Below, piece by piece: positions 1 through 62,088 of a DNA stretch of 62,088 nt. The DNA is from Candidatus Kuenenia stuttgartensis. Lineage in GTDB: Bacteria > Planctomycetota > Planctomycetia > Gemmatales > Gemmataceae. The stretch covers positions 1-62,088 of the forward strand of contig CAMDHK010000004.1 in assembly GCA_945897965.1 (NCBI GenBank). Direction: 5' to 3'. Numbering within the stretch: position 1 is the stretch's first letter; each line of letters opens with the position of its first letter. Below the pieces are notes generated by a model. That model ran no database searches. It had not been told where the DNA came from and saw only the letters and a program-made list of their open reading frames with translations. The translations under genes were made by a program, and so were the position numbers.

Positions 1-656
1 ACCAGAGGTTTAGGGCAAACAATCAGTACATTTTTTAATAACCCGGAACGAAATAGCAGCCTAATCGAAATTATAACTTGTATCGTTTTCCCTAATCCCA
101 TTTCATCAGCGATCAATGCTGATTTTCTAGGCATTAAAAATGCAATCCCTTTAATCTGATAAGGAAATGGTTTGAACGGAAGACTAACTTCTTTACCTAT
201 AAACACCTCTTCAATCGGAGGTTGCAACAAGTACATTAATCGTTCTTTAAACTGAAACATATCCTTTAATGGTTTTACCCTAGTGAGGTCTTTTTCAAGA
301 AGTGCTTCAACAATTTCAGAAGAAATATCAGATGCATCTGATTCAATCTTTTTACTATCGGAATTTGAGTCTCCCAGTAATTTCGGAGCAACATAATTTA
401 CGATCCCTTCTTGTGGCGTAGGGAACTTCCAGCATTCGGTGCTAACCTTTGGTTCGAGATCAGGTAATATTTTAACCCAAGGTAAATTATTAAGCAGTGG
501 AAAGGATCTTAAATTTAAAACGCCATTTTTAGGCAAAATCTCAACGCTATTGATAGTTATGGGCAAATCTAAACGGTATGAATTTAGCAAAGGTTCAGAA
601 AACTCTTTTTGGTTATCTTCTCCGCACGCAATAGTTGCTAAAAGGTGCGGATTCAT
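1..656 (-). CDS. SNF2-family DEAD/H helicase, N-terminal part (runs off left edge)
   Basis: This is the first 218 codons of a minus-strand gene that continues beyond base 1. The start is the ATG at 656-654, chosen because a perfect AGGAGG lies at 667-662. About 160 residues without a recognised domain lead into the helicase ATPase: a Q-motif-like PYQIKG (165-170), the Walker A box DEMGLGKT (184-191) and motif Ia, LIVCPKP (211-217). DEMGLGKT is the hallmark of SWI2/SNF2 ATP-dependent DNA translocases, which remodel protein-DNA complexes. Only the beginning is visible, so the C-terminal helicase lobe and the exact subfamily (HepA/RapA or another) cannot be judged. It lies 171 bp downstream of the histidine kinase on the same strand. 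Confidence 0.85.
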   Translation of the reverse strand, partial: MNPHLLATIACGEDNQKEFSEPLLNSYRLDLPITINSVEILPKNGVLNLRSFPLLNNLPWVKILPDLEPKVSTECWKFPTPQEGIVNYVAPKLLGDSNSDSKKIESDASDISSEIVEALLEKDLTRVKPLKDMFQFKERLMYLLQPPIEEVFIGKEVSLPFKPFPYQIKGIAFLMPRKSALIADEMGLGKTIQVIISIRLLFRSGLLKNVLIVCPKPL

Positions 657-827
657 AAAAACCTCCTGAGAATAATAAAACACTATCAAAGCAATCGGAT
701 GGTTAAAAAAACCACTTGAGGAAGTAATTAAAATCGAAGAGATTTATGAGTAAATCGGGTTGCAATCATGAAGGCTAGGTAAACAAAAAGGGTTCTAACT
801 GCGAAAACTAAAAAGTAATTTGGTAAA

Positions 828-2720
828 TTAAGAAACGATCTTATTAATTTCAACAGAAAGAACTTTAATCAAATCTTCAATTTCTTTCTCGTTAGAAGAT
901 TTTTTGATGGCACATTCGATTTTTTCGCCAATCTGTGCCAACTGCGGATAGCCATAAAACCCACTTGCACCCCTTAACTGGTGAAGTTCTTTTTCGAGTG
1001 AATCAAAAGACTTAGATTTATTGAAATCGATGATATTATTAATTTTAAACACGAGTGAATTAAAAAAATGCTGTTGCAAATTAAGATTGGAATCCGAACT
1101 AGCTTCACCAATACCATGTCCCTCAATTTTGATTTTATCAGCGATGGGCAAATAACAAGCTAAAGCCTCCAACAATTTCTCGCGATCAATCGGCTTGGTT
1201 AAAAACAAATCAAAACCAGCCTCTAAACATTCAATCTCATCTTGTTTTGTAGCATTAGCGGTCAAAGCAAAAATCGGGATTTTATTACCAGAATTCCGAA
1301 TGATTTTTGTAGTCTCCATACCACCACCGTCAGGCATCTGCAAATCCATTAATATCAAATCAAAATCAGTTTGAGCTAACTCACGCAAAACTTTGGATCC
1401 CGAAGAAACCGTGGTAACATCCAATCCTTCTTTTTCTAAAAGATAACGCAAATAAACTTGAATATCTTCGCTATCCTCAGCAAGTAAAATAGAAGCAGAG
1501 GTGGGTAGTGACAAAGTACTGGTGATAGCATTTAAATCACGCGAGTTTAGTGTCCCAAGTTTTGCAGAATCAATTACTTTGTGTAAATCTTGAACATCAA
1601 CAGGAAGGAACAAAGAAAAACACGATCCAGCTTTCAATTTGGTTGAAACTCTAATAAATCCGCCTAATAATCTGGCAAGTCGGTTGGCGATAGTAAGCCC
1701 TAAGCCAGTACCTTCAATACGTGAAGAAAAACCTTTTCCCGCCCTGACAAATGGATTAAACAAAGCTGCCATTTGTTTGTCATCCATCCCTGGCCCTTGG
1801 TCTTCAACAGAAAACACCAAGCAATCACCAGAAATATCTTCAATATGATCCATCTTTACCCGGACTTTAATTTCACCCTTCAAAGTGTATTTAACCGCGT
1901 TCCCTAAAAGATTTACAAGGATCTGCCTAAGGCGAGTAGGATCTGTATGAAATAGAACAGGAATATCACCCTCGGGAATGGCAAGCAATTTGATACCCTT
2001 TTTATTCGCTTGAAGCCCAAGAGTTTCAAACACTTCGGAAATCGTATACCACGGCGAAACAGGGAGGATATCAATATCCATCCTGCCTGCCTCAATCTTT
2101 GAAAAGTCAAGAATATCTTTAACTAGCTGTAGCAAGAAATCCCCACTACGAGACATAGCACGAGACATCTTTTTTCTTTCGTCTGCAGAAAGCTCTGAAT
2201 CGGCAAGCATATGAGCATAACCAACAATCGCTTGAATTGGTGCTCGAATTTCGTGGCTCATATTAGCCAAAAAACCACTTTTCACGCGACTTGCATCCTC
2301 AGCAGCAAGTAAACGGGAAACATTGGATTTGCTTGATTGATTTTGCAATTCAAATTCAATACCAAAAATATCAAACCCTTTAACACATTGCAATTCATCA
2401 TAAAAAGGCTGGAAACGCCCATGAACCCAAATCCAATTATGGTCAGGATTTCGAAGTCTAAACTCCATCGAAAAATGTTTTTTAAGTAACTTAGAAGAAT
2501 CAATCGCATTCATAAGATCAGATTTTTCATCTTCATGAATCTGATCAACCCATGATAAGGCATTGTGATCTAATATTTTGATTTCCCATTCTTTATTAAA
2601 AGAAATCATTTCAAGATTTACGCCAACCTTCCAATAAAATGAAGGAAAATCAGGCTCTATTAGATTTTTAAACATCAATATTCCGAACACAAGGCAAAGA
2701 TTTTGTATAAACAGCATCAT
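828..2720 (-). CDS. Hybrid sensor histidine kinase (PAS-HisKA-HATPase-REC-Hpt)
   Basis: A 630-residue phosphorelay protein. Order: short hydrophobic stretch (about 3-20), a PAS_3-like sensor domain (about 28-125, with WVHGRF typical of the fold), HisKA with H-box SHEIRAP (His156), HATPase_c with N-box NLLGNAVKYT (270-279), G1 DQGPGMD and G2 GTGLGL (337-342), a receiver domain with acidic pair E415/D416, phospho-Asp D459 in LMDLQMP and Lys509, and a C-terminal Hpt domain with LHQLRGASG (His580). All phosphotransfer residues are present, so a complete intramolecular His-Asp-His relay is expected; no output domain is fused, so a separate response regulator must receive the phosphate. No regulator gene is nearby. 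The N-terminus is uncertain: no Shine-Dalgarno precedes the first ATG, and Met16 or Met38 are alternatives. Confidence 0.93.
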   Translation of the reverse strand: MMLFIQNLCLVFGILMFKNLIEPDFPSFYWKVGVNLEMISFNKEWEIKILDHNALSWVDQIHEDEKSDLMNAIDSSKLLKKHFSMEFRLRNPDHNWIWVHGRFQPFYDELQCVKGFDIFGIEFELQNQSSKSNVSRLLAAEDASRVKSGFLANMSHEIRAPIQAIVGYAHMLADSELSADERKKMSRAMSRSGDFLLQLVKDILDFSKIEAGRMDIDILPVSPWYTISEVFETLGLQANKKGIKLLAIPEGDIPVLFHTDPTRLRQILVNLLGNAVKYTLKGEIKVRVKMDHIEDISGDCLVFSVEDQGPGMDDKQMAALFNPFVRAGKGFSSRIEGTGLGLTIANRLARLLGGFIRVSTKLKAGSCFSLFLPVDVQDLHKVIDSAKLGTLNSRDLNAITSTLSLPTSASILLAEDSEDIQVYLRYLLEKEGLDVTTVSSGSKVLRELAQTDFDLILMDLQMPDGGGMETTKIIRNSGNKIPIFALTANATKQDEIECLEAGFDLFLTKPIDREKLLEALACYLPIADKIKIEGHGIGEASSDSNLNLQQHFFNSLVFKINNIIDFNKSKSFDSLEKELHQLRGASGFYGYPQLAQIGEKIECAIKKSSNEKEIEDLIKVLSVEINKIVS

Positions 2721-2821
2721 AATGGAAACAGTTATATTTTCAAAGGTTTATTAGGAATACCCATCAAGTAAAGATATTATGGCTATAAGCTTCGAAACTT
2801 TATTATTCTTGGTAATAAAAA

Positions 2822-4687
2822 ATGCAATTCAATTTGATTCTAATTCTTCTGCTCAATCAATCTGTCTGTTTTCAAAACAATCTCAATAGCTCATTCTCCA
2901 AGCAAAATGTAGAAGCAGCAATAAATCGTGGTACTTCTTTTTTAAAAAACACTCAAAAACCTGATGGAACTTGGTCAGATAACGATATTGGCCCTACAGC
3001 CTTGGCAGGGATGGCATTACTAGAATCTGGCATTACACAAGATGATCAAACTTTGGCAAAAGCAATTACTGCATTAAGAAAAAATGCACAAACAACAACC
3101 CATACTTATTCAATTGCGTTATGTCTTATATTTTTCGACCGCCTAAGCCAAATTGAAGATATTGCCTTAATCGAATCTTTGGCTATGCGGTTACTGGCTG
3201 GGCAAACCCAATCAGGGGGGTGGGGTTATAATTGCCCTGGCCCAACCAATGAAGAGTTATTACGACTTCAAACTAACCAAAAGAAATCAGTTGAATTAAA
3301 AGCTACAAAAACATTTCCCAAATTTAATAGCAAGAAATCATTTGAAGATTTATCACCTGAAGTTGTTCGATCAATCAAAGTGATATATCAGGAAAAAGCC
3401 ACCGGTAACAACAACGATGGAGGTTCAGACAATTCAAACACTCAATTTGCAACATTTGCACTGTGGGTATCAAGAAGACACGGAATCCCAATTAATATCG
3501 CATTTTCCCGAATATTATTAAGATTCCGTGGCACGCAAGCTCAAGATGGAGGCTGGGCCTATTCAGGAAGTGGTGGAAACCAACCCTCCTCTCCCACCAT
3601 GACAGCAGCAGGCCTACTTTGTCTAGGATTGGCCTCAGGCTTTTTTGTAGAAATTGGAACCCAACTAAAACCATCAGAAAGAATCGACATTAGTAAGGAT
3701 GTATTTTTAGGCCGTGGGCTTTTCGCTTTGGGAAGTTGCATTGGAAATCCAGCAGGTAAAGGCAAAGAAGGATTAATTGCAAGGCTTGGAGAACAAGGGG
3801 GCCAAAGTTATTATTTCTTATGGTCACTCGAAAGATCCGCAACAGGGTTAGGCTTGGAATCAATAGGGAGAAAAGACTGGTACTCTTGGGGTGCTGAAAT
3901 TCTTTTAGTTAACCAGCTCCCTAATGGCTCCTGGATAGGTGATTACGCAAGTTATAATGCAGATACATGTTTTGCAATTCTGTTTCTAACAAAATCAAAT
4001 TTTGCAGAAGACCTGACTACGCTTCTTCGGGGAAAAACAAATAACCTTGGGTTGGTCGAGCTTAAAAGTGGTGGAGTTGGAGGCGATGCAATTGCCAATC
4101 TATCAAAGCAAGGCGGAATTAAAGTAGCAATTACCGGTGATGGAAAAGGCGCAACTCAAGGAAAAATAACTTACAACAACACTAAAAAAGAGAACGACAA
4201 TACTACTAGCAAGAAAGATATCCCAGCTTCTCCAGAAAAAACTTCCCTAGCTTTACTTACAAATGCAAAACCCGAAAAATTTTTAGAAACCCTTGAGGAA
4301 TTCAAAAAAGGAAAAGGCGGGGAATTCACCCAAGCATTATCTGCAGCCATTCCAAACCTGCAAGGATTTCAACAATTTGAAGCAAGAAAAGCTCTTGCAG
4401 AAAGGTTTGTACGCTTTAACAAGGAAACACTAATTGAATACTTGAATAATGATAATCCTGAGATCCGAGCTGCTGCGATTTCAGCAATCGCCCTACGAAA
4501 CCAAAAAATCGGCATGTCTAATATTACAGCGGCCTTGGAAGACAATTCAGCATGGGTTCGTAATTCTGCGTATTTATGTTTAAAATCACTTACAGGTAAA
4601 GATTTTGGCAACCCAAATCTTGTGACGGATCCTGAAAAAACAAAAATATTGAACCTTTGGAAAACATATATCAAGGAAAATCCTTAA
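2822..4687 (+). CDS. Secreted terpene-cyclase/prenyltransferase-fold repeat protein with C-terminal HEAT-like repeats
   Basis: A 621-residue protein with an N-terminal signal peptide (hydrophobic about 3-16). Residues about 30-400 carry QW-type repeats of the squalene-cyclase/prenyltransferase alpha-alpha barrel: PDGTWSDN, QSGGWGYN, QDGGWAYSG and LPNGSWIGDY. The DXDD(T) acid motif that class II cyclases need is not seen, so a catalytic terpene cyclase is unlikely; the fold is common in exported planctomycete proteins of unknown role. After a low-complexity linker (about 440-480) the tail (about 490-620) holds HEAT-like helical repeats (PEIRAAAISAIALR, AWVRNSAYLCLKS). The combination suggests an exported protein-binding scaffold. 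It is divergent from the kinase gene with a 101 bp gap. No clear ribosome site precedes the ATG. Confidence 0.8.
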   Translation: MQFNLILILLLNQSVCFQNNLNSSFSKQNVEAAINRGTSFLKNTQKPDGTWSDNDIGPTALAGMALLESGITQDDQTLAKAITALRKNAQTTTHTYSIALCLIFFDRLSQIEDIALIESLAMRLLAGQTQSGGWGYNCPGPTNEELLRLQTNQKKSVELKATKTFPKFNSKKSFEDLSPEVVRSIKVIYQEKATGNNNDGGSDNSNTQFATFALWVSRRHGIPINIAFSRILLRFRGTQAQDGGWAYSGSGGNQPSSPTMTAAGLLCLGLASGFFVEIGTQLKPSERIDISKDVFLGRGLFALGSCIGNPAGKGKEGLIARLGEQGGQSYYFLWSLERSATGLGLESIGRKDWYSWGAEILLVNQLPNGSWIGDYASYNADTCFAILFLTKSNFAEDLTTLLRGKTNNLGLVELKSGGVGGDAIANLSKQGGIKVAITGDGKGATQGKITYNNTKKENDNTTSKKDIPASPEKTSLALLTNAKPEKFLETLEEFKKGKGGEFTQALSAAIPNLQGFQQFEARKALAERFVRFNKETLIEYLNNDNPEIRAAAISAIALRNQKIGMSNITAALEDNSAWVRNSAYLCLKSLTGKDFGNPNLVTDPEKTKILNLWKTYIKENP

Positions 4688-4798
4688 CAACCAATGCCCG
4701 GATTAGATCAAATATCGTTATTAACGAATTAAATCAGGAATCACATCGGTTTTTCAGTAAAATAGAACAATATTAAGGAATCTTCAGGCAAACATAAA

Positions 4799-6193
4799 AT
4801 GTCCAAGGATAAGTTACTTTTTGTAACTGGAAAGCTAGCAAGCCCTTCACTAAAGGATTTACTTTCCAGGATGACGGAGTCATTACCATTTGATTGGGAA
4901 ATTAACACATTACCAATAAATGTAGCAGCATTGGCAACTATGGAATGGATTAGTTCACATTTAAAAATAACGAACAAACCTGACAAAATAATAATCCCTG
5001 GCTTATGTAGAGGAGAAGCAAAAATTTTAGAAATCCAAACAGGAATTCCTTGCATAAAAGGTCCCAAAGACCTTCGAGATTTACCTAACTTTTTAAAGGT
5101 TGGAAATTTTAATGCGACGAACCCTGATTATGGAAAGTACAACATCGAGATAATAGCGGAAATAAATCACGCGCCTGATTTATCCTTGGAAGAGATCGAA
5201 ACTACAGCCATCTATCTTACTTCACAGGGTGCGGATATTATTGATCTAGGAATGAATCCTGGAACACCTTGGGTACAAGTTGGGGAATGTGTTAAAAGAC
5301 TAAAAAAACTAAATATTAAAGTTTCCATCGATAGTTTTAATCCCGTGGAAGTAGAAAGCGCAGTAAATGCAGGGGCAGACTTGGTTTTAAGTATCAACGA
5401 AGATAATCTTGAAATTGCCAAACATTTAGAATGCGAATTTGTTCTGATACCAAAAGAACCAGGTAGACCAGAAACTTTAATTAAATCTGTTGAAAAACTA
5501 CTGAGTTGGAACCGTAAATTTAGAATCGACCCAATTCTTGAACCCATCGGGCTTGGCTTCGCAAAATCATTACTCGGATATTATAAAGCCCGGGAACTTT
5601 ATCCAACGATTCCCATGATGATGGGAATTGGAAATGTAACCGAATTAACAGATTCAGATTCTTCAGGGATCAATGCATTATTAATTGCAATATGCCAAGA
5701 ACTTAATATTCAAAGTGTTTTAACAACTTCCGTTATTAACTGGTGTAGAACTACAGTTAAAGAAATAGATCTTGCTAGGAAATTGATGTTTCATGCCATC
5801 ACAAAGCAAGTAATTCCCAAGCGATTAGAACCGGGATTACTATTACTAAGAGATCCGACCGAACGAAGGCATGGAATAGAAACACTTAACCGATTCAAGT
5901 CGGAAATAAAGGACAAGAATTTCAGGATATTTGCCGAAGACGGATTAATCCACATCATGAATAAAAACATTCATCTGATGGGTCAAGATCCTTACAAATT
6001 AATTGAGGAAGTGAAAAAAACAGAAGAAATAGATGAATCGCATTCTTTTTATTTAGGATTTGAACTTTGTAAAGCGATGACTGCAATTACACTGGGAAAA
6101 AATTACACTCAGGATCAGGAATTACAGTGGGGTTTCTTAACTCGAGAAGAGAACATCCATCGTAATCCGATGATAGATAAAAAAACTGATTAA
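4799..6193 (+). CDS. Archaeal-type dihydropteroate synthase-related protein (DUF6513 + pterin-binding domain)
   Basis: A 464-residue protein. The first about 95 residues (LFVTGKLA..., IIPGLCRGE) resemble the domain I know as DUF6513; residues about 115-330 form a pterin-binding TIM barrel: EIIAEINHAP, GADIIDLGMNPGTP, VSIDSFNP, and GLGFAKSL followed by MMMGIGN. This matches the dihydropteroate-synthase-related family known from methanogens and from bacteria that use tetrahydromethanopterin, rather than folate FolP (a canonical folP is at 55390-56250). The expected role is joining a pterin to an aminobenzoate-type acceptor, or another pterin step. It sits 30 bp upstream of pabB on the same strand, so the two are probably co-transcribed and both concern p-aminobenzoate-derived cofactors. 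Family recognition is from memory of motif patterns; the exact reaction is inference. Confidence 0.75.
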   Translation: MSKDKLLFVTGKLASPSLKDLLSRMTESLPFDWEINTLPINVAALATMEWISSHLKITNKPDKIIIPGLCRGEAKILEIQTGIPCIKGPKDLRDLPNFLKVGNFNATNPDYGKYNIEIIAEINHAPDLSLEEIETTAIYLTSQGADIIDLGMNPGTPWVQVGECVKRLKKLNIKVSIDSFNPVEVESAVNAGADLVLSINEDNLEIAKHLECEFVLIPKEPGRPETLIKSVEKLLSWNRKFRIDPILEPIGLGFAKSLLGYYKARELYPTIPMMMGIGNVTELTDSDSSGINALLIAICQELNIQSVLTTSVINWCRTTVKEIDLARKLMFHAITKQVIPKRLEPGLLLLRDPTERRHGIETLNRFKSEIKDKNFRIFAEDGLIHIMNKNIHLMGQDPYKLIEEVKKTEEIDESHSFYLGFELCKAMTAITLGKNYTQDQELQWGFLTREENIHRNPMIDKKTD

Positions 6194-6223
6194 GAACTTT
6201 ACAACCTAAGAAAAGATTGAATA

Positions 6224-7666
6224 GTGATTTCACCGTACATCAAAAAAATAAGTATGCCAATAAGCCAAAGAGAGGCTTTTTTAAGATTGCAAAATCTTCC
6301 TGGATTGTTGTTCCTTGAAGGAAACGCCAGTGGCAGTGATTATGCTTTTTTAACTGCAGATCCTTTTAAAGTTTTGGAAAAACAAGCAGACACAAAATAC
6401 CAACCAAGTGACATATTAAAAACCTTACGAAGTGAATATAGCCGTTGGAAAATTAAACCAACGGATGGAGTCCCTCCATTCCAAGGGGGGATGGCAGGGC
6501 TATTTGGCTATGGATTATCAAAACAAATAGAAAAGTTACCTTCGGATAGCAAAGCTTTTATCTCATCGCCTGACTTATCAATAGGCTTTTACGACTGGGT
6601 TCTATCATTTGATTTACGAAAAGAGGAAGTCTGGCTGGTTTCAACTGGTTTTCCTGAAACGACTGAAAATTTACAGACCCTTCGTGCTAAAAATCGTGCC
6701 GATATGGTTCTTAAATTGCTGGAAACTCCAACGAAAATCCATCAGACAAACTTTACTCAGAAAGAATTAAGCTATACAGCTCCTGAAAATTTATTCAGGT
6801 TATTTGATGACGAGCATTTTTATTGTGACAATTCCGCGATTGACTACATGAAAAGCGTTAAAAAAAGTATTGAATACATCAATGCAGGAGATTCGTTTCA
6901 GATCAATTTATCACAAAGGTTCTGGCATCCAAAATTTTGCGATGACCGATTGCTTTACGAATTACTTTCAAAAACATCCCCTGCCCCGTTTTCATGCTAT
7001 CTAACTACTTCGATGGGCAATATTTTAAGCGCATCTCCTGAAAGATTTCTAACCCTCCAAAATAACAAAGTAATAACAAGTCCAATTAAAGGAACAAGGC
7101 CCAGAGGAAAAACAGAACAAGAAGATATCGAGATGGCCAATTCTCTTCTAAATAGCCCAAAAGATAGAGCTGAAAATGTAATGATTGTAGATTTGCTCAG
7201 AAATGATCTGGGGCGCGTTTGCTCATTCGGAAGTATTCAAGTAGAAGAACTTTGCAAACTTGAAACATTCTCAAATGTACACCATTTAGTTTCCAAAGTT
7301 ACAGGCAAGCTAAAGCCAGAGCATGATGCATTAGATTTATTGCTTTCATGTTTTCCAGGAGGATCTGTCACAGGGGCCCCGAAGATACGATCGATGGAAA
7401 TAATCTCCGAGTTAGAAACATCACCCCGTGGGATTTATTGCGGCAGCGTTGGGTATCTTGGTTTTGATGGATCCATGGACACAAACATTTTGATACGAAG
7501 TATATTTTCATCAGAAAAATGGCTGCAATTTGGAGCGGGTGGCGGGATTGTTGCAGATTCGAAACCTAACGATGAATACCTTGAAACTTTAAACAAGGCT
7601 TCAGGGATTATACAAACTATTCGCTCTCATCCAGACTCGATTAATTTGATTCAATTAAAGCGCTAG
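6224..7666 (+). CDS. pabB: Aminodeoxychorismate synthase component I (PabB)
   Basis: A 480-residue chorismate-binding enzyme that aminates chorismate to 4-amino-4-deoxychorismate for p-aminobenzoate synthesis. Family motifs: GLFGYGLSK (93-100), INAGDSFQINLSQRF (219-233), SASPERF, PIKGTRPRG (287-295), ENVMIVDLLRNDLGRV, CFPGGSVTGAPK and GGGIVADS. The Lys in PIKGT (K289) is diagnostic: PabB uses this lysine covalently, whereas anthranilate synthase has Ala there. No glutaminase (PabA) or lyase (PabC) is fused or adjacent, so they must lie elsewhere. The start is uncertain: GTG at 6224 or the in-frame ATG at 6254, neither with a strong ribosome site. Its last 26 bases overlap the convergent oxidoreductase gene. 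Confidence 0.92.
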   Translation: MISPYIKKISMPISQREAFLRLQNLPGLLFLEGNASGSDYAFLTADPFKVLEKQADTKYQPSDILKTLRSEYSRWKIKPTDGVPPFQGGMAGLFGYGLSKQIEKLPSDSKAFISSPDLSIGFYDWVLSFDLRKEEVWLVSTGFPETTENLQTLRAKNRADMVLKLLETPTKIHQTNFTQKELSYTAPENLFRLFDDEHFYCDNSAIDYMKSVKKSIEYINAGDSFQINLSQRFWHPKFCDDRLLYELLSKTSPAPFSCYLTTSMGNILSASPERFLTLQNNKVITSPIKGTRPRGKTEQEDIEMANSLLNSPKDRAENVMIVDLLRNDLGRVCSFGSIQVEELCKLETFSNVHHLVSKVTGKLKPEHDALDLLLSCFPGGSVTGAPKIRSMEIISELETSPRGIYCGSVGYLGFDGSMDTNILIRSIFSSEKWLQFGAGGGIVADSKPNDEYLETLNKASGIIQTIRSHPDSINLIQLKR

Positions 7667-8756
7667 GATTTACTGCTTGGTGCGTTGAAGCTGAAATCAT
7701 AACCGCTTCGCACAAAGCAATAGTTAAAAGGTTATCGTCACCACTGATTTCGGGCTCGATCCCCAGTTCGACCGCACGCAATAATTGAGCCATTGTGCCT
7801 ACAAAAGCATCGGGAAACCAAACTTCATTCCATACTGGTGAATGCCATTTACCATTGTCACCAACAGTGGTGAACTCCAAGGTACTTGGAATTTTTTCCG
7901 GATATTTAGGCCAACCGATGGTACCTTTAGCCATACCAAGAGTACCTTCAATACGCCAACGAATATAAATATCCTCGCCCGCACCTTCCTTGGCAGGCCC
8001 CGCCCAAACATCATCCCAAGAAGAAGCGCGTGCTCCGGAATCATATTCGAGGATGTATAAATTAACGCCATCGGTGTGCGAAAATTTAGTTCTTGGGTCT
8101 TTGGTAGTACTAGCAAAAACTAGGTTTGGGTTCCCCAACCAATAGCGAAAAGTATCTAAATGATGAATGCTCATGATAAAAGTTGAAAGCGATTTTAAAC
8201 CTTTGGCCCAAGGCATCCAATGCGGAATAGCTCGCATTTCAATGGTAGCCAGAACGATATCTCCAAGTTTTCCTGAATTTAAAAGAGACTTAGCAACCCT
8301 TACCGATTGATCAAAACGCATATTTTGATTCACTGCAAGAGTGACTGACTTTTGTTTGCAGGCATTAACCAATTTTTTTGCAGTAAGCAAATCCATGGCA
8401 AGAGGCTTTTGGGCTAAAATTCCCCGCAATTTTTTAGATTGCTCAAGGGCCTTCATTATAATTTCTGGTTGAGCTTCCGGTGGAACCGCAATATCTAAAA
8501 TATCAAAGTCACCATGTTCAAGCATTTCATCAATCGAATCATACACGACTGGGATATTATGATTTAAAGCAACTTCTTTTGCTTTATCTTTAGATCTTGA
8601 AGCAATGCAAGAAACATGAAATCCCGCACTTTTATAAGCAGGGATCTGGCAATCTTTCATAATAAAACCAGAACCTATACATCCTATCTTGAAATCTTTT
8701 TTCACAGGAAGAATTGGAAGTCTTGAATCTACAAGATGCTTGATAAAGTTATCCAA
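7641..8756 (-). CDS. Gfo/Idh/MocA-family NAD(P)-dependent oxidoreductase
   Basis: A 371-residue oxidoreductase. The Rossmann domain starts at about residue 23 with IGCIGSGFIMKDCQIPAY, then SRSKDKAKEVA; the family's EKPLA motif appears as AQKPLA with its catalytic-region Lys kept; the substrate half has IHHLDTFRYWLG, matching the family's histidine motif. Such enzymes usually oxidise or reduce sugars, inositols or related polyols; the substrate cannot be told here. The start codon is TTG at 8756, supported by TAGGAAC six bases upstream and by the lack of any in-frame ATG before the Rossmann motif. It follows ispH by 16 bp and is probably co-transcribed, with no obvious metabolic link. Confidence 0.88.
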   Translation of the reverse strand: MDNFIKHLVDSRLPILPVKKDFKIGCIGSGFIMKDCQIPAYKSAGFHVSCIASRSKDKAKEVALNHNIPVVYDSIDEMLEHGDFDILDIAVPPEAQPEIIMKALEQSKKLRGILAQKPLAMDLLTAKKLVNACKQKSVTLAVNQNMRFDQSVRVAKSLLNSGKLGDIVLATIEMRAIPHWMPWAKGLKSLSTFIMSIHHLDTFRYWLGNPNLVFASTTKDPRTKFSHTDGVNLYILEYDSGARASSWDDVWAGPAKEGAGEDIYIRWRIEGTLGMAKGTIGWPKYPEKIPSTLEFTTVGDNGKWHSPVWNEVWFPDAFVGTMAQLLRAVELGIEPEISGDDNLLTIALCEAVMISASTHQAVNPSALIESN

Positions 8757-8772
8757 ATTTGGTTCCTATCAA

Positions 8773-9714
8773 TCACGAAACAGAATTGGAAATAACTCTC
8801 AACTCTCTAGGCAAGGGAAATTGGACATGTTCTTCCCGGATGATTCTGTTTTCAACTTGGGCATTATAATTAAGTCTGAGCCATTCAACACATTCTTCAA
8901 CAACATCTTCCGGGGCACTGGCACCAGCAGTAATTAAAACAATTTCAGTATTAACCAGCCATTCGGGGTTAATCTCTTTAACAGAATCAATTAAATAAGC
9001 AGGTTTACCCAAGGATATTGCAAGCTCCGAAAGACGCATACTATTTGAGCTGTTTTGACTTCCAAGAACTAAAACAAGATCAACTTCGGGAACAAGTTCC
9101 TTAACTGCTTCCTGCCTATTCTGGGTTGCATAACAAATATCATCCTTAGATGGCCCGATAATATTAGGGAATTTTTTCTTCAATACCTGAATAATAACCT
9201 GAGCTTCATCAACGCTTAAAGTTGTTTGAGTTAAAAACGCAACCTTAGTATCTTTAGGAAGAACCAAATTGTTTGCACTTTGAACATCTTCCACCAGAAC
9301 AATACTTCCTGGAGCTTCACCCATCGTGCCAAGTACTTCGTCGTGCCCTTCATGGCCAATCAAAATAATGGTATAGCCTTCACTTGCAAATTTTACAGCT
9401 TCTTTATGAACCTTAGTCACAAGCGGGCAAGTGGCATCAATTGCGAGTAGATTTCTTTTTTGAGAGTCCAACCTGATAGTGGGGGAGACGCCATGCGCAC
9501 TGTATAAAACAGTTGAGCCTTCAGGGATATCATCAATTTTATCAACGAAAACGACACCTTTTTTACTGAATCGTTCGACAACGGGTCTATTGTGAACAAT
9601 TTCATGATAAACATAAAGAGGCGAGCCAAATTTTGCCAATGCTTTTTCTAGGCTTTCGATAGCCATATTTACACCAGCGCAGAAACCTCTTGGATTTGCA
9701 AGAATCACTTTCAT
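8773..9714 (-). CDS. ispH: 4-hydroxy-3-methylbut-2-enyl diphosphate reductase (IspH/LytB)
   Basis: The last enzyme of the MEP isoprenoid pathway, converting HMBPP to IPP and DMAPP with a [4Fe-4S] cluster. The 313 residues carry the three cluster cysteines C12 (PRGFCAGV), C96 (DATCPLV) and C194 (DICYATQNRQ), the catalytic Glu in GHDEVLGTMGE (E126), His41 and His74, and SSNSMRL near residue 220. The length is normal. The start is well supported by GGAGGAG eight bases upstream. It is the first gene of a likely two-gene unit with the oxidoreductase. The upstream gap contains the terminator of the next minus-strand gene, so ispH should have its own promoter. Confidence 0.97.
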   Translation of the reverse strand: MKVILANPRGFCAGVNMAIESLEKALAKFGSPLYVYHEIVHNRPVVERFSKKGVVFVDKIDDIPEGSTVLYSAHGVSPTIRLDSQKRNLLAIDATCPLVTKVHKEAVKFASEGYTIILIGHEGHDEVLGTMGEAPGSIVLVEDVQSANNLVLPKDTKVAFLTQTTLSVDEAQVIIQVLKKKFPNIIGPSKDDICYATQNRQEAVKELVPEVDLVLVLGSQNSSNSMRLSELAISLGKPAYLIDSVKEINPEWLVNTEIVLITAGASAPEDVVEECVEWLRLNYNAQVENRIIREEHVQFPLPRELRVISNSVS

Positions 9715-9778
9715 TCAGTTATCTCCTCCCTGAATAGACCAAGGCATGATACCAAATTATTGTAGCAGGGTAACCAAC

Positions 9779-9810
9779 AAAAAAGCCGTGACTGGAGAAC
9801 CAATCACGGC
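9779..9810 (-). terminator. Rho-independent terminator of the small Cys-rich gene
   Basis: GCCGTGA (9785-9791) and TCACGGC (9804-9810) form a 7-bp GC-rich stem with a 12-base loop. Read on the minus strand the stem is followed by six T (9784-9779). It lies 26 bp past the stop of the gene at 9836-10165. Confidence 0.85.
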
Positions 9811-9835
9811 AGAAATAAACACAAGAGAATGAAAA

Positions 9836-10165
9836 TCAGTCGTACTTAACGCCATCTTTTGCTGGAACAATCCACTTCTTTCCATCTTTTTCAAGCACGA
9901 CGCCTTTTACTGAACCTTTAGCTGGTCCGTTGCAAACCGTATCATGATAAGGTTCGGCTTTGCCGTTATCTTTAAAGTAATAAATTACTTCTTTGCCATT
10001 TTCTGAAACCTTGATGGCATGGCCACAATCTGCAGTTTCATTTAAGGCACATTTAGAGCAATTAATTTCACCTTTTAGGGTGATTTCTTTTGCAGGCTTA
10101 TCGGCAGCAGACACCATTCCGACAATAAACAATAATCCAAAAGCAGCAAGAACTAGATTTTTCAT
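9836..10165 (-). CDS. Small exported Cys-rich protein (DUF6370-like)
   Basis: A 109-residue protein with a signal peptide (MKNLVLAAFGLLFIVGMVSA). The mature part is a short beta-rich-looking domain with CSKC, a third Cys in DCGHAI, YYFKDNGKAEPYHDTVC with a fourth Cys, then GSVKGVVLEKDGKKW. The Cys pairs plus His suggest disulfides or a metal site. It resembles small planctomycete proteins I recall as DUF6370; function unknown. The start is ATG at 10165 because GGAGG lies just upstream; a longer TTG start at 10177 would sit on that ribosome site. It has its own extended -10 promoter and terminator, so it is a single-gene transcript. Confidence 0.8.
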   Translation of the reverse strand: MKNLVLAAFGLLFIVGMVSAADKPAKEITLKGEINCSKCALNETADCGHAIKVSENGKEVIYYFKDNGKAEPYHDTVCNGPAKGSVKGVVLEKDGKKWIVPAKDGVKYD

Positions 10166-10200
10166 AACTTCCTCCAAATGAAAATGGGAAACAGTTGTTA

Positions 10201-10209
10201 ATTATACCA
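10201..10209 (-). promoter_or_regulatory. Extended -10 promoter for the small Cys-rich gene
   Basis: On the minus strand the sequence TGG-TATAAT (10209-10201) is a perfect -10 hexamer with an extended TGN element. Transcription would start near 10194, giving a leader of about 28 bases before the ATG at 10165. No good -35 is seen, which is usual for extended -10 promoters. Confidence 0.55.
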
Positions 10210-10254
10210 TTTAATATTTTTATTCCACATCAAAGTTTCAAACAAATGACAATT

Positions 10255-10270
10255 AACACTTAGAAGTGTT
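10255..10270. promoter_or_regulatory. Dyad operator overlapping the arg promoter -35
   Basis: AACACTT-AG-AAGTGTT is a perfect inverted repeat with 7-bp arms. Its right arm covers the first two bases of the -35 box at 10269, a placement typical of a repressor site. It does not look like the E. coli ArgR box. It also lies 46 bp upstream of the divergent -10 at 10201-10206. Confidence 0.5.
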
Positions 10271-10296
10271 GACATCTTAGAAATCAGCCCTATTAT
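10269..10296 (+). promoter_or_regulatory. Sigma70-type promoter of the arg operon
   Basis: TTGACA (10269-10274), a 16-base spacer and TATTAT (10291-10296). The -35 is a perfect consensus and the -10 matches at five of six positions. The start point would be near 10303, about 22 bases before the argB ATG. Confidence 0.65.
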
Positions 10297-10324
10297 TACC
10301 ATTTATTACCTAGGTTTAATAAAA

Positions 10325-11197
10325 ATGAATGCACTACATAAAGCTGAGGCATTGGTAGAGGCTCTGGATTATTTCAGGGCCTTTAGAAAAAAAATTGTGG
10401 TGGTTAAATTAGGCGGAAGCATCATGGATGATTCAAGCTGCCTAACTAGCACTCTAGCAGACTTGGTTCTAATGGAAACGGCTGGCATGTTCCCAGTTTT
10501 GGTTCATGGTGGGGGCAAAGCAATCGACCAAGCTATGGCAAAGCAAGGCCTTCAACCAAAAAAAATTGCAGGTCGTAGAATTACTGATGACGATACTCTT
10601 GCTATTGTCAGAGAAGTTCTAACTAATGACACCAATGCTGATATAGTTAGACGAATCAGGAATCTTGGGGGCCGAGCTATTCCTCTTCATACCGGCGCAA
10701 TGCAGGTATTGTGGGGCAAAAAATGGTTGTTACCCACTGAAAACGGCTTTACAGATCTTGGGCATGTTGGAATCGTAGACAAAGTAGACAACAATCTTAT
10801 TTCAGATTTTATAAGCGCCGGGGTGATTCCAGTTATTCCTTCGCTTGCAATTGATGATAAAAACTCATGGCTCAACATCAACGCTGACACAGCGGCTTGC
10901 GCTGTTGCAATGAGTTTAAAAGCAGAAAAACTTGTTTTCCTTTCTGATACCCCTGGAATACTTCGAGATCGCAAAGACCCTTCTTCTTTAATTACCAGTC
11001 TTAATCAAAAGGACTGCAAGGAATTAATCGAGCAAGGTATAATTGACTCTGGCATGATCCCAAAAGTTGAAGCTTGCCTTGATAGTTTGCAAAAGGGTGT
11101 TGGTAAAACCCACATGATCGATGGCAGGCAAAAGCATTCATTACTACTTGAAATATTTACCAAACAAGGCACCGGTACTGAGATTACACTTAATTAG
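10325..11197 (+). CDS. argB: Acetylglutamate kinase (ArgB)
   Basis: Phosphorylates N-acetylglutamate, the second step of arginine synthesis. The 290 residues show the amino-acid-kinase fold: VVKLGGSIM (27-35), LVHGGGKAI, RRITDDDTLAIVREV, LNINADTAA and the nucleotide-binding region KLVFLSDTPGIL. Length is normal. It is the first gene of a plus-strand run argB-argD-argF-rph with gaps of 32, 43 and 24 bp. There is no recognisable Shine-Dalgarno before the ATG, so the leader is short and weakly marked, but the N-terminus agrees with the family. Confidence 0.95.
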   Translation: MNALHKAEALVEALDYFRAFRKKIVVVKLGGSIMDDSSCLTSTLADLVLMETAGMFPVLVHGGGKAIDQAMAKQGLQPKKIAGRRITDDDTLAIVREVLTNDTNADIVRRIRNLGGRAIPLHTGAMQVLWGKKWLLPTENGFTDLGHVGIVDKVDNNLISDFISAGVIPVIPSLAIDDKNSWLNINADTAACAVAMSLKAEKLVFLSDTPGILRDRKDPSSLITSLNQKDCKELIEQGIIDSGMIPKVEACLDSLQKGVGKTHMIDGRQKHSLLLEIFTKQGTGTEITLN

Positions 11198-11229
11198 TGT
11201 TTAATTAACATTTAAAGAAAAGGACTATT

Positions 11230-12405
11230 ATGAATTCAAACTTGTTGAACAGTTACAACAAGTATGTAATTGCAAATTACAAAAAGTTTCCTGTTTGCTT
11301 GGTGCGCGGCGAAGGTTCCAGAGTTTGGGACGACGAAGGAAATGTGTACCTAGATTTATTTCCAGGCTGGGGATGTGGATTGCTTGGGCATTGCCCACCC
11401 CTTATCGTTGAAGCAGTAAAAAACCAAGTAGGCAAACTCATCCATGTTCCAAATTCATGGTATACAGAACCTCAAGGCATGCTTGCGGAAGCACTCGCAA
11501 CCAGAACTGGTTGGGGTGGACAATGCTTTTTCTGTAATAGCGGAACTGAAGCTAATGAAGCAGCTATTAAGATGGCGCGACTGAATGGCGGCCCAGGAAA
11601 ATATAAAATCATCACTGCGTTGAACAGTTTTCATGGCAGAACTTTTGCTGCGCTTAGTGCCACCGGGCAACCAAAATACCATCAAGGCCTCGAACCGATG
11701 TTGCCGGGATTTTCTTATGTCCCATTTGGCGACCTAGAAGCAACTCTCCAAGCCATTGATTCAGAAACCTGTGCCATCATGGTTGAACCAATACAGGGTG
11801 AAGGTGGGATTAACCTACCGCCCGCAGGTTACCTTGAAGGCTTGCGCAAGATATGTGATGAAAACAAATTAATGTTAATATTCGACGAAGTACAAACAGG
11901 GACGGGAAGGACTGGAAAGTGGTTTTCACACCAAAATTGGAATGTTATCCCGGATTGCGTTTCGTTGGCCAAAGCTTTGGCAGGGGGTGTTGCATGTGGT
12001 GGTTTAATAGCCCGAGAAGAATTCGCAGCAAAGCTTAAACCAGGAACTCATGCTGCAACATTCGGTGGCAACCCAATCGCCTGTGTAGCGGCACTAGCAA
12101 CGATTGAAACAATTGAAAAAGAAAACCTTCTTGAAAGGGCCGTTGTGATTGGCAATAGGTTTAAAAGCAAATTCGAATCTTGGAAAGAAAAATGCTCCCT
12201 GATTACTGACATTAGGATATCTGGTGCCATGATTGGGCTCGAACTTTCAGAAGATGCTACCCACCTCGTCCAAAAATGTTTGGAACAAAAACTGCTAATA
12301 AATTGCACCCATAACACGGTAATTCGTTTGTTACCGGCTCTCAACATTACCGATGCTGAGATTGATGAGGGTTGCGATATACTTGAAAAAATCATTCTTG
12401 GATAA
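11230..12405 (+). CDS. argD: Acetylornithine aminotransferase (ArgD)
   Basis: Class-III PLP aminotransferase, fourth step of acetylated ornithine synthesis; many ArgD enzymes also act on succinyldiaminopimelate for lysine. The 391 residues contain GWGCGLLGHCPP, FCNSGTEANEAAIKMAR, NSFHGRT, VEPIQGEGGI, FDEVQTGTGRTG and the PLP lysine in SLAKALAGG; THAATFGGNP follows. AAAGGA stands just upstream of the ATG. The 32-bp gap after argB indicates co-transcription. Confidence 0.94.
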   Translation: MNSNLLNSYNKYVIANYKKFPVCLVRGEGSRVWDDEGNVYLDLFPGWGCGLLGHCPPLIVEAVKNQVGKLIHVPNSWYTEPQGMLAEALATRTGWGGQCFFCNSGTEANEAAIKMARLNGGPGKYKIITALNSFHGRTFAALSATGQPKYHQGLEPMLPGFSYVPFGDLEATLQAIDSETCAIMVEPIQGEGGINLPPAGYLEGLRKICDENKLMLIFDEVQTGTGRTGKWFSHQNWNVIPDCVSLAKALAGGVACGGLIAREEFAAKLKPGTHAATFGGNPIACVAALATIETIEKENLLERAVVIGNRFKSKFESWKEKCSLITDIRISGAMIGLELSEDATHLVQKCLEQKLLINCTHNTVIRLLPALNITDAEIDEGCDILEKIILG

Positions 12406-12448
12406 AATTTTATTGCTGCACAATCTAAGCAGTTAATCAAAATTATTA

Positions 12449-13384
12449 ATGGTAACGCAAATGAAGCATTTACTTTCATTACTTGAATACAACGAATCGG
12501 AATTCGTTAAACTTCTCGAATTAGCTGAAAAGATCAAAGCAGACTGGGTAAAAGGAAAAAGGCCAGACCTATTACCTAGAAAGGTATTGGGACTTATCTT
12601 TGAAAAGCCCTCACTTCGAACCAGAGTTAGTTTTGAAGCTGCGATGATGCAAATGGGTGGAAATTCAATATTTCTTGGCACCGCAGATGGCAAGATAGGC
12701 GTCCGCGAAACTGTTGCGGATTTTGCCCGCACCATGAGTCATTATGTTGACACAGTTGTGCTACGAACTTTTTCCCACGACACTATTGTCGAATTTGCTA
12801 AAAACTCTTCTGTCCCCGTGATCAATGGCCTAAGTGATCAATTTCATCCCTGCCAATCAATTGCAGATATCCTGACAATCCGTGAATCTTTTGGGCCAAA
12901 ACCAGGAAAAACTGTAGTTTTTATTGGGGATGGTAACAATGTTTCGAGATCCCTTGCAATCGCTTGCGCATTGGTTGGTTACCACTTTATTCTTACAGGG
13001 CCCAAGCTTTATCATTTTGACAAAGAGTTTTTAATTCTTTTTGCAAAACGATTTCCAAAAGCGGTTTTAATTCAATCCTCAGATACGATTAATAGCCTCA
13101 AAAATGCAGATATCGTTTACACAGATGTTTGGACCAGCATGGGGCAGGAAAACGAAAACGAAAAGCGTATCAAGAAATTCAAAGACTTCCAAATCAATGA
13201 TCGTTTGATGAGCAAAGCACCAAAGCATTGTAAATTCATGCATTGTCTTCCTGCCCACAGGGGGGAAGAAGTTACAGACTCAGTAATTGATGGCGAGGCA
13301 AGCATTGTATTTGAACAAGCAGGAAACAGGATGCATGCGCAAAAAGCAATTTTACTCGATATGATTCTTGGTTCAAAAAAATAA
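12449..13384 (+). CDS. argF: Ornithine carbamoyltransferase (ArgF)
   Basis: Joins carbamoyl phosphate and ornithine to citrulline. The 311 residues carry the carbamoyl-phosphate site FEKPSLRTRVSFE, DTVVLRTF, HPCQ, and the ornithine-loop motifs DVWTSMGQE and MHCLPAHRGEEV. Length is typical. Two in-frame ATGs are possible, 12449 and 12461; neither has a clear ribosome site, and the second better fits usual OTC N-termini. It follows argD by 43 bp. argG and argH, needed to finish arginine, are not in the window. Confidence 0.94.
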   Translation: MVTQMKHLLSLLEYNESEFVKLLELAEKIKADWVKGKRPDLLPRKVLGLIFEKPSLRTRVSFEAAMMQMGGNSIFLGTADGKIGVRETVADFARTMSHYVDTVVLRTFSHDTIVEFAKNSSVPVINGLSDQFHPCQSIADILTIRESFGPKPGKTVVFIGDGNNVSRSLAIACALVGYHFILTGPKLYHFDKEFLILFAKRFPKAVLIQSSDTINSLKNADIVYTDVWTSMGQENENEKRIKKFKDFQINDRLMSKAPKHCKFMHCLPAHRGEEVTDSVIDGEASIVFEQAGNRMHAQKAILLDMILGSKK

Positions 13385-13408
13385 CTTACACAGACTAGGA
13401 TTACCAAC

Positions 13409-14152
13409 ATGCGAATTGATGGAAGAAAAGCGAATGAATTAAGGCCCTTGCGTTTCAAACGAAATTTCACCAAGCAAGCCCCAGGAAGCGTTTTGGTTTC
13501 CAGCGGTAAAACAACAGTTCTTTGCACCTGCACTATTGATCAATCTGTTCCGCCTTTTTTATTAGGTAAAGGAAAAGGCTGGCTATCTGCAGAATATTCC
13601 ATGCTTCCGGGAAGTACGGGAAACCGAAAATCCAGAGATCGATCAGGGAAAGTTGATGGCCGTAGCGTCGAAATCCAAAGACTTATCGGTCGAAGTTTAC
13701 GTGCAATTGTAAATTTGGAAAAGCTAGGTGAGCGTACCCTTTGGATTGATTGTGATGTTTTAGATGCAGATGGCGGGACAAGAACTGCAAGCATTAATGG
13801 CGCATTTGTTGCACTTGTAGATGCATTGCGCTCACTTGAAAAGAAACACTCCGACAAACCACTTGCACCTATTCACGAAATTTTAAAAGACAGCATTGCT
13901 GCCATTAGCATGGGTATTGTTGATGACAAGGTATTACTCGACCTTTGCTACGAAGAAGATTCTGGGGCCGAAGTTGATAGCAACCTTGTAATGACAGGTA
14001 GCGGGAAGTTTATTGAAATCCAAGCAAGTGGCGAAGAATCCGTATTCGACCAAAAACAACTCGATAGCATGTTAAAACTGGGCAAACAGGCAATTGGGGA
14101 GATAAAATTAGAGCAAATGAAGGCCTTGGGAAGCAATTGGCCTCTGGACTAA
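13409..14152 (+). CDS. rph: Ribonuclease PH (Rph)
   Basis: Phosphorolytic 3' exoribonuclease that trims tRNA precursors. The 247 residues match RNase PH throughout: MRIDGRKANELRPL at the start, SSGKTTVLCTCT, GWLSAEYSMLPGST, the RNA-contacting RSGKVDGRSVEIQRLIGRSL region, IDCDVLDADGGTRTASI with the catalytic Asp residues, and IEIQASGEE near the end. AGGAT lies eight bases before the ATG. It follows argF by 24 bp and probably shares the arg transcript, an unrelated passenger. Confidence 0.96.
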   Translation: MRIDGRKANELRPLRFKRNFTKQAPGSVLVSSGKTTVLCTCTIDQSVPPFLLGKGKGWLSAEYSMLPGSTGNRKSRDRSGKVDGRSVEIQRLIGRSLRAIVNLEKLGERTLWIDCDVLDADGGTRTASINGAFVALVDALRSLEKKHSDKPLAPIHEILKDSIAAISMGIVDDKVLLDLCYEEDSGAEVDSNLVMTGSGKFIEIQASGEESVFDQKQLDSMLKLGKQAIGEIKLEQMKALGSNWPLD

Positions 14153-14248
14153 TTTATTTTTATTTGTTATGGGACTCTCATCTAATTACTAAAGTTGTCG
14201 TTCGGAAAAGCCGAGCACAAGGTTTTGGTTGATTAAATGGAGGTCAAG

Positions 14249-15223
14249 ATGCGTCTTTTTGCATCCGTTATTTTAAGTGCGTGTATCTTTGTAGTTTCAG
14301 GTATTGCAAACACTTCAGCTTCAAAAAACCCTTATCCATTAACGGTAGAAGCAGGCACATGGCTAATATGCTGTGCCAGTTATTCAGGGGTCGATGCGCC
14401 AGAATTATCAAAGCAAATTTCGGAAATACTTAGAACAAGAGATAATCTCAAAAGTTACATTTTCAATTACGGGGAAGAGGAAAAGAAAAAACAAATCGCA
14501 GACTTCGAAAGACGGCAAAAAATGAGTCCTGAATTAAGGCAACCGATGAAATTCACCCGGGTTTCAGAACAATGTGCAGTATTAGTCGGTGGCTACAAAG
14601 ATATTGAAGATGCACGTAAAAATCTTGAGAAAGTAAAAAAACTTGCTCCCCCTGATTTGAAACTGGAAAATGGGAAAGAAACTTCTGATGTAATTAACAT
14701 TTATGTTCCAACCGCTGATAAAAAAGGCGCTGAAATCCGAAGAGAAAGAGTAAATCCGTTTTCACGAGCTTTTGTTGTACGAAATCCGCTTGTTCCAAAT
14801 CAAACTATTGCAAATAACAAACCTGATCCAGTATTAAAAACACTTAATGCAGACGAACAATACAGCCTCTTAAAAAACTCAAAATCCGTCACTTTGGTAG
14901 TTAAAGAGTACAACGGTTCCGCCATTCTTCAATCAACCAAAGCTGTAACCACATCTTTTATGGATAAATTATTTGGAAGCAGACAAGGCGATATGTTAGG
15001 TGCAGCAGCTTTGCAAGCTCATGAGACAGCACGTGTTTTAAGAAAATTGGAATTCGATGCCTATGTTTTGCATACGCGAACTAGCAGCATTGTTACAGTT
15101 GGAGGGTTTGATTCACGGGATGACCCAAATATTGCAAGAATTCAAAAAGCAATTACCACACTTAAGATAACAGCACTTGATCTTTACACCAACCCATTGC
15201 CAATGGATGTACCAAAGCTTTAA
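14249..15223 (+). CDS. Exported protein with SPOR-like segments, function unknown
   Basis: A 324-residue protein with a signal peptide (hydrophobic about 3-20). The body has two SPOR-like stretches: CAVLVGGYKDIEDARKNLEKV near the middle and SSIVTVGGFDSRDDPNIARIQ near the C-terminus, both with the beta-strand/GG-hydrophobic/helix pattern of peptidoglycan-binding SPOR domains, although they may only be structural look-alikes. The start is ATG at 14249 because GGAGGT lies at 14239-14244; an earlier ATG at 14237 overlaps that site. A strong terminator follows. It stands alone between rph and a gene-poor gap. Confidence 0.7.
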   Translation: MRLFASVILSACIFVVSGIANTSASKNPYPLTVEAGTWLICCASYSGVDAPELSKQISEILRTRDNLKSYIFNYGEEEKKKQIADFERRQKMSPELRQPMKFTRVSEQCAVLVGGYKDIEDARKNLEKVKKLAPPDLKLENGKETSDVINIYVPTADKKGAEIRRERVNPFSRAFVVRNPLVPNQTIANNKPDPVLKTLNADEQYSLLKNSKSVTLVVKEYNGSAILQSTKAVTTSFMDKLFGSRQGDMLGAAALQAHETARVLRKLEFDAYVLHTRTSSIVTVGGFDSRDDPNIARIQKAITTLKITALDLYTNPLPMDVPKL

Positions 15224-15690
15224 GAATTACTTTAAAAACTCTAAGCCCGACTTATATGGTCGGGCTTTTTTATTTAAACCGACATTATTTTTAACCTCAA
15301 ACGCATCCAAACAAAGTTCATCATCTGTATGGGGGCTGGAATGACACCCATGATTAAATATTGGGACCAAAATTAAACCCGTTAGTACTAAATAAAAAAC
15401 GATGCTATCAACGACTCTTTCTTTCATCAGCGACACAGAATCTTTATTCTGAAGAGAACTTAAAGCGATATGCTTATTACATTTTAAATGTTGCATGACT
15501 TAATCTGCTAAAAAGAACAAATCAGAAGTTTAAACCAAACCTTAGAATAAACTTTTTAACACTATTTTCCATTACTTAAACAAAAATAATAAAACTAATC
15601 CCTTCCCAAATCATAATGACCTGACTAACTTGAATTTCTGAATAATATATTAGAGTAATACCCCGTTTTAAATATCAGGAAGACTGCGTC
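15224..15690. other. 467-bp gap with terminator and no convincing gene
   Basis: The gap holds the terminator at 15243-15273 and then AT-rich sequence without a supported gene. A minus-strand reading frame (15496-15227) has one hydrophobic stretch (YLVLTGLILVPIF) but lacks a ribosome site and runs through the terminator hairpin, so it is not called. AGGAAG at the right end is the ribosome site of the NUDIX gene. Confidence 0.6.
15243..15273 (+). terminator. Rho-independent terminator
   Basis: AAGCCCGAC (15243-15251) pairs with GTCGGGCTT (15259-15267) around a 7-base loop, followed on the plus strand by a T-rich run ending near 15273. It lies 20 bp past the stop of the SPOR-like gene. Confidence 0.9.
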
Positions 15691-16281
15691 ATGAGCAAAG
15701 CCAGCATTTTAGTAATTGAAAGAAAACATATTCCTGAACCACTTTTAAAACAAGGATTTAACCCTGCATCTGAATCCTTGGTTAAATCGCTTCTAGAAAA
15801 CCCTCAACTCTTTTTCATGCAAAGAGATCTAGCTGAAAACGACCCTAACTATAAACAATTAATCCCCTATGTGGTTTTTCAAAGCCCAAAAGGATTTTTC
15901 AGCTACCAACGGGGCAACGCTAGTTCAGAAACAAGGCTTAGGATGCTCCGCTCGCTTGGAGTCGGTGGACACATCGAAAAAGAAGATGGCGACATCGGGC
16001 AAAACAGTTATTTTAAAGGACTTTGGCGCGAACTTAAAGAAGAAGTTGGAATCGATCCATCTATCAATATTAAACTTTTAGGCTTTATTAATGATGATTC
16101 CAACGAAGTGGGAAAAGTCCATCTAGGAATCGTACACTTATATCGACTAGAAACATCAGACTTAGAATCAAAAGAACTTAATCTGACAGATTGTAAATTC
16201 TCAACTATCAGCAAAATTAAAGAGGAGGAAGAATCATTTGAAACTTGGTCTCGCCTCCTAATCCCTTTTCTTGAATCTTAA
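15691..16281 (+). CDS. Divergent NUDIX hydrolase
   Basis: A 196-residue NUDIX-fold protein. GVGGHIE (87-93 region) and WRELKEEVGI give the core REUXEEXGU half of the NUDIX box, but the first half is altered: between GGHIE and REL there is an insertion, so Gly and Glu do not sit at the canonical GX5EX7RE spacing. This resembles predicted MutT-family phosphoesterases of COG4112 type. A nucleotide diphosphate linked to another moiety is the likely substrate class; the actual substrate is unknown. AGGAAG lies eight bases before the ATG. The gene converges on the ftsQ-like gene with only 2 bp between stops. Confidence 0.8.
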   Translation: MSKASILVIERKHIPEPLLKQGFNPASESLVKSLLENPQLFFMQRDLAENDPNYKQLIPYVVFQSPKGFFSYQRGNASSETRLRMLRSLGVGGHIEKEDGDIGQNSYFKGLWRELKEEVGIDPSINIKLLGFINDDSNEVGKVHLGIVHLYRLETSDLESKELNLTDCKFSTISKIKEEEESFETWSRLLIPFLES

Positions 16282-16283
16282 AT

Positions 16284-17117
16284 TTACTTCTGAGTTGAAT
16301 TTGAAAAATTTATAATGAAACCATCTTTCATATCAGTTTGTTTCCATGCGGAATATTTTGTTTTAAAAATGGTTTTCCTTTCATCAATTTCCTGATTGGC
16401 TATTTGTTCATTCTTGGATAAAGGCCCCCATACAATTTTAAAAGGCCCGATTTCAGAATAAATCAGAACAACATCATCCTTAACTTCAATCAAACAACCG
16501 GTAGGGAATACAACCCCTGAAAAACAACCGAGAATTTTAGCACACGAAATAACCTGCTCATTTTTCCACTGAACCCCTGCTTTATCAGTTGGGAAAGGTA
16601 ATGGTAATGCAAGAACAGGTAATCCAACTTGCGGTGCATTTTTGGGTAAAATAACGCCATTAACATCAACCACCCTAAATTTATCCGCTGCTTCAATTTG
16701 ATCTTTAATCGGGGTTATGGGAACTACCAATGCTGGGGTTCGAAACTCTAAGATAACCTTTATTTTTTGCGGACCTTCCCTTTGTACATCAACAACTTTT
16801 TGAACCCAAGGGTGAACCTGAAATGCGTTAAAAATTCGTGCCAATATCCCCTCTTCCAACAAATCATATTCTTCTTTCAAATTTCCGAGATAACGAACTT
16901 CATTAAGAAATTCTTCTTTGGACAAGACGAGCGGAAGAGAACAGTTAATATTTGCAAATAGCTGTAAAGAATTATGACGGGAAACAATTAGTCGATTAAA
17001 AGAGTAATCGGCTTTAGATAGAAAATGAATTAAAACGCCACATGAGACGAATGATACAACGATTACAAAACAAAAACCTAACCAAGAGAAGACTATATTT
17101 TTCACAATATTATCCAC
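16284..17117 (-). CDS. FtsQ-like POTRA membrane protein
   Basis: A 277-residue protein with a short cytoplasmic tail and one transmembrane helix (about 8-32), then an extracytoplasmic part. Residues about 95-165 read like FtsQ/DivIB: a POTRA-like stretch, HPWVQKVVDVQREGPQKIKV, then LEFRTPALVV, FRVVDVNGVILP and LPVLAL, matching the FtsQ ER-P and D-x-G patterns. FtsQ is a division scaffold in most bacteria. Its place 11 bp downstream of murB copies the murB-(ddl)-ftsQ order of the division/cell-wall cluster, which supports the call. The start is GTG at 17117 (a second GTG is four codons later), without a strong ribosome site. Divergence is high, so the name is provisional. Confidence 0.6.
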   Translation of the reverse strand: MDNIVKNIVFSWLGFCFVIVVSFVSCGVLIHFLSKADYSFNRLIVSRHNSLQLFANINCSLPLVLSKEEFLNEVRYLGNLKEEYDLLEEGILARIFNAFQVHPWVQKVVDVQREGPQKIKVILEFRTPALVVPITPIKDQIEAADKFRVVDVNGVILPKNAPQVGLPVLALPLPFPTDKAGVQWKNEQVISCAKILGCFSGVVFPTGCLIEVKDDVVLIYSEIGPFKIVWGPLSKNEQIANQEIDERKTIFKTKYSAWKQTDMKDGFIINFSNSTQK

Positions 17118-17128
17118 TTACAACTTAA

Positions 17129-18022
17129 TTACCAGATGGCGATTTCAAGTTCCAGATCCACATTGAATCTTTCGCGAATCCCTTGTTTAATTTGCTCAAT
17201 CAATCTTAAAACGTCTTCAACTACAGCATGTGGGTGGATAACAATGTAATTTGAATCACGATCACAAATCTCAGCACCTCCGACCCTGGCTTTTTGAAAT
17301 CCCCCCTGCTCCATCAATGATGCAGCAGTAAGGCCCCTTGGGTTTTTAAATATTTTACCGGCATAAGGAACGCCAAGTGGCAATTGAATTTTCCTACTAA
17401 TCCAAGCTTTTCTCAACCTTTTGACAATCGATTCAGTCTTGTCATGCTCAAATGCAAATTCAACACTCAGAATCACCAAATCTCTGAGATCGTTTCCTTT
17501 ATCACTAAAAGAAATTTCTTCTTTATCCCGAATTTGAAGATTTCCAAGCGAATCCAGCACTTCAATTTTTCTGACGAACCTTGAAATAGGTCCAGATTTA
17601 TCACTAGTATTTGAAAGTAAAGCACCACCAATCGTACCTGGTATGCCAATAAGTGTTTCAAAACCAGCCATGTTATTTTGTGAACAAAATGATATTGCTT
17701 CAAAAATAGAAGCACCAGCCCCCATGCGCACCGTGTTTCCTAGATTTTCAAAACCACAAAATACTGGATTCGTCAATTTAACAACTACACCAGAAACGAT
17801 GGCACTTCGTATAAGTAGGTTACATCCATTACCTAAAATTTTGAATGGGATTTTATTAGTCTTGCAGGCTATATAAAGCGCAGCCAACTCTTCTTTGCTG
17901 CGCGGTTCAGCTAGATACTCGCAAACACCAGCTAAACCCGAGAATGTATAGGGCGATAAAGACGACGACTTCTTCAATATCGGTTCAAATTCCATTAAGC
18001 ATTTCATTTCAAACCCCATCAT
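17129..18022 (-). CDS. murB: UDP-N-acetylenolpyruvoylglucosamine reductase (MurB) with substituted active-site residues
   Basis: MurB reduces enolpyruvyl-UDP-GlcNAc to UDP-MurNAc in peptidoglycan synthesis. FAD-domain motifs are present: ILGNGCNLLI (62-71) and ETLIGIPGTIGGAL (122-135), and the C-terminal half aligns well (ARVGGAEICDRDSNYIVI, LELEI with Glu293). However, the residue equivalent to the proton-donor Ser229 of E. coli (Ser or Cys in relatives, GSVF or GCIF) is Lys223 in AGKIFKNP, and the YR arginine motif appears as DK (Lys175). By-eye alignment suggests altered or lost catalysis. Length is normal. Four in-frame ATGs occur in the first ten codons, so the start is uncertain. It is followed by the ftsQ-like gene. 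Confidence 0.85.
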   Translation of the reverse strand: MMGFEMKCLMEFEPILKKSSSLSPYTFSGLAGVCEYLAEPRSKEELAALYIACKTNKIPFKILGNGCNLLIRSAIVSGVVVKLTNPVFCGFENLGNTVRMGAGASIFEAISFCSQNNMAGFETLIGIPGTIGGALLSNTSDKSGPISRFVRKIEVLDSLGNLQIRDKEEISFSDKGNDLRDLVILSVEFAFEHDKTESIVKRLRKAWISRKIQLPLGVPYAGKIFKNPRGLTAASLMEQGGFQKARVGGAEICDRDSNYIVIHPHAVVEDVLRLIEQIKQGIRERFNVDLELEIAIW

Positions 18023-18164
18023 CTATTTATCAAAAAATAATAATATTAGTAGAAAACCACCATCGACACTAACATACCATAGTACATAGGTAATTGAAGC
18101 ACCTACCAAAATATTTAAGCAGGCCCCAAGATATTATAGCTTCAAAATCCCACGAGGGTATTTT

Positions 18165-18854
18165 ATGAATTCCATCACAAGCAAAGAACTTATTAATTAT
18201 CCATCTGCGGTATTAGTAAGTGGTGGTCTGGATAGTGCAATATTATTGGCAGACATGGTCAACCATAAATTTCCTAAGGTGTGGCCAATATTTATTCAAT
18301 GTGGGCTCTATTGGGAAAAAACCGAATTACATTACCTGAAAAAATTCATTACTGCGATTGAGGCCCCCAACCTAGGCGAATTAGTTGTACTCGATATTCC
18401 CGTTAGTGATTTGTACAAAGATCACTGGAGCCTGACTGGAATTAATGTTCCGGATACAGAATCCCCAGATGAAGCTGTTTTTTTGCCAGGACGAAATGTT
18501 CTTTTGACTGCGAAGTCTCTTTTATGGTGCAATCTTAATCAAGTTAAGAGCCTTTCATTGGCAGTTTTAGAATCCAACCCCTTCCCCGATGCAACTGATA
18601 GCTTTTTTCTTGGCATGGAACAGACCATTAACGAATCGGTTTCCGGAAATGTAAAATTACTTAGGCCCTATGCGGGAATGCATAAAACCGATGTTTTAAA
18701 ATTAGGTAGGGAGGCTCCATTGGAATACACTTTTTCCTGCATTTATCCAACAAATGGCATTCATTGTGGCAAATGCAATAAATGTGCTGAAAGAAAAAAT
18801 GGCTTTATCAATGCTTCTATGAAAGACCCAACTTCTTATTTCTATGAACAATAA
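18165..18854 (+). CDS. queC: 7-cyano-7-deazaguanine synthase (QueC family)
   Basis: Converts 7-carboxy-7-deazaguanine to preQ0 in queuosine/7-deazaguanine synthesis. The 229 residues contain the PP-loop LVSGGLDSAI (17-26), LPGRNVLLTAKS, the substrate-region PYAGMHKTDVLKLG and the C-terminal zinc site built from CIYP and HCGKCNKCAERK (four Cys). GAGGG lies seven bases before the ATG. No queD, queE or queF is adjacent and no preQ1 riboswitch was seen upstream. The sequence is somewhat divergent in the middle, so specificity for a related deazapurine is possible. It converges on the ATP-grasp gene with a 10-bp gap. Confidence 0.88.
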   Translation: MNSITSKELINYPSAVLVSGGLDSAILLADMVNHKFPKVWPIFIQCGLYWEKTELHYLKKFITAIEAPNLGELVVLDIPVSDLYKDHWSLTGINVPDTESPDEAVFLPGRNVLLTAKSLLWCNLNQVKSLSLAVLESNPFPDATDSFFLGMEQTINESVSGNVKLLRPYAGMHKTDVLKLGREAPLEYTFSCIYPTNGIHCGKCNKCAERKNGFINASMKDPTSYFYEQ

Positions 18855-18864
18855 GGAAACTAAA

Positions 18865-19902
18865 TCAAGGCCCACGCTTCCAAGCACGAGTCACAAGATT
18901 TTCGAGAAAAACGCCATAGGTCTGGTTAGCTGAATCAAGACTAATCGCCAATCCGGTAACAATATGAAGGTCAGGATTTGGATTAACTTCAATAACATAA
19001 ATAGTATCATCGGAAGAAACCCGCATATCGATTCTTCCGTAATCACGAATACCAAGAGCAAGATAAGCGCGTTTTACGGTGTCTTTTACCCTAACCATTA
19101 GCTCAGGCGTAAGTTTGGCAGGATACTCATAGGGAGTTCCCTCGAATTCAAGGGATTCAGGCTTCCATTTGGCATCATAAGAGATAATAGGCCAAAGCCC
19201 TTTGTTTCGAATGGTAAAGTGAATTTCGGAGGGTGCAAGAACCGTAATCTCAGGGTCTTCAATAACAGCAGCAGTAAGTTCCCTGCCATCAATAAACTGC
19301 TCTACTAAAACGGGGGGCCCATAATTTTTAAGCAATAACTTAACCCGCTCCACGAGATCATTTTGACATGTAACCACACTACCTTGGTCAACTCCGATGC
19401 TGGCATCTTGGGTTGCAGGCTTAACAATAACAGGCCAACCTAAATTGTTTTCTGGAACATTCTCATCGTTAACCCAAAAAAAGCCGGGAGTACATACGCC
19501 ATAAGATTGCAGCACGGCCTTGGCTAGGGCTTTGTTTCGGCCAACAGCAAGGGCTTGGGACTTGGAACCGGTAAATGGAATTTTCATCCATTCTAGAAGC
19601 CCAGCAAGGTGTACTTCCGTTTCAGTAAAATCCGCAAATCCTTCAAACATGTTAAAAACAATATCTGGCGGATCAGAATTTAACCTTTGGATCAGAGGGC
19701 CCAAATCTCTGGCGAGGCCAAATCTTTCAAATCTTACGCCTTGCTCCGCAAGTGCGTTTTCAATAATTTCAACCGTTTCGATAACTTCATGTTCAGAATC
19801 AGCATCAGGATGATCTAAAGGCAAAACAGGGATGTTATGAAGTATCATCACTTTGAATGGTGATTGCGGAACAACAACATTAGTAGGCGGAATTTCATTC
19901 AT
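18865..19902 (-). CDS. Ddl-type ATP-grasp ligase, second of a tandem pair
   Basis: A 345-residue ATP-grasp ligase of the D-Ala-D-Ala ligase group. Visible motifs: VFNMFEGF (the EG of Ddl), IPFTGSKS, KPATQDASIGV (ATP lysine and Gly-rich loop), VEQFIDGREL, ISYDAKW (matches the Ddl omega-loop YxxK), YGRIDMR and EVNPNPDL (metal-binding Glu/Asn). The product would be a dipeptide or other amide made through an acyl phosphate. True D-Ala ligase activity is uncertain because substrate-loop residues differ. The start is ATG at 19902; a longer frame to 19998 would add 32 hydrophobic residues overlapping the upstream gene, where no homology is seen. It is 55 bp downstream of its paralogue. Confidence 0.85.
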   Translation of the reverse strand: MNEIPPTNVVVPQSPFKVMILHNIPVLPLDHPDADSEHEVIETVEIIENALAEQGVRFERFGLARDLGPLIQRLNSDPPDIVFNMFEGFADFTETEVHLAGLLEWMKIPFTGSKSQALAVGRNKALAKAVLQSYGVCTPGFFWVNDENVPENNLGWPVIVKPATQDASIGVDQGSVVTCQNDLVERVKLLLKNYGPPVLVEQFIDGRELTAAVIEDPEITVLAPSEIHFTIRNKGLWPIISYDAKWKPESLEFEGTPYEYPAKLTPELMVRVKDTVKRAYLALGIRDYGRIDMRVSSDDTIYVIEVNPNPDLHIVTGLAISLDSANQTYGVFLENLVTRAWKRGP

Positions 19903-19957
19903 AAAGAAAGTGTATAAGTTTGAAAGAATATGTAAAAGAAAAAGCAGGGTATAAAAA

Positions 19958-20953
19958 CTAGAGTCCCAGCCTTTTCGTAGCCGTTTCAAAAACAGCAAGG
20001 ATCAAATCCTTGTAAGACCATCCCATACCCTTGGCAATCAAACCAAAATCGCTGGTTACTGGATTAAGCCCGGGCAAAGGATTTGCTTCGATAAAAACAG
20101 GATGGTTACTGGAGTTTAAGCGGAAATCAATTCTTGCAAAATCTTTGCACCCTAGGGCTTTAAAAGCCTTAATGGCACTACTAAATAAAACGCCAAGAGT
20201 CTCAGTTGAAATTTTTGGCGGCACGCAGTAATCAACCCTAGTTAAATAATTCCTCTTTACATCCAGACTATAGATGAAGAATTCGTCCTTAATTTTCGGG
20301 ACAATTTCCATCGCACCTACAACCTTAAGTCCATCGCCATTACCAATTAATCCAACAGTGATTTCACATCCTGGCAAATATTCTTCAACGATTACTGGTT
20401 GGTCATATCCTTTTAGGGCATCATTTAACAAGGTTCGAAGTTGCTCTTGTGTTTTAGCAACAGCGGAATCCCTTATCCCTTTACTAGAACCTTCCCAAGC
20501 AGGTTTGACAACGACCGGGAATGCGAAATCAATTGGTATAGAACCCAAATCAAAGCTATCAGAGGTAAAAACTGCCCCCTTTGGGACCTTTACACCTGCA
20601 TCACATACAATTTTTTTAGCTACATCCTTATCCAACCCAACACAAAGGGTAAAAGGATCTGAACCAGAATAAGGAATACCAAGGATTTCTAATAATGCGG
20701 GAACCCGTGCTTCTCTGGCCCTGCTTGCGCCACGACCTTCAGCAAAGTTAAAGACAAAATCAGGACGATCATTAATGAGTGCCGCTGGTAAGTCAGGAGA
20801 CTCAGCAAAATATATAATTTGATGATTTTTTGAGGCTAGAACCGCACCGATTGCATGCATTGTTTCTGGTGAATCAAATTCTTCTTCGAAATCATCAGTG
20901 TGCGTATGTTTGATTACGCCTGATTTTAAATTGCAAACAATCCCTATTTTCAT
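19958..20953 (-). CDS. Ddl-type ATP-grasp ligase, first of a tandem pair
   Basis: A 331-residue ATP-grasp protein. Motifs: MKIGIVCN at the start, FNFAEGRGASRAREA (EG element), GIPYSGSDP, VVKPAWEGSSKGI (Ddl-type GSSxG loop), EEYLPGCEITVGLIG, ARIDFR and FIEANPLPGLNP (metal ligands). It keeps all ATP/Mg residues of Ddl, but the omega loop (IYSLDVKRNYL) lacks the usual YEAKY tyrosine-lysine arrangement, so the acceptor amino acid probably differs from D-alanine. The start is ATG at 20953 with GGGGAG four bases upstream, rather than a longer frame from 20992 that runs into the kamA terminator. Its only 5' space is that terminator, so it is expressed by read-through or from a promoter inside kamA. 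Confidence 0.85.
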   Translation of the reverse strand: MKIGIVCNLKSGVIKHTHTDDFEEEFDSPETMHAIGAVLASKNHQIIYFAESPDLPAALINDRPDFVFNFAEGRGASRAREARVPALLEILGIPYSGSDPFTLCVGLDKDVAKKIVCDAGVKVPKGAVFTSDSFDLGSIPIDFAFPVVVKPAWEGSSKGIRDSAVAKTQEQLRTLLNDALKGYDQPVIVEEYLPGCEITVGLIGNGDGLKVVGAMEIVPKIKDEFFIYSLDVKRNYLTRVDYCVPPKISTETLGVLFSSAIKAFKALGCKDFARIDFRLNSSNHPVFIEANPLPGLNPVTSDFGLIAKGMGWSYKDLILAVFETATKRLGL

Positions 20954-20963
20954 GATACTCCCC

Positions 20964-21004
20964 AATAACAAAAATAAAGCCGCCAAGTACAACCTGGCGG
21001 CTTT
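20964..21004 (-). terminator. Hairpin terminator or attenuator between kamA and the ligase genes
   Basis: AAAGCCGCCA and TGGCGGCTTT (20976-20985 and 20995-21004) form a 10-bp stem with a 9-base loop. On the minus strand it is followed by ATTTTTGTTATTG. It lies 17 bp after the kamA stop and 10 bp before the ligase ribosome site, so it must limit or tune read-through. Confidence 0.8.
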
Positions 21005-21021
21005 AAATTAACTAAAAACCC

Positions 21022-22497
21022 CTAGCGGGCCTTCCCAGGAGCAACTTTCTTTTTAATACCCAACTCTATTAAAGAATTAGGCACATTTTCATTTTCAGAT
21101 GAACCATTATCATTTTCAGATGAGCCATTATCATTTGAAGAGCAACCAGAGGAAGCTTCTTCAGCAGATAAAGTAGCAAGGTTCATTTGACGGCGAATCA
21201 TTCGTTCAGCATTTTCAGGGATTAAAGCTGATTTACTACCCTGAAGAAGCGAACTTACGCCTCGCGTTCTACCTTGGTCATTACTTTGCAAAAGTTTATC
21301 CTCTGCTTGGTAACGAACAAGCATGCCTTCATAATTACGAAGTACAACAGCATCATCAGAAGCCGAGATTACATAATTTGGCATCACAGGAATCTTACCG
21401 CCACCATGCGGGCTATCCACTACATAAGTTGGAATACCCAAGCCAGACATATGGCCACGAAGACCTTCCATGATTTCCATTCCCTTCCAGATAGAGGTGC
21501 GGAAATGCCCAGCACCAATAACAGGATCGCAATGAAAGATGTAGTAAGGTCGCACTTTAATACGAAGTAAACCTCGCATCAACTTGCGCATGGTATCTAG
21601 GGAATCATTAACCCCTTTAAGGAGGACCGTGTGATTATTCACAGGAATCCCAGCCTTCAACAAAGACATGCAAACCTTTGCAGATTCTGCAGATATCTCG
21701 TTAGGATGATTAAAATGAGTTTGAATATAAACTTTCCCTACGGAGGCTAAAAGATCAATCAATGACTGATCAAACAATCGCTGAGGCAAAGTAACGGGAA
21801 CGCGAGTTCCTATACGAATAACATCAACATGAGGAATAGCAGCAAGATTTTCGAGAAAGAATTTAAGTTTTGTAATCGGGAGGGTTAGAGGATCCCCACC
21901 AGAAACAATAACATCTCGAATCTCAGAATGATCACGAACATATTCAACCATACGCTCATCATTACGGCTGATTGAATCCCAGCCACCACGAACCATAGTA
22001 GCACGCTTGCGGGTACAAAACCTGCAATACATAGTACAAACATGTGTGGTAACAAGCAAAGCCCTATCAGGATACCTGTGAGTTAAACCTGGAACAGGTG
22101 AATCCTTGTCTTCTTCCAAAGGGTCAGACAATTCATAACCAGACGGGTTGGTAAGTTCCAATGGTGAGGGTATGGACTGAAGCCTAATCGGGTCATCATG
22201 GTCTTCAGGATTAATCAGTGAGAAGTAATAAGGTGGAATAGCAGTTTTGTACTCAGTTTCCAATGACCCTATGGCTTCCATTTCCTCGGGGCTAAAGGCA
22301 ATTAAGCCCTTGAGTTGCCTAACTGATCGTATGGCATTTTGTGATTGCCAACGCCAGTCGTTCCATTGGTGATCCGGAACATCGCGCCAAATGGGGTGAC
22401 GCTTCGGCTTACCGGGAGGTTCTTCGCTATCGCCACCCCCGAATTGATCGGCGAATGGAACGGGTGCCACCTCGGCTCGCACATCGGATTCACTCAT
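21022..22497 (-). CDS. kamA: L-lysine 2,3-aminomutase (KamA), radical SAM
   Basis: Isomerises L-lysine to L-beta-lysine with a [4Fe-4S]-SAM radical and PLP. In the 491-residue protein the cluster motif is CTMYCRFC (Cys154, 158, 161). HCDP has Asp324, VVDSP has Asp361, and GGGKIPVMPNYV has PLP Lys368; the spacing 37 and 7 equals that of Asp293, Asp330 and Lys337 of the clostridial lysine enzyme, which bind the lysine epsilon-amine and PLP. This favours lysine over glutamate as substrate. The tail after about 410 is a low-complexity Ser/Asn/Glu stretch with a 21-bp tandem repeat. The start is ATG at 22497 with GGAGG upstream; a TTG at 22515 would overlap that site. It is too long for EF-P modifying EpmB, which also lacks these aspartates. 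Confidence 0.93.
   Translation of the reverse strand: MSESDVRAEVAPVPFADQFGGGDSEEPPGKPKRHPIWRDVPDHQWNDWRWQSQNAIRSVRQLKGLIAFSPEEMEAIGSLETEYKTAIPPYYFSLINPEDHDDPIRLQSIPSPLELTNPSGYELSDPLEEDKDSPVPGLTHRYPDRALLVTTHVCTMYCRFCTRKRATMVRGGWDSISRNDERMVEYVRDHSEIRDVIVSGGDPLTLPITKLKFFLENLAAIPHVDVIRIGTRVPVTLPQRLFDQSLIDLLASVGKVYIQTHFNHPNEISAESAKVCMSLLKAGIPVNNHTVLLKGVNDSLDTMRKLMRGLLRIKVRPYYIFHCDPVIGAGHFRTSIWKGMEIMEGLRGHMSGLGIPTYVVDSPHGGGKIPVMPNYVISASDDAVVLRNYEGMLVRYQAEDKLLQSNDQGRTRGVSSLLQGSKSALIPENAERMIRRQMNLATLSAEEASSGCSSNDNGSSENDNGSSENENVPNSLIELGIKKKVAPGKAR
21090..21131. repeat. Two-copy 21-bp tandem repeat in the kamA tail
   Basis: Two nearly identical 21-bp units at 21090-21110 and 21111-21131 differ at one base and encode a repeated DNGSSEN-type heptad in KamA, with degraded partial copies on both sides. 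It marks an expandable, probably disordered tail. Confidence 0.85.
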
Positions 22498-22554
22498 AAA
22501 CCTTATAACCTCCAAAAGAACTCTGAAATCTTGCCTATAACTTTAAACCTAAGA

Positions 22555-22583
22555 AATATAACACCTGTTATTTTCAGCTGCAA
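22555..22583 (-). promoter_or_regulatory. Probable kamA promoter (extended -10)
   Basis: On the minus strand, TTGCAG (22583-22578), a 17-base spacer and TATATT (22560-22555) preceded by TGT. The -10 is five of six with an extended TGN element; the -35 is weak. The leader would be about 50 bases. Confidence 0.45.
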
Positions 22584-22736
22584 AAGTCAGGCACAACATG
22601 GAGCGATCATAACGATAACTTCTTAAATTACAAGAGTTTCCTTCTTGAACAATCAACTCCGTTTGCATATTAGTCACAATTTGAGCACCACTTGTCAACA
22701 CCAACAATCAATTCTGCAATCATAAACAACATTAAG

Positions 22737-22765
22737 TTGAGTCTGACTAAACAAGAAGTTATCAT
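22737..22765 (+). promoter_or_regulatory. Promoter of the HEAT-repeat gene
   Basis: TTGAGT (22737-22742), 17 bases, TATCAT (22760-22765). The -10 matches at five positions and the -35 at four. A transcript from about 22772 would reach the ATG at 22801 after about 29 bases. Confidence 0.55.
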
Positions 22766-22800
22766 AAAAGAGTGATGATCAAACTTAACGGAGAACATAG

Positions 22801-23454
22801 ATGAGACATTTCCTTTCAGCATTTTTTTTTGGTGCATGCATTTGTACATTTATCAGCGCAGAAGACACGAATAAACTTATTCTGCAAATGAAAAACAAGG
22901 ATCCCGAAATTCGTAGGGCTGCAGCAAAAGGACTGGGTGAGGGTGGCGAAGATGATTCAAAAACCACTGCCGCTTTAATACTTGGGCTTCAAGACAAAGA
23001 TGCTTTTGTAAGAAGATTTTCTGCCCAATCACTCGGAAATTTAAAAACTCAAAACAAAGATGCAATCCCTGCACTTGCAGCTTTACTAAACAATATTGAT
23101 GAGAAAAAAGAGAATCAAAACGCAGCTGCAATTTCTCTTGGCAAAATCGGATCCTCTAGTTTCTCTGTTCTGCATTCTGCCTTCATAGACAAATCTAAAC
23201 CTACGAACATCCGCGAAAAAGCAATTGATGCAATCGGAACCCTAGGCAAGGATGGAAAATCCGCAGTCCCTGATCTCATGGAAACCTTAAAAGATAATGA
23301 CCTTCGTTTTGCTTCCGCTGTTGCACTAGGAAAAATTGGTTCCGAAGCCAAGCAAGCAAAAGAATCCCTCAAGTCAATCGTCGAAGATAAAAAACAGAGG
23401 GATAAATCTTTCAAAGATGCAGCTTCCGCTGCTTTGAAAAACATTGGAAACTAA
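22801..23454 (+). CDS. Exported HEAT-repeat protein
   Basis: A 217-residue protein with a signal peptide (about 1-20, ending FISAED) and a mature part made almost wholly of PBS-lyase-type HEAT repeats: PEIRRAAAKGLGEGG, AFVRRFSAQSLGNLK, NAAAISLGKIG, EKAIDAIGTLG, RFASAVALGKIG and DAASAALKNIG, about six helical pairs. Such proteins act as binding platforms; no catalytic residues are seen. GGAG precedes the ATG by eight bases and a good promoter lies upstream. The methyltransferase gene follows by 27 bp and may be co-transcribed. Confidence 0.85.
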   Translation: MRHFLSAFFFGACICTFISAEDTNKLILQMKNKDPEIRRAAAKGLGEGGEDDSKTTAALILGLQDKDAFVRRFSAQSLGNLKTQNKDAIPALAALLNNIDEKKENQNAAAISLGKIGSSSFSVLHSAFIDKSKPTNIREKAIDAIGTLGKDGKSAVPDLMETLKDNDLRFASAVALGKIGSEAKQAKESLKSIVEDKKQRDKSFKDAASAALKNIGN

Positions 23455-23481
23455 TTCTAACCTTTGTTAGGCACTGCAGGC

Positions 23482-24270
23482 ATGAGCTTTAAATCTTCTT
23501 CACCGCCAGATTGGCTCATGCCTGAGGGTGTCAGCAAAACCCAATGGGAATACATATCTAATCAGTATATAGCGGCAAACTATGATTCCTCACTAAGAGA
23601 CAACCCTGCTTTCAAGCAGGATCTAAGTTTTCTTGAAAAACATTTTACTAAAGCTGGCATTATCCTTGACCTTGGCTGTGGAACTGGAAGAGTTACTGAC
23701 TTTTTAACCAAAAAGAACCACAAGGTTTTAGGAGTCGACCTATCAGCCCCAATGCTTTTGGAAGCCAGCAATAAAAAAATCAATAGCCCACATTTATTCC
23801 TTCGGGCAAATATGATTGATCTTTCATTCCTTTGCCCCAACTCCATTGATTATTCCTCATGCCTTTTCAGTAGTTTTGGGATGCTTTTAGATGAACGACA
23901 TCGGATCACAATGCTTAATGAGATCCACCGCGTTTTAAAACCTGGAGGTCAATTTATACTCCATGTTCATAACTTGTGGTCAGCAGCCCAAGGTTTTCAG
24001 GGGTACAAATGGTTGGCGCAAGATTTTAGCGGAAGGTTAAGGCGATCGAAACACTTTGGCAACAGATTGCTGCCCATTCACCAAGGTATTTGCGGCTTAA
24101 CTTTACACTTATTCACTTGGCAAGAAATTGCCAACCTGCTTAAACAAACCAATTTCAAAATAGTCGAAACATTATCGCTAGGCGATCCATCGTGGGTAGC
24201 AACCGAATCACCCAGCCTAGTTAAAAAGCTTTTAGCACATGGGTTTTTAATTTCATGCAGTAAAATCTAG
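23482..24270 (+). CDS. SAM-dependent class I methyltransferase
   Basis: A 262-residue methyltransferase. Motif I is ILDLGCGTGRVTDF, then an acidic strand end in VLGVDLSAPM, LFLRANMIDL, and the post-III region MLNEIHRVLKPGGQFILHVH. This is the Methyltransf_11/25 group, which methylates small molecules, lipids or cofactors; the substrate is unknown. The start is ATG at 23482 rather than a TTG at 23464, although the ribosome site is weak either way. It may be co-transcribed with the HEAT gene. Confidence 0.85.
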   Translation: MSFKSSSPPDWLMPEGVSKTQWEYISNQYIAANYDSSLRDNPAFKQDLSFLEKHFTKAGIILDLGCGTGRVTDFLTKKNHKVLGVDLSAPMLLEASNKKINSPHLFLRANMIDLSFLCPNSIDYSSCLFSSFGMLLDERHRITMLNEIHRVLKPGGQFILHVHNLWSAAQGFQGYKWLAQDFSGRLRRSKHFGNRLLPIHQGICGLTLHLFTWQEIANLLKQTNFKIVETLSLGDPSWVATESPSLVKKLLAHGFLISCSKI

Positions 24271-24452
24271 GTTCAAACTGGTGACCAAATCTATCGCAGA
24301 TCACGTTAAAATATACCTTTCTAACGAACTTAACGATTATAACTTTATGTTTTAAATAGTTTATTGCTTAAATTAAAGGGTAGGTGTGGTATTCAAATCA
24401 ATATAGAATTATTTTAGGTAGTCCTTTTCTATTGACTAGGTAAATACTAACC

Positions 24453-24908
24453 ATGCGATTTCGATTAGTGCCTCTAGAAGGCGGTAACACTATCGAGTTA
24501 TCACGAGATCTTACGGTCGTAGGCCGCAAGGAAGATTGTGATTTACGCTTGGATCATAAGTCCATATCAAAGTTCCATTGTGTAATAGTAAAGATGGACA
24601 ACACATTACTCATTCGGGATCTGGGAAGCACTAATGGAACCGTGGTAAACGGGAAAAAGATTCGTCGAGCAACTTTAAAAAACAATGATTGTCTAAATGT
24701 TGCCAATCTACCCTTTCGAATACAAATAAGTTCTGGGGATGCGGTTGAAAAAAAGCCTCAATTTGAAGGAACAATTCAAATAAATACTCGGGATGTTGAG
24801 ACTGACGAAAAGAATGATGATGATAAAAATCAAGATTCGTTCAAAATGAACAACAATGATATCGTACAAAATAACGATTTGCCTGACAGTTACCCTACAA
24901 ATAATTAA
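24453..24908 (+). CDS. FHA-domain protein
   Basis: A 151-residue cytoplasmic protein. Residues about 1-95 form one forkhead-associated domain that binds phosphothreonine: VVGRKEDCDLRL, the core SISKFHC with Ser and His, and DLGSTNGTVVNG. The tail (about 105-151) is acidic, rich in Asp and Asn, and probably disordered. FHA proteins read signals from Hanks-type Ser/Thr kinases; one such kinase is at 45182-46030, though nothing ties the two directly. The last 4 bases overlap the stop of convergent bioF. Confidence 0.92.
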   Translation: MRFRLVPLEGGNTIELSRDLTVVGRKEDCDLRLDHKSISKFHCVIVKMDNTLLIRDLGSTNGTVVNGKKIRRATLKNNDCLNVANLPFRIQISSGDAVEKKPQFEGTIQINTRDVETDEKNDDDKNQDSFKMNNNDIVQNNDLPDSYPTNN

Positions 24909-26125
24909 TTCTGACTTAATACTAATTTTAACTTTAAAAGAAAATCATTTACTAATTCATGCCTATGGAAAGCTGTGATAGAAATACGAAGCCTTGACGA
25001 ATTTTCAGGAACGGAAGGCGGACGAATTGGCGGCACTAAATACCCCTGTTCCAATAAGCTCTTAGAAATACGCATTGTTTTTTCCGAATCCCGAAAAATA
25101 ACAGGAATGATATGGCTTTCTGATTGGCCTATATCAAGGCCCATCTCTAGAAGTTTGCTGCGCAAATAAGCAGAAAGCGAATTGACTAAAGCCCCACGGC
25201 TATTATCTTTAATTATTAGCCTTATTACAGTTCTAGCTGCTGCAACGCAAACGGGTGAAAGGGCGGTAGAAAAAATATAAGAACGAGCTTTGTTTTTAAT
25301 AAGCGTTATTATTTTTTTGTTGGCGCAGACAAAACCACCCTGCGACGCCAATGCTTTACTTAAAGTTCCTAGTTTTACAACCCTGCTCTTCCAGTCCAGT
25401 CCTGCCGGGAATGTATCAGTCAAGCCTCGTGCATCAACGCCCGTAACCCCAGTAGCGTGGGCCTCATCAAGAATTAACATAGCGTCATTTTTTAAAGTAA
25501 TTTGAAAAAGTTTTTCAATTGGTGCATGATCACCATCCATGCTGAAAAGTGTATCAGTGATAATCCATAACTTTCTAAACTTACCCTTTGCCCGCAGAAT
25601 TAAATCCTGAAGATGATCACAATCTTTGTGCTTGAAAAACCTTAGGGTTGCACGAGAAAGCCTACAGCCATCAATGATACTTGCATGATTCAAAGCATCA
25701 GAAAGAATTAAATCTTTGGGATGAACTAGAGCGGAAATAGTTCCAAGATTGACGCTAAATCCACTGGAAAAAACCAGCGCATCATCAAAGCCCTCCCATT
25801 GTGCAATTTCGCGTTCAAGGGAGCGATGAAGTTGCGTATATCCAGAAACCAAGGGCGATGCTCCAGCACCAACACCATAAGAAAGAATTGCCTTGCGAGC
25901 CGAATGAATCACAGCAGGATGTTTTGAAAAAGCGAGGTAATCACTCGAGGCAAAATTAACGAGCTTTTTCTTACGATAAACAATAGAACCATCGGGACAA
26001 AAATTTAGTGCCTTGCGAAATCGTTTAAGTCCAGCATTACTGATAATATCCAATTCATGCTGGACCCAGTCCAAATGATCAGCAGATTGAGATTCAGGAT
26101 TTTCCAATTTATCTTGAAATCCCAA
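24905..26125 (-). CDS. bioF: 8-amino-7-oxononanoate synthase (BioF)
   Basis: PLP-dependent condensation of pimeloyl thioester with alanine, first ring-forming step of biotin synthesis. The 406 residues show NFASSDYLAFSKHP, GVGAGASPLVSGYT, FSSGFSVNLG, SLFSMDGDHAPI, LDEAHATGVTG and the PLP lysine in LGTLSKALASQGG. It starts 2 bp after the bioB stop. The start codon is TTG at 26125: no in-frame ATG precedes the conserved region, and no ribosome site is seen, so translation is probably coupled to bioB. The related enzymes KBL and SPT share the fold, but the bioB neighbour settles the assignment. No bioA, bioD or pimeloyl genes are nearby. Confidence 0.9.
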   Translation of the reverse strand: MGFQDKLENPESQSADHLDWVQHELDIISNAGLKRFRKALNFCPDGSIVYRKKKLVNFASSDYLAFSKHPAVIHSARKAILSYGVGAGASPLVSGYTQLHRSLEREIAQWEGFDDALVFSSGFSVNLGTISALVHPKDLILSDALNHASIIDGCRLSRATLRFFKHKDCDHLQDLILRAKGKFRKLWIITDTLFSMDGDHAPIEKLFQITLKNDAMLILDEAHATGVTGVDARGLTDTFPAGLDWKSRVVKLGTLSKALASQGGFVCANKKIITLIKNKARSYIFSTALSPVCVAAARTVIRLIIKDNSRGALVNSLSAYLRSKLLEMGLDIGQSESHIIPVIFRDSEKTMRISKSLLEQGYLVPPIRPPSVPENSSRLRISITAFHRHELVNDFLLKLKLVLSQN

Positions 26126-26127
26126 GG

Positions 26128-27210
26128 TTAAAAGTTCAATACGGGAAGTTGCAGAAGCGAACCTTTGGAATGTGGAATATGTTCGGAATCTGGAATCGAT
26201 TCATCCAAATCCCCAACACGATCATCCTGCCATTCAAGTTCCAGATCGCTAATCATTTGTAAATCTTCCTGATTAGCGCGACCGTAAGTGGAAAGATAAT
26301 TGCCGATCAGACCACTAGTGCCGCCGACATAAAAAATCCAACTTTGTAGGTCACGAAGATTTTTCTCTCTTCCACCAGCAACTTTCAAATCTTGCTTAGG
26401 AAGGATCAAGCGCATAACAGCAATAATCTTTAAGATTTCCATTGGCTTAAGTTTGGGTTCATTCTCAAGGGGAGTGCCTGCAATAGGATGAAGGAAATTA
26501 AGCGGAACAACATGAGGATTCAGCTCTTTCAAGCTAAATCCAAGGCTGACTCGATCATCGACACTTTCTCCCATTCCAAAAATACAACCACAGCACGCCT
26601 CTAGGCCAACCTTTTGTGCAAGCTTGACGGTGTCAACACGATCCTGCCAAGAATGAGTTGTAACAATTTTGGGGTAAAACTCTTTTGAAGTTTCAAGATT
26701 ATGATTAATTCTACGGATACCAGCGGCTTTTAAATCTCTGGCTTGTGATTCATTTAAAGTGCCAAGAGTTGCACAATGGGTGATACCATCAACCTTTTTC
26801 ATGGCCCCGATTGCTTCCATGATTTTAGGCCATTCCTTTTTGTTTGGCCCCCTACCACTATTAACAATACCAAAAGCACTGGCGCCATTATCTCGAGCAC
26901 TAGTGCAGGCTTTTTCAACATCATCCCCATCCATCATTGGGTAAGCGTTAACATCAGCATCGTAATGAGCACTTTGCGCACAGAATTTACAATCTTCACT
27001 GCAATTACCAAATTTAGTAGGAAGTATGCTGCAAAAAGTAACTTTATTACCATGGAAATGCCGGCGGACTTTGTTGGCAGCATAGAACAAGTCATAAAGT
27101 TCACCACCTTGAACAAGGAGAAGTTGCTTGGCTTCATCCCTTGTAATATCCCCGCCTGAAATAATCCGATTTGCAATAGCAAGAAAATCAATTGAAGATT
27201 GCTGCACCAT
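26128..27210 (-). CDS. bioB: Biotin synthase (BioB)
   Basis: Radical SAM enzyme that inserts sulfur into dethiobiotin. The 360 residues carry FGNCSEDCKFCAQS (CxxxCxxC for the [4Fe-4S] cluster), NSGRGP, RINHNLETS, CCGCIFGMGE with a second-cluster Cys, PLNFLHPIAGTPLE, and AGGREKNL containing the conserved Arg ligand of the [2Fe-2S] cluster. A C-terminal extension of about 35 acidic residues goes beyond the usual end. AGGGG lies about seven bases before the ATG. It is the third gene of a four-gene minus-strand run. Confidence 0.96.
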   Translation of the reverse strand: MVQQSSIDFLAIANRIISGGDITRDEAKQLLLVQGGELYDLFYAANKVRRHFHGNKVTFCSILPTKFGNCSEDCKFCAQSAHYDADVNAYPMMDGDDVEKACTSARDNGASAFGIVNSGRGPNKKEWPKIMEAIGAMKKVDGITHCATLGTLNESQARDLKAAGIRRINHNLETSKEFYPKIVTTHSWQDRVDTVKLAQKVGLEACCGCIFGMGESVDDRVSLGFSLKELNPHVVPLNFLHPIAGTPLENEPKLKPMEILKIIAVMRLILPKQDLKVAGGREKNLRDLQSWIFYVGGTSGLIGNYLSTYGRANQEDLQMISDLELEWQDDRVGDLDESIPDSEHIPHSKGSLLQLPVLNF

Positions 27211-27264
27211 ATATGGACCCCTAAAGCTATAAGGTTAAATTCAAAAATCCCAACGAAAATCATT

Positions 27265-27498
27265 TTACGAATTTTTGCGACTAGGCATGCAAATAACAAC
27301 TAAAACACCAACTGTAGAAATAAAAGCTAACACGCCCGAAAATAAATTACGAGTATATGCTTTGTCCCCAGGTTCACTCGGTAAAGGGCCAGGAGTGTTA
27401 GGAGCTTGCGCATAAACAGAACTAGAAAAAAGCATTAAAATTGAAAACAATAGAATTCTAACAACAAAGGGAAACCCCTTTAATGAATCAACTAGCAT
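27265..27498 (-). CDS. Small membrane protein ahead of bioB, unknown
   Basis: A 77-residue protein with a signal peptide or first membrane helix (about 10-30, ending SSVYAQA), a Pro-rich linker and a second membrane helix (about 53-68), then a basic end (PSRKNS). I do not recognise a family. The start is placed at ATG 27498, which overlaps the end of the upstream gene by 11 bp and suggests translational coupling; a longer frame to 27552 would lie mostly inside that gene. It ends 54 bp before bioB. Confidence 0.6.
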   Translation of the reverse strand: MLVDSLKGFPFVVRILLFSILMLFSSSVYAQAPNTPGPLPSEPGDKAYTRNLFSGVLAFISTVGVLVVICMPSRKNS

Positions 27499-28174
27499 TG
27501 CGCCAAGGGTTTTTAAACCAAGTCCCCGGACTGGAATATGCGAGATTTTCATTTTGAGCTCGAAACCTTTCTTCTTCCTGCATGAGACGCCATTTTCTCT
27601 TACGGAAGTACTTGGTTAAAAAGTACTGAATAACTGTACCGAATACAACAAATCCAATACAAATTACATCAATTAGGCCAGCGTGTTTATCAACAATATT
27701 AGAAGAATCCAAAGCACTAAGCTTATCAAGAATTGCAATAATACCATAAGCCGAGGCGAGGGTACCTAATAAGCTGGAAAAAGCAGTAAACCAGAAAGGA
27801 TAAAGTAAAAGCGCAGCAATACCGCCGACAAGTAGGCAAGCCAACCAAGCATCTCCTGCAGGCATTAGAACATTTCCAACAACAATCCCTGTACAACCAC
27901 CAAAGACAAAAACCACCACACGAATGATGGAAAGAGCCAAAATGCCAGATGAGATACCGAATAAAAGAGCAGCAAAAACGCCTTGGATTCCAAAATCTGG
28001 TCCTTTATCGAACCCTAAAACACCTGCCCCTGCTGTTGCCAAAAAAACCACCCAAAATTTGTGAGTCAGATAACCTGCGCTCCATAGCAATAATCCACAC
28101 AATACAATGGCAATCAAAGTAGGATTTGACAACTTCACGACTTCAGAAAAAATCTCAGCGTCTAGAAAATGCAT
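27488..28174 (-). CDS. Multi-pass membrane protein (DUF4203/TMEM198-like)
   Basis: A 228-residue protein with about seven hydrophobic helices between residues 16 and 190, rich in Gly and Ala (ATAGAGVLGFD, FGGCTGIVVGNVL), then a basic cytoplasmic tail (RKRKWRLMQEEERF). The glycine-rich repeating helices resemble DUF4203/TMEM198-type proteins, but that is a pattern impression only. The start is ATG at 28174, with AGGAG 11 bases upstream; a TTG at 28207 is the alternative. It is the first gene of the run with the small membrane protein, bioB and bioF, so a role in uptake or handling of a biotin precursor is possible but unproven. Confidence 0.65.
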   Translation of the reverse strand: MHFLDAEIFSEVVKLSNPTLIAIVLCGLLLWSAGYLTHKFWVVFLATAGAGVLGFDKGPDFGIQGVFAALLFGISSGILALSIIRVVVFVFGGCTGIVVGNVLMPAGDAWLACLLVGGIAALLLYPFWFTAFSSLLGTLASAYGIIAILDKLSALDSSNIVDKHAGLIDVICIGFVVFGTVIQYFLTKYFRKRKWRLMQEEERFRAQNENLAYSSPGTWFKNPWRNAS

Positions 28175-28207
28175 TAGGTTAGGAACTCCTATTCGAGTAA
28201 CCCGCAA

Positions 28208-28450
28208 GTATTAAACGGATCTATCGATTAACGAAGTGTATCTTTAAACCATGGATTTTGTCAATAATAGGCAGTGGATTAAAACAATAGCGTAAAGTGC
28301 TACCAATTTTATTGGTTAAAGTAATTTCTAGGGGCAGATGCTTTCGCATATCAACAGAAACCAAGGCCTATAAAGGCTTAGTACATCAAACTGTTAAAAC
28401 CAGTTTGTTCTAATTTGTAAACCGGACAACTAAACGGAACCAAACCCTGT
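28208..28450. other. 243-bp gap between the DUF1501 end and the bio-run promoter
   Basis: Besides the promoter at 28235-28264, a short AT-rich stem (CAAACTG at 28387-28393 with CAGTTTG at 28401-28407) lies 44 bp past the DUF1501 stop. It lacks a T-run on the minus strand, so it is at best a weak terminator. No gene is seen. Confidence 0.4.
28235..28264 (-). promoter_or_regulatory. Promoter of the membrane-protein/bioBF run
   Basis: On the minus strand, TTGACA (28264-28259), 18 bases and TACACT (28240-28235). The -35 is perfect and the -10 four of six. The leader before the ATG at 28174 would be about 54 bases. Confidence 0.55.
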
Positions 28451-29905
28451 TTATGAAATAAGTTCTGGAATTGGTTTTCCATGATCAACAATTGGTGTTG
28501 GCCGGCCATTAAAATCCTTAATGAATGTTTTAGCGGAATCAATTCCAAGGTGATGATAAATCGTAGAGAGAAAATCGCCTGGTCCACAAATGCGATTATT
28601 AGCATCTTCACCGCGCTTATCGGTAGAGCCAACAAACCGGCCAGTCTGGATTCCTCCACCCGCCCAAATGTTAGAAAACCCTCGTGGCCAGTGATCACGC
28701 CCGGGTTGCGATGTTCCTGCAGGAGCACTTGCATCACCTACCCCCGTGCTTGCAGCATAACTAATCTTTGGTGTACGGCCAAACTCCCCGGTAACGACCA
28801 CAAGTACTCGCTTATCTAGTCCACGCTCGTAAATATCTTCGATCAAAGCCGAAACCGCTTGATCATAAACCCGGGATCGGAATTTCATAGCATCAAAAAC
28901 ATGCTGATTTACAGCATGGTCGTCCCAATTACCAACTCGTCCACAAAGGGGACCGCTAAGACTAGTAGTCAATACATCCACTCCGGCCTCAATAAGTCTT
29001 CTAGCCAAAAGCAACTGCTGGCCCCAAGAATTTCTACCATACCGATCACGGACGCGGGGATGCTCCCGAGAAAGGTCGAATGCAATTTTTGTCTGAGGGT
29101 TCGTAAGCAGGGTCATTGCTTGAGATTCAAACTCATCAAGAGCAGCTAATTCTCGGGCATGATCAAAAGATCTCTCAAGGGTGTCAAGATTTTGCCTAAG
29201 AGTTAAACGGCGACCGATCCTGCGAACATCATCAACATTGGTGAGCCCAATATTAGGCACGGAAAAAGTTGGAGAGCTGGGATTTCCTGAAACCACAAAG
29301 GGGGAATAGGTGTCGCCAAGATAAGCTGGACCATTATATTCGAGAGGCGGATTGATACCTACATAGGCAGGAAGCGGAGATTGCCTGACGCTTTTCTGCG
29401 CAAGCAAGTAATTTGATACTGTCATCCAATCGGGGTATTTTGGTTTTGGTTTATCTCGGGTATCTGGGTCGCCTGAAAGCAACTGCATTGAACCAGCAGG
29501 GTGACCGCCGGCAGATTGGCGCATGGAACGAAGTACCACCATTTTGTCCGCTATAGCAGCCTGCATTGGCATAAGTTCGGTAAATTGAAGCCCAGGAACT
29601 TTTGTTGCTATCAAATTAAATGGTCCACGATACTCACTACCAGAATCAGGCTTGGGATCATAGGAATCAAGATGAGACATACCACCGGGTTGCCAAACCA
29701 TGATTACCGCTTTTTTATCAGTCGAAGGATTTAAAGCCCCTGCAGCCTGAGCCGTACTTTGATTTTTAAGTTTCAATATACCGGGTAAACTTAAAGTGGA
29801 AAAACCAGCTAGACCAGCTTGTAGGAAAGCCCTTCTACCACCATGGCCTGTGGGTATAGGCCCCCGGCAACTTCGCATGGGGAATATCGGGTTGGTATTC
29901 TTCAT
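28451..29905 (-). CDS. DUF1501 protein, Tat-exported (sulfatase-like fold)
   Basis: A 484-residue DUF1501 protein, typical of Planctomycetes. A twin-arginine signal is present near residue 23 (GGRRAFLQAGLAGFSTLSL). The body has VWQPGGMSHLDSYDPKP (the alkaline-phosphatase-superfamily metal region), MRQSAGGHP, VVVTGEFGRTPKI and GRDHWPRGFSNIWAGGG, all hallmarks of the family. Members are thought to be periplasmic enzymes, but no activity is established. Its ATG overlaps the stop of the PPC gene (ATGA), so it is the third gene of a tightly coupled operon with the PPC and DUF1549/1553 proteins. Confidence 0.95.
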   Translation of the reverse strand: MKNTNPIFPMRSCRGPIPTGHGGRRAFLQAGLAGFSTLSLPGILKLKNQSTAQAAGALNPSTDKKAVIMVWQPGGMSHLDSYDPKPDSGSEYRGPFNLIATKVPGLQFTELMPMQAAIADKMVVLRSMRQSAGGHPAGSMQLLSGDPDTRDKPKPKYPDWMTVSNYLLAQKSVRQSPLPAYVGINPPLEYNGPAYLGDTYSPFVVSGNPSSPTFSVPNIGLTNVDDVRRIGRRLTLRQNLDTLERSFDHARELAALDEFESQAMTLLTNPQTKIAFDLSREHPRVRDRYGRNSWGQQLLLARRLIEAGVDVLTTSLSGPLCGRVGNWDDHAVNQHVFDAMKFRSRVYDQAVSALIEDIYERGLDKRVLVVVTGEFGRTPKISYAASTGVGDASAPAGTSQPGRDHWPRGFSNIWAGGGIQTGRFVGSTDKRGEDANNRICGPGDFLSTIYHHLGIDSAKTFIKDFNGRPTPIVDHGKPIPELIS

Positions 29906-32169
29906 TTTTTTACCCCAGGTTTGACACGAATCGTAATTGGTTCAGAAACGATAATATCAGCAATATCTTTGGGCTTCGCAGTCTCTGCTGCCTTCTCAAG
30001 TTGCACCTTGGTTACATTTAATGCATCAGTTGCAGCTTTCATTTTGGCAGTAACCGTTGCTACAGCCTTAACCATTTGGTCTTTTTTGGCAGCAGGGGCA
30101 ACTTGTGCCTCGGTTGCAATTTTTTTTGCTTCTGCCTCTAAGTCTTTAACTTCAAGCATCATTTTCTTGGTCTTGGCTTCAACCAAAGCAACTGCATCAG
30201 GCTTATGGCTATACTTAACAACTGCACCACCAAGAAACGAAATGGTGTATTCGCCTGGTGGAGTCTTCAAAACGGCAAGATCAAGTGTGACTTGGGAAGT
30301 ATCAGCCTTTATCGGAAGATCAAACCGAGGGGCATTTTCGAAACCAGCACCAATTACTTTCATCTGAATTTTATCACCTGAAAACTCACTGCGGCGTTTG
30401 TGAACCAAAGGAATCACCAATTTCTCACCCGCGGTTACCTCATAAATTGGCGCCTTGGCTGTAATGGTTATAGGTGCAAAATCGATTCCACTAACAGCAA
30501 CCGGCACATCTGCAAGCAGCCTAGGGCTTGGAATTTCACCCCATGAATCTGGAATAGGCCATGCTACGGATGCAAGCCTGCATGGTCGCACCACCGAATT
30601 TCCATCAATCTTCGATTGGCCAAAGAATTTTGCATTTGTATATCCCCGGGGAGCATCTTGATCTGCTGTTATCAACATCATTCCACGCGATTGACCTACC
30701 GGGATTTTCAGACCATGCGCTTTGACCCCCTTAGGAAGGCCTTCCATAGTAATTTCAATTTCGCCATCGAAACCATCACGGCGAAAAGCAACAACCTCGA
30801 GTGCCATTGTCGCTCCACCCCTAAGAGATATTGGTTTGGACAAAGCATTTCGATCACCATTCCTAAGCTCCATATGCATAGCCCAAGAAACCAGTGCGAA
30901 ATCAGGAGCAGCTCTACGAATTATCAAACGATAAATATTATTAGGATCGTTACGAGTACCACCGAACAAATCAGTGATTTGAAGGCGATGGGTTCCATCC
31001 TCTTTGACCACCAGTTTTCCAAGAATATCTGAAGACCCAGGATTGTATGGTGGACCATCATAGGCATAGCCGTTACTCGAAACTTTTACTGGGCTGATAA
31101 TATCAGTTAGTTCTAAAACATCGGTAATTTTATCCGCGCCACCTTTTGGGTCCCGCACCACATGCTGAATTAAAATTGCAGGATCAGTTTGCAAACCAAG
31201 ACGCTCCGAAACAACCTCAATCCACCATTGTTCGCCTTTTTTAGCTTCAAATTCAAAGAAGTCGACATCTGAAGCAGGATAAAAGCTGCCACCAATGTCA
31301 CAAGGCAAACTTATTTTCTGTGCACGCTTTCCATCGTTATTTGGTTCTATTTCTTTGGAAGCAGCATGATCAGAAAGCCCGATTGGAGGCCACGAATATG
31401 AATTGACAGTTTTTGTGGATGGCTGGCGAATAATCGGTGTTCCAGTCGCTTGCTCCCATAATCCCAATCGATAGTAAAATGCTGGCCCACCCTTGAATGT
31501 TAACTCATGAATTTTGATAACATACATTCCGTCTTTGGGCACAGAATAATCCAGCACACCTCCTAGTCGCTCGACTAGCAGATCCCTTCCAGCAGCATCT
31601 GCTATGATCACGGTTGCATTTAGCTTCGAATCAATCCCAGTTGAAGCACAGTCTACAACCAGCCTTTGCCCTTTCTTACCCATGAACTTGAAATAATCAA
31701 CAGATCTTTCACTGATCGTGCCGTTAAATACCGAGCCAACTGGCAACTCAATTGCTGATTCAAGCGTCTTATTTGATTTAGATTGAACGAACTCAGGGAA
31801 TTTACCAACCGTGAAAATTCGAGAAGACGATACGCCCAGCCTAGTCATTATGCGGGATTCATAAAGCCCGACAGGACAATCTGGCGCAATAGTTACCATA
31901 TAACGATCAGGTATTAAAACACCTGAAGCATCGACCTTGCGACTGGCAGTAATGCGGCTATCAGAAAATATAAGATCTTGGGCATCATCAAGATGCTCAC
32001 CAGTTACAACAACTTCAAACTGAGTACCAGCCTTACCGCCCATGGGGATAGTTGTTAAAAGCCTTGGGGAGGGCAAACCAACAGATTGTGCAAGTGCAAG
32101 GGTCCCCGCACCCAAAACAAGAGCGAAAGAAAACAAAAGAGTGAACAAGCGCATTGAAATAGCCAACAT
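29902..32169 (-). CDS. Exported PPC-domain protein with C-terminal coiled coil
   Basis: A 755-residue protein. Signal peptide about 1-27 (ending LALAQSVG), an IPT/Ig-like beta domain, then two bacterial pre-peptidase C-terminal (PPC) domains, seen as VDYFKFMGKKGQRLVVD with DGMYVIKI and as VDFFEFEAKKGEQWWIEV; further beta-sandwich domains follow (GFDGEIEITMEGLPKGV). A Lys/Ala-rich coiled coil (about 650-735) precedes the basic end. No protease domain is present despite the PPC name; these domains bind surfaces or partners. The start is ATG at 32169 with AAAGGA six bases upstream; another ATG two codons earlier touches that site. It lies 11 bp after the DUF1549/1553 gene. Confidence 0.85.
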   Translation of the reverse strand: MLAISMRLFTLLFSFALVLGAGTLALAQSVGLPSPRLLTTIPMGGKAGTQFEVVVTGEHLDDAQDLIFSDSRITASRKVDASGVLIPDRYMVTIAPDCPVGLYESRIMTRLGVSSSRIFTVGKFPEFVQSKSNKTLESAIELPVGSVFNGTISERSVDYFKFMGKKGQRLVVDCASTGIDSKLNATVIIADAAGRDLLVERLGGVLDYSVPKDGMYVIKIHELTFKGGPAFYYRLGLWEQATGTPIIRQPSTKTVNSYSWPPIGLSDHAASKEIEPNNDGKRAQKISLPCDIGGSFYPASDVDFFEFEAKKGEQWWIEVVSERLGLQTDPAILIQHVVRDPKGGADKITDVLELTDIISPVKVSSNGYAYDGPPYNPGSSDILGKLVVKEDGTHRLQITDLFGGTRNDPNNIYRLIIRRAAPDFALVSWAMHMELRNGDRNALSKPISLRGGATMALEVVAFRRDGFDGEIEITMEGLPKGVKAHGLKIPVGQSRGMMLITADQDAPRGYTNAKFFGQSKIDGNSVVRPCRLASVAWPIPDSWGEIPSPRLLADVPVAVSGIDFAPITITAKAPIYEVTAGEKLVIPLVHKRRSEFSGDKIQMKVIGAGFENAPRFDLPIKADTSQVTLDLAVLKTPPGEYTISFLGGAVVKYSHKPDAVALVEAKTKKMMLEVKDLEAEAKKIATEAQVAPAAKKDQMVKAVATVTAKMKAATDALNVTKVQLEKAAETAKPKDIADIIVSEPITIRVKPGVKK

Positions 32170-32180
32170 GGTCATTCCTT

Positions 32181-34430
32181 TTAATGATTAAAGAGAAATT
32201 CCTTGGTATTGATCAAGGCCCACACCAAATCCTGAAGATTTTCGCGTGCTGCCTTCTGGGCATCTACATTCTGACCTGCTGAATTAACGACAGGCGCATT
32301 TAAATAATCAAGTGCTACTTTTAATTCAATAGAACTAGGCGGGCGAGAAAACGCAGCAAGATAAACAGCATTGATTTTATCTTCAAGAGGAAGCTTTTCT
32401 TTTGCAAGTTTTTCTGCGCGACCTTGCGGATGAGAAATTTTAGAGCGGATATCCGCGGCATTTATAAGATGCAGGCTTTGTGCCAGGCTAGAAGACTGCA
32501 CTCGCTCGCACTCACATACGCTTTCGCCTTCTGGGCGTCCAAACACCCGCAAAAAAGGAGAAGATCTGTTGTAACTATTATCCGGAAGAGCAACGGCACG
32601 AGTGCCAGCGGGCAGATTGGCAAAATCAGTATGAGTGCCTGCAATTTGATCAATCGAATCCAACAGAACTTCAGCAGAAAGCCTGCGAGGATAATATCGG
32701 GAATAATTCTGCCTGTCTCCTGAATTGTATTTATTCGGTGTAGATACAAGTTGGTAAGTATTCGACCGGGTTATAACTCGAACCAAATCCTTCAAATCAA
32801 AACCACTTTGAATAAAGTGTTTTTCCAAAGCTGCTAGCAATTCCGGGTTGGATGGGGGATTCGAATCACGAATATCATCTTCTGGCTCGATCAACCCACG
32901 TTGAAAAAAATGCTTCCAGTAACGATTGACTAGCGCCTTCGCAAAAAACGGATTTTGCGGAGACCTCATCCAATCTGCCAGTCGTAGCCGAGGGTCTTGA
33001 TCTGCCTCGATTGCAGCAACTTGGTCACCCAATGCCATGGGTTTTAGTGCTTTCCCTGATTTAATATTCGTAGCAACCGCCAGGCCCCTCTTATGAAAGA
33101 TCAAGTCCTCGCCTCGTGTGCCCGATGGCTTTCTGCCCACTTGGGAAAAGAAAGCTGCGAGGGAATAATAATCATCCTGACTCCATCGTTCAAATGGATG
33201 GTGATGGCATTGGGCACATTGCATTCGAACCCCTAAAAACAACTGTGCAACATCTTCAATTTGTTCTTTTGGTTCTTTAACACGCTTATACCAAGCGACA
33301 GGAGGATTCCCAATCACTTTGCCCGTTGCGCCCAATAATTCGCGAACAAATTGATCGTATGGCTTATTTGCAAGCAAACTGTCCCGTACCCATGCGTTAA
33401 ATGCAAAGTTCGAGACAATATCACTGGCGTCATCACGCCTATTCTTTAATACTGCAGTCCACTTGCTGGAAAAATAATCAGCATAATCCGGACTTTTAAG
33501 CAGATCTTCAATTACCTGGTCCCGCTTGTTTGCACCTGTATTTGCAAAGAAATTTTTAGCTTCATCTTCGGTAGGCAAGCGACCGCCAATATCCAACGTA
33601 ACCCTGCGCAGAAATGTCGCATCATCACAAATCTGGGAGGGGGGAATACCAAGCTCTTTCAAATTCAAAAAGACCGCGTTATCAATAAAGTTTTTTTCCG
33701 AAGGCAGGCTTTCCACAGGGGCTCCAAGTGGAATAGCAGCATTGTAAACCGCAACATTCCCCTGATACCGAACCATCACCGAAACTTTTCCTGGTATATC
33801 AAGCACTTTAACCAAACCGTTTTCTGTAACTTCAGCCATGGCCTTATCATTAGATTCAAATAAAGCACGGGCTGTAACATCTTGAATAGTGCCATCCGAA
33901 TAATGCGCCATCGCTTTTAGCTGTTGCTCTTGTCCTCGTTGAAGCGCCCCCTTTTTAGGAATCAACTCCATCGCAACAAACTTAACACCTGTATAAGCAT
34001 CTAAGAGGGCGCCCTGAGTAATCCAAGTCTTTATTATTTCATATCCTTGAGATTTTTTGGGCAGCCTAACTCCTCCGCGGTGGGGCATCTGTCCAGAAGC
34101 TTTCATTAGCAACAAGCTCGACTCTGGGTTGGTTACCAAAAGCCTGCGACCACGGCTCCCCATCACAATGCTTTCCAAGTCTTCCAATGGCTCAAAGCCT
34201 AATAAAGACAACTGAAAGCCATTTTGGCCACCACCAGCTTTAGCATGGCAGGACCCCATATTGCAGCCTGCCCTGGTGATTACAGGGATTACATCATTCA
34301 CGAAACTTATTTTTGGTTCAGACGCAACCAAGTAATTAGGTTGAACAAAAAAACTTGCTATCCCAAAAAAAATGTAAAACCAGCTCATGTATCCCGAACT
34401 CTTCATTGAATAAATTCGGTAAGTATTCAT
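32181..34430 (-). CDS. DUF1549/DUF1553 (PSCyt/PSD1) planctomycete cytochrome-type protein
   Basis: A 749-residue exported protein. After a signal segment (about 13-35) comes a PSCyt1-like region with AGCNMGSCHAKAGGG, a possible c-heme or metal site; then a bacterial Ig (BIG_2) domain (about 145-235, DGTIQDVTARALFES); DUF1549 (PSCyt2, about 245-445, with FLRRVTLDIGGRLPT and a CXXCH in CAQCHHHPF); and DUF1553 (PSD1, about 480-740, with NRYWKHFFQRGL). CXXCH suggests covalent heme c. This architecture is nearly confined to Planctomycetes and their relatives; its function is unknown, with proposed links to polymer degradation. It is the first gene of the operon with the PPC and DUF1501 genes, and a good promoter lies upstream. 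Confidence 0.95.
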   Translation of the reverse strand: MNTYRIYSMKSSGYMSWFYIFFGIASFFVQPNYLVASEPKISFVNDVIPVITRAGCNMGSCHAKAGGGQNGFQLSLLGFEPLEDLESIVMGSRGRRLLVTNPESSLLLMKASGQMPHRGGVRLPKKSQGYEIIKTWITQGALLDAYTGVKFVAMELIPKKGALQRGQEQQLKAMAHYSDGTIQDVTARALFESNDKAMAEVTENGLVKVLDIPGKVSVMVRYQGNVAVYNAAIPLGAPVESLPSEKNFIDNAVFLNLKELGIPPSQICDDATFLRRVTLDIGGRLPTEDEAKNFFANTGANKRDQVIEDLLKSPDYADYFSSKWTAVLKNRRDDASDIVSNFAFNAWVRDSLLANKPYDQFVRELLGATGKVIGNPPVAWYKRVKEPKEQIEDVAQLFLGVRMQCAQCHHHPFERWSQDDYYSLAAFFSQVGRKPSGTRGEDLIFHKRGLAVATNIKSGKALKPMALGDQVAAIEADQDPRLRLADWMRSPQNPFFAKALVNRYWKHFFQRGLIEPEDDIRDSNPPSNPELLAALEKHFIQSGFDLKDLVRVITRSNTYQLVSTPNKYNSGDRQNYSRYYPRRLSAEVLLDSIDQIAGTHTDFANLPAGTRAVALPDNSYNRSSPFLRVFGRPEGESVCECERVQSSSLAQSLHLINAADIRSKISHPQGRAEKLAKEKLPLEDKINAVYLAAFSRPPSSIELKVALDYLNAPVVNSAGQNVDAQKAARENLQDLVWALINTKEFLFNH

Positions 34431-34524
34431 TTCGCTTTTGCTCCAAGTCTAAAAGCTGAAAATATCAAGGCAGGTCAAAAAACAATGTTTTATAAAGGTG
34501 TGATGAACTAAACATCTATAAAAA

Positions 34525-34553
34525 ATTGTACCACAACTTAATGATTAATTCAA
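34525..34553 (-). promoter_or_regulatory. Promoter of the DUF1549-PPC-DUF1501 operon
   Basis: On the minus strand, TTGAAT (34553-34548), 17 bases, then TACAAT (34530-34525) preceded by TGG, an extended -10. The leader to the ATG at 34430 would be about 88 bases. Confidence 0.6.
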
Positions 34554-34576
34554 ATAAATAAGCTTCGAATAAAAAT

Positions 34577-35077
34577 CTAAACTGAAGCCCCAAAACCAGA
34601 TAATAAAGCCAATATTGCGGGACAAACCACATCCCCAAGCAGCGAAACACAAATCCTTCTCTCGTGTTGACTTACTACCTCTAAAAAAATTTCCATCCTA
34701 GCAGGAGGTAAGCAATTTTTGATCTTATCAGCCCATTCTATCAACACAACATTCCCACTTTGAAACAACTCATCACCGCCAAATTCTAGAAATTGCAATT
34801 CACTTCCCAAACGGTAAACATCTAGATGATTAACGGTATACCGGCCCTGATACTCTTGCATAAGAACAAATGTAGGACTGGTTACAAACTCTAAAGACGA
34901 GCATCCAAGCCCTTGGCATAAGGAACGAACCAATGTTGTTTTGCCACTGCCCAATTCACCATTAAGAGCAATAACGAAAGAAGTAGGAATCAATTGCCCA
35001 AGAGAAACACCAAATTCTTCAAACTTCTCAAGAGTAGGAAGAACAAAAGTGCACGAAAAGTTAGATCGAAGGTTCAT
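34577..35077 (-). CDS. tsaE: tRNA threonylcarbamoyladenosine biosynthesis ATPase (TsaE)
   Basis: ATPase that drives the TsaBD complex in making the universal t6A37 tRNA modification. The 166 residues carry the P-loop LNGELGSGKTTLVRSL (38-53), TSPTFVLMQEY, the HLDVYRLG motif and a Walker-B-like VVLIEWADK. The length is typical. It follows the TPR gene by 18 bp and is probably on the same transcript. tsaB and tsaD are not in the window. No strong ribosome site is visible. Confidence 0.95.
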   Translation of the reverse strand: MNLRSNFSCTFVLPTLEKFEEFGVSLGQLIPTSFVIALNGELGSGKTTLVRSLCQGLGCSSLEFVTSPTFVLMQEYQGRYTVNHLDVYRLGSELQFLEFGGDELFQSGNVVLIEWADKIKNCLPPARMEIFLEVVSQHERRICVSLLGDVVCPAILALLSGFGASV

Positions 35078-35095
35078 AAATGTTATTCGGACTAA

Positions 35096-37720
35096 TTAAT
35101 CATCATTTTCTTCAGGTCGATCAACACTCGGGTCGCCGTTCTGAATGCGCTTTAATTGTTTTTTGTAATAAATCTTTGTAGGTTCGAGGGCGACGGCCTT
35201 AGTTTGAGCCTCTACAGCCTCTTTTTGGCGCTTTAACTGGAATAAAACTTCAGCAAGAGTATCAAGATGAGCAGCACTTTTGCCATCAAGCTTAATAGCC
35301 ATCTCGGCTTGGTTAAGACCCCATATCAAATCTGATTTACAACATGCAGAAAGCCAAGCTGCGGAGTTATGTGCCCATGCACAATTAGGATAATCATCTC
35401 CAACCTTTTGAATCGATTTTTTTGCAGATGCAAATATCTTGTCCGCAAGCTCCTTCTTACCTTTAGCAATCAAAGGTTGATAAACAAGAATAGGCAACTC
35501 AACTTCGCCAGGTTGTAAATCAAAAGCTTTAGCAGCAAAAGAATCCACTTTATCAAAATCTCCAGTATCAATTGCAGCTCTGCAACGCAACCTTGCAATA
35601 AGAGAGGGGACATTAACATAGGCTTGGCTTTGAGTGAAGGAAACAAAGGGAGTCATGCATCGAAGCATAGCAAGTTCGTATCCATCAGCAGCTTTTTCAA
35701 AGCTCTTTTTTTCAATTAGCCTGCTGGCAAGTGCCCTAGATGATGCGCCCACACTGTAAGAACCTGGCTCACCAGTTTTAGAAACCAAATCAAATTGAAT
35801 AAGGGCATCATCCACATAGTTTCTTTTGCCCAAGGCATAAGCAAAATCAAGCCTTACTTGTTCATTGCCGAGAGGCGCCCAAGTGGATAAATCCTTCCAT
35901 TTGGAAGCTTGAGCTTTATCACCGATATTTTCTTCCATTTTTGCAATCATAAAAGCGATAATCGATTTAGATTTATCTTTATCCCACGCAACCTTAAAAG
36001 AATCTCGAGCTTTGGCCCATTCCTTTTTTTCTGCGTATAAGTCTGCGAGTGAAAGCAGTATCGTTTCGCTGCCAAACTTATCTGCTAACTCTTTAAGTTT
36101 TTCGTCTAAACCATATTTTTTCAGAATAGCACCGGCTGCATTTTTCAAACTAACACTTTCTTCAGCGGTAACCGTTGAAGCGTACTCTAGAAGGTCATCA
36201 ACCAATTTCAGTACAGCCTTGGAATCTAATTTCTTATCGTGCAAATCATTAATCTGCTTGATCACAGCCAGCGCTGTTTCAGTGTTTTTTTTCTTAAAGA
36301 AGAAACGAAACAAAGGATCATAAAACTCGGAATCATCACCAAACATTTTATTTAACATTCTGCCAGAAGCTTCACGGTGTTCTATTTTTTGCAAATAACT
36401 TGCAGCATCATCCAAAGCCCGATCTCTTTTCTTAATTAGAATCCAAGCATGAACCAACTTCAAAGGCCAATCGCCTTCAGATTTATCAGCGATTCGACTG
36501 CTGTATTGGTCAAGAATTTTCAAAGCCTGTTCTTTTTCCCCAAGTCCGTAAAGAATTTTCGCCCAATGAATTTCGAGGGCGGGAACATCCTTCGCATTTT
36601 CGGTTTTAGCTTCTTCAATTAGGGATTTGATTTTGTCGAACTCAAAACGGCTGGCGTAAATCTCCGCAACCATCATGCGTTTCTTGTTTTTCAACAAACT
36701 ATCAATGCCTTCAGGGACCATATAATTCAACAGTGCTATTTTCGCTGCCTGAAATAATTGCTCCGTAGATTCGACTCCATTCTTATCTTTACCCGTTAAT
36801 TCTTCAGCGATCTCCATGAGAGTTTTTTTTGCTCCATCAAATTCCGTCTTTTCGTTAGCCAAACGGTACATCGCAAGTTTGTACCCTAATTTCCCCAAGA
36901 GTAAATCGTCGGGAAAATGATCCGTATCCAATACAACTTTCCACTTTGAAGCTTCGAGTGCCAACTGGGTATAGAGTTCTGGGTTTTTAGATTCTTTAGC
37001 AAATTTAAGGGCGTCATTATGCTCCCCCTTGCTTCTATACAAATAAGCAAGAATCTCTTTGTTTATTTCATCACTGATTTTTGGAGGTTTGTTTTTAGAA
37101 AGCTGATTGATTATTTTATCTGTTGATGCAGAAAGAATAGCGTAAACCGCATAATTCGAGAATACGCCCTCTGCTCTGTTTTCGAGCATCATTTGCAGAA
37201 TTTGATCTAGGAATTTAAATTCATTTTTCTCAATCAGATAAGGAATGACTTTGCTTACTGATTTAGATGCATAAGAAAGTACGGAATTCCTAACCTCTTC
37301 CTGTTCTTCAGCGTTAATGATTTTAATTACAGATTTGACACCCAGACCGCCCATCTCTATTAATTTGGCAATCGATTTTTCTTTGTCTTGCAAAGTTCCA
37401 GATTGATAAGCTTGAATCAAATCAATGATTGCAATTGGTGAATCGTGATAAATCCCCCACTTAAATTTTTCCAGTAGTTCCAAAGATCGCTTTCGGATTT
37501 CTGCATCATCGCCTTTCAAAGCAACTTTGAGTTGCTCCTCAGCATCACTACCAGCCTTCCACAAATTTTTATGAGCATTTTCACGGGTAGTAAAGTCTGC
37601 ATCACCCAGTTCATCAATCCATTTTTTAACTTGAGCTTGTTTAGAATCTTGGAAACCCTGCACCGACCCCAAAAAGAAGCAAAGAATAAAAACCTGTAAA
37701 AGCCTTAATTTGAAAGACAT
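35096..37720 (-). CDS. Large exported HEAT/TPR repeat protein
   Basis: An 874-residue protein with a signal peptide (about 1-23). Residues about 25-200 have HEAT-like helices (TTRENAHKNLWKAGSDAEEQ, EIRKRSLELLEKF). The rest is TPR-like: repeated helix pairs such as EKEQALKILDQYSSRI, EWAKARDSFKVAWDKDKSK, and a classical C-terminal TPR pair (WGLNQAEMAIKLDGKSAAHLD, KRQKEAVEAQTKAVALEPTK). The end is acidic. It should act in the cell envelope as a protein scaffold; no enzyme motif is seen. The start is ATG at 37720 because GAGG lies eight bases upstream; a TTG two codons earlier is less likely. Confidence 0.85.
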   Translation of the reverse strand: MSFKLRLLQVFILCFFLGSVQGFQDSKQAQVKKWIDELGDADFTTRENAHKNLWKAGSDAEEQLKVALKGDDAEIRKRSLELLEKFKWGIYHDSPIAIIDLIQAYQSGTLQDKEKSIAKLIEMGGLGVKSVIKIINAEEQEEVRNSVLSYASKSVSKVIPYLIEKNEFKFLDQILQMMLENRAEGVFSNYAVYAILSASTDKIINQLSKNKPPKISDEINKEILAYLYRSKGEHNDALKFAKESKNPELYTQLALEASKWKVVLDTDHFPDDLLLGKLGYKLAMYRLANEKTEFDGAKKTLMEIAEELTGKDKNGVESTEQLFQAAKIALLNYMVPEGIDSLLKNKKRMMVAEIYASRFEFDKIKSLIEEAKTENAKDVPALEIHWAKILYGLGEKEQALKILDQYSSRIADKSEGDWPLKLVHAWILIKKRDRALDDAASYLQKIEHREASGRMLNKMFGDDSEFYDPLFRFFFKKKNTETALAVIKQINDLHDKKLDSKAVLKLVDDLLEYASTVTAEESVSLKNAAGAILKKYGLDEKLKELADKFGSETILLSLADLYAEKKEWAKARDSFKVAWDKDKSKSIIAFMIAKMEENIGDKAQASKWKDLSTWAPLGNEQVRLDFAYALGKRNYVDDALIQFDLVSKTGEPGSYSVGASSRALASRLIEKKSFEKAADGYELAMLRCMTPFVSFTQSQAYVNVPSLIARLRCRAAIDTGDFDKVDSFAAKAFDLQPGEVELPILVYQPLIAKGKKELADKIFASAKKSIQKVGDDYPNCAWAHNSAAWLSACCKSDLIWGLNQAEMAIKLDGKSAAHLDTLAEVLFQLKRQKEAVEAQTKAVALEPTKIYYKKQLKRIQNGDPSVDRPEENDD

Positions 37721-37876
37721 TGGCAATCCTCGCCCTAGCTGAATAAGTAATGGTTAAAAACCATTGGCTACATAATCCTATTCATTGTTAGCCCAAAACG
37801 ACAAGTATAAACAGGGTAATCCGTTGCAAAATTGTTAAAACTATGAAATAACCTATCACATGACTAATTAGCAAAT

Positions 37877-39322
37877 ATGCAATATTTAAAGAGAGCCATC
37901 CTAAATATGAACAAGCTACAATTACTTTTATTAATAACTAGTTTTTCTTTTATTTTCATTATTCCTGTAAGTTCCCAAACGACCAAGACCCCAGTTACAA
38001 AATTAGAGGTTGGATTTTCAAAGGGTGATGCCACCCCTAAAATTGGGATTAAACCTGTTTATATTGCCGGTTTTGGCCATAATCGAAAAGCTGAGGGTAT
38101 AAGTGACCCCGTATATATTAGAGTAATGGTGCTTAAAGCTGAAGGGAAGAAATATGCCTTTGTTAGTGCAGATTTAATTGGTTTATTTAAAGATCAAGTT
38201 GATGAAATCCGTAAGGAATTAAAAGATTTTGAAAATGTCATGTTTTCCTGCACCCATTCCCACGAAGGCCCAGATACTTTAGGGCTTTGGGGGCAAACCC
38301 CTTTTCAGTCCGGAACAGACCCAGACTATATGCTTTCCTTGCAAAAAATAGCAGTAAGCACGATTAGAGAAGCCGCTAAAAATCTAACGCCCTGCGACAC
38401 AGAGATTGCTGCAGTTTCACTTCCTGAACTTCTACATGATGGGAGGCCACCCATAGTAAAAATGGATGAATTATTAACTTTGAAATTCAACAAAGTTAAC
38501 ACAAAAACGGCATTGGGAATCGTTCTTTTTTGGCATTGCCATCCCGAAACCCTAGGGAGTGGTAATAAAAAAATAAGCTCCGATTTTGTTGGCTATACGG
38601 TTAAAGAAATAATGAAACAAACTCAAGCTGAGGCGATTGTATTTAGCGGTGCAGTAGGCGGGTTGATGACATCTTTAAAAGTTTCAATTAAAAATGAACA
38701 AGGCGAGAACTTAAATGACGGATCCTATGAAAAAGCTGAACGCTATGGGCAATTATTGGCAAATGCCAGTCTCAATTCATTAAAAAAAGCCAAAGGAATT
38801 AATCTGACGCCTATAGTTGTACGAAAGAAAGAAATTCTGCTTCCGGTAGATAATCCGATATACCGATTAGCAAAACAATTAGGTGTTTTTAAACGAGAAA
38901 TATTTGATTGGGATTTAGAACTGAATAAATCTGCGGGCCTCAATCAACGAGAAGAAAAACACCCTGCTGCAAAAACCGAAGTAAGTATCATAACTTTAGG
39001 TGAACTTGGAATCGGATGTATTCCTGGTGAAATATACCCCGAACTACTTCTAGGGAAAGTTGCAAAAACATCAGAAAAAGAGGCTGATTACCAAGATGCT
39101 GCTACAGAAATCGATTGGTTTCAAAAATGGAAAATGCCTTACAAAACTGTAATTGGATTAGCAAACGATGAGATTGGCTACATTCTTCCAAAAAAACAAT
39201 GGGATGAAAAACCACCGTATGCTTATGGAAGTAAAACTGCGCCTTACGGCGAAATAAATAGCCTAGGGCCAGATACCGCCTTTTTTATAGCTAATGCTTT
39301 CAACGAATTACTATCCAAATAA
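37877..39322 (+). CDS. Exported neutral/alkaline ceramidase-like hydrolase
   Basis: A 481-residue protein with a signal peptide (about 11-33) and the N-terminal neutral/alkaline non-lysosomal ceramidase fold: VGFSKGDATPKIG, FVSADLIGL, then SCTHSHEGPDTLGLWG, which holds the zinc-binding His residues of this amidohydrolase family, and FWHCHPETLG with a third His. Neutral ceramidases split the amide of ceramides; bacterial relatives in Planctomycetes are usually annotated as hypothetical, and other N-acyl substrates are possible. The protein is shorter than bacterial ceramidase (about 650) and lacks the C-terminal Ig-like domain. Two starts are possible (Met1 or Met11); no ribosome site is evident. 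Confidence 0.82.
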   Translation: MQYLKRAILNMNKLQLLLLITSFSFIFIIPVSSQTTKTPVTKLEVGFSKGDATPKIGIKPVYIAGFGHNRKAEGISDPVYIRVMVLKAEGKKYAFVSADLIGLFKDQVDEIRKELKDFENVMFSCTHSHEGPDTLGLWGQTPFQSGTDPDYMLSLQKIAVSTIREAAKNLTPCDTEIAAVSLPELLHDGRPPIVKMDELLTLKFNKVNTKTALGIVLFWHCHPETLGSGNKKISSDFVGYTVKEIMKQTQAEAIVFSGAVGGLMTSLKVSIKNEQGENLNDGSYEKAERYGQLLANASLNSLKKAKGINLTPIVVRKKEILLPVDNPIYRLAKQLGVFKREIFDWDLELNKSAGLNQREEKHPAAKTEVSIITLGELGIGCIPGEIYPELLLGKVAKTSEKEADYQDAATEIDWFQKWKMPYKTVIGLANDEIGYILPKKQWDEKPPYAYGSKTAPYGEINSLGPDTAFFIANAFNELLSK

Positions 39323-39348
39323 CCAACTCTGCATATTTAAGATTCAAT

Positions 39349-39379
39349 AAAAAAACCCAAACTTAGGTGTTTGGGTTTT
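39349..39379. terminator. Bidirectional terminator
   Basis: AAACCCAAAC (39353-39362) pairs with GTTTGGGTTT (39369-39378) around a 6-base loop. On the minus strand it is followed by a continuous T-run (39355-39349), on the plus strand by TTTTACTTT. It sits between two converging genes and serves both. Confidence 0.85.
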
Positions 39380-39434
39380 ACTTTGAACATCAATTTTTAA
39401 TTACCAAAACTTCAAGTATCTCAAGAACAAATCA

Positions 39435-39812
39435 TTAATTGATTATTCTGGATGTTGGATTTGCTGGAATTGGCTGAGCTTGTGGCACCAATTTTGGAGC
39501 AGGATTGTTAGGAGTTGGGCTTAAGGGCAAAGTATTTTGTGGGCTTAATGGAGGGGGAGCAGTTTGCGTTGATACCCCAGGACTTACTGGTATAGAAGGC
39601 TGTCCAATTACATAGGAGCCACTTTCTTCAATAACCGGAGTTCCTTGCTGAACAATGACTTCACCATTGTTTAAAGTTTCAGGAAAAGCACTTTCAGTCT
39701 TTTTCGCCTGACCGCCTCGTAAAAACCCACCATTGCCATCACCCCAGGTACAACCGCCCAAACCTAGGATAGAAGCAATTAAAATCGATACACCCATAAT
39801 TTTCGTCTTCAT
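39435..39812 (-). CDS. Proline-rich lipoprotein
   Basis: A 125-residue protein with a lipoprotein signal (MKTKIMGVSILIASILGLGGC; lipobox LGGC at about residue 21). The mature part has GDGNGGFLRGG followed by a long Pro/Ala/Gln-rich, probably disordered tail. No domain is recognised. The start is ATG at 39812, where the signal peptide begins; a longer frame to 39890 has no homology or ribosome site. It is a single gene with the bidirectional terminator downstream. Confidence 0.7.
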   Translation of the reverse strand: MKTKIMGVSILIASILGLGGCTWGDGNGGFLRGGQAKKTESAFPETLNNGEVIVQQGTPVIEESGSYVIGQPSIPVSPGVSTQTAPPPLSPQNTLPLSPTPNNPAPKLVPQAQPIPANPTSRIIN

Positions 39813-39920
39813 AATTATGCCCCACTTAAAAAAATTGCTAAAAACATTAAAGTTCTTATGAAACCCATTCCCGACATTAGGATCATGCAACAGAAAATGG
39901 ATGTCGGCAAATTACAGACA

Positions 39921-39967
39921 CAAATAAAAAGAAAACGCAATAATCCTGCAAAGGATCATCGCGCTTT
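39921..39967 (-). terminator. Terminator of the caspase-like/S41 gene
   Basis: On the minus strand AAAGCGCGATGATCC (39967-39953) pairs with GGATTATTGCGTTTT (39946-39932), a 15-bp stem with three G-U wobbles, followed by CTTTTTATTTG. It lies 36 bp past the stop at 40003. Confidence 0.8.
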
Positions 39968-40002
39968 CTCGTTAAAGACAGATTAAGCGATAAGGTTTAC
40001 TA

Positions 40003-42615
40003 TTAACTGGCTTTCTTGCTGGAAGGTTCATTACTGACAGTAGAAAGTAAGCCTTTAATATACTTCATAGCTTCGTCAAGTTGACGATCCTTGAAGTCTT
40101 TGGTAACCGGCTTAGCAGCAGGTTTATCTTTTCGTTGGATAACCTCAATATCACGCTGATGATCCATAAGATCGTCGCGTTCTTTGCGTGAAAGTTTAAT
40201 TTCAAGATCAGGTTTAACACCCCACTCGTCTTCATCCTTGCCACCTGTGCTGGATTTATTAAGGTTCTTGCCACTTGGGCGCCAGAAGGAAGCAATCGTT
40301 AACTTTAATTCGCCATCGCCAAAGGCTTGGATGTTCTGCACACTACCTTTTCCATAGCTTCTTTCACCGATGATAATCGCACGATGGTGATCCTGAACAG
40401 CAGCAGAAACAATTTCGCTACCACTGGCACTTCCACCATTAACAAGGCAAGCCATGGGAAAATCAAGCAAGCTTCCATCAAGAACGCCTGTATGTTTTTG
40501 CTCACGCCCCTGTCGAGGCCTGATGCTAACAATAAGGCCATCACCAATGAACAAATCGGAGATATCGACAGCGCTATCAAGTAAGCCACCGGGGTTAAAT
40601 CTGAGGTCTAAAACAAAACCTTTAACACCACTGGAAACTAATTCGCGCATAACTTTAAGGAGATCTCGTGCAGTATTTCTAGAGAAACTGGTAACACGTG
40701 CGTAACCAATTTTAGAAGTGGGGTCGATCATAAAATCCCAATCATCGTTATCTTTGCGTTTGAAACCAAGAACAGTTTCAACTTCGACCCTTCCACGACT
40801 GATTTCAAATTCGATAGGTTTTTCGACACCTTCACGCTGAACAACAATTTTCACTTTGGTGTTGGGTTTGCCAAGTATTTTTTTAACTGCATCAGAAAGC
40901 TGCATACCCTTGGTAGAAATAACTTCGGGTTTAGGAAGGGCCTTGCCCTCGCTATCAACTTCACGAATCACAGTGGAAATAATATCCCCAGCCATAACCC
41001 CAGCCTTGTAAGCGGGGCTATTTTTAATGGGGGTGACAACCAACAGCATTTCAGAAACCGCATCTTTGCGTATTTGCACGCCAATACCCGTAAAGTTACC
41101 TTGTACATCTCTATCAAAGTTGGCTTTCGTTTCGCCATCAATATAAGTCGTGTAGGGATCCAGGTTATTTAGCATGCGTTGCAAAGTGATATCAACATCT
41201 TTACCGTTATCAAGGTCTTCTCGTTTACCCAAATAAATACGAGCATCAGAAAGAACTTTAAGAATGTCAGGTTCTCGCAAATCCTTAGGATTCTTAATCT
41301 TTGCTTGCAGAGCATCGGGGATTTTCTCTTCAATTCTACGATATAGCCCCTTAACGGCCCAAGCTGTCATATCACCGGCATTAACTTCTTTAACATAGCC
41401 TTTACGAATAACTTCAATTGCTTGCTGAACTTTTTTGGCAAAAGCATCGGCTTTGTCTTTGCTTAACTTGGTTTGTTCAAGAATTTCAATCCTTTTCTTT
41501 TCAAAAACTTCAGGCTCAATCTTACCATCAACCAAAGATTGATATTCCTTACGCAAGCTGCGTTGAGCTTCAAGCCTAGGCATTTTAAGAAGCAACAACT
41601 TACCTTCAGAAGAAAGTTCTTCAGGTACTTTTTTCGAAGCAACCAACTTTTCAAACTTCTCAATTCGGTTATTTGCCTTGGCAAATTCTTTAGGATTGTG
41701 AGTCAGAATAAAATGATTCGTCCGACCACCCAACACCCAATGTAGCTGGTTTTTTTCTTCTTTGGTCTTACCGTATTGTTTGGTTAAATCGGGCATTTTC
41801 TTGTCAAGGAATTCGGCCAACTCATCCACAGTGACAACACCATCGGCTTCGTAGCCTTCTTTGTCTGCTTCGCCTTTCAAGCCTTCAATCACAGCCTTGG
41901 CAAAAACGCCATTATCCTCAGCTTCAATTGAGGGGTACAAGCCATTGTTAGCAAGAAAAACAACTCTTCCAGGAAGGGGGAGGTGATCTTCGGAAGCATC
42001 TTCACCCAAAAACTCTTGGTAAGGGTTAGCGCCTAGGGAAGCCTCCGCAACAGCTTTACCCTGAGCAGCTTGAAACCCCTTAAAATTAACATCTATGAAG
42101 GAACAAAATTTCCCTGATTTCAAGGTTTTAAGAGTATCAGCAAGATCACTGCTTGCGATGGCATTTTTATCGCGACCTAAAAAGGTCGAATCACTTGTAA
42201 AATAGCAGCGTCTGTCGCCACTATCCCCCATTGGGCCTCCCTGACCAAAAAAACCAAAAATCACCAGATCATCAGGTGTGGCTTTAGAAGCGGCCCATTT
42301 CAATGCCTCGAGAACATTTTCGCGGGTTGCTTCTGAAGTAAAATCGGAAAGGTCTTTGGCATTCTTGGGTTCACCTAGCAGCAGTTTCCCATTTTCTTTG
42401 GTTAATCCCAAAATGTTTTTATCCGAAAGCAATTTGAAGAGAGCAACAGCATCAGCTTCCGCTTTAGGCTTTTCTTTAATTTGCGCATCTTTGTATTTGC
42501 TAACGCCAACGATTACGGTGTAAACATTTTGTTTTCCACCCTCAGCAGAAATAAAGGGAGTTAAAGATATAAAAAATAAAGTTGATAACGCAAGTTTAAA
42601 CAGCAACCGTGACAT
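40003..42615 (-). CDS. Fusion of inactive-looking caspase-like (C14) domain with PDZ/S41 C-terminal processing protease
   Basis: An 870-residue exported protein with a signal peptide (about 1-24). Residues about 30-305 follow the caspase/metacaspase fold (VYTVIVGVSKYKD; FGFFGQGGPMGDSGD; FCSFIDVNFKGFQ), but the catalytic His of GHG is Gln125 and the catalytic Cys of DaC is Asn177, so this domain looks non-catalytic. A helical linker follows, then a PDZ domain (about 510-600, GIGVQIRKD) and an S41 protease (about 630-815) with FVLDLRFNPGG, VNGGSASGSEIVSAA (Ser731) and GERSYGKGSVQ (Lys756); the Ser-Lys spacing of 25 equals that of E. coli Prc, so the S41 part looks active. Proteolysis of envelope proteins is likely, with the caspase-like domain as a sensor or binding module. 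AAAGGA precedes the ATG. Confidence 0.88.
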   Translation of the reverse strand: MSRLLFKLALSTLFFISLTPFISAEGGKQNVYTVIVGVSKYKDAQIKEKPKAEADAVALFKLLSDKNILGLTKENGKLLLGEPKNAKDLSDFTSEATRENVLEALKWAASKATPDDLVIFGFFGQGGPMGDSGDRRCYFTSDSTFLGRDKNAIASSDLADTLKTLKSGKFCSFIDVNFKGFQAAQGKAVAEASLGANPYQEFLGEDASEDHLPLPGRVVFLANNGLYPSIEAEDNGVFAKAVIEGLKGEADKEGYEADGVVTVDELAEFLDKKMPDLTKQYGKTKEEKNQLHWVLGGRTNHFILTHNPKEFAKANNRIEKFEKLVASKKVPEELSSEGKLLLLKMPRLEAQRSLRKEYQSLVDGKIEPEVFEKKRIEILEQTKLSKDKADAFAKKVQQAIEVIRKGYVKEVNAGDMTAWAVKGLYRRIEEKIPDALQAKIKNPKDLREPDILKVLSDARIYLGKREDLDNGKDVDITLQRMLNNLDPYTTYIDGETKANFDRDVQGNFTGIGVQIRKDAVSEMLLVVTPIKNSPAYKAGVMAGDIISTVIREVDSEGKALPKPEVISTKGMQLSDAVKKILGKPNTKVKIVVQREGVEKPIEFEISRGRVEVETVLGFKRKDNDDWDFMIDPTSKIGYARVTSFSRNTARDLLKVMRELVSSGVKGFVLDLRFNPGGLLDSAVDISDLFIGDGLIVSIRPRQGREQKHTGVLDGSLLDFPMACLVNGGSASGSEIVSAAVQDHHRAIIIGERSYGKGSVQNIQAFGDGELKLTIASFWRPSGKNLNKSSTGGKDEDEWGVKPDLEIKLSRKERDDLMDHQRDIEVIQRKDKPAAKPVTKDFKDRQLDEAMKYIKGLLSTVSNEPSSKKAS

Positions 42616-42741
42616 AAATCAAATTCCTTTCGAGTTCCATTCAAGTTGTTTCAAAGTTTAGGAATTCACAATACCTTCTTACCATTTTGGCGGGTTTGCT
42701 AACAATAAGTCAACCCTTCTATTGAAACAATAACAATTTTG

Positions 42742-43875
42742 TTATTTGAAAGATTTAGCAAGTTTTTGAAGAACCTCGATTCCTCGTTCTAAAGTTTGCT
42801 GTTTAGCTGCAAAACTAACTCTAAAATTGGAATCGACAGAACTAAAAGTCTTACCTGGAATTATTAATAAGTCGTTTTGAATCGCTTTTTCAACAAAAGC
42901 AGAACTATTCCCACCCGGGGCTTTGGGGAAGAGGTAAAAGGCCCCACCCGCGTTGGGAATCTCATAATAATCCTTGATTCCGTTCAGAAGAAAATCTCGT
43001 TTAAGCTTATATTCTTGCATAAAACTTGACATATCTTGATTCAAAGCAGTAATTCCTGCGTATTGAACCATACTTGGCGCACAAACAAAGGTAAATTGCT
43101 GCAACTTGATCATCTCTTGAATCAATTTGGCAGGCCCGTGCGCATACCCCATTCGCCATCCAGTCATACCATAAGATTTGCTAAAACCATCTAAAACAAG
43201 AACATTGTGATTATAATCGGCAGGTGTTTGCAACAACCCATCGTAATGAAAAGCACTATAAATCTCATCAGAGATCAACAAAACGCCATACTTACTGGCA
43301 AGTTCCGCAAGCGCTTTAACCGTATCATGCGAATAAGTTTTACCCGTTGGATTTGCAGGATTATTAAACAAGATAACCTTGGTTTTTTTAGTGATAGCTT
43401 TCTCGACCTTAGCAATATCAATTTCGAAATCGGGATAGGTATCAATAAAAACAGATTTCCCACCAGCAAGCGAAACTAGATGTGGATACATGACAAAGTA
43501 GGGATCAAAAATAATCACCTCATCTCCAGGATCAACGACGCAACATAAAGCTAGAACCAAAGCGCCACTGGTACCGCTAGTAACAATTAAATCCCGATTT
43601 GATCCGGAAAATTTCGCTTCAACCATTTGCAGTAATTGCTGCCTAAGTTCTGGTATACCCTGGGTGAGGGTATAAGTATTTCTACCTGCATCGATAGCAT
43701 CTTTGGCCGCCTTTTTAACAGGTTCTGGGACATCGAAATCTGGTTGGCCAATACTTAAATTAATCGGATCTTTGATCGACTTTGCAAGTTCAAAAACTTT
43801 CCTGATTCCCGATGATTCGATATGCGACATGCGCTCTGAAATCCAATGTTCCACCACGGCATCATGATTCGTCAT
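42742..43875 (-). CDS. Class I/II PLP-dependent aminotransferase
   Basis: A 377-residue fold-type I aminotransferase of the aspartate-aminotransferase group. Motifs: INLSIGQPDFDVPE, TSGTSGALVLAL, VIIFDPYFVMYP, NNPANPTGK (Asn and Pro near PLP), SDEIYSAF, the PLP lysine in DGFSKSYGMTGWRMGY and FRVSFA with the C-terminal Arg. Substrate is unclear: aspartate, aromatic or branched-chain amino acids all fit. The start is ATG at 43875, supported by AAAGG about seven bases upstream; earlier in-frame starts at 43890 and 43896 run up against the neighbour. It follows the DUF3754 gene by 24 bp. Confidence 0.9.
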   Translation of the reverse strand: MTNHDAVVEHWISERMSHIESSGIRKVFELAKSIKDPINLSIGQPDFDVPEPVKKAAKDAIDAGRNTYTLTQGIPELRQQLLQMVEAKFSGSNRDLIVTSGTSGALVLALCCVVDPGDEVIIFDPYFVMYPHLVSLAGGKSVFIDTYPDFEIDIAKVEKAITKKTKVILFNNPANPTGKTYSHDTVKALAELASKYGVLLISDEIYSAFHYDGLLQTPADYNHNVLVLDGFSKSYGMTGWRMGYAHGPAKLIQEMIKLQQFTFVCAPSMVQYAGITALNQDMSSFMQEYKLKRDFLLNGIKDYYEIPNAGGAFYLFPKAPGGNSSAFVEKAIQNDLLIIPGKTFSSVDSNFRVSFAAKQQTLERGIEVLQKLAKSFK

Positions 43876-43899
43876 TGCAAAGCCTTTCATAAGCAAAAG

Positions 43900-45138
43900 T
43901 CATTTTGAATATTTAGAAAAAACTTGTTGTTCGGATAACTGGATGGCCCATTTAGTCTGTAATTTCTGCAACGCATTTTCAATTGGGATAGCCTTGAGCA
44001 TGGTCTCTGATTCTTCAACCAATCCTAGTGATTTAAGTTTTTTAATACCGTCTACAACATCGTAATCTATTTTTTTAACAAAATGCTGAGTAAAGAAAAG
44101 CTCAATAAAATCATCTAACTGCTGGCTGGTCCATCCTTTTTCCGGCGCATATTTCAGCAAGCAATAATACCCTAACATTACCTCCCTGCTTTGCTGCTCT
44201 TCAGCTTCATCCATCAATCGGGAAATAACACCTGCATTACTATCAAGCAGTTGAAAGTAAAGGTTTTTAGTCACCCTTAACTCATAGTTCTGCCTTTTAG
44301 TCACATAATTATAGTAACTTCGATAACCATAACCGCCAAAAGCCAAAGCCAATGGCCAGATGGTTATGCCCACCAATGCAACAATTCCAACTTTCAAAAA
44401 GCCAATAATAATGTTGTAAAGAACCAAACCAAAACCAGTTACAAGCGGGTAACCAATCATGCTTTGATCTAGGCGATTCAGTCGCGCCTTTGCCCCTGGG
44501 AAAACCATAGGGATTTCGTTTTTAGGGAGGTCTTTGAATAGTTTAAGAAAAACATGATCAGCAACGGTCGAAGACTTTTCGGGATGTTTTTTTTTCATTT
44601 TCACAAAAACAGCAAAGCGGGAATAGCCAGGTGTTGGGACTTTCTCTTGCTTCCAAGGTGCCCACCATTTTGCAGATCGTCTTAAAAGAAAAGTTTCGCC
44701 CCGATAATACATTAACAAACGGTCAAATTCTTCCTGCCTAATTTCAACATGAAGGCCCCAGAATTTTGAAGATTCCTGCTCCCACTTGTGTACGTTCTCC
44801 CAAGTCACTCTTTTAAAATTGGCATGCTCAAGTAGTTTTATGAAGCCTGCTTCTAAAGTATCAAGCGAGGGGACTGATTCTGGAACCGAAAGCCCCGAAG
44901 CTGGTTGCTTTGATATTAAAGGCAAATAATTTGAATCAGGATCAAAAAAATAGTACTCCGACTTCATCGCCTCAAGAGGTTCTGCAAATTCCATGAATAA
45001 TAAAGATGATAGAGTTTCAAGCAACAAAACTAGATTTTTTTTCCCAACACTATCAAAACCACAATCATTAAGGATAAGCTTAAGCAGATCACCTTTCCTG
45101 ACAAGAATTGAATGTTCAAGATGGCGATGATTTGCCAT
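43900..45138 (-). CDS. DUF3754/TMEM143-family membrane protein
   Basis: A 412-residue protein. A soluble N-terminal half (WENVHKWEQESSKFWGLHVE, FLLRRSAKWWAPWKQ, VFLKLFKDLPKNEIPMVFPG) leads to two adjacent membrane helices (about 255-320, GLVLYNIIIGFLKVGIVALV) and a helical C-terminal half with NYVTKRQNYELRVTKNLYF and REVMLGYYCLLKYAPEKGW. This layout matches DUF3754, which includes eukaryotic TMEM143; function unknown. The start is taken as ATG 45138, 43 bp after the kinase; an earlier ATG at 45210 overlaps the kinase gene. Co-transcription with a Ser/Thr kinase suggests that it may be its target or membrane partner. Confidence 0.78.
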   Translation of the reverse strand: MANHRHLEHSILVRKGDLLKLILNDCGFDSVGKKNLVLLLETLSSLLFMEFAEPLEAMKSEYYFFDPDSNYLPLISKQPASGLSVPESVPSLDTLEAGFIKLLEHANFKRVTWENVHKWEQESSKFWGLHVEIRQEEFDRLLMYYRGETFLLRRSAKWWAPWKQEKVPTPGYSRFAVFVKMKKKHPEKSSTVADHVFLKLFKDLPKNEIPMVFPGAKARLNRLDQSMIGYPLVTGFGLVLYNIIIGFLKVGIVALVGITIWPLALAFGGYGYRSYYNYVTKRQNYELRVTKNLYFQLLDSNAGVISRLMDEAEEQQSREVMLGYYCLLKYAPEKGWTSQQLDDFIELFFTQHFVKKIDYDVVDGIKKLKSLGLVEESETMLKAIPIENALQKLQTKWAIQLSEQQVFSKYSK

Positions 45139-45181
45139 TAATGAAAACTCCCGCACCACCGCCCGGAATAGCAAAAGGTAT

Positions 45182-46030
45182 CTACCATTCCAAGCCTGCA
45201 AGCCCATCATTAGGATTTTTAAGATTATCTTCTACCAATTTGTCTAATGCCCCCTGAACCTCGCTCATCCTTTCGGGCCTAGCAGTTGCTTGAAACGAAA
45301 GGCATTTATTAACGAGCTCGGCTAGAGTTTTATTGATCGGAGGCATTAGAACTTCAACAGGTTTATATTGCTTTTGCCAAGATTTTAATTCAATGGGTTT
45401 ATTTTCTTCATTCAAAGATGGTGGGGGCAATTTTCCAGTTATAATTTTGTACATTGCAGCACCCAACGAATAAATATCTGTCCGTTCGTTGACCATTTTG
45501 TGTTTGGCTTGTTCGGGTGCCATGTATTCTGGCGTACCTTGAATACGGTCTTTGGGTTCATCGCGGATCCAAGAAAGCCCGAAATCGATAACCTTAACCG
45601 TACCATCTTTCCCAAGCATGATATTATTGGGTTTAATATCTGCATGAAATACGCCTTTTTTATGCATGTGAACAAGTGCTGAAGCAACCTGCTCAAAAAC
45701 CTGCATGATGCGTACGGGAGAAAGCCTAGGGGCTTCATCAATGGTTTTCCCATCTACAAACTCAATAAGCATGTGCATTTTTTTAAGCCGAAACATCCAG
45801 TCTTTTACAGGTTCCAATGCATGAATTTTGATTAGGTTCGGGTGATCAAATAATTGTGCAACCCTGAATTCATGATCTGCCTGATCCTTGAATTTCATAT
45901 CTTCCGGAGATTCAAGAGGCACTACTTTAAGAGCAAAATTCTCAGCAGTTTTAGTCATGCGAATTTGAAGAATCGCACTCTGTGCTCCATTCCCCAACGG
46001 GCCAACAATCGAAAACTTTTCTATCTTCAT
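45182..46030 (-). CDS. Hanks-type Ser/Thr protein kinase, soluble
   Basis: A 282-residue kinase domain without a transmembrane or sensor tail. Motifs: Gly-rich loop GPLGNGAQSAI, VAIK lysine as FALKVV, helix-C Glu in HEFRVAQL, catalytic loop HADIKPNN, DFG as VIDFGLSW, activation end GTPEYMAPEQ, DIYSLG and ARPERM. All catalytic residues are kept, but the usual HRD Arg is Ala, a non-RD kinase, so activity may not depend on activation-loop phosphorylation. The start is ATG 46030 or the adjacent ATG 46033; GGGAAG lies just upstream, and a longer frame to 46066 is less likely. It heads a run with the DUF3754 and aminotransferase genes. Confidence 0.93.
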   Translation of the reverse strand: MKIEKFSIVGPLGNGAQSAILQIRMTKTAENFALKVVPLESPEDMKFKDQADHEFRVAQLFDHPNLIKIHALEPVKDWMFRLKKMHMLIEFVDGKTIDEAPRLSPVRIMQVFEQVASALVHMHKKGVFHADIKPNNIMLGKDGTVKVIDFGLSWIRDEPKDRIQGTPEYMAPEQAKHKMVNERTDIYSLGAAMYKIITGKLPPPSLNEENKPIELKSWQKQYKPVEVLMPPINKTLAELVNKCLSFQATARPERMSEVQGALDKLVEDNLKNPNDGLAGLEW

Positions 46031-46208
46031 CATTCTTCCCTTTAAAACACAAATTATTTCTAACATACTACTGGCTTTAAGGCTCTACTCAACATCTGAA
46101 CTTCTTTTTATTGCGAAATACCTGTATTCTTAAATTAGAAACAGATGTTAGTCGTTAGGCAACTAATTAACCTAGAAAAGCTTGCAAAACAGACAAAAGG
46201 CGCAGGCA

Positions 46209-49200
46209 ATGAATGTGATTGATGATGAACCTTCCCAAAAAACTATCAACAAAATCGGGAAGGTTATTTTTGATCGAATGCAAAAAAACCAAGCTATTCC
46301 CTTCGGAATGGATTGGTTTGAAGATCGATTAATGGAATTTTCAACACACAACGACAATATTAAAATCAATCTATTCAGATTTATTGATGCATTTCCATCA
46401 CTTACCACTGCCAAAGAAATTACAGATCACCTCAAGGCCTACCTGGGGAAATCAGAATATGGAATACCATGGTGGATAACCTTTTTAATAAAATTCCTTC
46501 CGTCACGTGGAATCGCAGGGGATTTATTGTGCTACATTGCTAAATTCGCTGCGGGAAGAATGGCGAAAAAATTCATCGCTGGGAGCAATTTTACACAAGT
46601 TGAAAAATCACTAAACCTTCTTCGAAAATCAGGGTTAGGCTACACGGTTGATATTCTTGGGGAAGCTACCATCACCAGCCAAGAAGCAAACTTGTCGCTT
46701 CAAGAATACAAAAACCTTGCATTAAACCTTGCAGAGCGATCAAAAACCAAAATCAATTTATCTGCTCTGGATTACTGTTACGGTTCAAATCTTCCCAAAG
46801 AAAATATTTCGATAAAAGTTTCTGCGCTAGATTCTCAATTAGACGTTATTTCATTGGAAAAAAGCTTCGAAAGGCTAAGACCAAAAATAATTTTGATCCT
46901 CAGACTTGCAATAAAAAACAACTTGTTCATTTATTTTGACATGGAGCAAACAAGCCTCAAAGAACTAATACTACACACTTTTAAATCGATCCTTTCAGAA
47001 CCTGAATTTAAAACTTGGCCTAATGTTGGAATTGCTATTCAGGCATACCTGAAGCAAAGCCATTCAGATCTGATTGAATTGCGTGAATGGGCTGTTAAAA
47101 GGGGAACCCCCGTTTGGATCAGGCTGGTCAAAGGTGCTTATTGGGATTTCGAAACAGTTACTGCTAATTTAAATGGATGGGACCAACCCGTTTGGCAAAC
47201 CAAAGCACAAACCGATTCAAATTATGAATTTTTAACCAGCTTCCTTCTGCATAATAACAACTATTTACGACCTGCCTTTGGCTCCCATAATGTTCGAAGC
47301 GTTGCCTATGCTATTGCCAAGGCGCAAATCCTCAAAATCCCCGATTCCGACCTTGAATTTCAAGTTCTTTATGGCATGGGTGACACTATTGGCAAATCAT
47401 TGGCCAAGCTTGGTTATCGGGTAAGAGTTTACACTCCGTTTGGTGAATTAATTCCCGGCATGGCTTATTTTGTTCGTAGGCTTCTCGAAAACACTGCCAA
47501 CGATTCTTTTCTCAAAGCCAGTATGCTGAATAGCCAGGATGAGGATTTTTTACTTATGAAACCTAATGCAATCCAATCACCAACCAATCCAATCGAAACG
47601 ACCTCCAAAAGTTCAAAACACACTTTTTATAATGAGCCCCTTTCAGATTTCACCATTTCCAAGAATCGTTTGGATATGGCCCAAATAATTAAAACGCTAA
47701 CCGCTTTGCCAACCAAAACTTATCTTCCAATTATTAATGGAAAAGAAACTAACACCCACAGTTTTATCGAAAGCATTAATCCATCTCATAAACGCCATAT
47801 TGTTGGAAAAATCGGATGCGCATCCATAGCTGATACAAATCTTGCAATTACTTCTGCAACTAAAGCGTTTGATTCTTGGAAAGAAGAAAAAGCATCGGTA
47901 CGGGCGAATCTGTTACGAAAAGTTGCCCAAAAACTAAGAGATAAAAAATTGGAAATGGCATCTTGGCAAGTAATTGAGTGTGGCAAAGGTTGGCGCGAGG
48001 CAGATGCTGATGTCTGCGAGGCAATTGATTTTTGCGAATACTATGCAAGCCTAGCTGAAATAATGGCGATCCCGAAAGTCATCCAGCTTGCAGGAGAAAC
48101 AAACCAAACTTTTTATCAACCCAGAGGCGTTGCTGTGGTGATTTCGCCTTGGAATTTCCCTTTGGCCATTCTTGCAGGCATGTCTGCCGCTGCGTTGGCT
48201 ACAGGGAATACCTTGATCATGAAGCCTGCAGAACAATCAAGCGTGGTTGCTTATCATTGGATGAAAATCCTACTGGCGTGTGGTTTCCCAGATTCTGTTG
48301 TCCAATTTCTACCTGGTATTGGTGAAGATATTGGCCCGCATTTGGTTTCTCATCCCCTAACTGCAATTATTGCATTTACTGGTTCAAGAAAAGTTGGATT
48401 AGAAATCAATCAACTGGCATCTAAAACCGAAAATGGGGTCAAATTTGTCAAAAAGATTATAGCTGAAATGGGTGGAAAAAACTGCATTATCATAGACAAA
48501 GATGCAGACATGGACGAAGCCTTAACCGGTGTTGTTAGCAGTGCAATCGATTTTCAGGGGCAAAAATGCTCCGCTTGCAGCCGAGTGCTTATTCCTAGGG
48601 AGATGCATGATGCGTTTAGCCAAAGGCTTTCGGAAGCCATCGCATCGAAAACTTTGGGGCCTGCGGAAGACCCTGCAAATCAAATCGGCCCTGTGATTGA
48701 TGAAGAATCACGCGCCCGAATCGAAAAAAGAATTGATGAGTCAAAACAATCTGCAAAGCTGATTTTCAGGGCGGATGTAAGCAACCTTAAAGATGATGGC
48801 TTTTATGTTGGTCCCGCGATTTTCGCAGATGCAGACCCAAAATCTGATTTATGCCAGCAAGAAATTTTCGGCCCAGTCATTGCCCTTATTCCTTACGATA
48901 CTCTCGAACAAGCAATTGCTATCGCCAACGATTCCCCCTATGCTCTGACCGCAGGCATATATTCAAGAAATCCTGAATCAATCAGTCTGATTTCAAGATA
49001 CATTGAGGCAGGAAACCTTTATATTAATAGAAAGATAACCGGTGCAATGGTTCACAGGCAACCCTTTGGTGGTTACAAGTTAAGTGGAGTTGGCTCCAAG
49101 GCAGGTGGCACCGATTATTTGTTGCAATTTGTCCTTCCAAGGACTATTACAGAGAATACACTCAGGCGAGGTTTTGCTCCCGGAGTGCCCACCCGAGGCT

Positions 49201-49220
49201 TTGACCTTGATGTTTCATAG
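46209..49220 (+). CDS. putA: Bifunctional proline dehydrogenase / glutamate-semialdehyde dehydrogenase (PutA)
   Basis: Oxidises proline to glutamate in two channelled steps with FAD and NAD. The 1003 residues hold a PRODH barrel (about 130-430: VDILGEATITSQEA, ISIKVSALDSQ, VRLVKGAYWD, YGMGD, RVYTPFGELIPGMAYFVRRLLEN) and an ALDH domain (about 510-980: VISPWNFPLAIL, AFTGSRKVGLEI, AEMGGKN, the catalytic Cys in DFQGQKCSACSRV, QEIFGPV). The N-terminal DNA-binding domain of enterobacterial PutA is absent, so it is not a self-repressor. The start is ATG 46209; a TTG at 46182 is an alternative. It diverges from the kinase gene, and a WD40 gene follows by 23 bp. Confidence 0.95.
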   Translation: MNVIDDEPSQKTINKIGKVIFDRMQKNQAIPFGMDWFEDRLMEFSTHNDNIKINLFRFIDAFPSLTTAKEITDHLKAYLGKSEYGIPWWITFLIKFLPSRGIAGDLLCYIAKFAAGRMAKKFIAGSNFTQVEKSLNLLRKSGLGYTVDILGEATITSQEANLSLQEYKNLALNLAERSKTKINLSALDYCYGSNLPKENISIKVSALDSQLDVISLEKSFERLRPKIILILRLAIKNNLFIYFDMEQTSLKELILHTFKSILSEPEFKTWPNVGIAIQAYLKQSHSDLIELREWAVKRGTPVWIRLVKGAYWDFETVTANLNGWDQPVWQTKAQTDSNYEFLTSFLLHNNNYLRPAFGSHNVRSVAYAIAKAQILKIPDSDLEFQVLYGMGDTIGKSLAKLGYRVRVYTPFGELIPGMAYFVRRLLENTANDSFLKASMLNSQDEDFLLMKPNAIQSPTNPIETTSKSSKHTFYNEPLSDFTISKNRLDMAQIIKTLTALPTKTYLPIINGKETNTHSFIESINPSHKRHIVGKIGCASIADTNLAITSATKAFDSWKEEKASVRANLLRKVAQKLRDKKLEMASWQVIECGKGWREADADVCEAIDFCEYYASLAEIMAIPKVIQLAGETNQTFYQPRGVAVVISPWNFPLAILAGMSAAALATGNTLIMKPAEQSSVVAYHWMKILLACGFPDSVVQFLPGIGEDIGPHLVSHPLTAIIAFTGSRKVGLEINQLASKTENGVKFVKKIIAEMGGKNCIIIDKDADMDEALTGVVSSAIDFQGQKCSACSRVLIPREMHDAFSQRLSEAIASKTLGPAEDPANQIGPVIDEESRARIEKRIDESKQSAKLIFRADVSNLKDDGFYVGPAIFADADPKSDLCQQEIFGPVIALIPYDTLEQAIAIANDSPYALTAGIYSRNPESISLISRYIEAGNLYINRKITGAMVHRQPFGGYKLSGVGSKAGGTDYLLQFVLPRTITENTLRRGFAPGVPTRGFDLDVS

Positions 49221-49243
49221 ACCCCTAGCAATTAGGTAGCAAC

Positions 49244-50185
49244 ATGATGATTCGAAATGTTTTTGCTTTATCTTTCTTGTTTTTTATTGGTATCAGTATC
49301 GCGACAGCGTACCCACCTGAAGAAGTCAAAGCACATAATGCCCTGGTTTATTCGGTTGCTTTTAGCCCCGATGGAAAAACTCTTGCAACTGCAGGATTTG
49401 ATAACAGCGTTAAGCTGTGGGATTATGCAACCGGAAAAGAAATTCGTACAATTTCCGGCCATACAGGCCCTGTTTATGCGGTTACCTTTAGCAAAGATGG
49501 AAAAACCCTCTATTCTTCAAGTCTAGATACTACCATCAAGGCTTGGAACACTGCGGATGGGAAAATGACGCAGGAACTTAAGGGCCACACCGGAATTGTT
49601 GACGGCTTCGCAATTAGCCCAGATGGCAAAACTTTGGCCTCATGCAGCTCCGACAAATCCGTCAAGCTTTGGAACCTAGCAGATGGCAAAGAATTAAAGA
49701 CTTTAGGCTCACACGCCAATTCGGTTTACAGCGTTGCCTTTTCCCCTGATGGAAAAACTTTGGCCTCGGCAAGCGCAGACATGACCATAAAAATTTGGGA
49801 TATAGCATCACAAAAAGAAACCAAATCTCTGAAAGGGCCGACCGCTGCGATTACGGGCATTGCGTTTACTGATAACAACTCGCTCGTTTCAATCGGGCAA
49901 GATCGCTTCGTTAGGATTTGGAATGCACAAGCTGGAACCGAGACTAAGAAAATGGGACCCACTCCAGATGACCTCTACGGTTTAGCGCTTTCCAAAGATA
50001 TTAAAAGCTTGGCAACAAGTGGATACGGTGGGAATGTAGCTATATGGAATCTGGCAGATGGAAAAGCGAGTTTCAATAAAAAGCTTAAACTGTTCGGCGC
50101 ATACTGCGTCGCCTTTTCTCCTGACGAGAAATTTCTAATTACCGGGCATGATTCAAGCTTTTTATTAATCACGCCCATCAAGTAA
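49244..50185 (+). CDS. Exported seven-bladed WD40 propeller
   Basis: A 313-residue protein: a signal peptide (about 1-22) and about seven WD40 repeats, each with the pattern VAFSPDGKTLA...VKLWD. The first five blades are near-canonical (for example SVKLWDYATGKEI); later ones are more divergent (VAIWNLADGKA). One complete beta-propeller is expected, acting as a periplasmic protein-binding platform. A ribosome site AGGT lies before the ATG. It begins 23 bp after putA and is probably co-transcribed, but a functional link to proline use is not evident. Confidence 0.9.
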   Translation: MMIRNVFALSFLFFIGISIATAYPPEEVKAHNALVYSVAFSPDGKTLATAGFDNSVKLWDYATGKEIRTISGHTGPVYAVTFSKDGKTLYSSSLDTTIKAWNTADGKMTQELKGHTGIVDGFAISPDGKTLASCSSDKSVKLWNLADGKELKTLGSHANSVYSVAFSPDGKTLASASADMTIKIWDIASQKETKSLKGPTAAITGIAFTDNNSLVSIGQDRFVRIWNAQAGTETKKMGPTPDDLYGLALSKDIKSLATSGYGGNVAIWNLADGKASFNKKLKLFGAYCVAFSPDEKFLITGHDSSFLLITPIK

Positions 50186-50198
50186 AACAGCAAGCATT

Positions 50199-50390
50199 CT
50201 ACTTGTTATCATTTGAAGTAGGATTTGAAAAAGGCGAGTTACCTGATTTTTGTGAAACCAACAAAGGATCCGAAATCCCCGGATCCTTTGGTACGTTAGT
50301 AGTAACCCCAGTTCCTTTGCAACCTAAAACAAATAAAGCAATCGTTGCAGAAGCAAACACAGGCAAAATCATTCTCATGTGAATTTTCAT
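50199..50390 (-). CDS. Small lipoprotein
   Basis: A 63-residue protein with a lipoprotein signal (hydrophobic about 7-22, lipobox VLGC at Cys24), followed by a short Gly/Ser/Asn/Pro-rich tail without domains. GAGG lies about seven bases before the ATG. It converges with the WD40 gene, 13 bp between stops. Its middle codons form a long perfect hairpin (50262-50290). Function unknown. Confidence 0.7.
   Translation of the reverse strand: MKIHMRMILPVFASATIALFVLGCKGTGVTTNVPKDPGISDPLLVSQKSGNSPFSNPTSNDNK
50262..50290. repeat. Perfect 11-bp inverted repeat inside the small lipoprotein gene
   Basis: CAAAGGATCCG (50262-50272) and CGGATCCTTTG (50280-50290) flank a 7-base loop. It is coding (within KDPGISDP) yet as strong as an intrinsic terminator stem; no T-run follows on either strand. 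Confidence 0.9.
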
Positions 50391-50585
50391 AGTAACCTCG
50401 ATATCGAACTACCATGCATTTAAACTTTACAAATAAATCTACAACAAGAATCAGACACAAGAGCACGCACTTGAGCTGATTCGAGTATTTTTGCAATTAT
50501 TTTGGCTAATTAATAACAGGTAAACTAGATATAACGATTTTAATGCTTTAACAATTTGATTTGGCAATAGACCTCGACCCAGCGC
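50391..50585. other. 195-bp gap, nothing recognised
   Basis: AT-rich sequence between the small lipoprotein start and the stop of the ten-gene minus-strand run. No clear promoter, terminator stem or gene was seen; the run therefore has no obvious intrinsic terminator. Confidence 0.4.
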
Positions 50586-52124
50586 TTACAAATCTTCGCT
50601 CAAATGCGCCAAGGCTTCTCTTGCATGGATTGCAACATCAGCATTAGAGGAATCCGCTAATTGATCTAATTCCGGCCAAAGCAGGGATATTCCTTGGGTG
50701 GAAATGGTGTGAATGGTTTGATGTATGGTAAGTGGATCATCACTAAGAAGATTTTTGGCAAGGGATTGCAGAGATTTTCGTTCGCCCAATCTGGCAAGGG
50801 CAGCGGTGGCAGCGAAACTGATTTCCAATTTGGTATCTTTACGCATTTTATGAAGCGTTTTAAGCACCTCTAATCGGTTCACCGGTTCCCACCAACCCAA
50901 ACTTGTCAACGCTTCTTGAACAACTGAAGAATCCCCACTGTTAGCAAGTTCTATTAGGCAATTTTCTGCTTCAATACCAGGGTGATGGCGAAGACATTTG
51001 GCAAGAGCGATTGCCTCCAATTTCTTGGCTTTGGGATTACTGTAAAGCCAACTGAAATTTTTGAAACGGAATGCAGACTTATAGATGGTTACAAGAGCTC
51101 GCCCTTTGTTTGTTTTTTCAAATGCAAACAGTTCCCAGACAAAAGCTTTGTAGGGGTAACCAGGATCCGCAAGCCATTCCCATGCTGAAACAGGCGGGGC
51201 ACACTTTAAGGAATAGAGGGCTCGCAGGACATCACGGTGTTCAGCCCAAGAAGATTTTTCGAGCTGGCTCACTAGTGATGTTTGAGCCTTGGAAAGATAA
51301 GATTTCAAGGAGGATTCAAGTGAATCTAAGCGCATTATTTGCCAGCGAAAATCTTCAGGGTTTTGTAATTCCCGCTCAAGAACATCAGTCATCCCGTGAT
51401 ATCGCCTTAAAAACCTGATCCCATTTTGAAAAAGCACAACAAGTGCTGAACAGCTATATTGAATGCGATTTTCCCAAACCAGTTCATAAATGCTGCCAAT
51501 TTTCGCTTCTGCGAAAACCTCAAGCGATATCCCAGATTGCAAACCATCCATTGCCAGCGATAACACCACTACTGCAAGATTTCTTTCTTCAGGTATCGGA
51601 GATTTAAGCAATTCCGGGAAAGATTCAAAACTTACAATCTCTGCAGCAAATAAAGGCGCAATTGCCAATTCCCTGCGCTGGCAAAGATAATCAACAATCT
51701 CAGGAAGTATCTTATCCCGATTTACCTGCCTTAGGGCATTAGTTATATCAATTGCATACCACAAATCTTCCAGAGGATCTTTAGAATGGGTTTTGCCGAA
51801 TGCTTTTTGCAGGATTTCAAACGCTTGATTCGTACCCAATTCCAAAAGCGACCGGACCACAACAACATAATCCAAGCCAGGCCTAAGCATGCCCTCGACT
51901 CGCATGACCATGCCATTTTCGAGATAATTATTAATCTTATTCTTGGTTTTTTCCATGAGCCAAACAGGAAGTTCTTCTCCCTGATAGATCTCAAGATGCT
52001 GCCTGGAAACAGGCGTAAGGCCAGTAATTTTTTGGTTTTCCCCATCACGGCGAAAGTTTAACACCACAAAAAACATTACCGTAACAACCATAAACAGGCA
52101 TAACATGATTAACATTGGATCCAT
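50586..52124 (-). CDS. Membrane-anchored HEAT-like repeat protein
   Basis: A 512-residue protein with an N-terminal membrane anchor (about 4-22, MLIMLCLFMVVTVMFFVVL) and a mainly alpha-helical body. The C-terminal part is clearly HEAT-like (VVQEALTSLGWWEPVNRLEVL, EISFAATAALARLGERKSL, DVAIHAREALAHL). No catalytic motif. The start is ATG 52124, supported by AGGAGG five bases upstream; a longer frame from 52202 is unlikely. It is the last gene of a ten-gene run and lies 40 bp after proA. Confidence 0.8.
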   Translation of the reverse strand: MDPMLIMLCLFMVVTVMFFVVLNFRRDGENQKITGLTPVSRQHLEIYQGEELPVWLMEKTKNKINNYLENGMVMRVEGMLRPGLDYVVVVRSLLELGTNQAFEILQKAFGKTHSKDPLEDLWYAIDITNALRQVNRDKILPEIVDYLCQRRELAIAPLFAAEIVSFESFPELLKSPIPEERNLAVVVLSLAMDGLQSGISLEVFAEAKIGSIYELVWENRIQYSCSALVVLFQNGIRFLRRYHGMTDVLERELQNPEDFRWQIMRLDSLESSLKSYLSKAQTSLVSQLEKSSWAEHRDVLRALYSLKCAPPVSAWEWLADPGYPYKAFVWELFAFEKTNKGRALVTIYKSAFRFKNFSWLYSNPKAKKLEAIALAKCLRHHPGIEAENCLIELANSGDSSVVQEALTSLGWWEPVNRLEVLKTLHKMRKDTKLEISFAATAALARLGERKSLQSLAKNLLSDDPLTIHQTIHTISTQGISLLWPELDQLADSSNADVAIHAREALAHLSEDL

Positions 52125-52164
52125 GATGCCCTCCTGCCTAAAGTTTGATGTTAAGGTTGTTAAA

Positions 52165-53424
52165 TCAATCCTGCCTAATATTTCCATTTCCCATGATAAC
52201 ATATTTATATGAAGTTAGTTCATTTAATCCGCAGGGACCTCGCGCATGATACTTATCGGTGCTAATGCCGATTTCTGCCCCCAAGCCTATTTGGCCACCA
52301 TCATTAAACCTTGAACTAGCATTAACAATCACGGCTGCAGAATCAATTTCCCTTACAAATTGCTGGGAAGCGGCCAAACTTGAAGTAACAATCACATCAG
52401 TGTGTTTGGAACCATACTTATTGATATGCCTGATTGCATCATCAATATCCGAAACGATTTTAACAGAAATAATTAGGTCAAGAAACTCTTCTGAAAAATC
52501 TTGCTCTGAAGCTATTTTTAAATCTGACACGATAGAACAACTTAGTGGGCAACCGCGAACCTCCACGCCACAAGAGATTAATGCCTTATGCAGAACAGGC
52601 AAAGCGAGGTGTGCTATTTTTCGGTCGATAAGCAAGCTCTCAGCAGCATTACAAACGCCTGGCCTTTGGCACTTCGAATTGACTAGGATTTTTGCAGCCA
52701 TATCCAAATCTGCACTCGCTTCAACATAAACATGGCAGTTTCCGTCAAAGTGTTTCATAACTGGCATAGTTGCTTCAAGAGAAACACGCTTAATTAGTTC
52801 TTTCCCACCTCGGGGAATAACAAGATCAATTAGATCGGATTTCAACAGCAACTCACCCACAACTTCACGCTCAGGAATTTGAACAAGTTGAATGGTATCG
52901 ACTGGAAGGCCAGAGCTAGTAAGTTCAGCCCGAAGGATTTCAACCAGAATCTTATTAGTGTTTAAGGCTTCTTTGCCTCCGCGTAGGATAATCGCATTGC
53001 CACTTTTAAAACTCAGCGCAGCAGCATCGGAAGTAACATTAGGCCTCGACTCATAAATAAAAAACAACACGCCTAAAGGAACCCCAACTTTGAGTACTTG
53101 CAACCCATTAGGGCGAAACCCACCCTTAAGAACCCTGCCAATGGGATCTTCAAGAGATGCAATTTCGACCATCGAACGGGCCATTTCTGTCAATCTTTTA
53201 GCGGTAATAGTGAGCCGGTCGATCTGCGAGGAGCTTAGAGAAAATTCCTTGGCATTGGAAAGATCAAGCTGGTTTGCGTCCCTAATTCTATCAGAAGCAT
53301 TTAGCAACCGAGTAGATGCGGCCAATAGCCAATCGTTCTTGCGCTGGGTGCTTAAATTTGCAATTTGTGCAACAGCATTCCGGGCTTTAAAAGCTATTTC
53401 CTGAGCGTAATGTTTAATATCCAT
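52165..53424 (-). CDS. proA: Gamma-glutamyl phosphate reductase (ProA)
   Basis: Second step of proline synthesis: reduces glutamyl 5-phosphate to glutamate semialdehyde with NADPH. The 419 residues match ProA: VGVPLGVLFFIYESRPNV, SGNAIILRGGKEA, LIDLVIPRGG, PVMKHFDGNCHVYV, the catalytic Cys258 in CQRPGVCNAAESL and GLGAEIGISTDK near the end. AGGTGG lies nine bases before the ATG. proB is not in the window. It sits in the cda/fol operon, 25 bp after ybbR. Together with putA it suggests that both synthesis and breakdown of proline occur. Confidence 0.96.
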   Translation of the reverse strand: MDIKHYAQEIAFKARNAVAQIANLSTQRKNDWLLAASTRLLNASDRIRDANQLDLSNAKEFSLSSSQIDRLTITAKRLTEMARSMVEIASLEDPIGRVLKGGFRPNGLQVLKVGVPLGVLFFIYESRPNVTSDAAALSFKSGNAIILRGGKEALNTNKILVEILRAELTSSGLPVDTIQLVQIPEREVVGELLLKSDLIDLVIPRGGKELIKRVSLEATMPVMKHFDGNCHVYVEASADLDMAAKILVNSKCQRPGVCNAAESLLIDRKIAHLALPVLHKALISCGVEVRGCPLSCSIVSDLKIASEQDFSEEFLDLIISVKIVSDIDDAIRHINKYGSKHTDVIVTSSLAASQQFVREIDSAAVIVNASSRFNDGGQIGLGAEIGISTDKYHARGPCGLNELTSYKYVIMGNGNIRQD

Positions 53425-53449
53425 CGAACAATTCCACCTAGAGTTTTAA

Positions 53450-54496
53450 TCAGGGGGCCGCACCTAATGGGCCTGTAGTTTTCTTGGCACCCTCTAATGG
53501 TATTAATTCTATGGTTCTTTCCCTTGCAAACTCTTCCAGCAATAAAAATTCGCGCGGAAGATGCAATTTAACAGACTCCACATTCAACCCTGGGGTACCT
53601 GGCCTAGCGGTAAGATCGATATAAGCAAGGATCTTAGGAAGATCACTTAAAACCGGGCCTTGTATTTTAATATCTAATTTCGCAGACCTTTCATCAGTAA
53701 ACCTTGGCTTAAATGCAAAATTAGAAGGGCAAAGAAAACGAATCGAAACATCAGAAAGATCGTAAGTCTTTTTTGGTTCTGGAACGGATCTAATCAAAAC
53801 TTTCGCAGGTAAAACCTTCACGGGCTTTCCTTCAAGTTCCTCCACCACAGAAACACGAACAGACTGAGAAACATTGTTTTGAAAACCCATCGGGCTAAAG
53901 GGGATAGCAGTAAAATGCGTGGGCATACTTTTTGTGCGTTCTAATATTTCAATAGGCCCCTTAACCAATACGGATGCAGGTTCGATTAGAATCTGGTTTA
54001 ACACCGAACCTTCCATCCCACTCTCTAATCGAACAGGGATTAACTTTTCCCCCACCCGGTACACTGTAACTGGAATTTTGTTTTTACCATCAACCAGCCT
54101 TGCCCGTACCCCTTGAGGAACCGGGATATCACTTTCCGATATCACAACATTATCGCCAAACTTGTATTCCCCCAAACGCTCTTCCGTAACACTGTATTCA
54201 ATTTTGGAAACGCATTCATCATGTTCAAGGGACCGTTGAAACTCGCGAATTTTCAATGGTGATCCCGAAAAAGAAACTCGAACTTTCATATTTGAAACAA
54301 CATCAAGCATAAAATGATCTTGCTGCAAAGAATTAAGTGTAACCACAACAGGTATGGTCACATTATCGATAATTTCCTGATCGCGATTGCTGCCATAAAG
54401 CCACGCCATCAGTGCCAAAGCAAATGCCACTGCAAGCGAGCTAAACCGATCAACCCATTTAAACTTCAGCCAATTCGAGAGAATTTTATAATCCAC
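53450..54496 (-). CDS. YbbR-domain protein (CdaR-type regulator of CdaA)
   Basis: A 348-residue protein with one N-terminal membrane helix (about 14-30, SLAVAFALALMAWLYG) and an extracytoplasmic part made of YbbR-type beta repeats, the first from IIDNVTIPVVV, later ones with VPVRLE-like and VLVKGPIEIL strands. In Firmicutes CdaR binds and modulates the membrane cyclase CdaA; adjacency here, 21 bp after cdaA, supports the same role. The start is GTG at 54496 with GAGG about nine bases upstream. The C-terminal tail is short and Pro/Gly-rich. Confidence 0.88.
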   Translation of the reverse strand: MDYKILSNWLKFKWVDRFSSLAVAFALALMAWLYGSNRDQEIIDNVTIPVVVTLNSLQQDHFMLDVVSNMKVRVSFSGSPLKIREFQRSLEHDECVSKIEYSVTEERLGEYKFGDNVVISESDIPVPQGVRARLVDGKNKIPVTVYRVGEKLIPVRLESGMEGSVLNQILIEPASVLVKGPIEILERTKSMPTHFTAIPFSPMGFQNNVSQSVRVSVVEELEGKPVKVLPAKVLIRSVPEPKKTYDLSDVSIRFLCPSNFAFKPRFTDERSAKLDIKIQGPVLSDLPKILAYIDLTARPGTPGLNVESVKLHLPREFLLLEEFARERTIELIPLEGAKKTTGPLGAAP

Positions 54497-54517
54497 CTTA
54501 ATGTACCTCGCAACTGA

Positions 54518-55363
54518 TCAAGCTACTCTATCTGCTTCTTGATTTTTGTTTGCATTTTGTTTGATTTCTCGAACATGTGCAGTATTAGATTCAAGAAGTT
54601 CAGCCAACCTTCGAGAGAGATTTTCTCTCGGAACTACTTCTAACTGCCCTGCCGAAGCCAAAGTAATCCTGCCCGTTTCTTCACTAACAACAAGCAAAAT
54701 TGCATCTGTTTCTTCGCTAGTCCCCAGAGCAGCCCTATGTCTCATACCATGCAGATTTTTAGAACTCACTTCGACGGGAGATAATGGCAACTGACATCCA
54801 GCAGCTACAATTCGGCCATTACTTACAATCATGGCACCATCATGCAGCGGGCTTTGTTTTTGAAAAATAGCACGGATTAAAAGGGGAGAAACTTCAGCAT
54901 CAACCCGAGTTCCTGTTTCAACATAAACCGTAAGAGGTATTTCCCTCTCGATGGCAATCAATGCGCCTACAAATTGCCCCGCAAGAACTTCTGCAGCATC
55001 TGAAAGTTTATCAACAACGGGGCGTTTACTAGAAGAGGTGATGGCATACAAAACGCCGTATTTCCCCAACCACATCAAGCCCCTCCTTAATTCGGGCTGG
55101 AAAATAACAAGCAAGGCAAGGAGCATGGTAGCTAATAGATAATCAAGAATTCTGCCAACAACAGTTAGATTGAAGATACTGACAAGAATTTGGGCAGATA
55201 GAAAAATGCCAACCACAACCAACCCAAAGGCACGCACAACCCCCATGCCTCGACTTCGCCCTAGGAATTGGAGCAGGAAGAAAATGGCAACAGCAAGGAT
55301 TGCAATTTGCACAATCGCCCTTGCATCAAGCATTTCCCAAGTGTGAAGGATTCTTTCATACAA
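54518..55363 (-). CDS. cdaA: Diadenylate cyclase CdaA (cyclic di-AMP synthase)
   Basis: Makes c-di-AMP from two ATP. The 281 residues have three membrane helices (about 17-35, 41-60, 72-90) and a DAC domain (about 105-240) with the catalytic DGA (175-177, LHDGAMIV) and RHR (208-210, GMRHRAALG) motifs. c-di-AMP controls potassium, osmotic and wall balance. The start is TTG at 55363, supported by GGAGAG about nine bases upstream; an ATG ten codons later lies too near the first helix. It lies between folP and ybbR, an arrangement known from other phyla (with glmM missing here). Confidence 0.95.
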   Translation of the reverse strand: MYERILHTWEMLDARAIVQIAILAVAIFFLLQFLGRSRGMGVVRAFGLVVVGIFLSAQILVSIFNLTVVGRILDYLLATMLLALLVIFQPELRRGLMWLGKYGVLYAITSSSKRPVVDKLSDAAEVLAGQFVGALIAIEREIPLTVYVETGTRVDAEVSPLLIRAIFQKQSPLHDGAMIVSNGRIVAAGCQLPLSPVEVSSKNLHGMRHRAALGTSEETDAILLVVSEETGRITLASAGQLEVVPRENLSRRLAELLESNTAHVREIKQNANKNQEADRVA

Positions 55364-55389
55364 AATAAAGGCTCTCCAGCGCTAAACAA

Positions 55390-56250
55390 TTAAAGTATGG
55401 GATTTTGTTTCATAGTAAAAGATTGTAACGCTTTAATGGTTGTCACGAGGTCTCTCGCTTGAATAACATCATGCACCCTAAAAATCTGTGCAGAATCATG
55501 CAATAAGGAATAAGACAAAACAGCTAGTGTTCCTGCAAGCCTTTCCTCCATTTTTCTTCCTAATAAAGTCTGCAGGAACTTTTTACGAGAAACTCCAAGG
55601 CAAATAGGTAATCCTATTTTTTTCAAAGAAGTAAACCCGGTAATCAGTTCAAGATTATGATCATAAGTTTTTCCAAACCCTATACCCGGATCAATGCTTA
55701 CCGACAAAGGATCAACACCAGCCATAACCATTATCTGATACCGCTGGCTCAAAAAGCTTGAAACCTCAGAGACAACGTCATCATAGAAAGGATTTTGCTG
55801 CATATTTGCGGGGGTTCCTTTAATATGCATTATAACCCAGCTACAAGTTTTCTTAGCTGCTAACTCCAACATTGCAGGATCAAAAGTAAGGGCACTAATA
55901 TCGTTAATTATATGGGCGCCGAGATCTATCGCTGCCTCTGCAACTTGACTTTTGGTAGTATCAACTGAAATACAGGAAGTGAGCCTTCCTGCCAACTTTT
56001 CAATTACAGGAAGAACTCTTGCTTTTTCATCATCAAGGGAAACAGGAAGAGCTCCAGGCCTAGTGGATTCCCCACCAATATCGATTATATCTGCGCCCTG
56101 ATCTTCCATTCGTAAAGCATGATCAACGGCAGAATCAATGGAAAAATGTGCCCCACCATCGGAAAAGCTATCTGGCGTAACATTAAGAATGCCCATGACT
56201 AATGGGCGTTCTGTAAGATTGAATAATTTGTCTTTAACTTTCCAAAACAT
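55390..56250 (-). CDS. folP: Dihydropteroate synthase (FolP)
   Basis: Joins dihydropterin pyrophosphate and p-aminobenzoate in folate synthesis. The 286 residues have the canonical motifs VMGILNVTPDSFSDGG (18-33), DIGGESTRPGA, SVDTTKSQVAEAA, INDISALTFD and SIDPGIGFGKTYDHN. GGAG precedes the ATG. It is 12 bp after lptE and 26 bp before cdaA. It is clearly distinct from the DHPS-related protein at 4799-6193. Confidence 0.96.
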   Translation of the reverse strand: MFWKVKDKLFNLTERPLVMGILNVTPDSFSDGGAHFSIDSAVDHALRMEDQGADIIDIGGESTRPGALPVSLDDEKARVLPVIEKLAGRLTSCISVDTTKSQVAEAAIDLGAHIINDISALTFDPAMLELAAKKTCSWVIMHIKGTPANMQQNPFYDDVVSEVSSFLSQRYQIMVMAGVDPLSVSIDPGIGFGKTYDHNLELITGFTSLKKIGLPICLGVSRKKFLQTLLGRKMEERLAGTLAVLSYSLLHDSAQIFRVHDVIQARDLVTTIKALQSFTMKQNPIL

Positions 56251-56262
56251 TCGAAGACTCCA

Positions 56263-56916
56263 TTACCAAGGAACCTCCATCATAGCGACAATTTGCGTCG
56301 CAAGAACATCAACATTGGTTTTTCTTGCAGAGGTAATGGATTGCCCCAACTCAGGAATAAAACTAGTGAGGGAAGTTACAAGCACAGGAGTTGTATCAGG
56401 CTGAACATTAGGATCGCCGCCTAGTGCCACTGGGGTACCCTTATTTGCATCCGCTCTGGGCCGGGAAAGAATATCCCCCGTACGCAAGTCTTTCCAAATA
56501 ATTTGGACCGCAAGATTGGTTTCAGCTTCTCGAATTTCATTAAGCTGGTTGCGATTGATGATATTCTTGGAAAAATTGACAATACTTCCAGTTAATTCCG
56601 TATCTGCAGGAGCACTACCATTAACCACCTTATAAGGAGTTTTAGATTCGATTTCTCGAATGACCGCAAGCGTAAGCTCATTTTCTAAGCCCTGCCCTGC
56701 GCCGCCACCGGGCGTAAATGTACTATTCTTAAACAAAGGCACGCGAACAGTACGGATGTTTGAGTCAAAATTAGTTTTGGTGGTGTATCTGAGTATTTTC
56801 AAATGCCCATCTTGCATACACGCAGGGCAAACAAATCCAATCAAGCTGGCGAACAACACCATAAACAAAGATTTTGATTCACATACTGAATTCGGTTTTT
56901 TCATGGGTATCACCAT
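56263..56916 (-). CDS. lptE: LptE-family LPS-assembly lipoprotein
   Basis: A 217-residue protein with an N-terminal signal (about 16-33, Cys33 as a possible lipid site in PAC). The body follows LptE: IRTVRVPLFKNSTF, LENELTLAVIREIESKTPYKVV, ADTELTGSI and LAVQIIWKDLRTGDIL. LptE plugs LptD in the outer membrane for lipopolysaccharide export. The ATG at 56916 overlaps the stop of the preceding gene (TAATG); an ATG at 56904 is equally possible. It is flanked by the BamD-like gene and folP, so outer-membrane assembly genes are clustered. Confidence 0.75.
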   Translation of the reverse strand: MVIPMKKPNSVCESKSLFMVLFASLIGFVCPACMQDGHLKILRYTTKTNFDSNIRTVRVPLFKNSTFTPGGGAGQGLENELTLAVIREIESKTPYKVVNGSAPADTELTGSIVNFSKNIINRNQLNEIREAETNLAVQIIWKDLRTGDILSRPRADANKGTPVALGGDPNVQPDTTPVLVTSLTSFIPELGQSITSARKTNVDVLATQIVAMMEVPW

Positions 56917-58238
56917 TAATTCAGAGGTTTAGGCATAGGAACCGACTTAGGATCTTTGACGGGTTTGGCGTCAGGATGAGGCGGAAGTCCTTGCTGGGAT
57001 TGCACGGGTGCTGGGCCTTCTTCTATCGATCGATCAATCGCCTTTGGTGGCGGAGCAATTTCAGGAGCCAAAGGTACCTGCTCTATCGGTTGATCTGGTC
57101 CACCTGGGAGATAACCATGCTCTTTTTCGGCCTTGGTTTTTAACTCTGCCATCCGTTTATCAGATTCTTCTGCAAACTTGGTATTTGGGTATCGACGACG
57201 CACCAATTCGTAATAAAAATATGCGGAACCAGGGTGCCCAGTGCGTTTGTAAAACTCTGCCATCTTAAAATCTTTTTCAGCTTGCTGAAAAGTGATGCCT
57301 ACTAACTGTCGTGAAAGAAAATCTTTTTTCTTCTCTGCTAACACTGGAAAATTCTGCAAAGCTGAGTGCACCATTTGTCGTGCTTCAGCCACCTTACGAC
57401 CATCGTAATCAGAGCCACCGGTGCTCATATGTTTAGAAATAATAGCAAGTTCAACGGCTTGTGGAGCAAGCTCGCTATTTGAATGCCTCTCAACGAGTTG
57501 GGTAAAATAATGATCAGCCTCGCGATAATCTTCATTAAAGAATTTAACGCTACCAGCAAGAAAAAGAGCTTTATCAGCAAGCGGGCCGCTAATATCATTC
57601 CAACGAACTTGCTCTAATTTTTCGATCGCGCGACCTTCTCGATCGATCAAAGGCTTGGTCTTATCAAAGCTAAGGAACCTTGGAGTAACAAACCAACGCT
57701 TACCATCGCGATATTCTTTGGTTTCACGCATTTGTTCCCGGGTATCATCGAGCCAATAATTTGCAATATCATACATATGCTGAACAGCTTGTTCTCTAAA
57801 AGCAGTTCTTTCAAAGTTCTTTAGTAATTTAACATAGGTATCAGCAGCTTTGGGGTAATAGCCCTGTAAACGCAAACATTCCGCTTCATAATAAATACCT
57901 TCTTCAGCAGTAAGCGGATTTTTTTTATCATCTGCTAGCCTGTGAAATATTTTCTCCGCCTTGCTGTATTCTTTGTTTCTAAAAAGCTCCTTGGCACCCG
58001 CAAGTTTGCCTTCAGGGCTGGCAGGATCAACAGGTTTATCTAAAACCCCACCGTCCGCACCAAGTACAAAACTTTCTTTTGGGGGGGGAGGCGCACCAGG
58101 TAACCCAATCAAAGGCAACCCATCCGTTACGCAACCGGTGGAAGCTAGCATAAAGAAGCCCGGAAAAAGTAATCCAGCTAATTTGGACATAAACATGCTC
58201 TTAGAGGTTTCAACTTTTTCAAGTAAATTTAAATACAT
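56916..58238 (-). CDS. BamD-like TPR lipoprotein
   Basis: A 440-residue protein. A signal region (about 15-33) ends in a possible lipobox STGC, followed by a Pro-rich linker. Residues about 75-170 and 235-350 are TPR-like (GAKELFRNKEYSKAEKIFHRL, YYEAECLRLQGYYPKAADTY, AEFYKRTGHPGSAYFYYELV), as in BamD/YfiO of the outer-membrane beta-barrel machine; the end is a Pro-rich tail. It is longer than E. coli BamD (about 245). The start is ATG 58238, where GGAGG is found and which overlaps recO by 10 bp; ATG 58196 or 58190 would give a more standard signal peptide. Confidence 0.75.
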   Translation of the reverse strand: MYLNLLEKVETSKSMFMSKLAGLLFPGFFMLASTGCVTDGLPLIGLPGAPPPPKESFVLGADGGVLDKPVDPASPEGKLAGAKELFRNKEYSKAEKIFHRLADDKKNPLTAEEGIYYEAECLRLQGYYPKAADTYVKLLKNFERTAFREQAVQHMYDIANYWLDDTREQMRETKEYRDGKRWFVTPRFLSFDKTKPLIDREGRAIEKLEQVRWNDISGPLADKALFLAGSVKFFNEDYREADHYFTQLVERHSNSELAPQAVELAIISKHMSTGGSDYDGRKVAEARQMVHSALQNFPVLAEKKKDFLSRQLVGITFQQAEKDFKMAEFYKRTGHPGSAYFYYELVRRRYPNTKFAEESDKRMAELKTKAEKEHGYLPGGPDQPIEQVPLAPEIAPPPKAIDRSIEEGPAPVQSQQGLPPHPDAKPVKDPKSVPMPKPLN

Positions 58239-59014
58239 CCTGCCTCCAGGTAGGTTAGCAGCTTCGGCCTTCGGCCCATTAAGTAAGTGATGTAGCGGCC
58301 GAAAATCTTCCTGAGTTCTTTTCGTATTTGCAAGGGAATGATTTTCAGGTTTTCCATCGAAACACCTTCCAAAGAAATAAGAACCTGCAAGCTTTCGCTT
58401 GAGATTTTGAATGAAGTCCTGTCTGCAAGCGAACAAGTTCGACATTTTACGCCGCCTCCAGCAGGACTAAAAACATTTTGAAATTCATCAACTTCTCCAG
58501 AACAGCCCGTACACATTTTTAACTCAGGGCGGAAGCCCAATTCTAGAAGTAAAATAAATTCAAATCGAAAAAGTACCGCAGCTATTCGCCCTTGTCTTTC
58601 TTCCCGCCCTGCACAAACTTTCCCATCCCCCAAGTCGCTCCAAGTAGTCAGGGCAAGCAAGGCCTGCTCAAAAATTACAGGGTTGGGGTCATAATCCTCA
58701 GTCCACTCAGATAACAACTCCGCAAGGTAATAAGAAGCATGCAAAGCATTTAGATCTTTTCTTAATCCTGAAAACCCATGCAAAACCTGGGCCTCTGTTA
58801 GTAGATCTAACGAACCAGAAGTTTTTCGGAGGAGAACAATACTGCAGTGGGTTAGTAAATCGAGCGCATTCTCAAAGGAAGACTTCAGCCTTCTTCCACC
58901 TTTAGCCAAAGCCCTTACTTTTCCAAACTTTTTTGTCCACAATGTCGAAATGCGACTGGTTTCACTCCAATCGACTGTTCGTAAAACCAAAGATTCCGTC
59001 TTTTCGAGAGACAA
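58229..59014 (-). CDS. recO: DNA repair protein RecO
   Basis: Loads RecA on SSB-coated DNA in the RecFOR pathway. The 261 residues have the N-terminal OB fold (ESLVLRTVDWSETSRISTL, GKVRALAKGGRR), a helical middle with ASYYLAELL and LLLELGFRPEL, and a four-Cys zinc site CTGC/CRTC (about 178-204). The start is TTG at 59014 with GAGGT four bases upstream; the nearby ATG is in another frame. Its stop region overlaps the start of the BamD-like gene. Confidence 0.92.
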   Translation of the reverse strand: MSLEKTESLVLRTVDWSETSRISTLWTKKFGKVRALAKGGRRLKSSFENALDLLTHCSIVLLRKTSGSLDLLTEAQVLHGFSGLRKDLNALHASYYLAELLSEWTEDYDPNPVIFEQALLALTTWSDLGDGKVCAGREERQGRIAAVLFRFEFILLLELGFRPELKMCTGCSGEVDEFQNVFSPAGGGVKCRTCSLADRTSFKISSESLQVLISLEGVSMENLKIIPLQIRKELRKIFGRYITYLMGRRPKLLTYLEAGCI

Positions 59015-59028
59015 AAAGACCTCATCAA

Positions 59029-59472
59029 TTATTGTAATGGTGCAATATCAGGCAAACCCAGCCAAGAAAGATAGAACCTCTCTCGCTTACGCATTTTTTT
59101 TCTTGAGGCAGGATCCATATCATCGAACCCGCACAAGTGAAGCAATCCATGAATCAAATAAAGAGTCAACTCATGCTCAAGAAGATGTCTGGCATTTTTC
59201 GCATGCCTTCGGGCAACTCCAACACCAATAAGGATCTCCCCCGTCAATTTGTTTTTCTCTTCATCTAGGGGAAAAGTAATCACATCAGTTGGCTCATCGT
59301 GATCCAAAAATTTCTTGTTGGCAGCGTGAATTTCTTTATCATCGAGCAAAGCAACACTTATCAAAGCTTTTTTAATTCCTTCTTTTGAAAGAACCGCTTT
59401 ACTTAACTCAACAATTTTTTTGTTTGTGAAAACAGATGTTTTCACCTGCCTGGCGACAACAATCTCCAGCAT
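59029..59472 (-). CDS. ybeY: Endoribonuclease YbeY with altered metal ligand
   Basis: Zinc-dependent endonuclease needed for 16S rRNA 3'-end maturation and ribosome quality control. The 147 residues show LDDKEIHAANKKFLDHDEPTDVITFPLD and LIHGLLHLCGFDD. Two zinc His are kept (His108, His112), but the third, six residues later, is Asp118 instead of His. Length is usual. GGGG precedes the ATG. It lies between parA and recO with gaps of 40 and 14 bp. Confidence 0.92.
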   Translation of the reverse strand: MLEIVVARQVKTSVFTNKKIVELSKAVLSKEGIKKALISVALLDDKEIHAANKKFLDHDEPTDVITFPLDEEKNKLTGEILIGVGVARRHAKNARHLLEHELTLYLIHGLLHLCGFDDMDPASRKKMRKRERFYLSWLGLPDIAPLQ

Positions 59473-59512
59473 AATTTCCCCAATGAAGGATCTGATTTTT
59501 AATTCTTTAGTA

Positions 59513-60379
59513 TCATACCAAGGATTTTTCTGCCTCGAGCCCTAACGAGATCTCACCCGTTCTTTCATTTACATGGCCCGTTGCAGAATAAAGGGAAACT
59601 TGCTTCATCTCAATTTCTTGCGCTAGTTTAAGGTAATCCTCGGCACCATTGCAGGAAGGGGCATACGAAAAAATCGATTTACCATAACTTGGGCACTCAG
59701 CAAGTTTGATATTACGCCTGATCTTGGTTTGAAATATCTTTGCATTAGCCCAAGGTACATTTTGCCCCTGACTCTTTTCAAGAAACTCATGCAAATCTGT
59801 TACGACTTCTTGGCCCAACTTTGTATTTGCTTCATACAAGGTAACAATCACACCCAGAACTTTTACTGCTGAATTCAATCTGCGAGCGACCAACCCTGTG
59901 GTTTCAAACAATTTCCCCAAGCCATGCAATGCGAAGTAATGAGGTTGTAATGGTATTAATATTTCATGAACGCAAGCAAGTGCGTTGAGGCTTAAAATCC
60001 CCAACGAAGGTGCACAATCAATCACAGTATAATCAAAGTCTTCACTATCATTATCTAGTGCATCGCGCAAAAGGAGCTCTCGGCCAACAACACCTGCCAG
60101 TTCGACCTCCGCAGCAGCAAGATTAATATCAGACGGAACAAGATAAAGGTTTTTATCAATTTGAAGGCGTGCTTGCTCAATAGGCTTGGATTGAACCAAG
60201 ACATCATAAATGGAAGTAACACCTAGGGAAACCCCCAGATGAGCACTAGCATGTGCTTGAGGATCAAGATCAATCAAGCAAACTTTTTTACCCATGCCGG
60301 CTAAAGCTGCAGCTAAATTTACCGCGGTGGTTGTTTTCCCCACTCCGCCCTTTTGGTTCAGTATCGCTATTTTGCGCAT
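59513..60379 (-). CDS. parA: ParA/Soj-family chromosome partitioning ATPase
   Basis: A 288-residue Walker-type ATPase: deviant Walker A KGGVGKTTTAVNLAAAL (about 10-26), CLIDLDPQAHASAHLG, VIDCAPSLG and a terminal basic helix region. It shifts chromosome origins by cycling on nonspecific DNA, with ParB as partner; no parB is seen here, so the protein may act alone or its partner lies outside. The start is ATG 60379, the first Met just before the P-loop; a longer frame to 60457 has no support. It heads the ten-gene minus-strand run. Confidence 0.93.
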   Translation of the reverse strand: MRKIAILNQKGGVGKTTTAVNLAAALAGMGKKVCLIDLDPQAHASAHLGVSLGVTSIYDVLVQSKPIEQARLQIDKNLYLVPSDINLAAAEVELAGVVGRELLLRDALDNDSEDFDYTVIDCAPSLGILSLNALACVHEILIPLQPHYFALHGLGKLFETTGLVARRLNSAVKVLGVIVTLYEANTKLGQEVVTDLHEFLEKSQGQNVPWANAKIFQTKIRRNIKLAECPSYGKSIFSYAPSCNGAEDYLKLAQEIEMKQVSLYSATGHVNERTGEISLGLEAEKSLV

Positions 60380-60656
60380 CTTTGACTCTGCTTTCTTAAA
60401 AACGATTCCCGTTAAGAGGGTGCCTATAACTACTCCTTTCATTTTTGAAAACCCCAAGCATGGTAAATAGGCTTGTCAAAACCATTACAATCGGCACATT
60501 TTAACAAATTAGATAAACTGGCATGTTTGTTTAAAGCGTTATAAAGATCAAATATGCCGATAACTTTAAATAGGTATTGGACTATGAACAATTTAACCGG
60601 TTACTTATACTCCGCCCGCTTAAGGGTCGGTTTTAAGTTCCTGAGGAGGGAGCCTC

Positions 60657-61661
60657 GTGGCGGCAGACCAGTCCACAGATCTGGTCGTAGAAACCTACAA
60701 GTTGACCAAGATCTACCAAAACAAACAGATAGCATTAAACGATGTGTGCCTTCGCATCGAACGGGGCACCGTACTTGGTTTACTTGGTTCCAACGGCGCA
60801 GGTAAAACCACTTTGCTCAGGCTAATCATTGGCTTGCATAGGCCAACTGCTGGTTGGGTTAATGTTTTTGATAAAAACATGACACCAAACTCTGCTCAAC
60901 TACGCAGAAAAATTGGCTACATCCCTACCAATCCTCAGTTTCCTAAGGGTATGACTCCAATAACTTATCTTGATTACATGGCGAGATTATTTGGTCTGCC
61001 TGAAGATGTTCGTAAACCCAGGCTTGCATCATTAATTCGTGCGGTGGATTTATTAGGGGCATCAGGCAATCCTATTTCCGGTTTTTCAAATGGCATGACC
61101 GCCAGGCTAGCTGTAGCTGCAAGCCTAATTAACGAACCAGACTTGCTAATCTGGGATGAACCAACCCATGGTCTAGATCCGGAAGCCCGACGAAGTATGC
61201 TGGAGTTGATCAAATCACTGAGTAAAGAAAAAACATTGATCGTTTCCTCGCACAACCTTAGCGACATTGATGAAGTTTGCGACCATGCTGCAGTATTAAG
61301 CCATGGGCAGCTCATTTTCTACGGATCTCTTCAAGACCTTAAAGGTAGGATGCGCAAAAACCATTACGAACTTGATCTCGAAGGAGATCAAAAATCCATC
61401 ACTAAAGCTGTGCAAACAATCAAAACTCTTAATGAATTTAAGACCGTTGCACTAAAGCAAAAAAAGCTGGAAATATATCTTAATGATGATGTGGTTGCAT
61501 CCACAGCATTGGCGAACCTTTTTATGACTTTGACCGATAGCAAAATAAATTTATTAAGCATCAAGAGTATAGGCCAGCAGACTGAAGAAGCATTCCTAGA
61601 CCTTGTGGAACAGGAAGAATCCCGTGGATTTGCAAGAATATACAAGCAGGATGCTGCCTGA
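60657..61661 (+). CDS. ABC transporter ATP-binding protein
   Basis: A 334-residue ABC ATPase: Walker A GSNGAGKTTLL (46-56), Q-loop region YIPTNPQFPKGMT, a signature read as GFSNGMTARLAV (normal LSGGQ is SNGM here), Walker B LLIWDEP, D-loop GLDPEA and H-loop VSSHN. The last about 100 residues form a small C-terminal domain as in multidrug or lipid ABC-2 exporters. The start is GTG at 60657 with GAGGAGGG six bases upstream. The permease starts 39 bp downstream, so this is an ABC-2 type exporter pair with unknown substrate. Confidence 0.94.
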   Translation: MAADQSTDLVVETYKLTKIYQNKQIALNDVCLRIERGTVLGLLGSNGAGKTTLLRLIIGLHRPTAGWVNVFDKNMTPNSAQLRRKIGYIPTNPQFPKGMTPITYLDYMARLFGLPEDVRKPRLASLIRAVDLLGASGNPISGFSNGMTARLAVAASLINEPDLLIWDEPTHGLDPEARRSMLELIKSLSKEKTLIVSSHNLSDIDEVCDHAAVLSHGQLIFYGSLQDLKGRMRKNHYELDLEGDQKSITKAVQTIKTLNEFKTVALKQKKLEIYLNDDVVASTALANLFMTLTDSKINLLSIKSIGQQTEEAFLDLVEQEESRGFARIYKQDAA

Positions 61662-61700
61662 TTCAGTTTAGCGTGAAAGTTCGAAAGAGAACATGAACCA

Positions 61701-62088
61701 TGAGCACAGGCACTTTAAAACCCGAACAATACAGAAAATGGCTGCCCTACTGGGCTGTCTTTCAAACCGACATGCAACAAACTGTCCACACCTGGATTTA
61801 CAGGTTATGGCTGCTCGCTTCTATTTTAATTCTTGCAGGCTTCTTCACTTATCGTTTTGGCGTGTACAAAGAAACTGGCATCATTCAGCATGGCTCGCTT
61901 TTTTTCTTACAATCTCTGCGCTGGACTATCTTAGGTAGCATGACTCTTGTGGTTGTTCTTACTACCGGATGTATTTCTTCTGAAAGAGGAACCCTCGCAG
62001 ATTCTGTTCTTAGCAGAGGCATAAGCAGGTATCAATATTTTTTAGGGAAGTGGCACGCACGACTTGTAACGGTAATAGGCACATTCTT
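61701..62088 (+). CDS. ABC-2 transporter permease, N-terminal part (runs off right edge)
   Basis: The first 129 codons of a plus-strand gene. Translation from ATG 61701 gives a cytoplasmic start, a membrane helix (about 37-53, LWLLASILILAGFF), an extracellular loop, and a second helix (about 82-97, ILGSMTLVVVLTTGC) followed by ISSERGTLADSVLSRGISR, the cytoplasmic coupling motif of ABC-2 permeases. It follows the ATPase by 39 bp. A frame at 61693-61938 in another phase is a shadow. The rest of the gene lies outside the window. Confidence 0.85.

Follow-up and report, generated by a model that had tools for sequence, protein, structure and literature searches.

What does a bacterium of the order Gemmatales make with a lysine 2,3-aminomutase-type enzyme whose gene is followed by two genes for ATP-grasp ligases with the fold of D-Ala-D-Ala ligase (Ddl)? 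In the window, meaning the whole 62,088-nucleotide stretch of DNA that was analyzed, these genes are arranged on the reverse strand in the order kamA, LigA and LigB (Table 1). A possible FtsQ-like gene is also located just downstream of the cluster.

Table 1. Features of the kamA-LigA-LigB locus, in window coordinates.
Feature	Coordinates	Strand	Size and start	Description
kamA	21022-22497	-	491 aa, ATG at 22497	Lysine 2,3-aminomutase-type radical SAM/PLP enzyme
Hairpin	20975-21005	-	14 bp	Between kamA and LigA; U-rich tail; z -3.8
LigA	19958-20953	-	331 aa, ATG at 20953	Ddl-fold ATP-grasp ligase, PF07478 125 bits
LigB	18865-19902	-	345 aa, ATG at 19902	Second Ddl-fold ATP-grasp ligase, PF07478 97 bits
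MurB gene	17129-18022			Just downstream of the cluster

In NCBIfam profile searches, the kamA product scores above the cut-off for the KamA family (TIGR00238), below that of the AblA equivalog (TIGR03820; 459.8 bits, cut-off 525.4) and below that of EpmB (TIGR03821; 225.3 bits, cut-off 369.3). The protein aligns with the solved L-lysine 2,3-aminomutase 2a5h (E 1e-126), and the region carrying the lysine- and PLP-binding residues is free of gaps. D324 is embedded in CDPVIG, and D361 and K368 in VDSPHGGGK; the three residues lie 37 and 7 positions apart, which bears out the clostridial spacing that the initial annotation had assigned to these three residues. The CxxxCxxC radical SAM cluster is present as CTMYCRFC (residues 154-161), and the lysine-binding Asp pair is found in all KamA proteins from complete clusters that were checked. 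The C-terminal CxCxxC zinc motif (CNCDVC in 2a5h) is absent from the window KamA and from the cluster KamA proteins searched. Judged by its conserved residues, KamA should convert L-lysine to beta-lysine. Its substrate may possibly be a lysine-like compound rather than free L-lysine, because the protein falls below the AblA cut-off and lacks the CxCxxC motif. Within the genus, kamA has a dN/dS of 0.04-0.07, and all three genes are under strong purifying selection.

Both ligases match the Pfam family PF07478 (Dala_Dala_lig_C), and their predicted structures (pLDDT 90 for each) adopt the Ddl fold, wherein the top Foldseek matches of LigA and the best PDB matches of both proteins are Ddl enzymes. 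The two share ~31% identity, and both miss the curated Ddl cut-off (TIGR01205, 245.65 bits) with scores of 139.7 for LigA and 124 for LigB. When residues were mapped on Escherichia coli DdlB, in an alignment that is loose around E15, the ATP/Mg residues of Ddl were found to be retained in LigA and LigB; the earlier description of two non-identical ligases with ATP/Mg motifs is thus upheld. The omega-loop had been described as missing from LigA. This segment is in fact present in a diverged form, YSLDVKR in place of YDYEAKY, wherein K233 (equivalent to DdlB Lys215) is invariant and Tyr216 is replaced. The corresponding segment of LigB, SYDAKW, likewise keeps the Lys and carries Trp in place of Tyr. 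An invariant Arg occupies the position of DdlB Met259 in both ligases (R278 in LigA, R294 in LigB), DdlB Gly276 is Asp in LigB (Asp311), and the positions of Ser281 and Leu282 are gapped or replaced.

The genomic distribution of these genes argues strongly that they belong together. LigA was found in 69 of 392 Planctomycetota genomes, 65 of which also carry an AblA-grade kamA, and the two genes lie no more than 6 kb apart in 52 of the 69. By our estimate, random placement in genomes of ~5 Mb would give roughly 0.2 such cases. A chance neighborhood is ruled out by these surveys, and the condition under which the initial annotation would have dropped its link, kamA lacking the ligases in most relatives, did not hold. 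These genome-wide checks were sequence searches, and ORFs in high-GC loci were called by codon-usage score with priority given to homology. LigB-like genes lacking kamA were set aside; they fall mostly in separate clades, and some lie beside a putative metallopeptidase gene. The module is nearly universal in Gemmatales. Outside Planctomycetota, clusters of this kind were found in Chloroflexota, Myxococcota/Deltaproteobacteria, Acidobacteriota and Riflebacteria, among other groups; in some genomes kamA and the ligases are apart. Clostridia, among them Papillibacter cinnamivorans, have a minimal version consisting of KamA and LigA with no adjoining gene for a GNAT acetyltransferase; in Papillibacter the remaining ligase matches are weaker and Ddl-like. 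Plasmid searches for LigA and LigB returned only distant ATP-grasp proteins, and the annotation of the one locus inspected included no such cluster. These enzyme types make up a conserved module that is kept by selection, and this co-occurrence and adjacency across phyla strongly support the initial proposal that the mutase and the two amide-forming ligases serve one pathway.

A fourth member, which that proposal did not include, is a GNAT acetyltransferase whose gene adjoins LigB or is fused to it in several phyla. In the fusions LigB forms the N-terminal part and the GNAT the C-terminal domain, and in the tree the window LigB belongs to a clade with members elsewhere that have either this domain or the adjoining gene. 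No GNAT is linked or fused to LigB at the window locus. The genome has an unlinked homologue (G000:C181:7563-8063) that nests within the tree of cluster GNATs, and almost throughout Gemmatales the gene for such a GNAT lies away from the cluster. A congener (G396, 88% complete) has the GNAT, and no kamA or ligase was found there. The cluster GNATs and the window homologue give weak RimI-type matches, and none matches the NCBIfam model for beta-lysine acetyltransferase (AblB). A DUF3109 cysteine-cluster gene is found beside the cluster or LigB at several loci; as it is present at only part of the loci, it was rejected as a fifth member.

The hairpin between kamA and LigA had been taken as a sign that the genes may not form a simple operon. 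The element itself is real, with a stem that is unchanged in four congeners, and could be a terminator, an attenuator or a processing site; an Rfam search of the region gave no match. It leaves the gene association intact, however, because the same genes abut or overlap in other genomes.

We propose, with a probability of about 65%, that KamA, LigA, LigB and the GNAT form a small-molecule pathway whose output is a short, probably N-acetylated, beta-lysine peptide. On the evidence of its conserved residues, KamA would generate beta-lysine from L-lysine by radical SAM/PLP chemistry. LigA would then couple beta-lysine to another amino acid, presumably by an acyl-phosphate route, and is the candidate dipeptide maker because it is the sole ligase of the minimal clostridial version. 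LigB would extend the dipeptide by a further residue, and the GNAT would acetylate the product or a precursor. The nested content of the clusters (KamA and LigA, then LigB, then GNAT) fits such sequential steps. Counting against the pathway are the position of KamA under the strict AblA cut-off without the zinc motif, the unlinked state of the GNAT in the order and its retention in G396, and the separation of kamA from the ligases in some genomes. Gene association is by itself no proof of a shared product. By analogy, our guess is that the peptide might serve as a soluble stress metabolite, for example a compatible solute; this is the most parsimonious role, as genes for transporters, carrier proteins or the cell wall do not recur with the core. 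Among the papers searched, none was found to describe the cluster; a survey of amidoligases from 2009 (Iyer and colleagues) might contain such neighborhoods.

Other readings of the locus were weighed against this proposal. The products could be attached to a macromolecule, with the ligases adding beta-lysine or its peptide to a protein, lipid or surface polymer. The beta-lysylation of EF-P by EpmA/EpmB is a precedent for pairing a KamA-type enzyme with a ligase, and both the DUF3109 gene near the cluster or LigB at several loci and the near-universal presence of the module in the order speak for such a role. EF-P beta-lysylation itself was rejected since the EpmB score is too low (225 bits against 369). 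Moreover, the core has no recurrent partner among carrier-protein, lipid or target-protein genes, and the Ddl-fold ligases of known function, to our knowledge, couple amino acids or hydroxy acids in free form, which makes attachment to a macromolecule unlikely. We consider it quite unlikely that KamA instead feeds synthesis of N-epsilon-acetyl-beta-lysine in the manner of AblA/AblB, with the ligases belonging to another pathway that is merely co-retained. KamA is indeed AblA-like and a GNAT is present in the cluster of many genomes, but these GNATs do not match the beta-lysine acetyltransferase model and accompany LigB, up to the point of fusion, and Clostridia have KamA and LigA with no GNAT alongside.

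The Ddl fold of the ligases, with Ddl enzymes as best PDB matches, also invites the reading that LigA, LigB or both are cell-wall D-Ala-D-Ala (or D-Ala-D-X) ligases and that kamA is a neighbor with its own role. No further full-grade Ddl was found in the genome of the window, and murB and the possible FtsQ-like gene lie just downstream. However, LigA follows kamA rather than cell-wall genes, D-Ala-pocket residues are altered in both ligases, whose scores are far under the Ddl cut-offs, and the cluster co-exists with separate Ddl-like genes, as in Papillibacter. The enzyme that uses D-Ala-D-Ala is MurF, and no full-grade match to it was found in Gemmatales, including two single-contig genomes. 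A peptidoglycan role as Ddl is therefore unlikely in this order, for which loss of murA, murC, murD, murF and murG has been reported (PMC12283558). Taken together, a cell-wall function appears very improbable, and the modified peptidoglycan piece that the initial annotation had offered as one product is disfavored.

A broader and more tentative proposal, which we hold at somewhat under even odds, is that acetylated beta-lysine di- or tripeptides, as products of a dedicated KamA-LigA-LigB-GNAT pathway, are a widespread, undescribed core metabolite of Gemmatales, Dehalococcoidia and other lineages, for example as a compatible solute. If so, an unrecognized amino-acid-derived metabolite would be common to a large number of bacteria, including several that are difficult to cultivate, and one planctomycete order would retain it nearly universally. 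This would account for the Ddl-like genes of Gemmatales despite the loss of most peptidoglycan genes, and 'D-Ala-D-Ala ligase' annotations in MurF-less bacteria would prove to be mislabeled peptide synthases. The ligases would represent two new ATP-grasp specificities for beta-amino-acid peptide synthesis, and the KamA-LigA pair would offer a genetic handle for a metabolomic search for the compound.

Among known systems, the AblA/AblB pathway produces the osmolyte N-epsilon-acetyl-beta-lysine in methanogens and some bacteria. The module resembles it in combining a KamA-type aminomutase with a GNAT and in having beta-lysine as the expected intermediate, but adds two Ddl-fold ligases, has a KamA below the AblA cut-off and has a GNAT unmatched to the AblB model. 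Synthesis of N-acetylglutaminylglutamine amide (NAGGN) likewise employs a GNAT domain and an ATP-grasp ligase to yield an acetylated dipeptide osmolyte; its ligase is probably of another family and no KamA is known to take part, and in the module it is the C-terminal end of LigB that carries the GNAT domain. EpmA/EpmB share the pairing of a KamA-family enzyme with a ligase. EpmA, however, is a tRNA-synthetase paralogue, whereas the module ligases are ATP-grasp enzymes, and KamA is far under the EpmB cut-off. With Ddl and VanA/VanG, LigA and LigB share the fold, the residues for ATP/Mg and the greater part of the catalytic scaffold; they differ by the replacement of Tyr216, the Arg at Met259, the loss of Ser281/Leu282 and, in LigB, the Gly276 to Asp change, and they are present where MurF is absent. 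A study of lichen Nostoc (PMC5987646) describes a 'Type 3' D-Ala-D-Ala ligase operon, for which its authors suggested peptidoglycan modification, and the abbreviation list of that paper includes LAM (lysine 2,3-aminomutase). The Nostoc operon is like the module in containing an extra Ddl-like ligase, and the study may touch on an operon related to the KamA-LigA-LigB cluster.

The residues D324, D361 and K368 that the initial annotation attributed to the kamA product are indeed all present, with spacings of 37 and 7. This protein also matches the solved lysine 2,3-aminomutase 2a5h (E 1e-126), and in a family-model search it exceeds the KamA family cut-off and misses the strict cut-off for AblA of the N-epsilon-acetyl-beta-lysine pathway. 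The two neighboring ligases, LigA and LigB, are members of Pfam Dala_Dala_lig_C that share ~31% identity, and the best matches of both AlphaFold2 models (mean pLDDT 90 each) are solved Ddl structures. The gap between kamA and LigA holds a 14-bp hairpin with a U-rich tail. Because the hairpin stem is identical across four congeneric genomes, among which the dN/dS values of kamA, LigA and LigB are 0.02-0.07, the three genes and the hairpin are maintained. The KamA C-terminus carries an imperfect short repeat with fewer copies in congeners, and the LigB frame of one congener is broken into two (256 and 120 aa), perhaps by assembly error.

The proposed link between kamA and the ligases was borne out in a sample of 392 genomes of Planctomycetota, wherein 81 carry kamA of AblA-grade match strength, 69 carry LigA and 65 carry both. 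The Fisher p value of 1.5e-53 is inflated by kinship among genomes, and the co-occurrence recurs in many families; the association is real. Moreover, the two genes lie no more than 6 kb apart in 52 genomes, in variable order (KamA-LigA-LigB or LigA-LigB-GNAT-KamA, where GNAT is an acetyltransferase). In at least two of the four genomes with LigA only, kamA is represented by a fragment at the end of a contig or by a shorter match. Most genomes in which kamA and LigA lie apart belong to a single family; the others are two class-mates and one further genome. The sampled kamA sequences from such genomes cluster among linked ones in a kamA tree. Nine sampled kamA sequences from genomes lacking LigA form their own clade with weak support (0.69).

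A species-genome scan with the LigA alignment yielded 80 loci, the best 80 of at least 575 matches and some cut by contig ends, among which KamA and LigA occur alone in 22, with LigB in 10 and with LigB and GNAT in 29. Within this set, the four-gene form is found in Planctomycetota, Chloroflexota, Deltaproteobacteria/Myxococcota, Acidobacteriota and Riflebacteria (Ozemobacter), phyla being taken from the titles of records that are nearly all metagenome-assembled. The same set includes LigA-KamA pairs in Clostridia, among them cultured Papillibacter cinnamivorans DSM 12816, whose remaining ligase matches are weaker and Ddl-like. The nearest named relatives of the window are Gemmatales, and in the kamA tree the KamA of same-family genome G409 and that of Gemmataceae bacterium SKYG72 are separated by zero distance. 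Within this order kamA is present in 24 of 26 genomes and GNAT in 25, and neither is found in five class outgroups.

In cluster loci the GNAT protein (~160 aa) adjoins LigB or is fused at its C-terminus, and no AblB-type match was obtained for it with NCBIfam models. The single homologue in the window's genome, on a different contig, nests with its order relatives within the cluster GNAT family, beside Chloroflexota GNATs. Since congener G396 (88% complete) keeps GNAT with no kamA or ligases found, and some relatives carry an unlinked copy besides a fused one, GNAT is only a candidate for a role in the window's lineage.

Coordinates of features in the window and in the surveyed genomes and loci
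Feature	Location	Strand	Remarks
kamA	window 21022-22497	-	ATG start
KamA C-terminal repeat	window 21084-21130		SSENDNG/SSENENV
LigA	window 19958-20953	-	ATG start
LigB	window 18865-19902	-	ATG start
QueC-like gene	window 18165-18854	opposite	between LigB and murB; Pfam QueC 91 bits, below NCBIfam QueC cut-off
murB	window 17129-18022
possible FtsQ-like gene	window 16284-17117		by eye, no family match
GNAT homologue	G000 (window's genome) C181:7563-8063		E 1e-40
large frames	G000 C85:235-825 and 5958-6230		Mur-ligase middle domain (793 aa) and ATP-grasp match (671 aa)
split LigB	L186 (G393) ~6900-8000
DUF3109 gene	L058:6083-6664; L109:9031-9627; L063 (after LigB), L084, L104, L110, L153, L154
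fused double-LigA protein	L176:5969-9719; also L157, L166, L167, L170, L174		714-892 aa; Peptidase S58 gene near in six loci
biotin carboxylase-family gene followed by KamA-family gene	L250:4493-7101		Rhizobium leguminosarum plasmid pRlvC

We considered whether LigA and LigB are D-Ala-D-Ala ligases. Both retain K97, K144, E180, E187, K215, R255, D257, E270 and N272 (E. coli DdlB numbering; the alignment is loose at the N-terminus around E15). On the substrate side, Y216 is replaced by Arg in the window LigA and by Trp in LigB, the M259 position is an invariant Arg in both, G276 is Asp in LigB, and S281/L282 are lost or replaced in both. Furthermore, no full-grade MurF match was found across Gemmatales, including two single-contig genomes, and a published survey reports that this order has lost murA, C, D, F and G (PMC12283558). 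D-Ala-D-Ala would have no user there, and this assignment is disfavored.

Several neighboring or related genes were also observed. The adjacent murB and possible FtsQ-like genes, with no ddl between them, are possibly a cell-division cluster relic in an order that has lost most peptidoglycan genes. Several planctomycete loci have a DUF3109 (cysteine-cluster) gene next to the cluster or to LigB, and kamA-less LigB-like ligases forming their own clade (L079, L080, L085, L086) adjoin a putative zinc metallopeptidase (Peptidase_Mx). Two large frames on one contig of the window's genome suggest a cyanophycin-synthetase-like locus. A Rhizobium gene annotated as 'acetyl-CoA carboxylase biotin carboxylase subunit family', with a KamA-family gene directly after it, is possibly another pairing of kamA with an ATP-grasp gene.

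No description of the KamA-LigA pair or the four-gene module was found in the open-access literature, to which our search was confined; their novelty is therefore provisional. A 'type 3' D-Ala-D-Ala ligase operon is referred to in a study of lichen Nostoc, which also has LAM among its abbreviations (PMC5987646).

The nested gene content, wherein KamA and LigA form the smallest unit, LigB comes next and GNAT accompanies LigB, suggests an order of steps. On this basis we propose that KamA would convert L-lysine to beta-lysine, that LigA would join beta-lysine into a beta-lysine dipeptide, and that LigB and GNAT may extend and acetylate it. Myxobacterial and related genomes contain a double-LigA fusion with a nearby gene for Peptidase S58, a family that includes beta-aminopeptidases; this neighbor would fit a beta-peptide product and is a lead only. 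The most economical role for the pathway output would be that of a soluble stress metabolite, by analogy with N-epsilon-acetyl-beta-lysine made by AblA/AblB and, as a second such case, with NAGGN.
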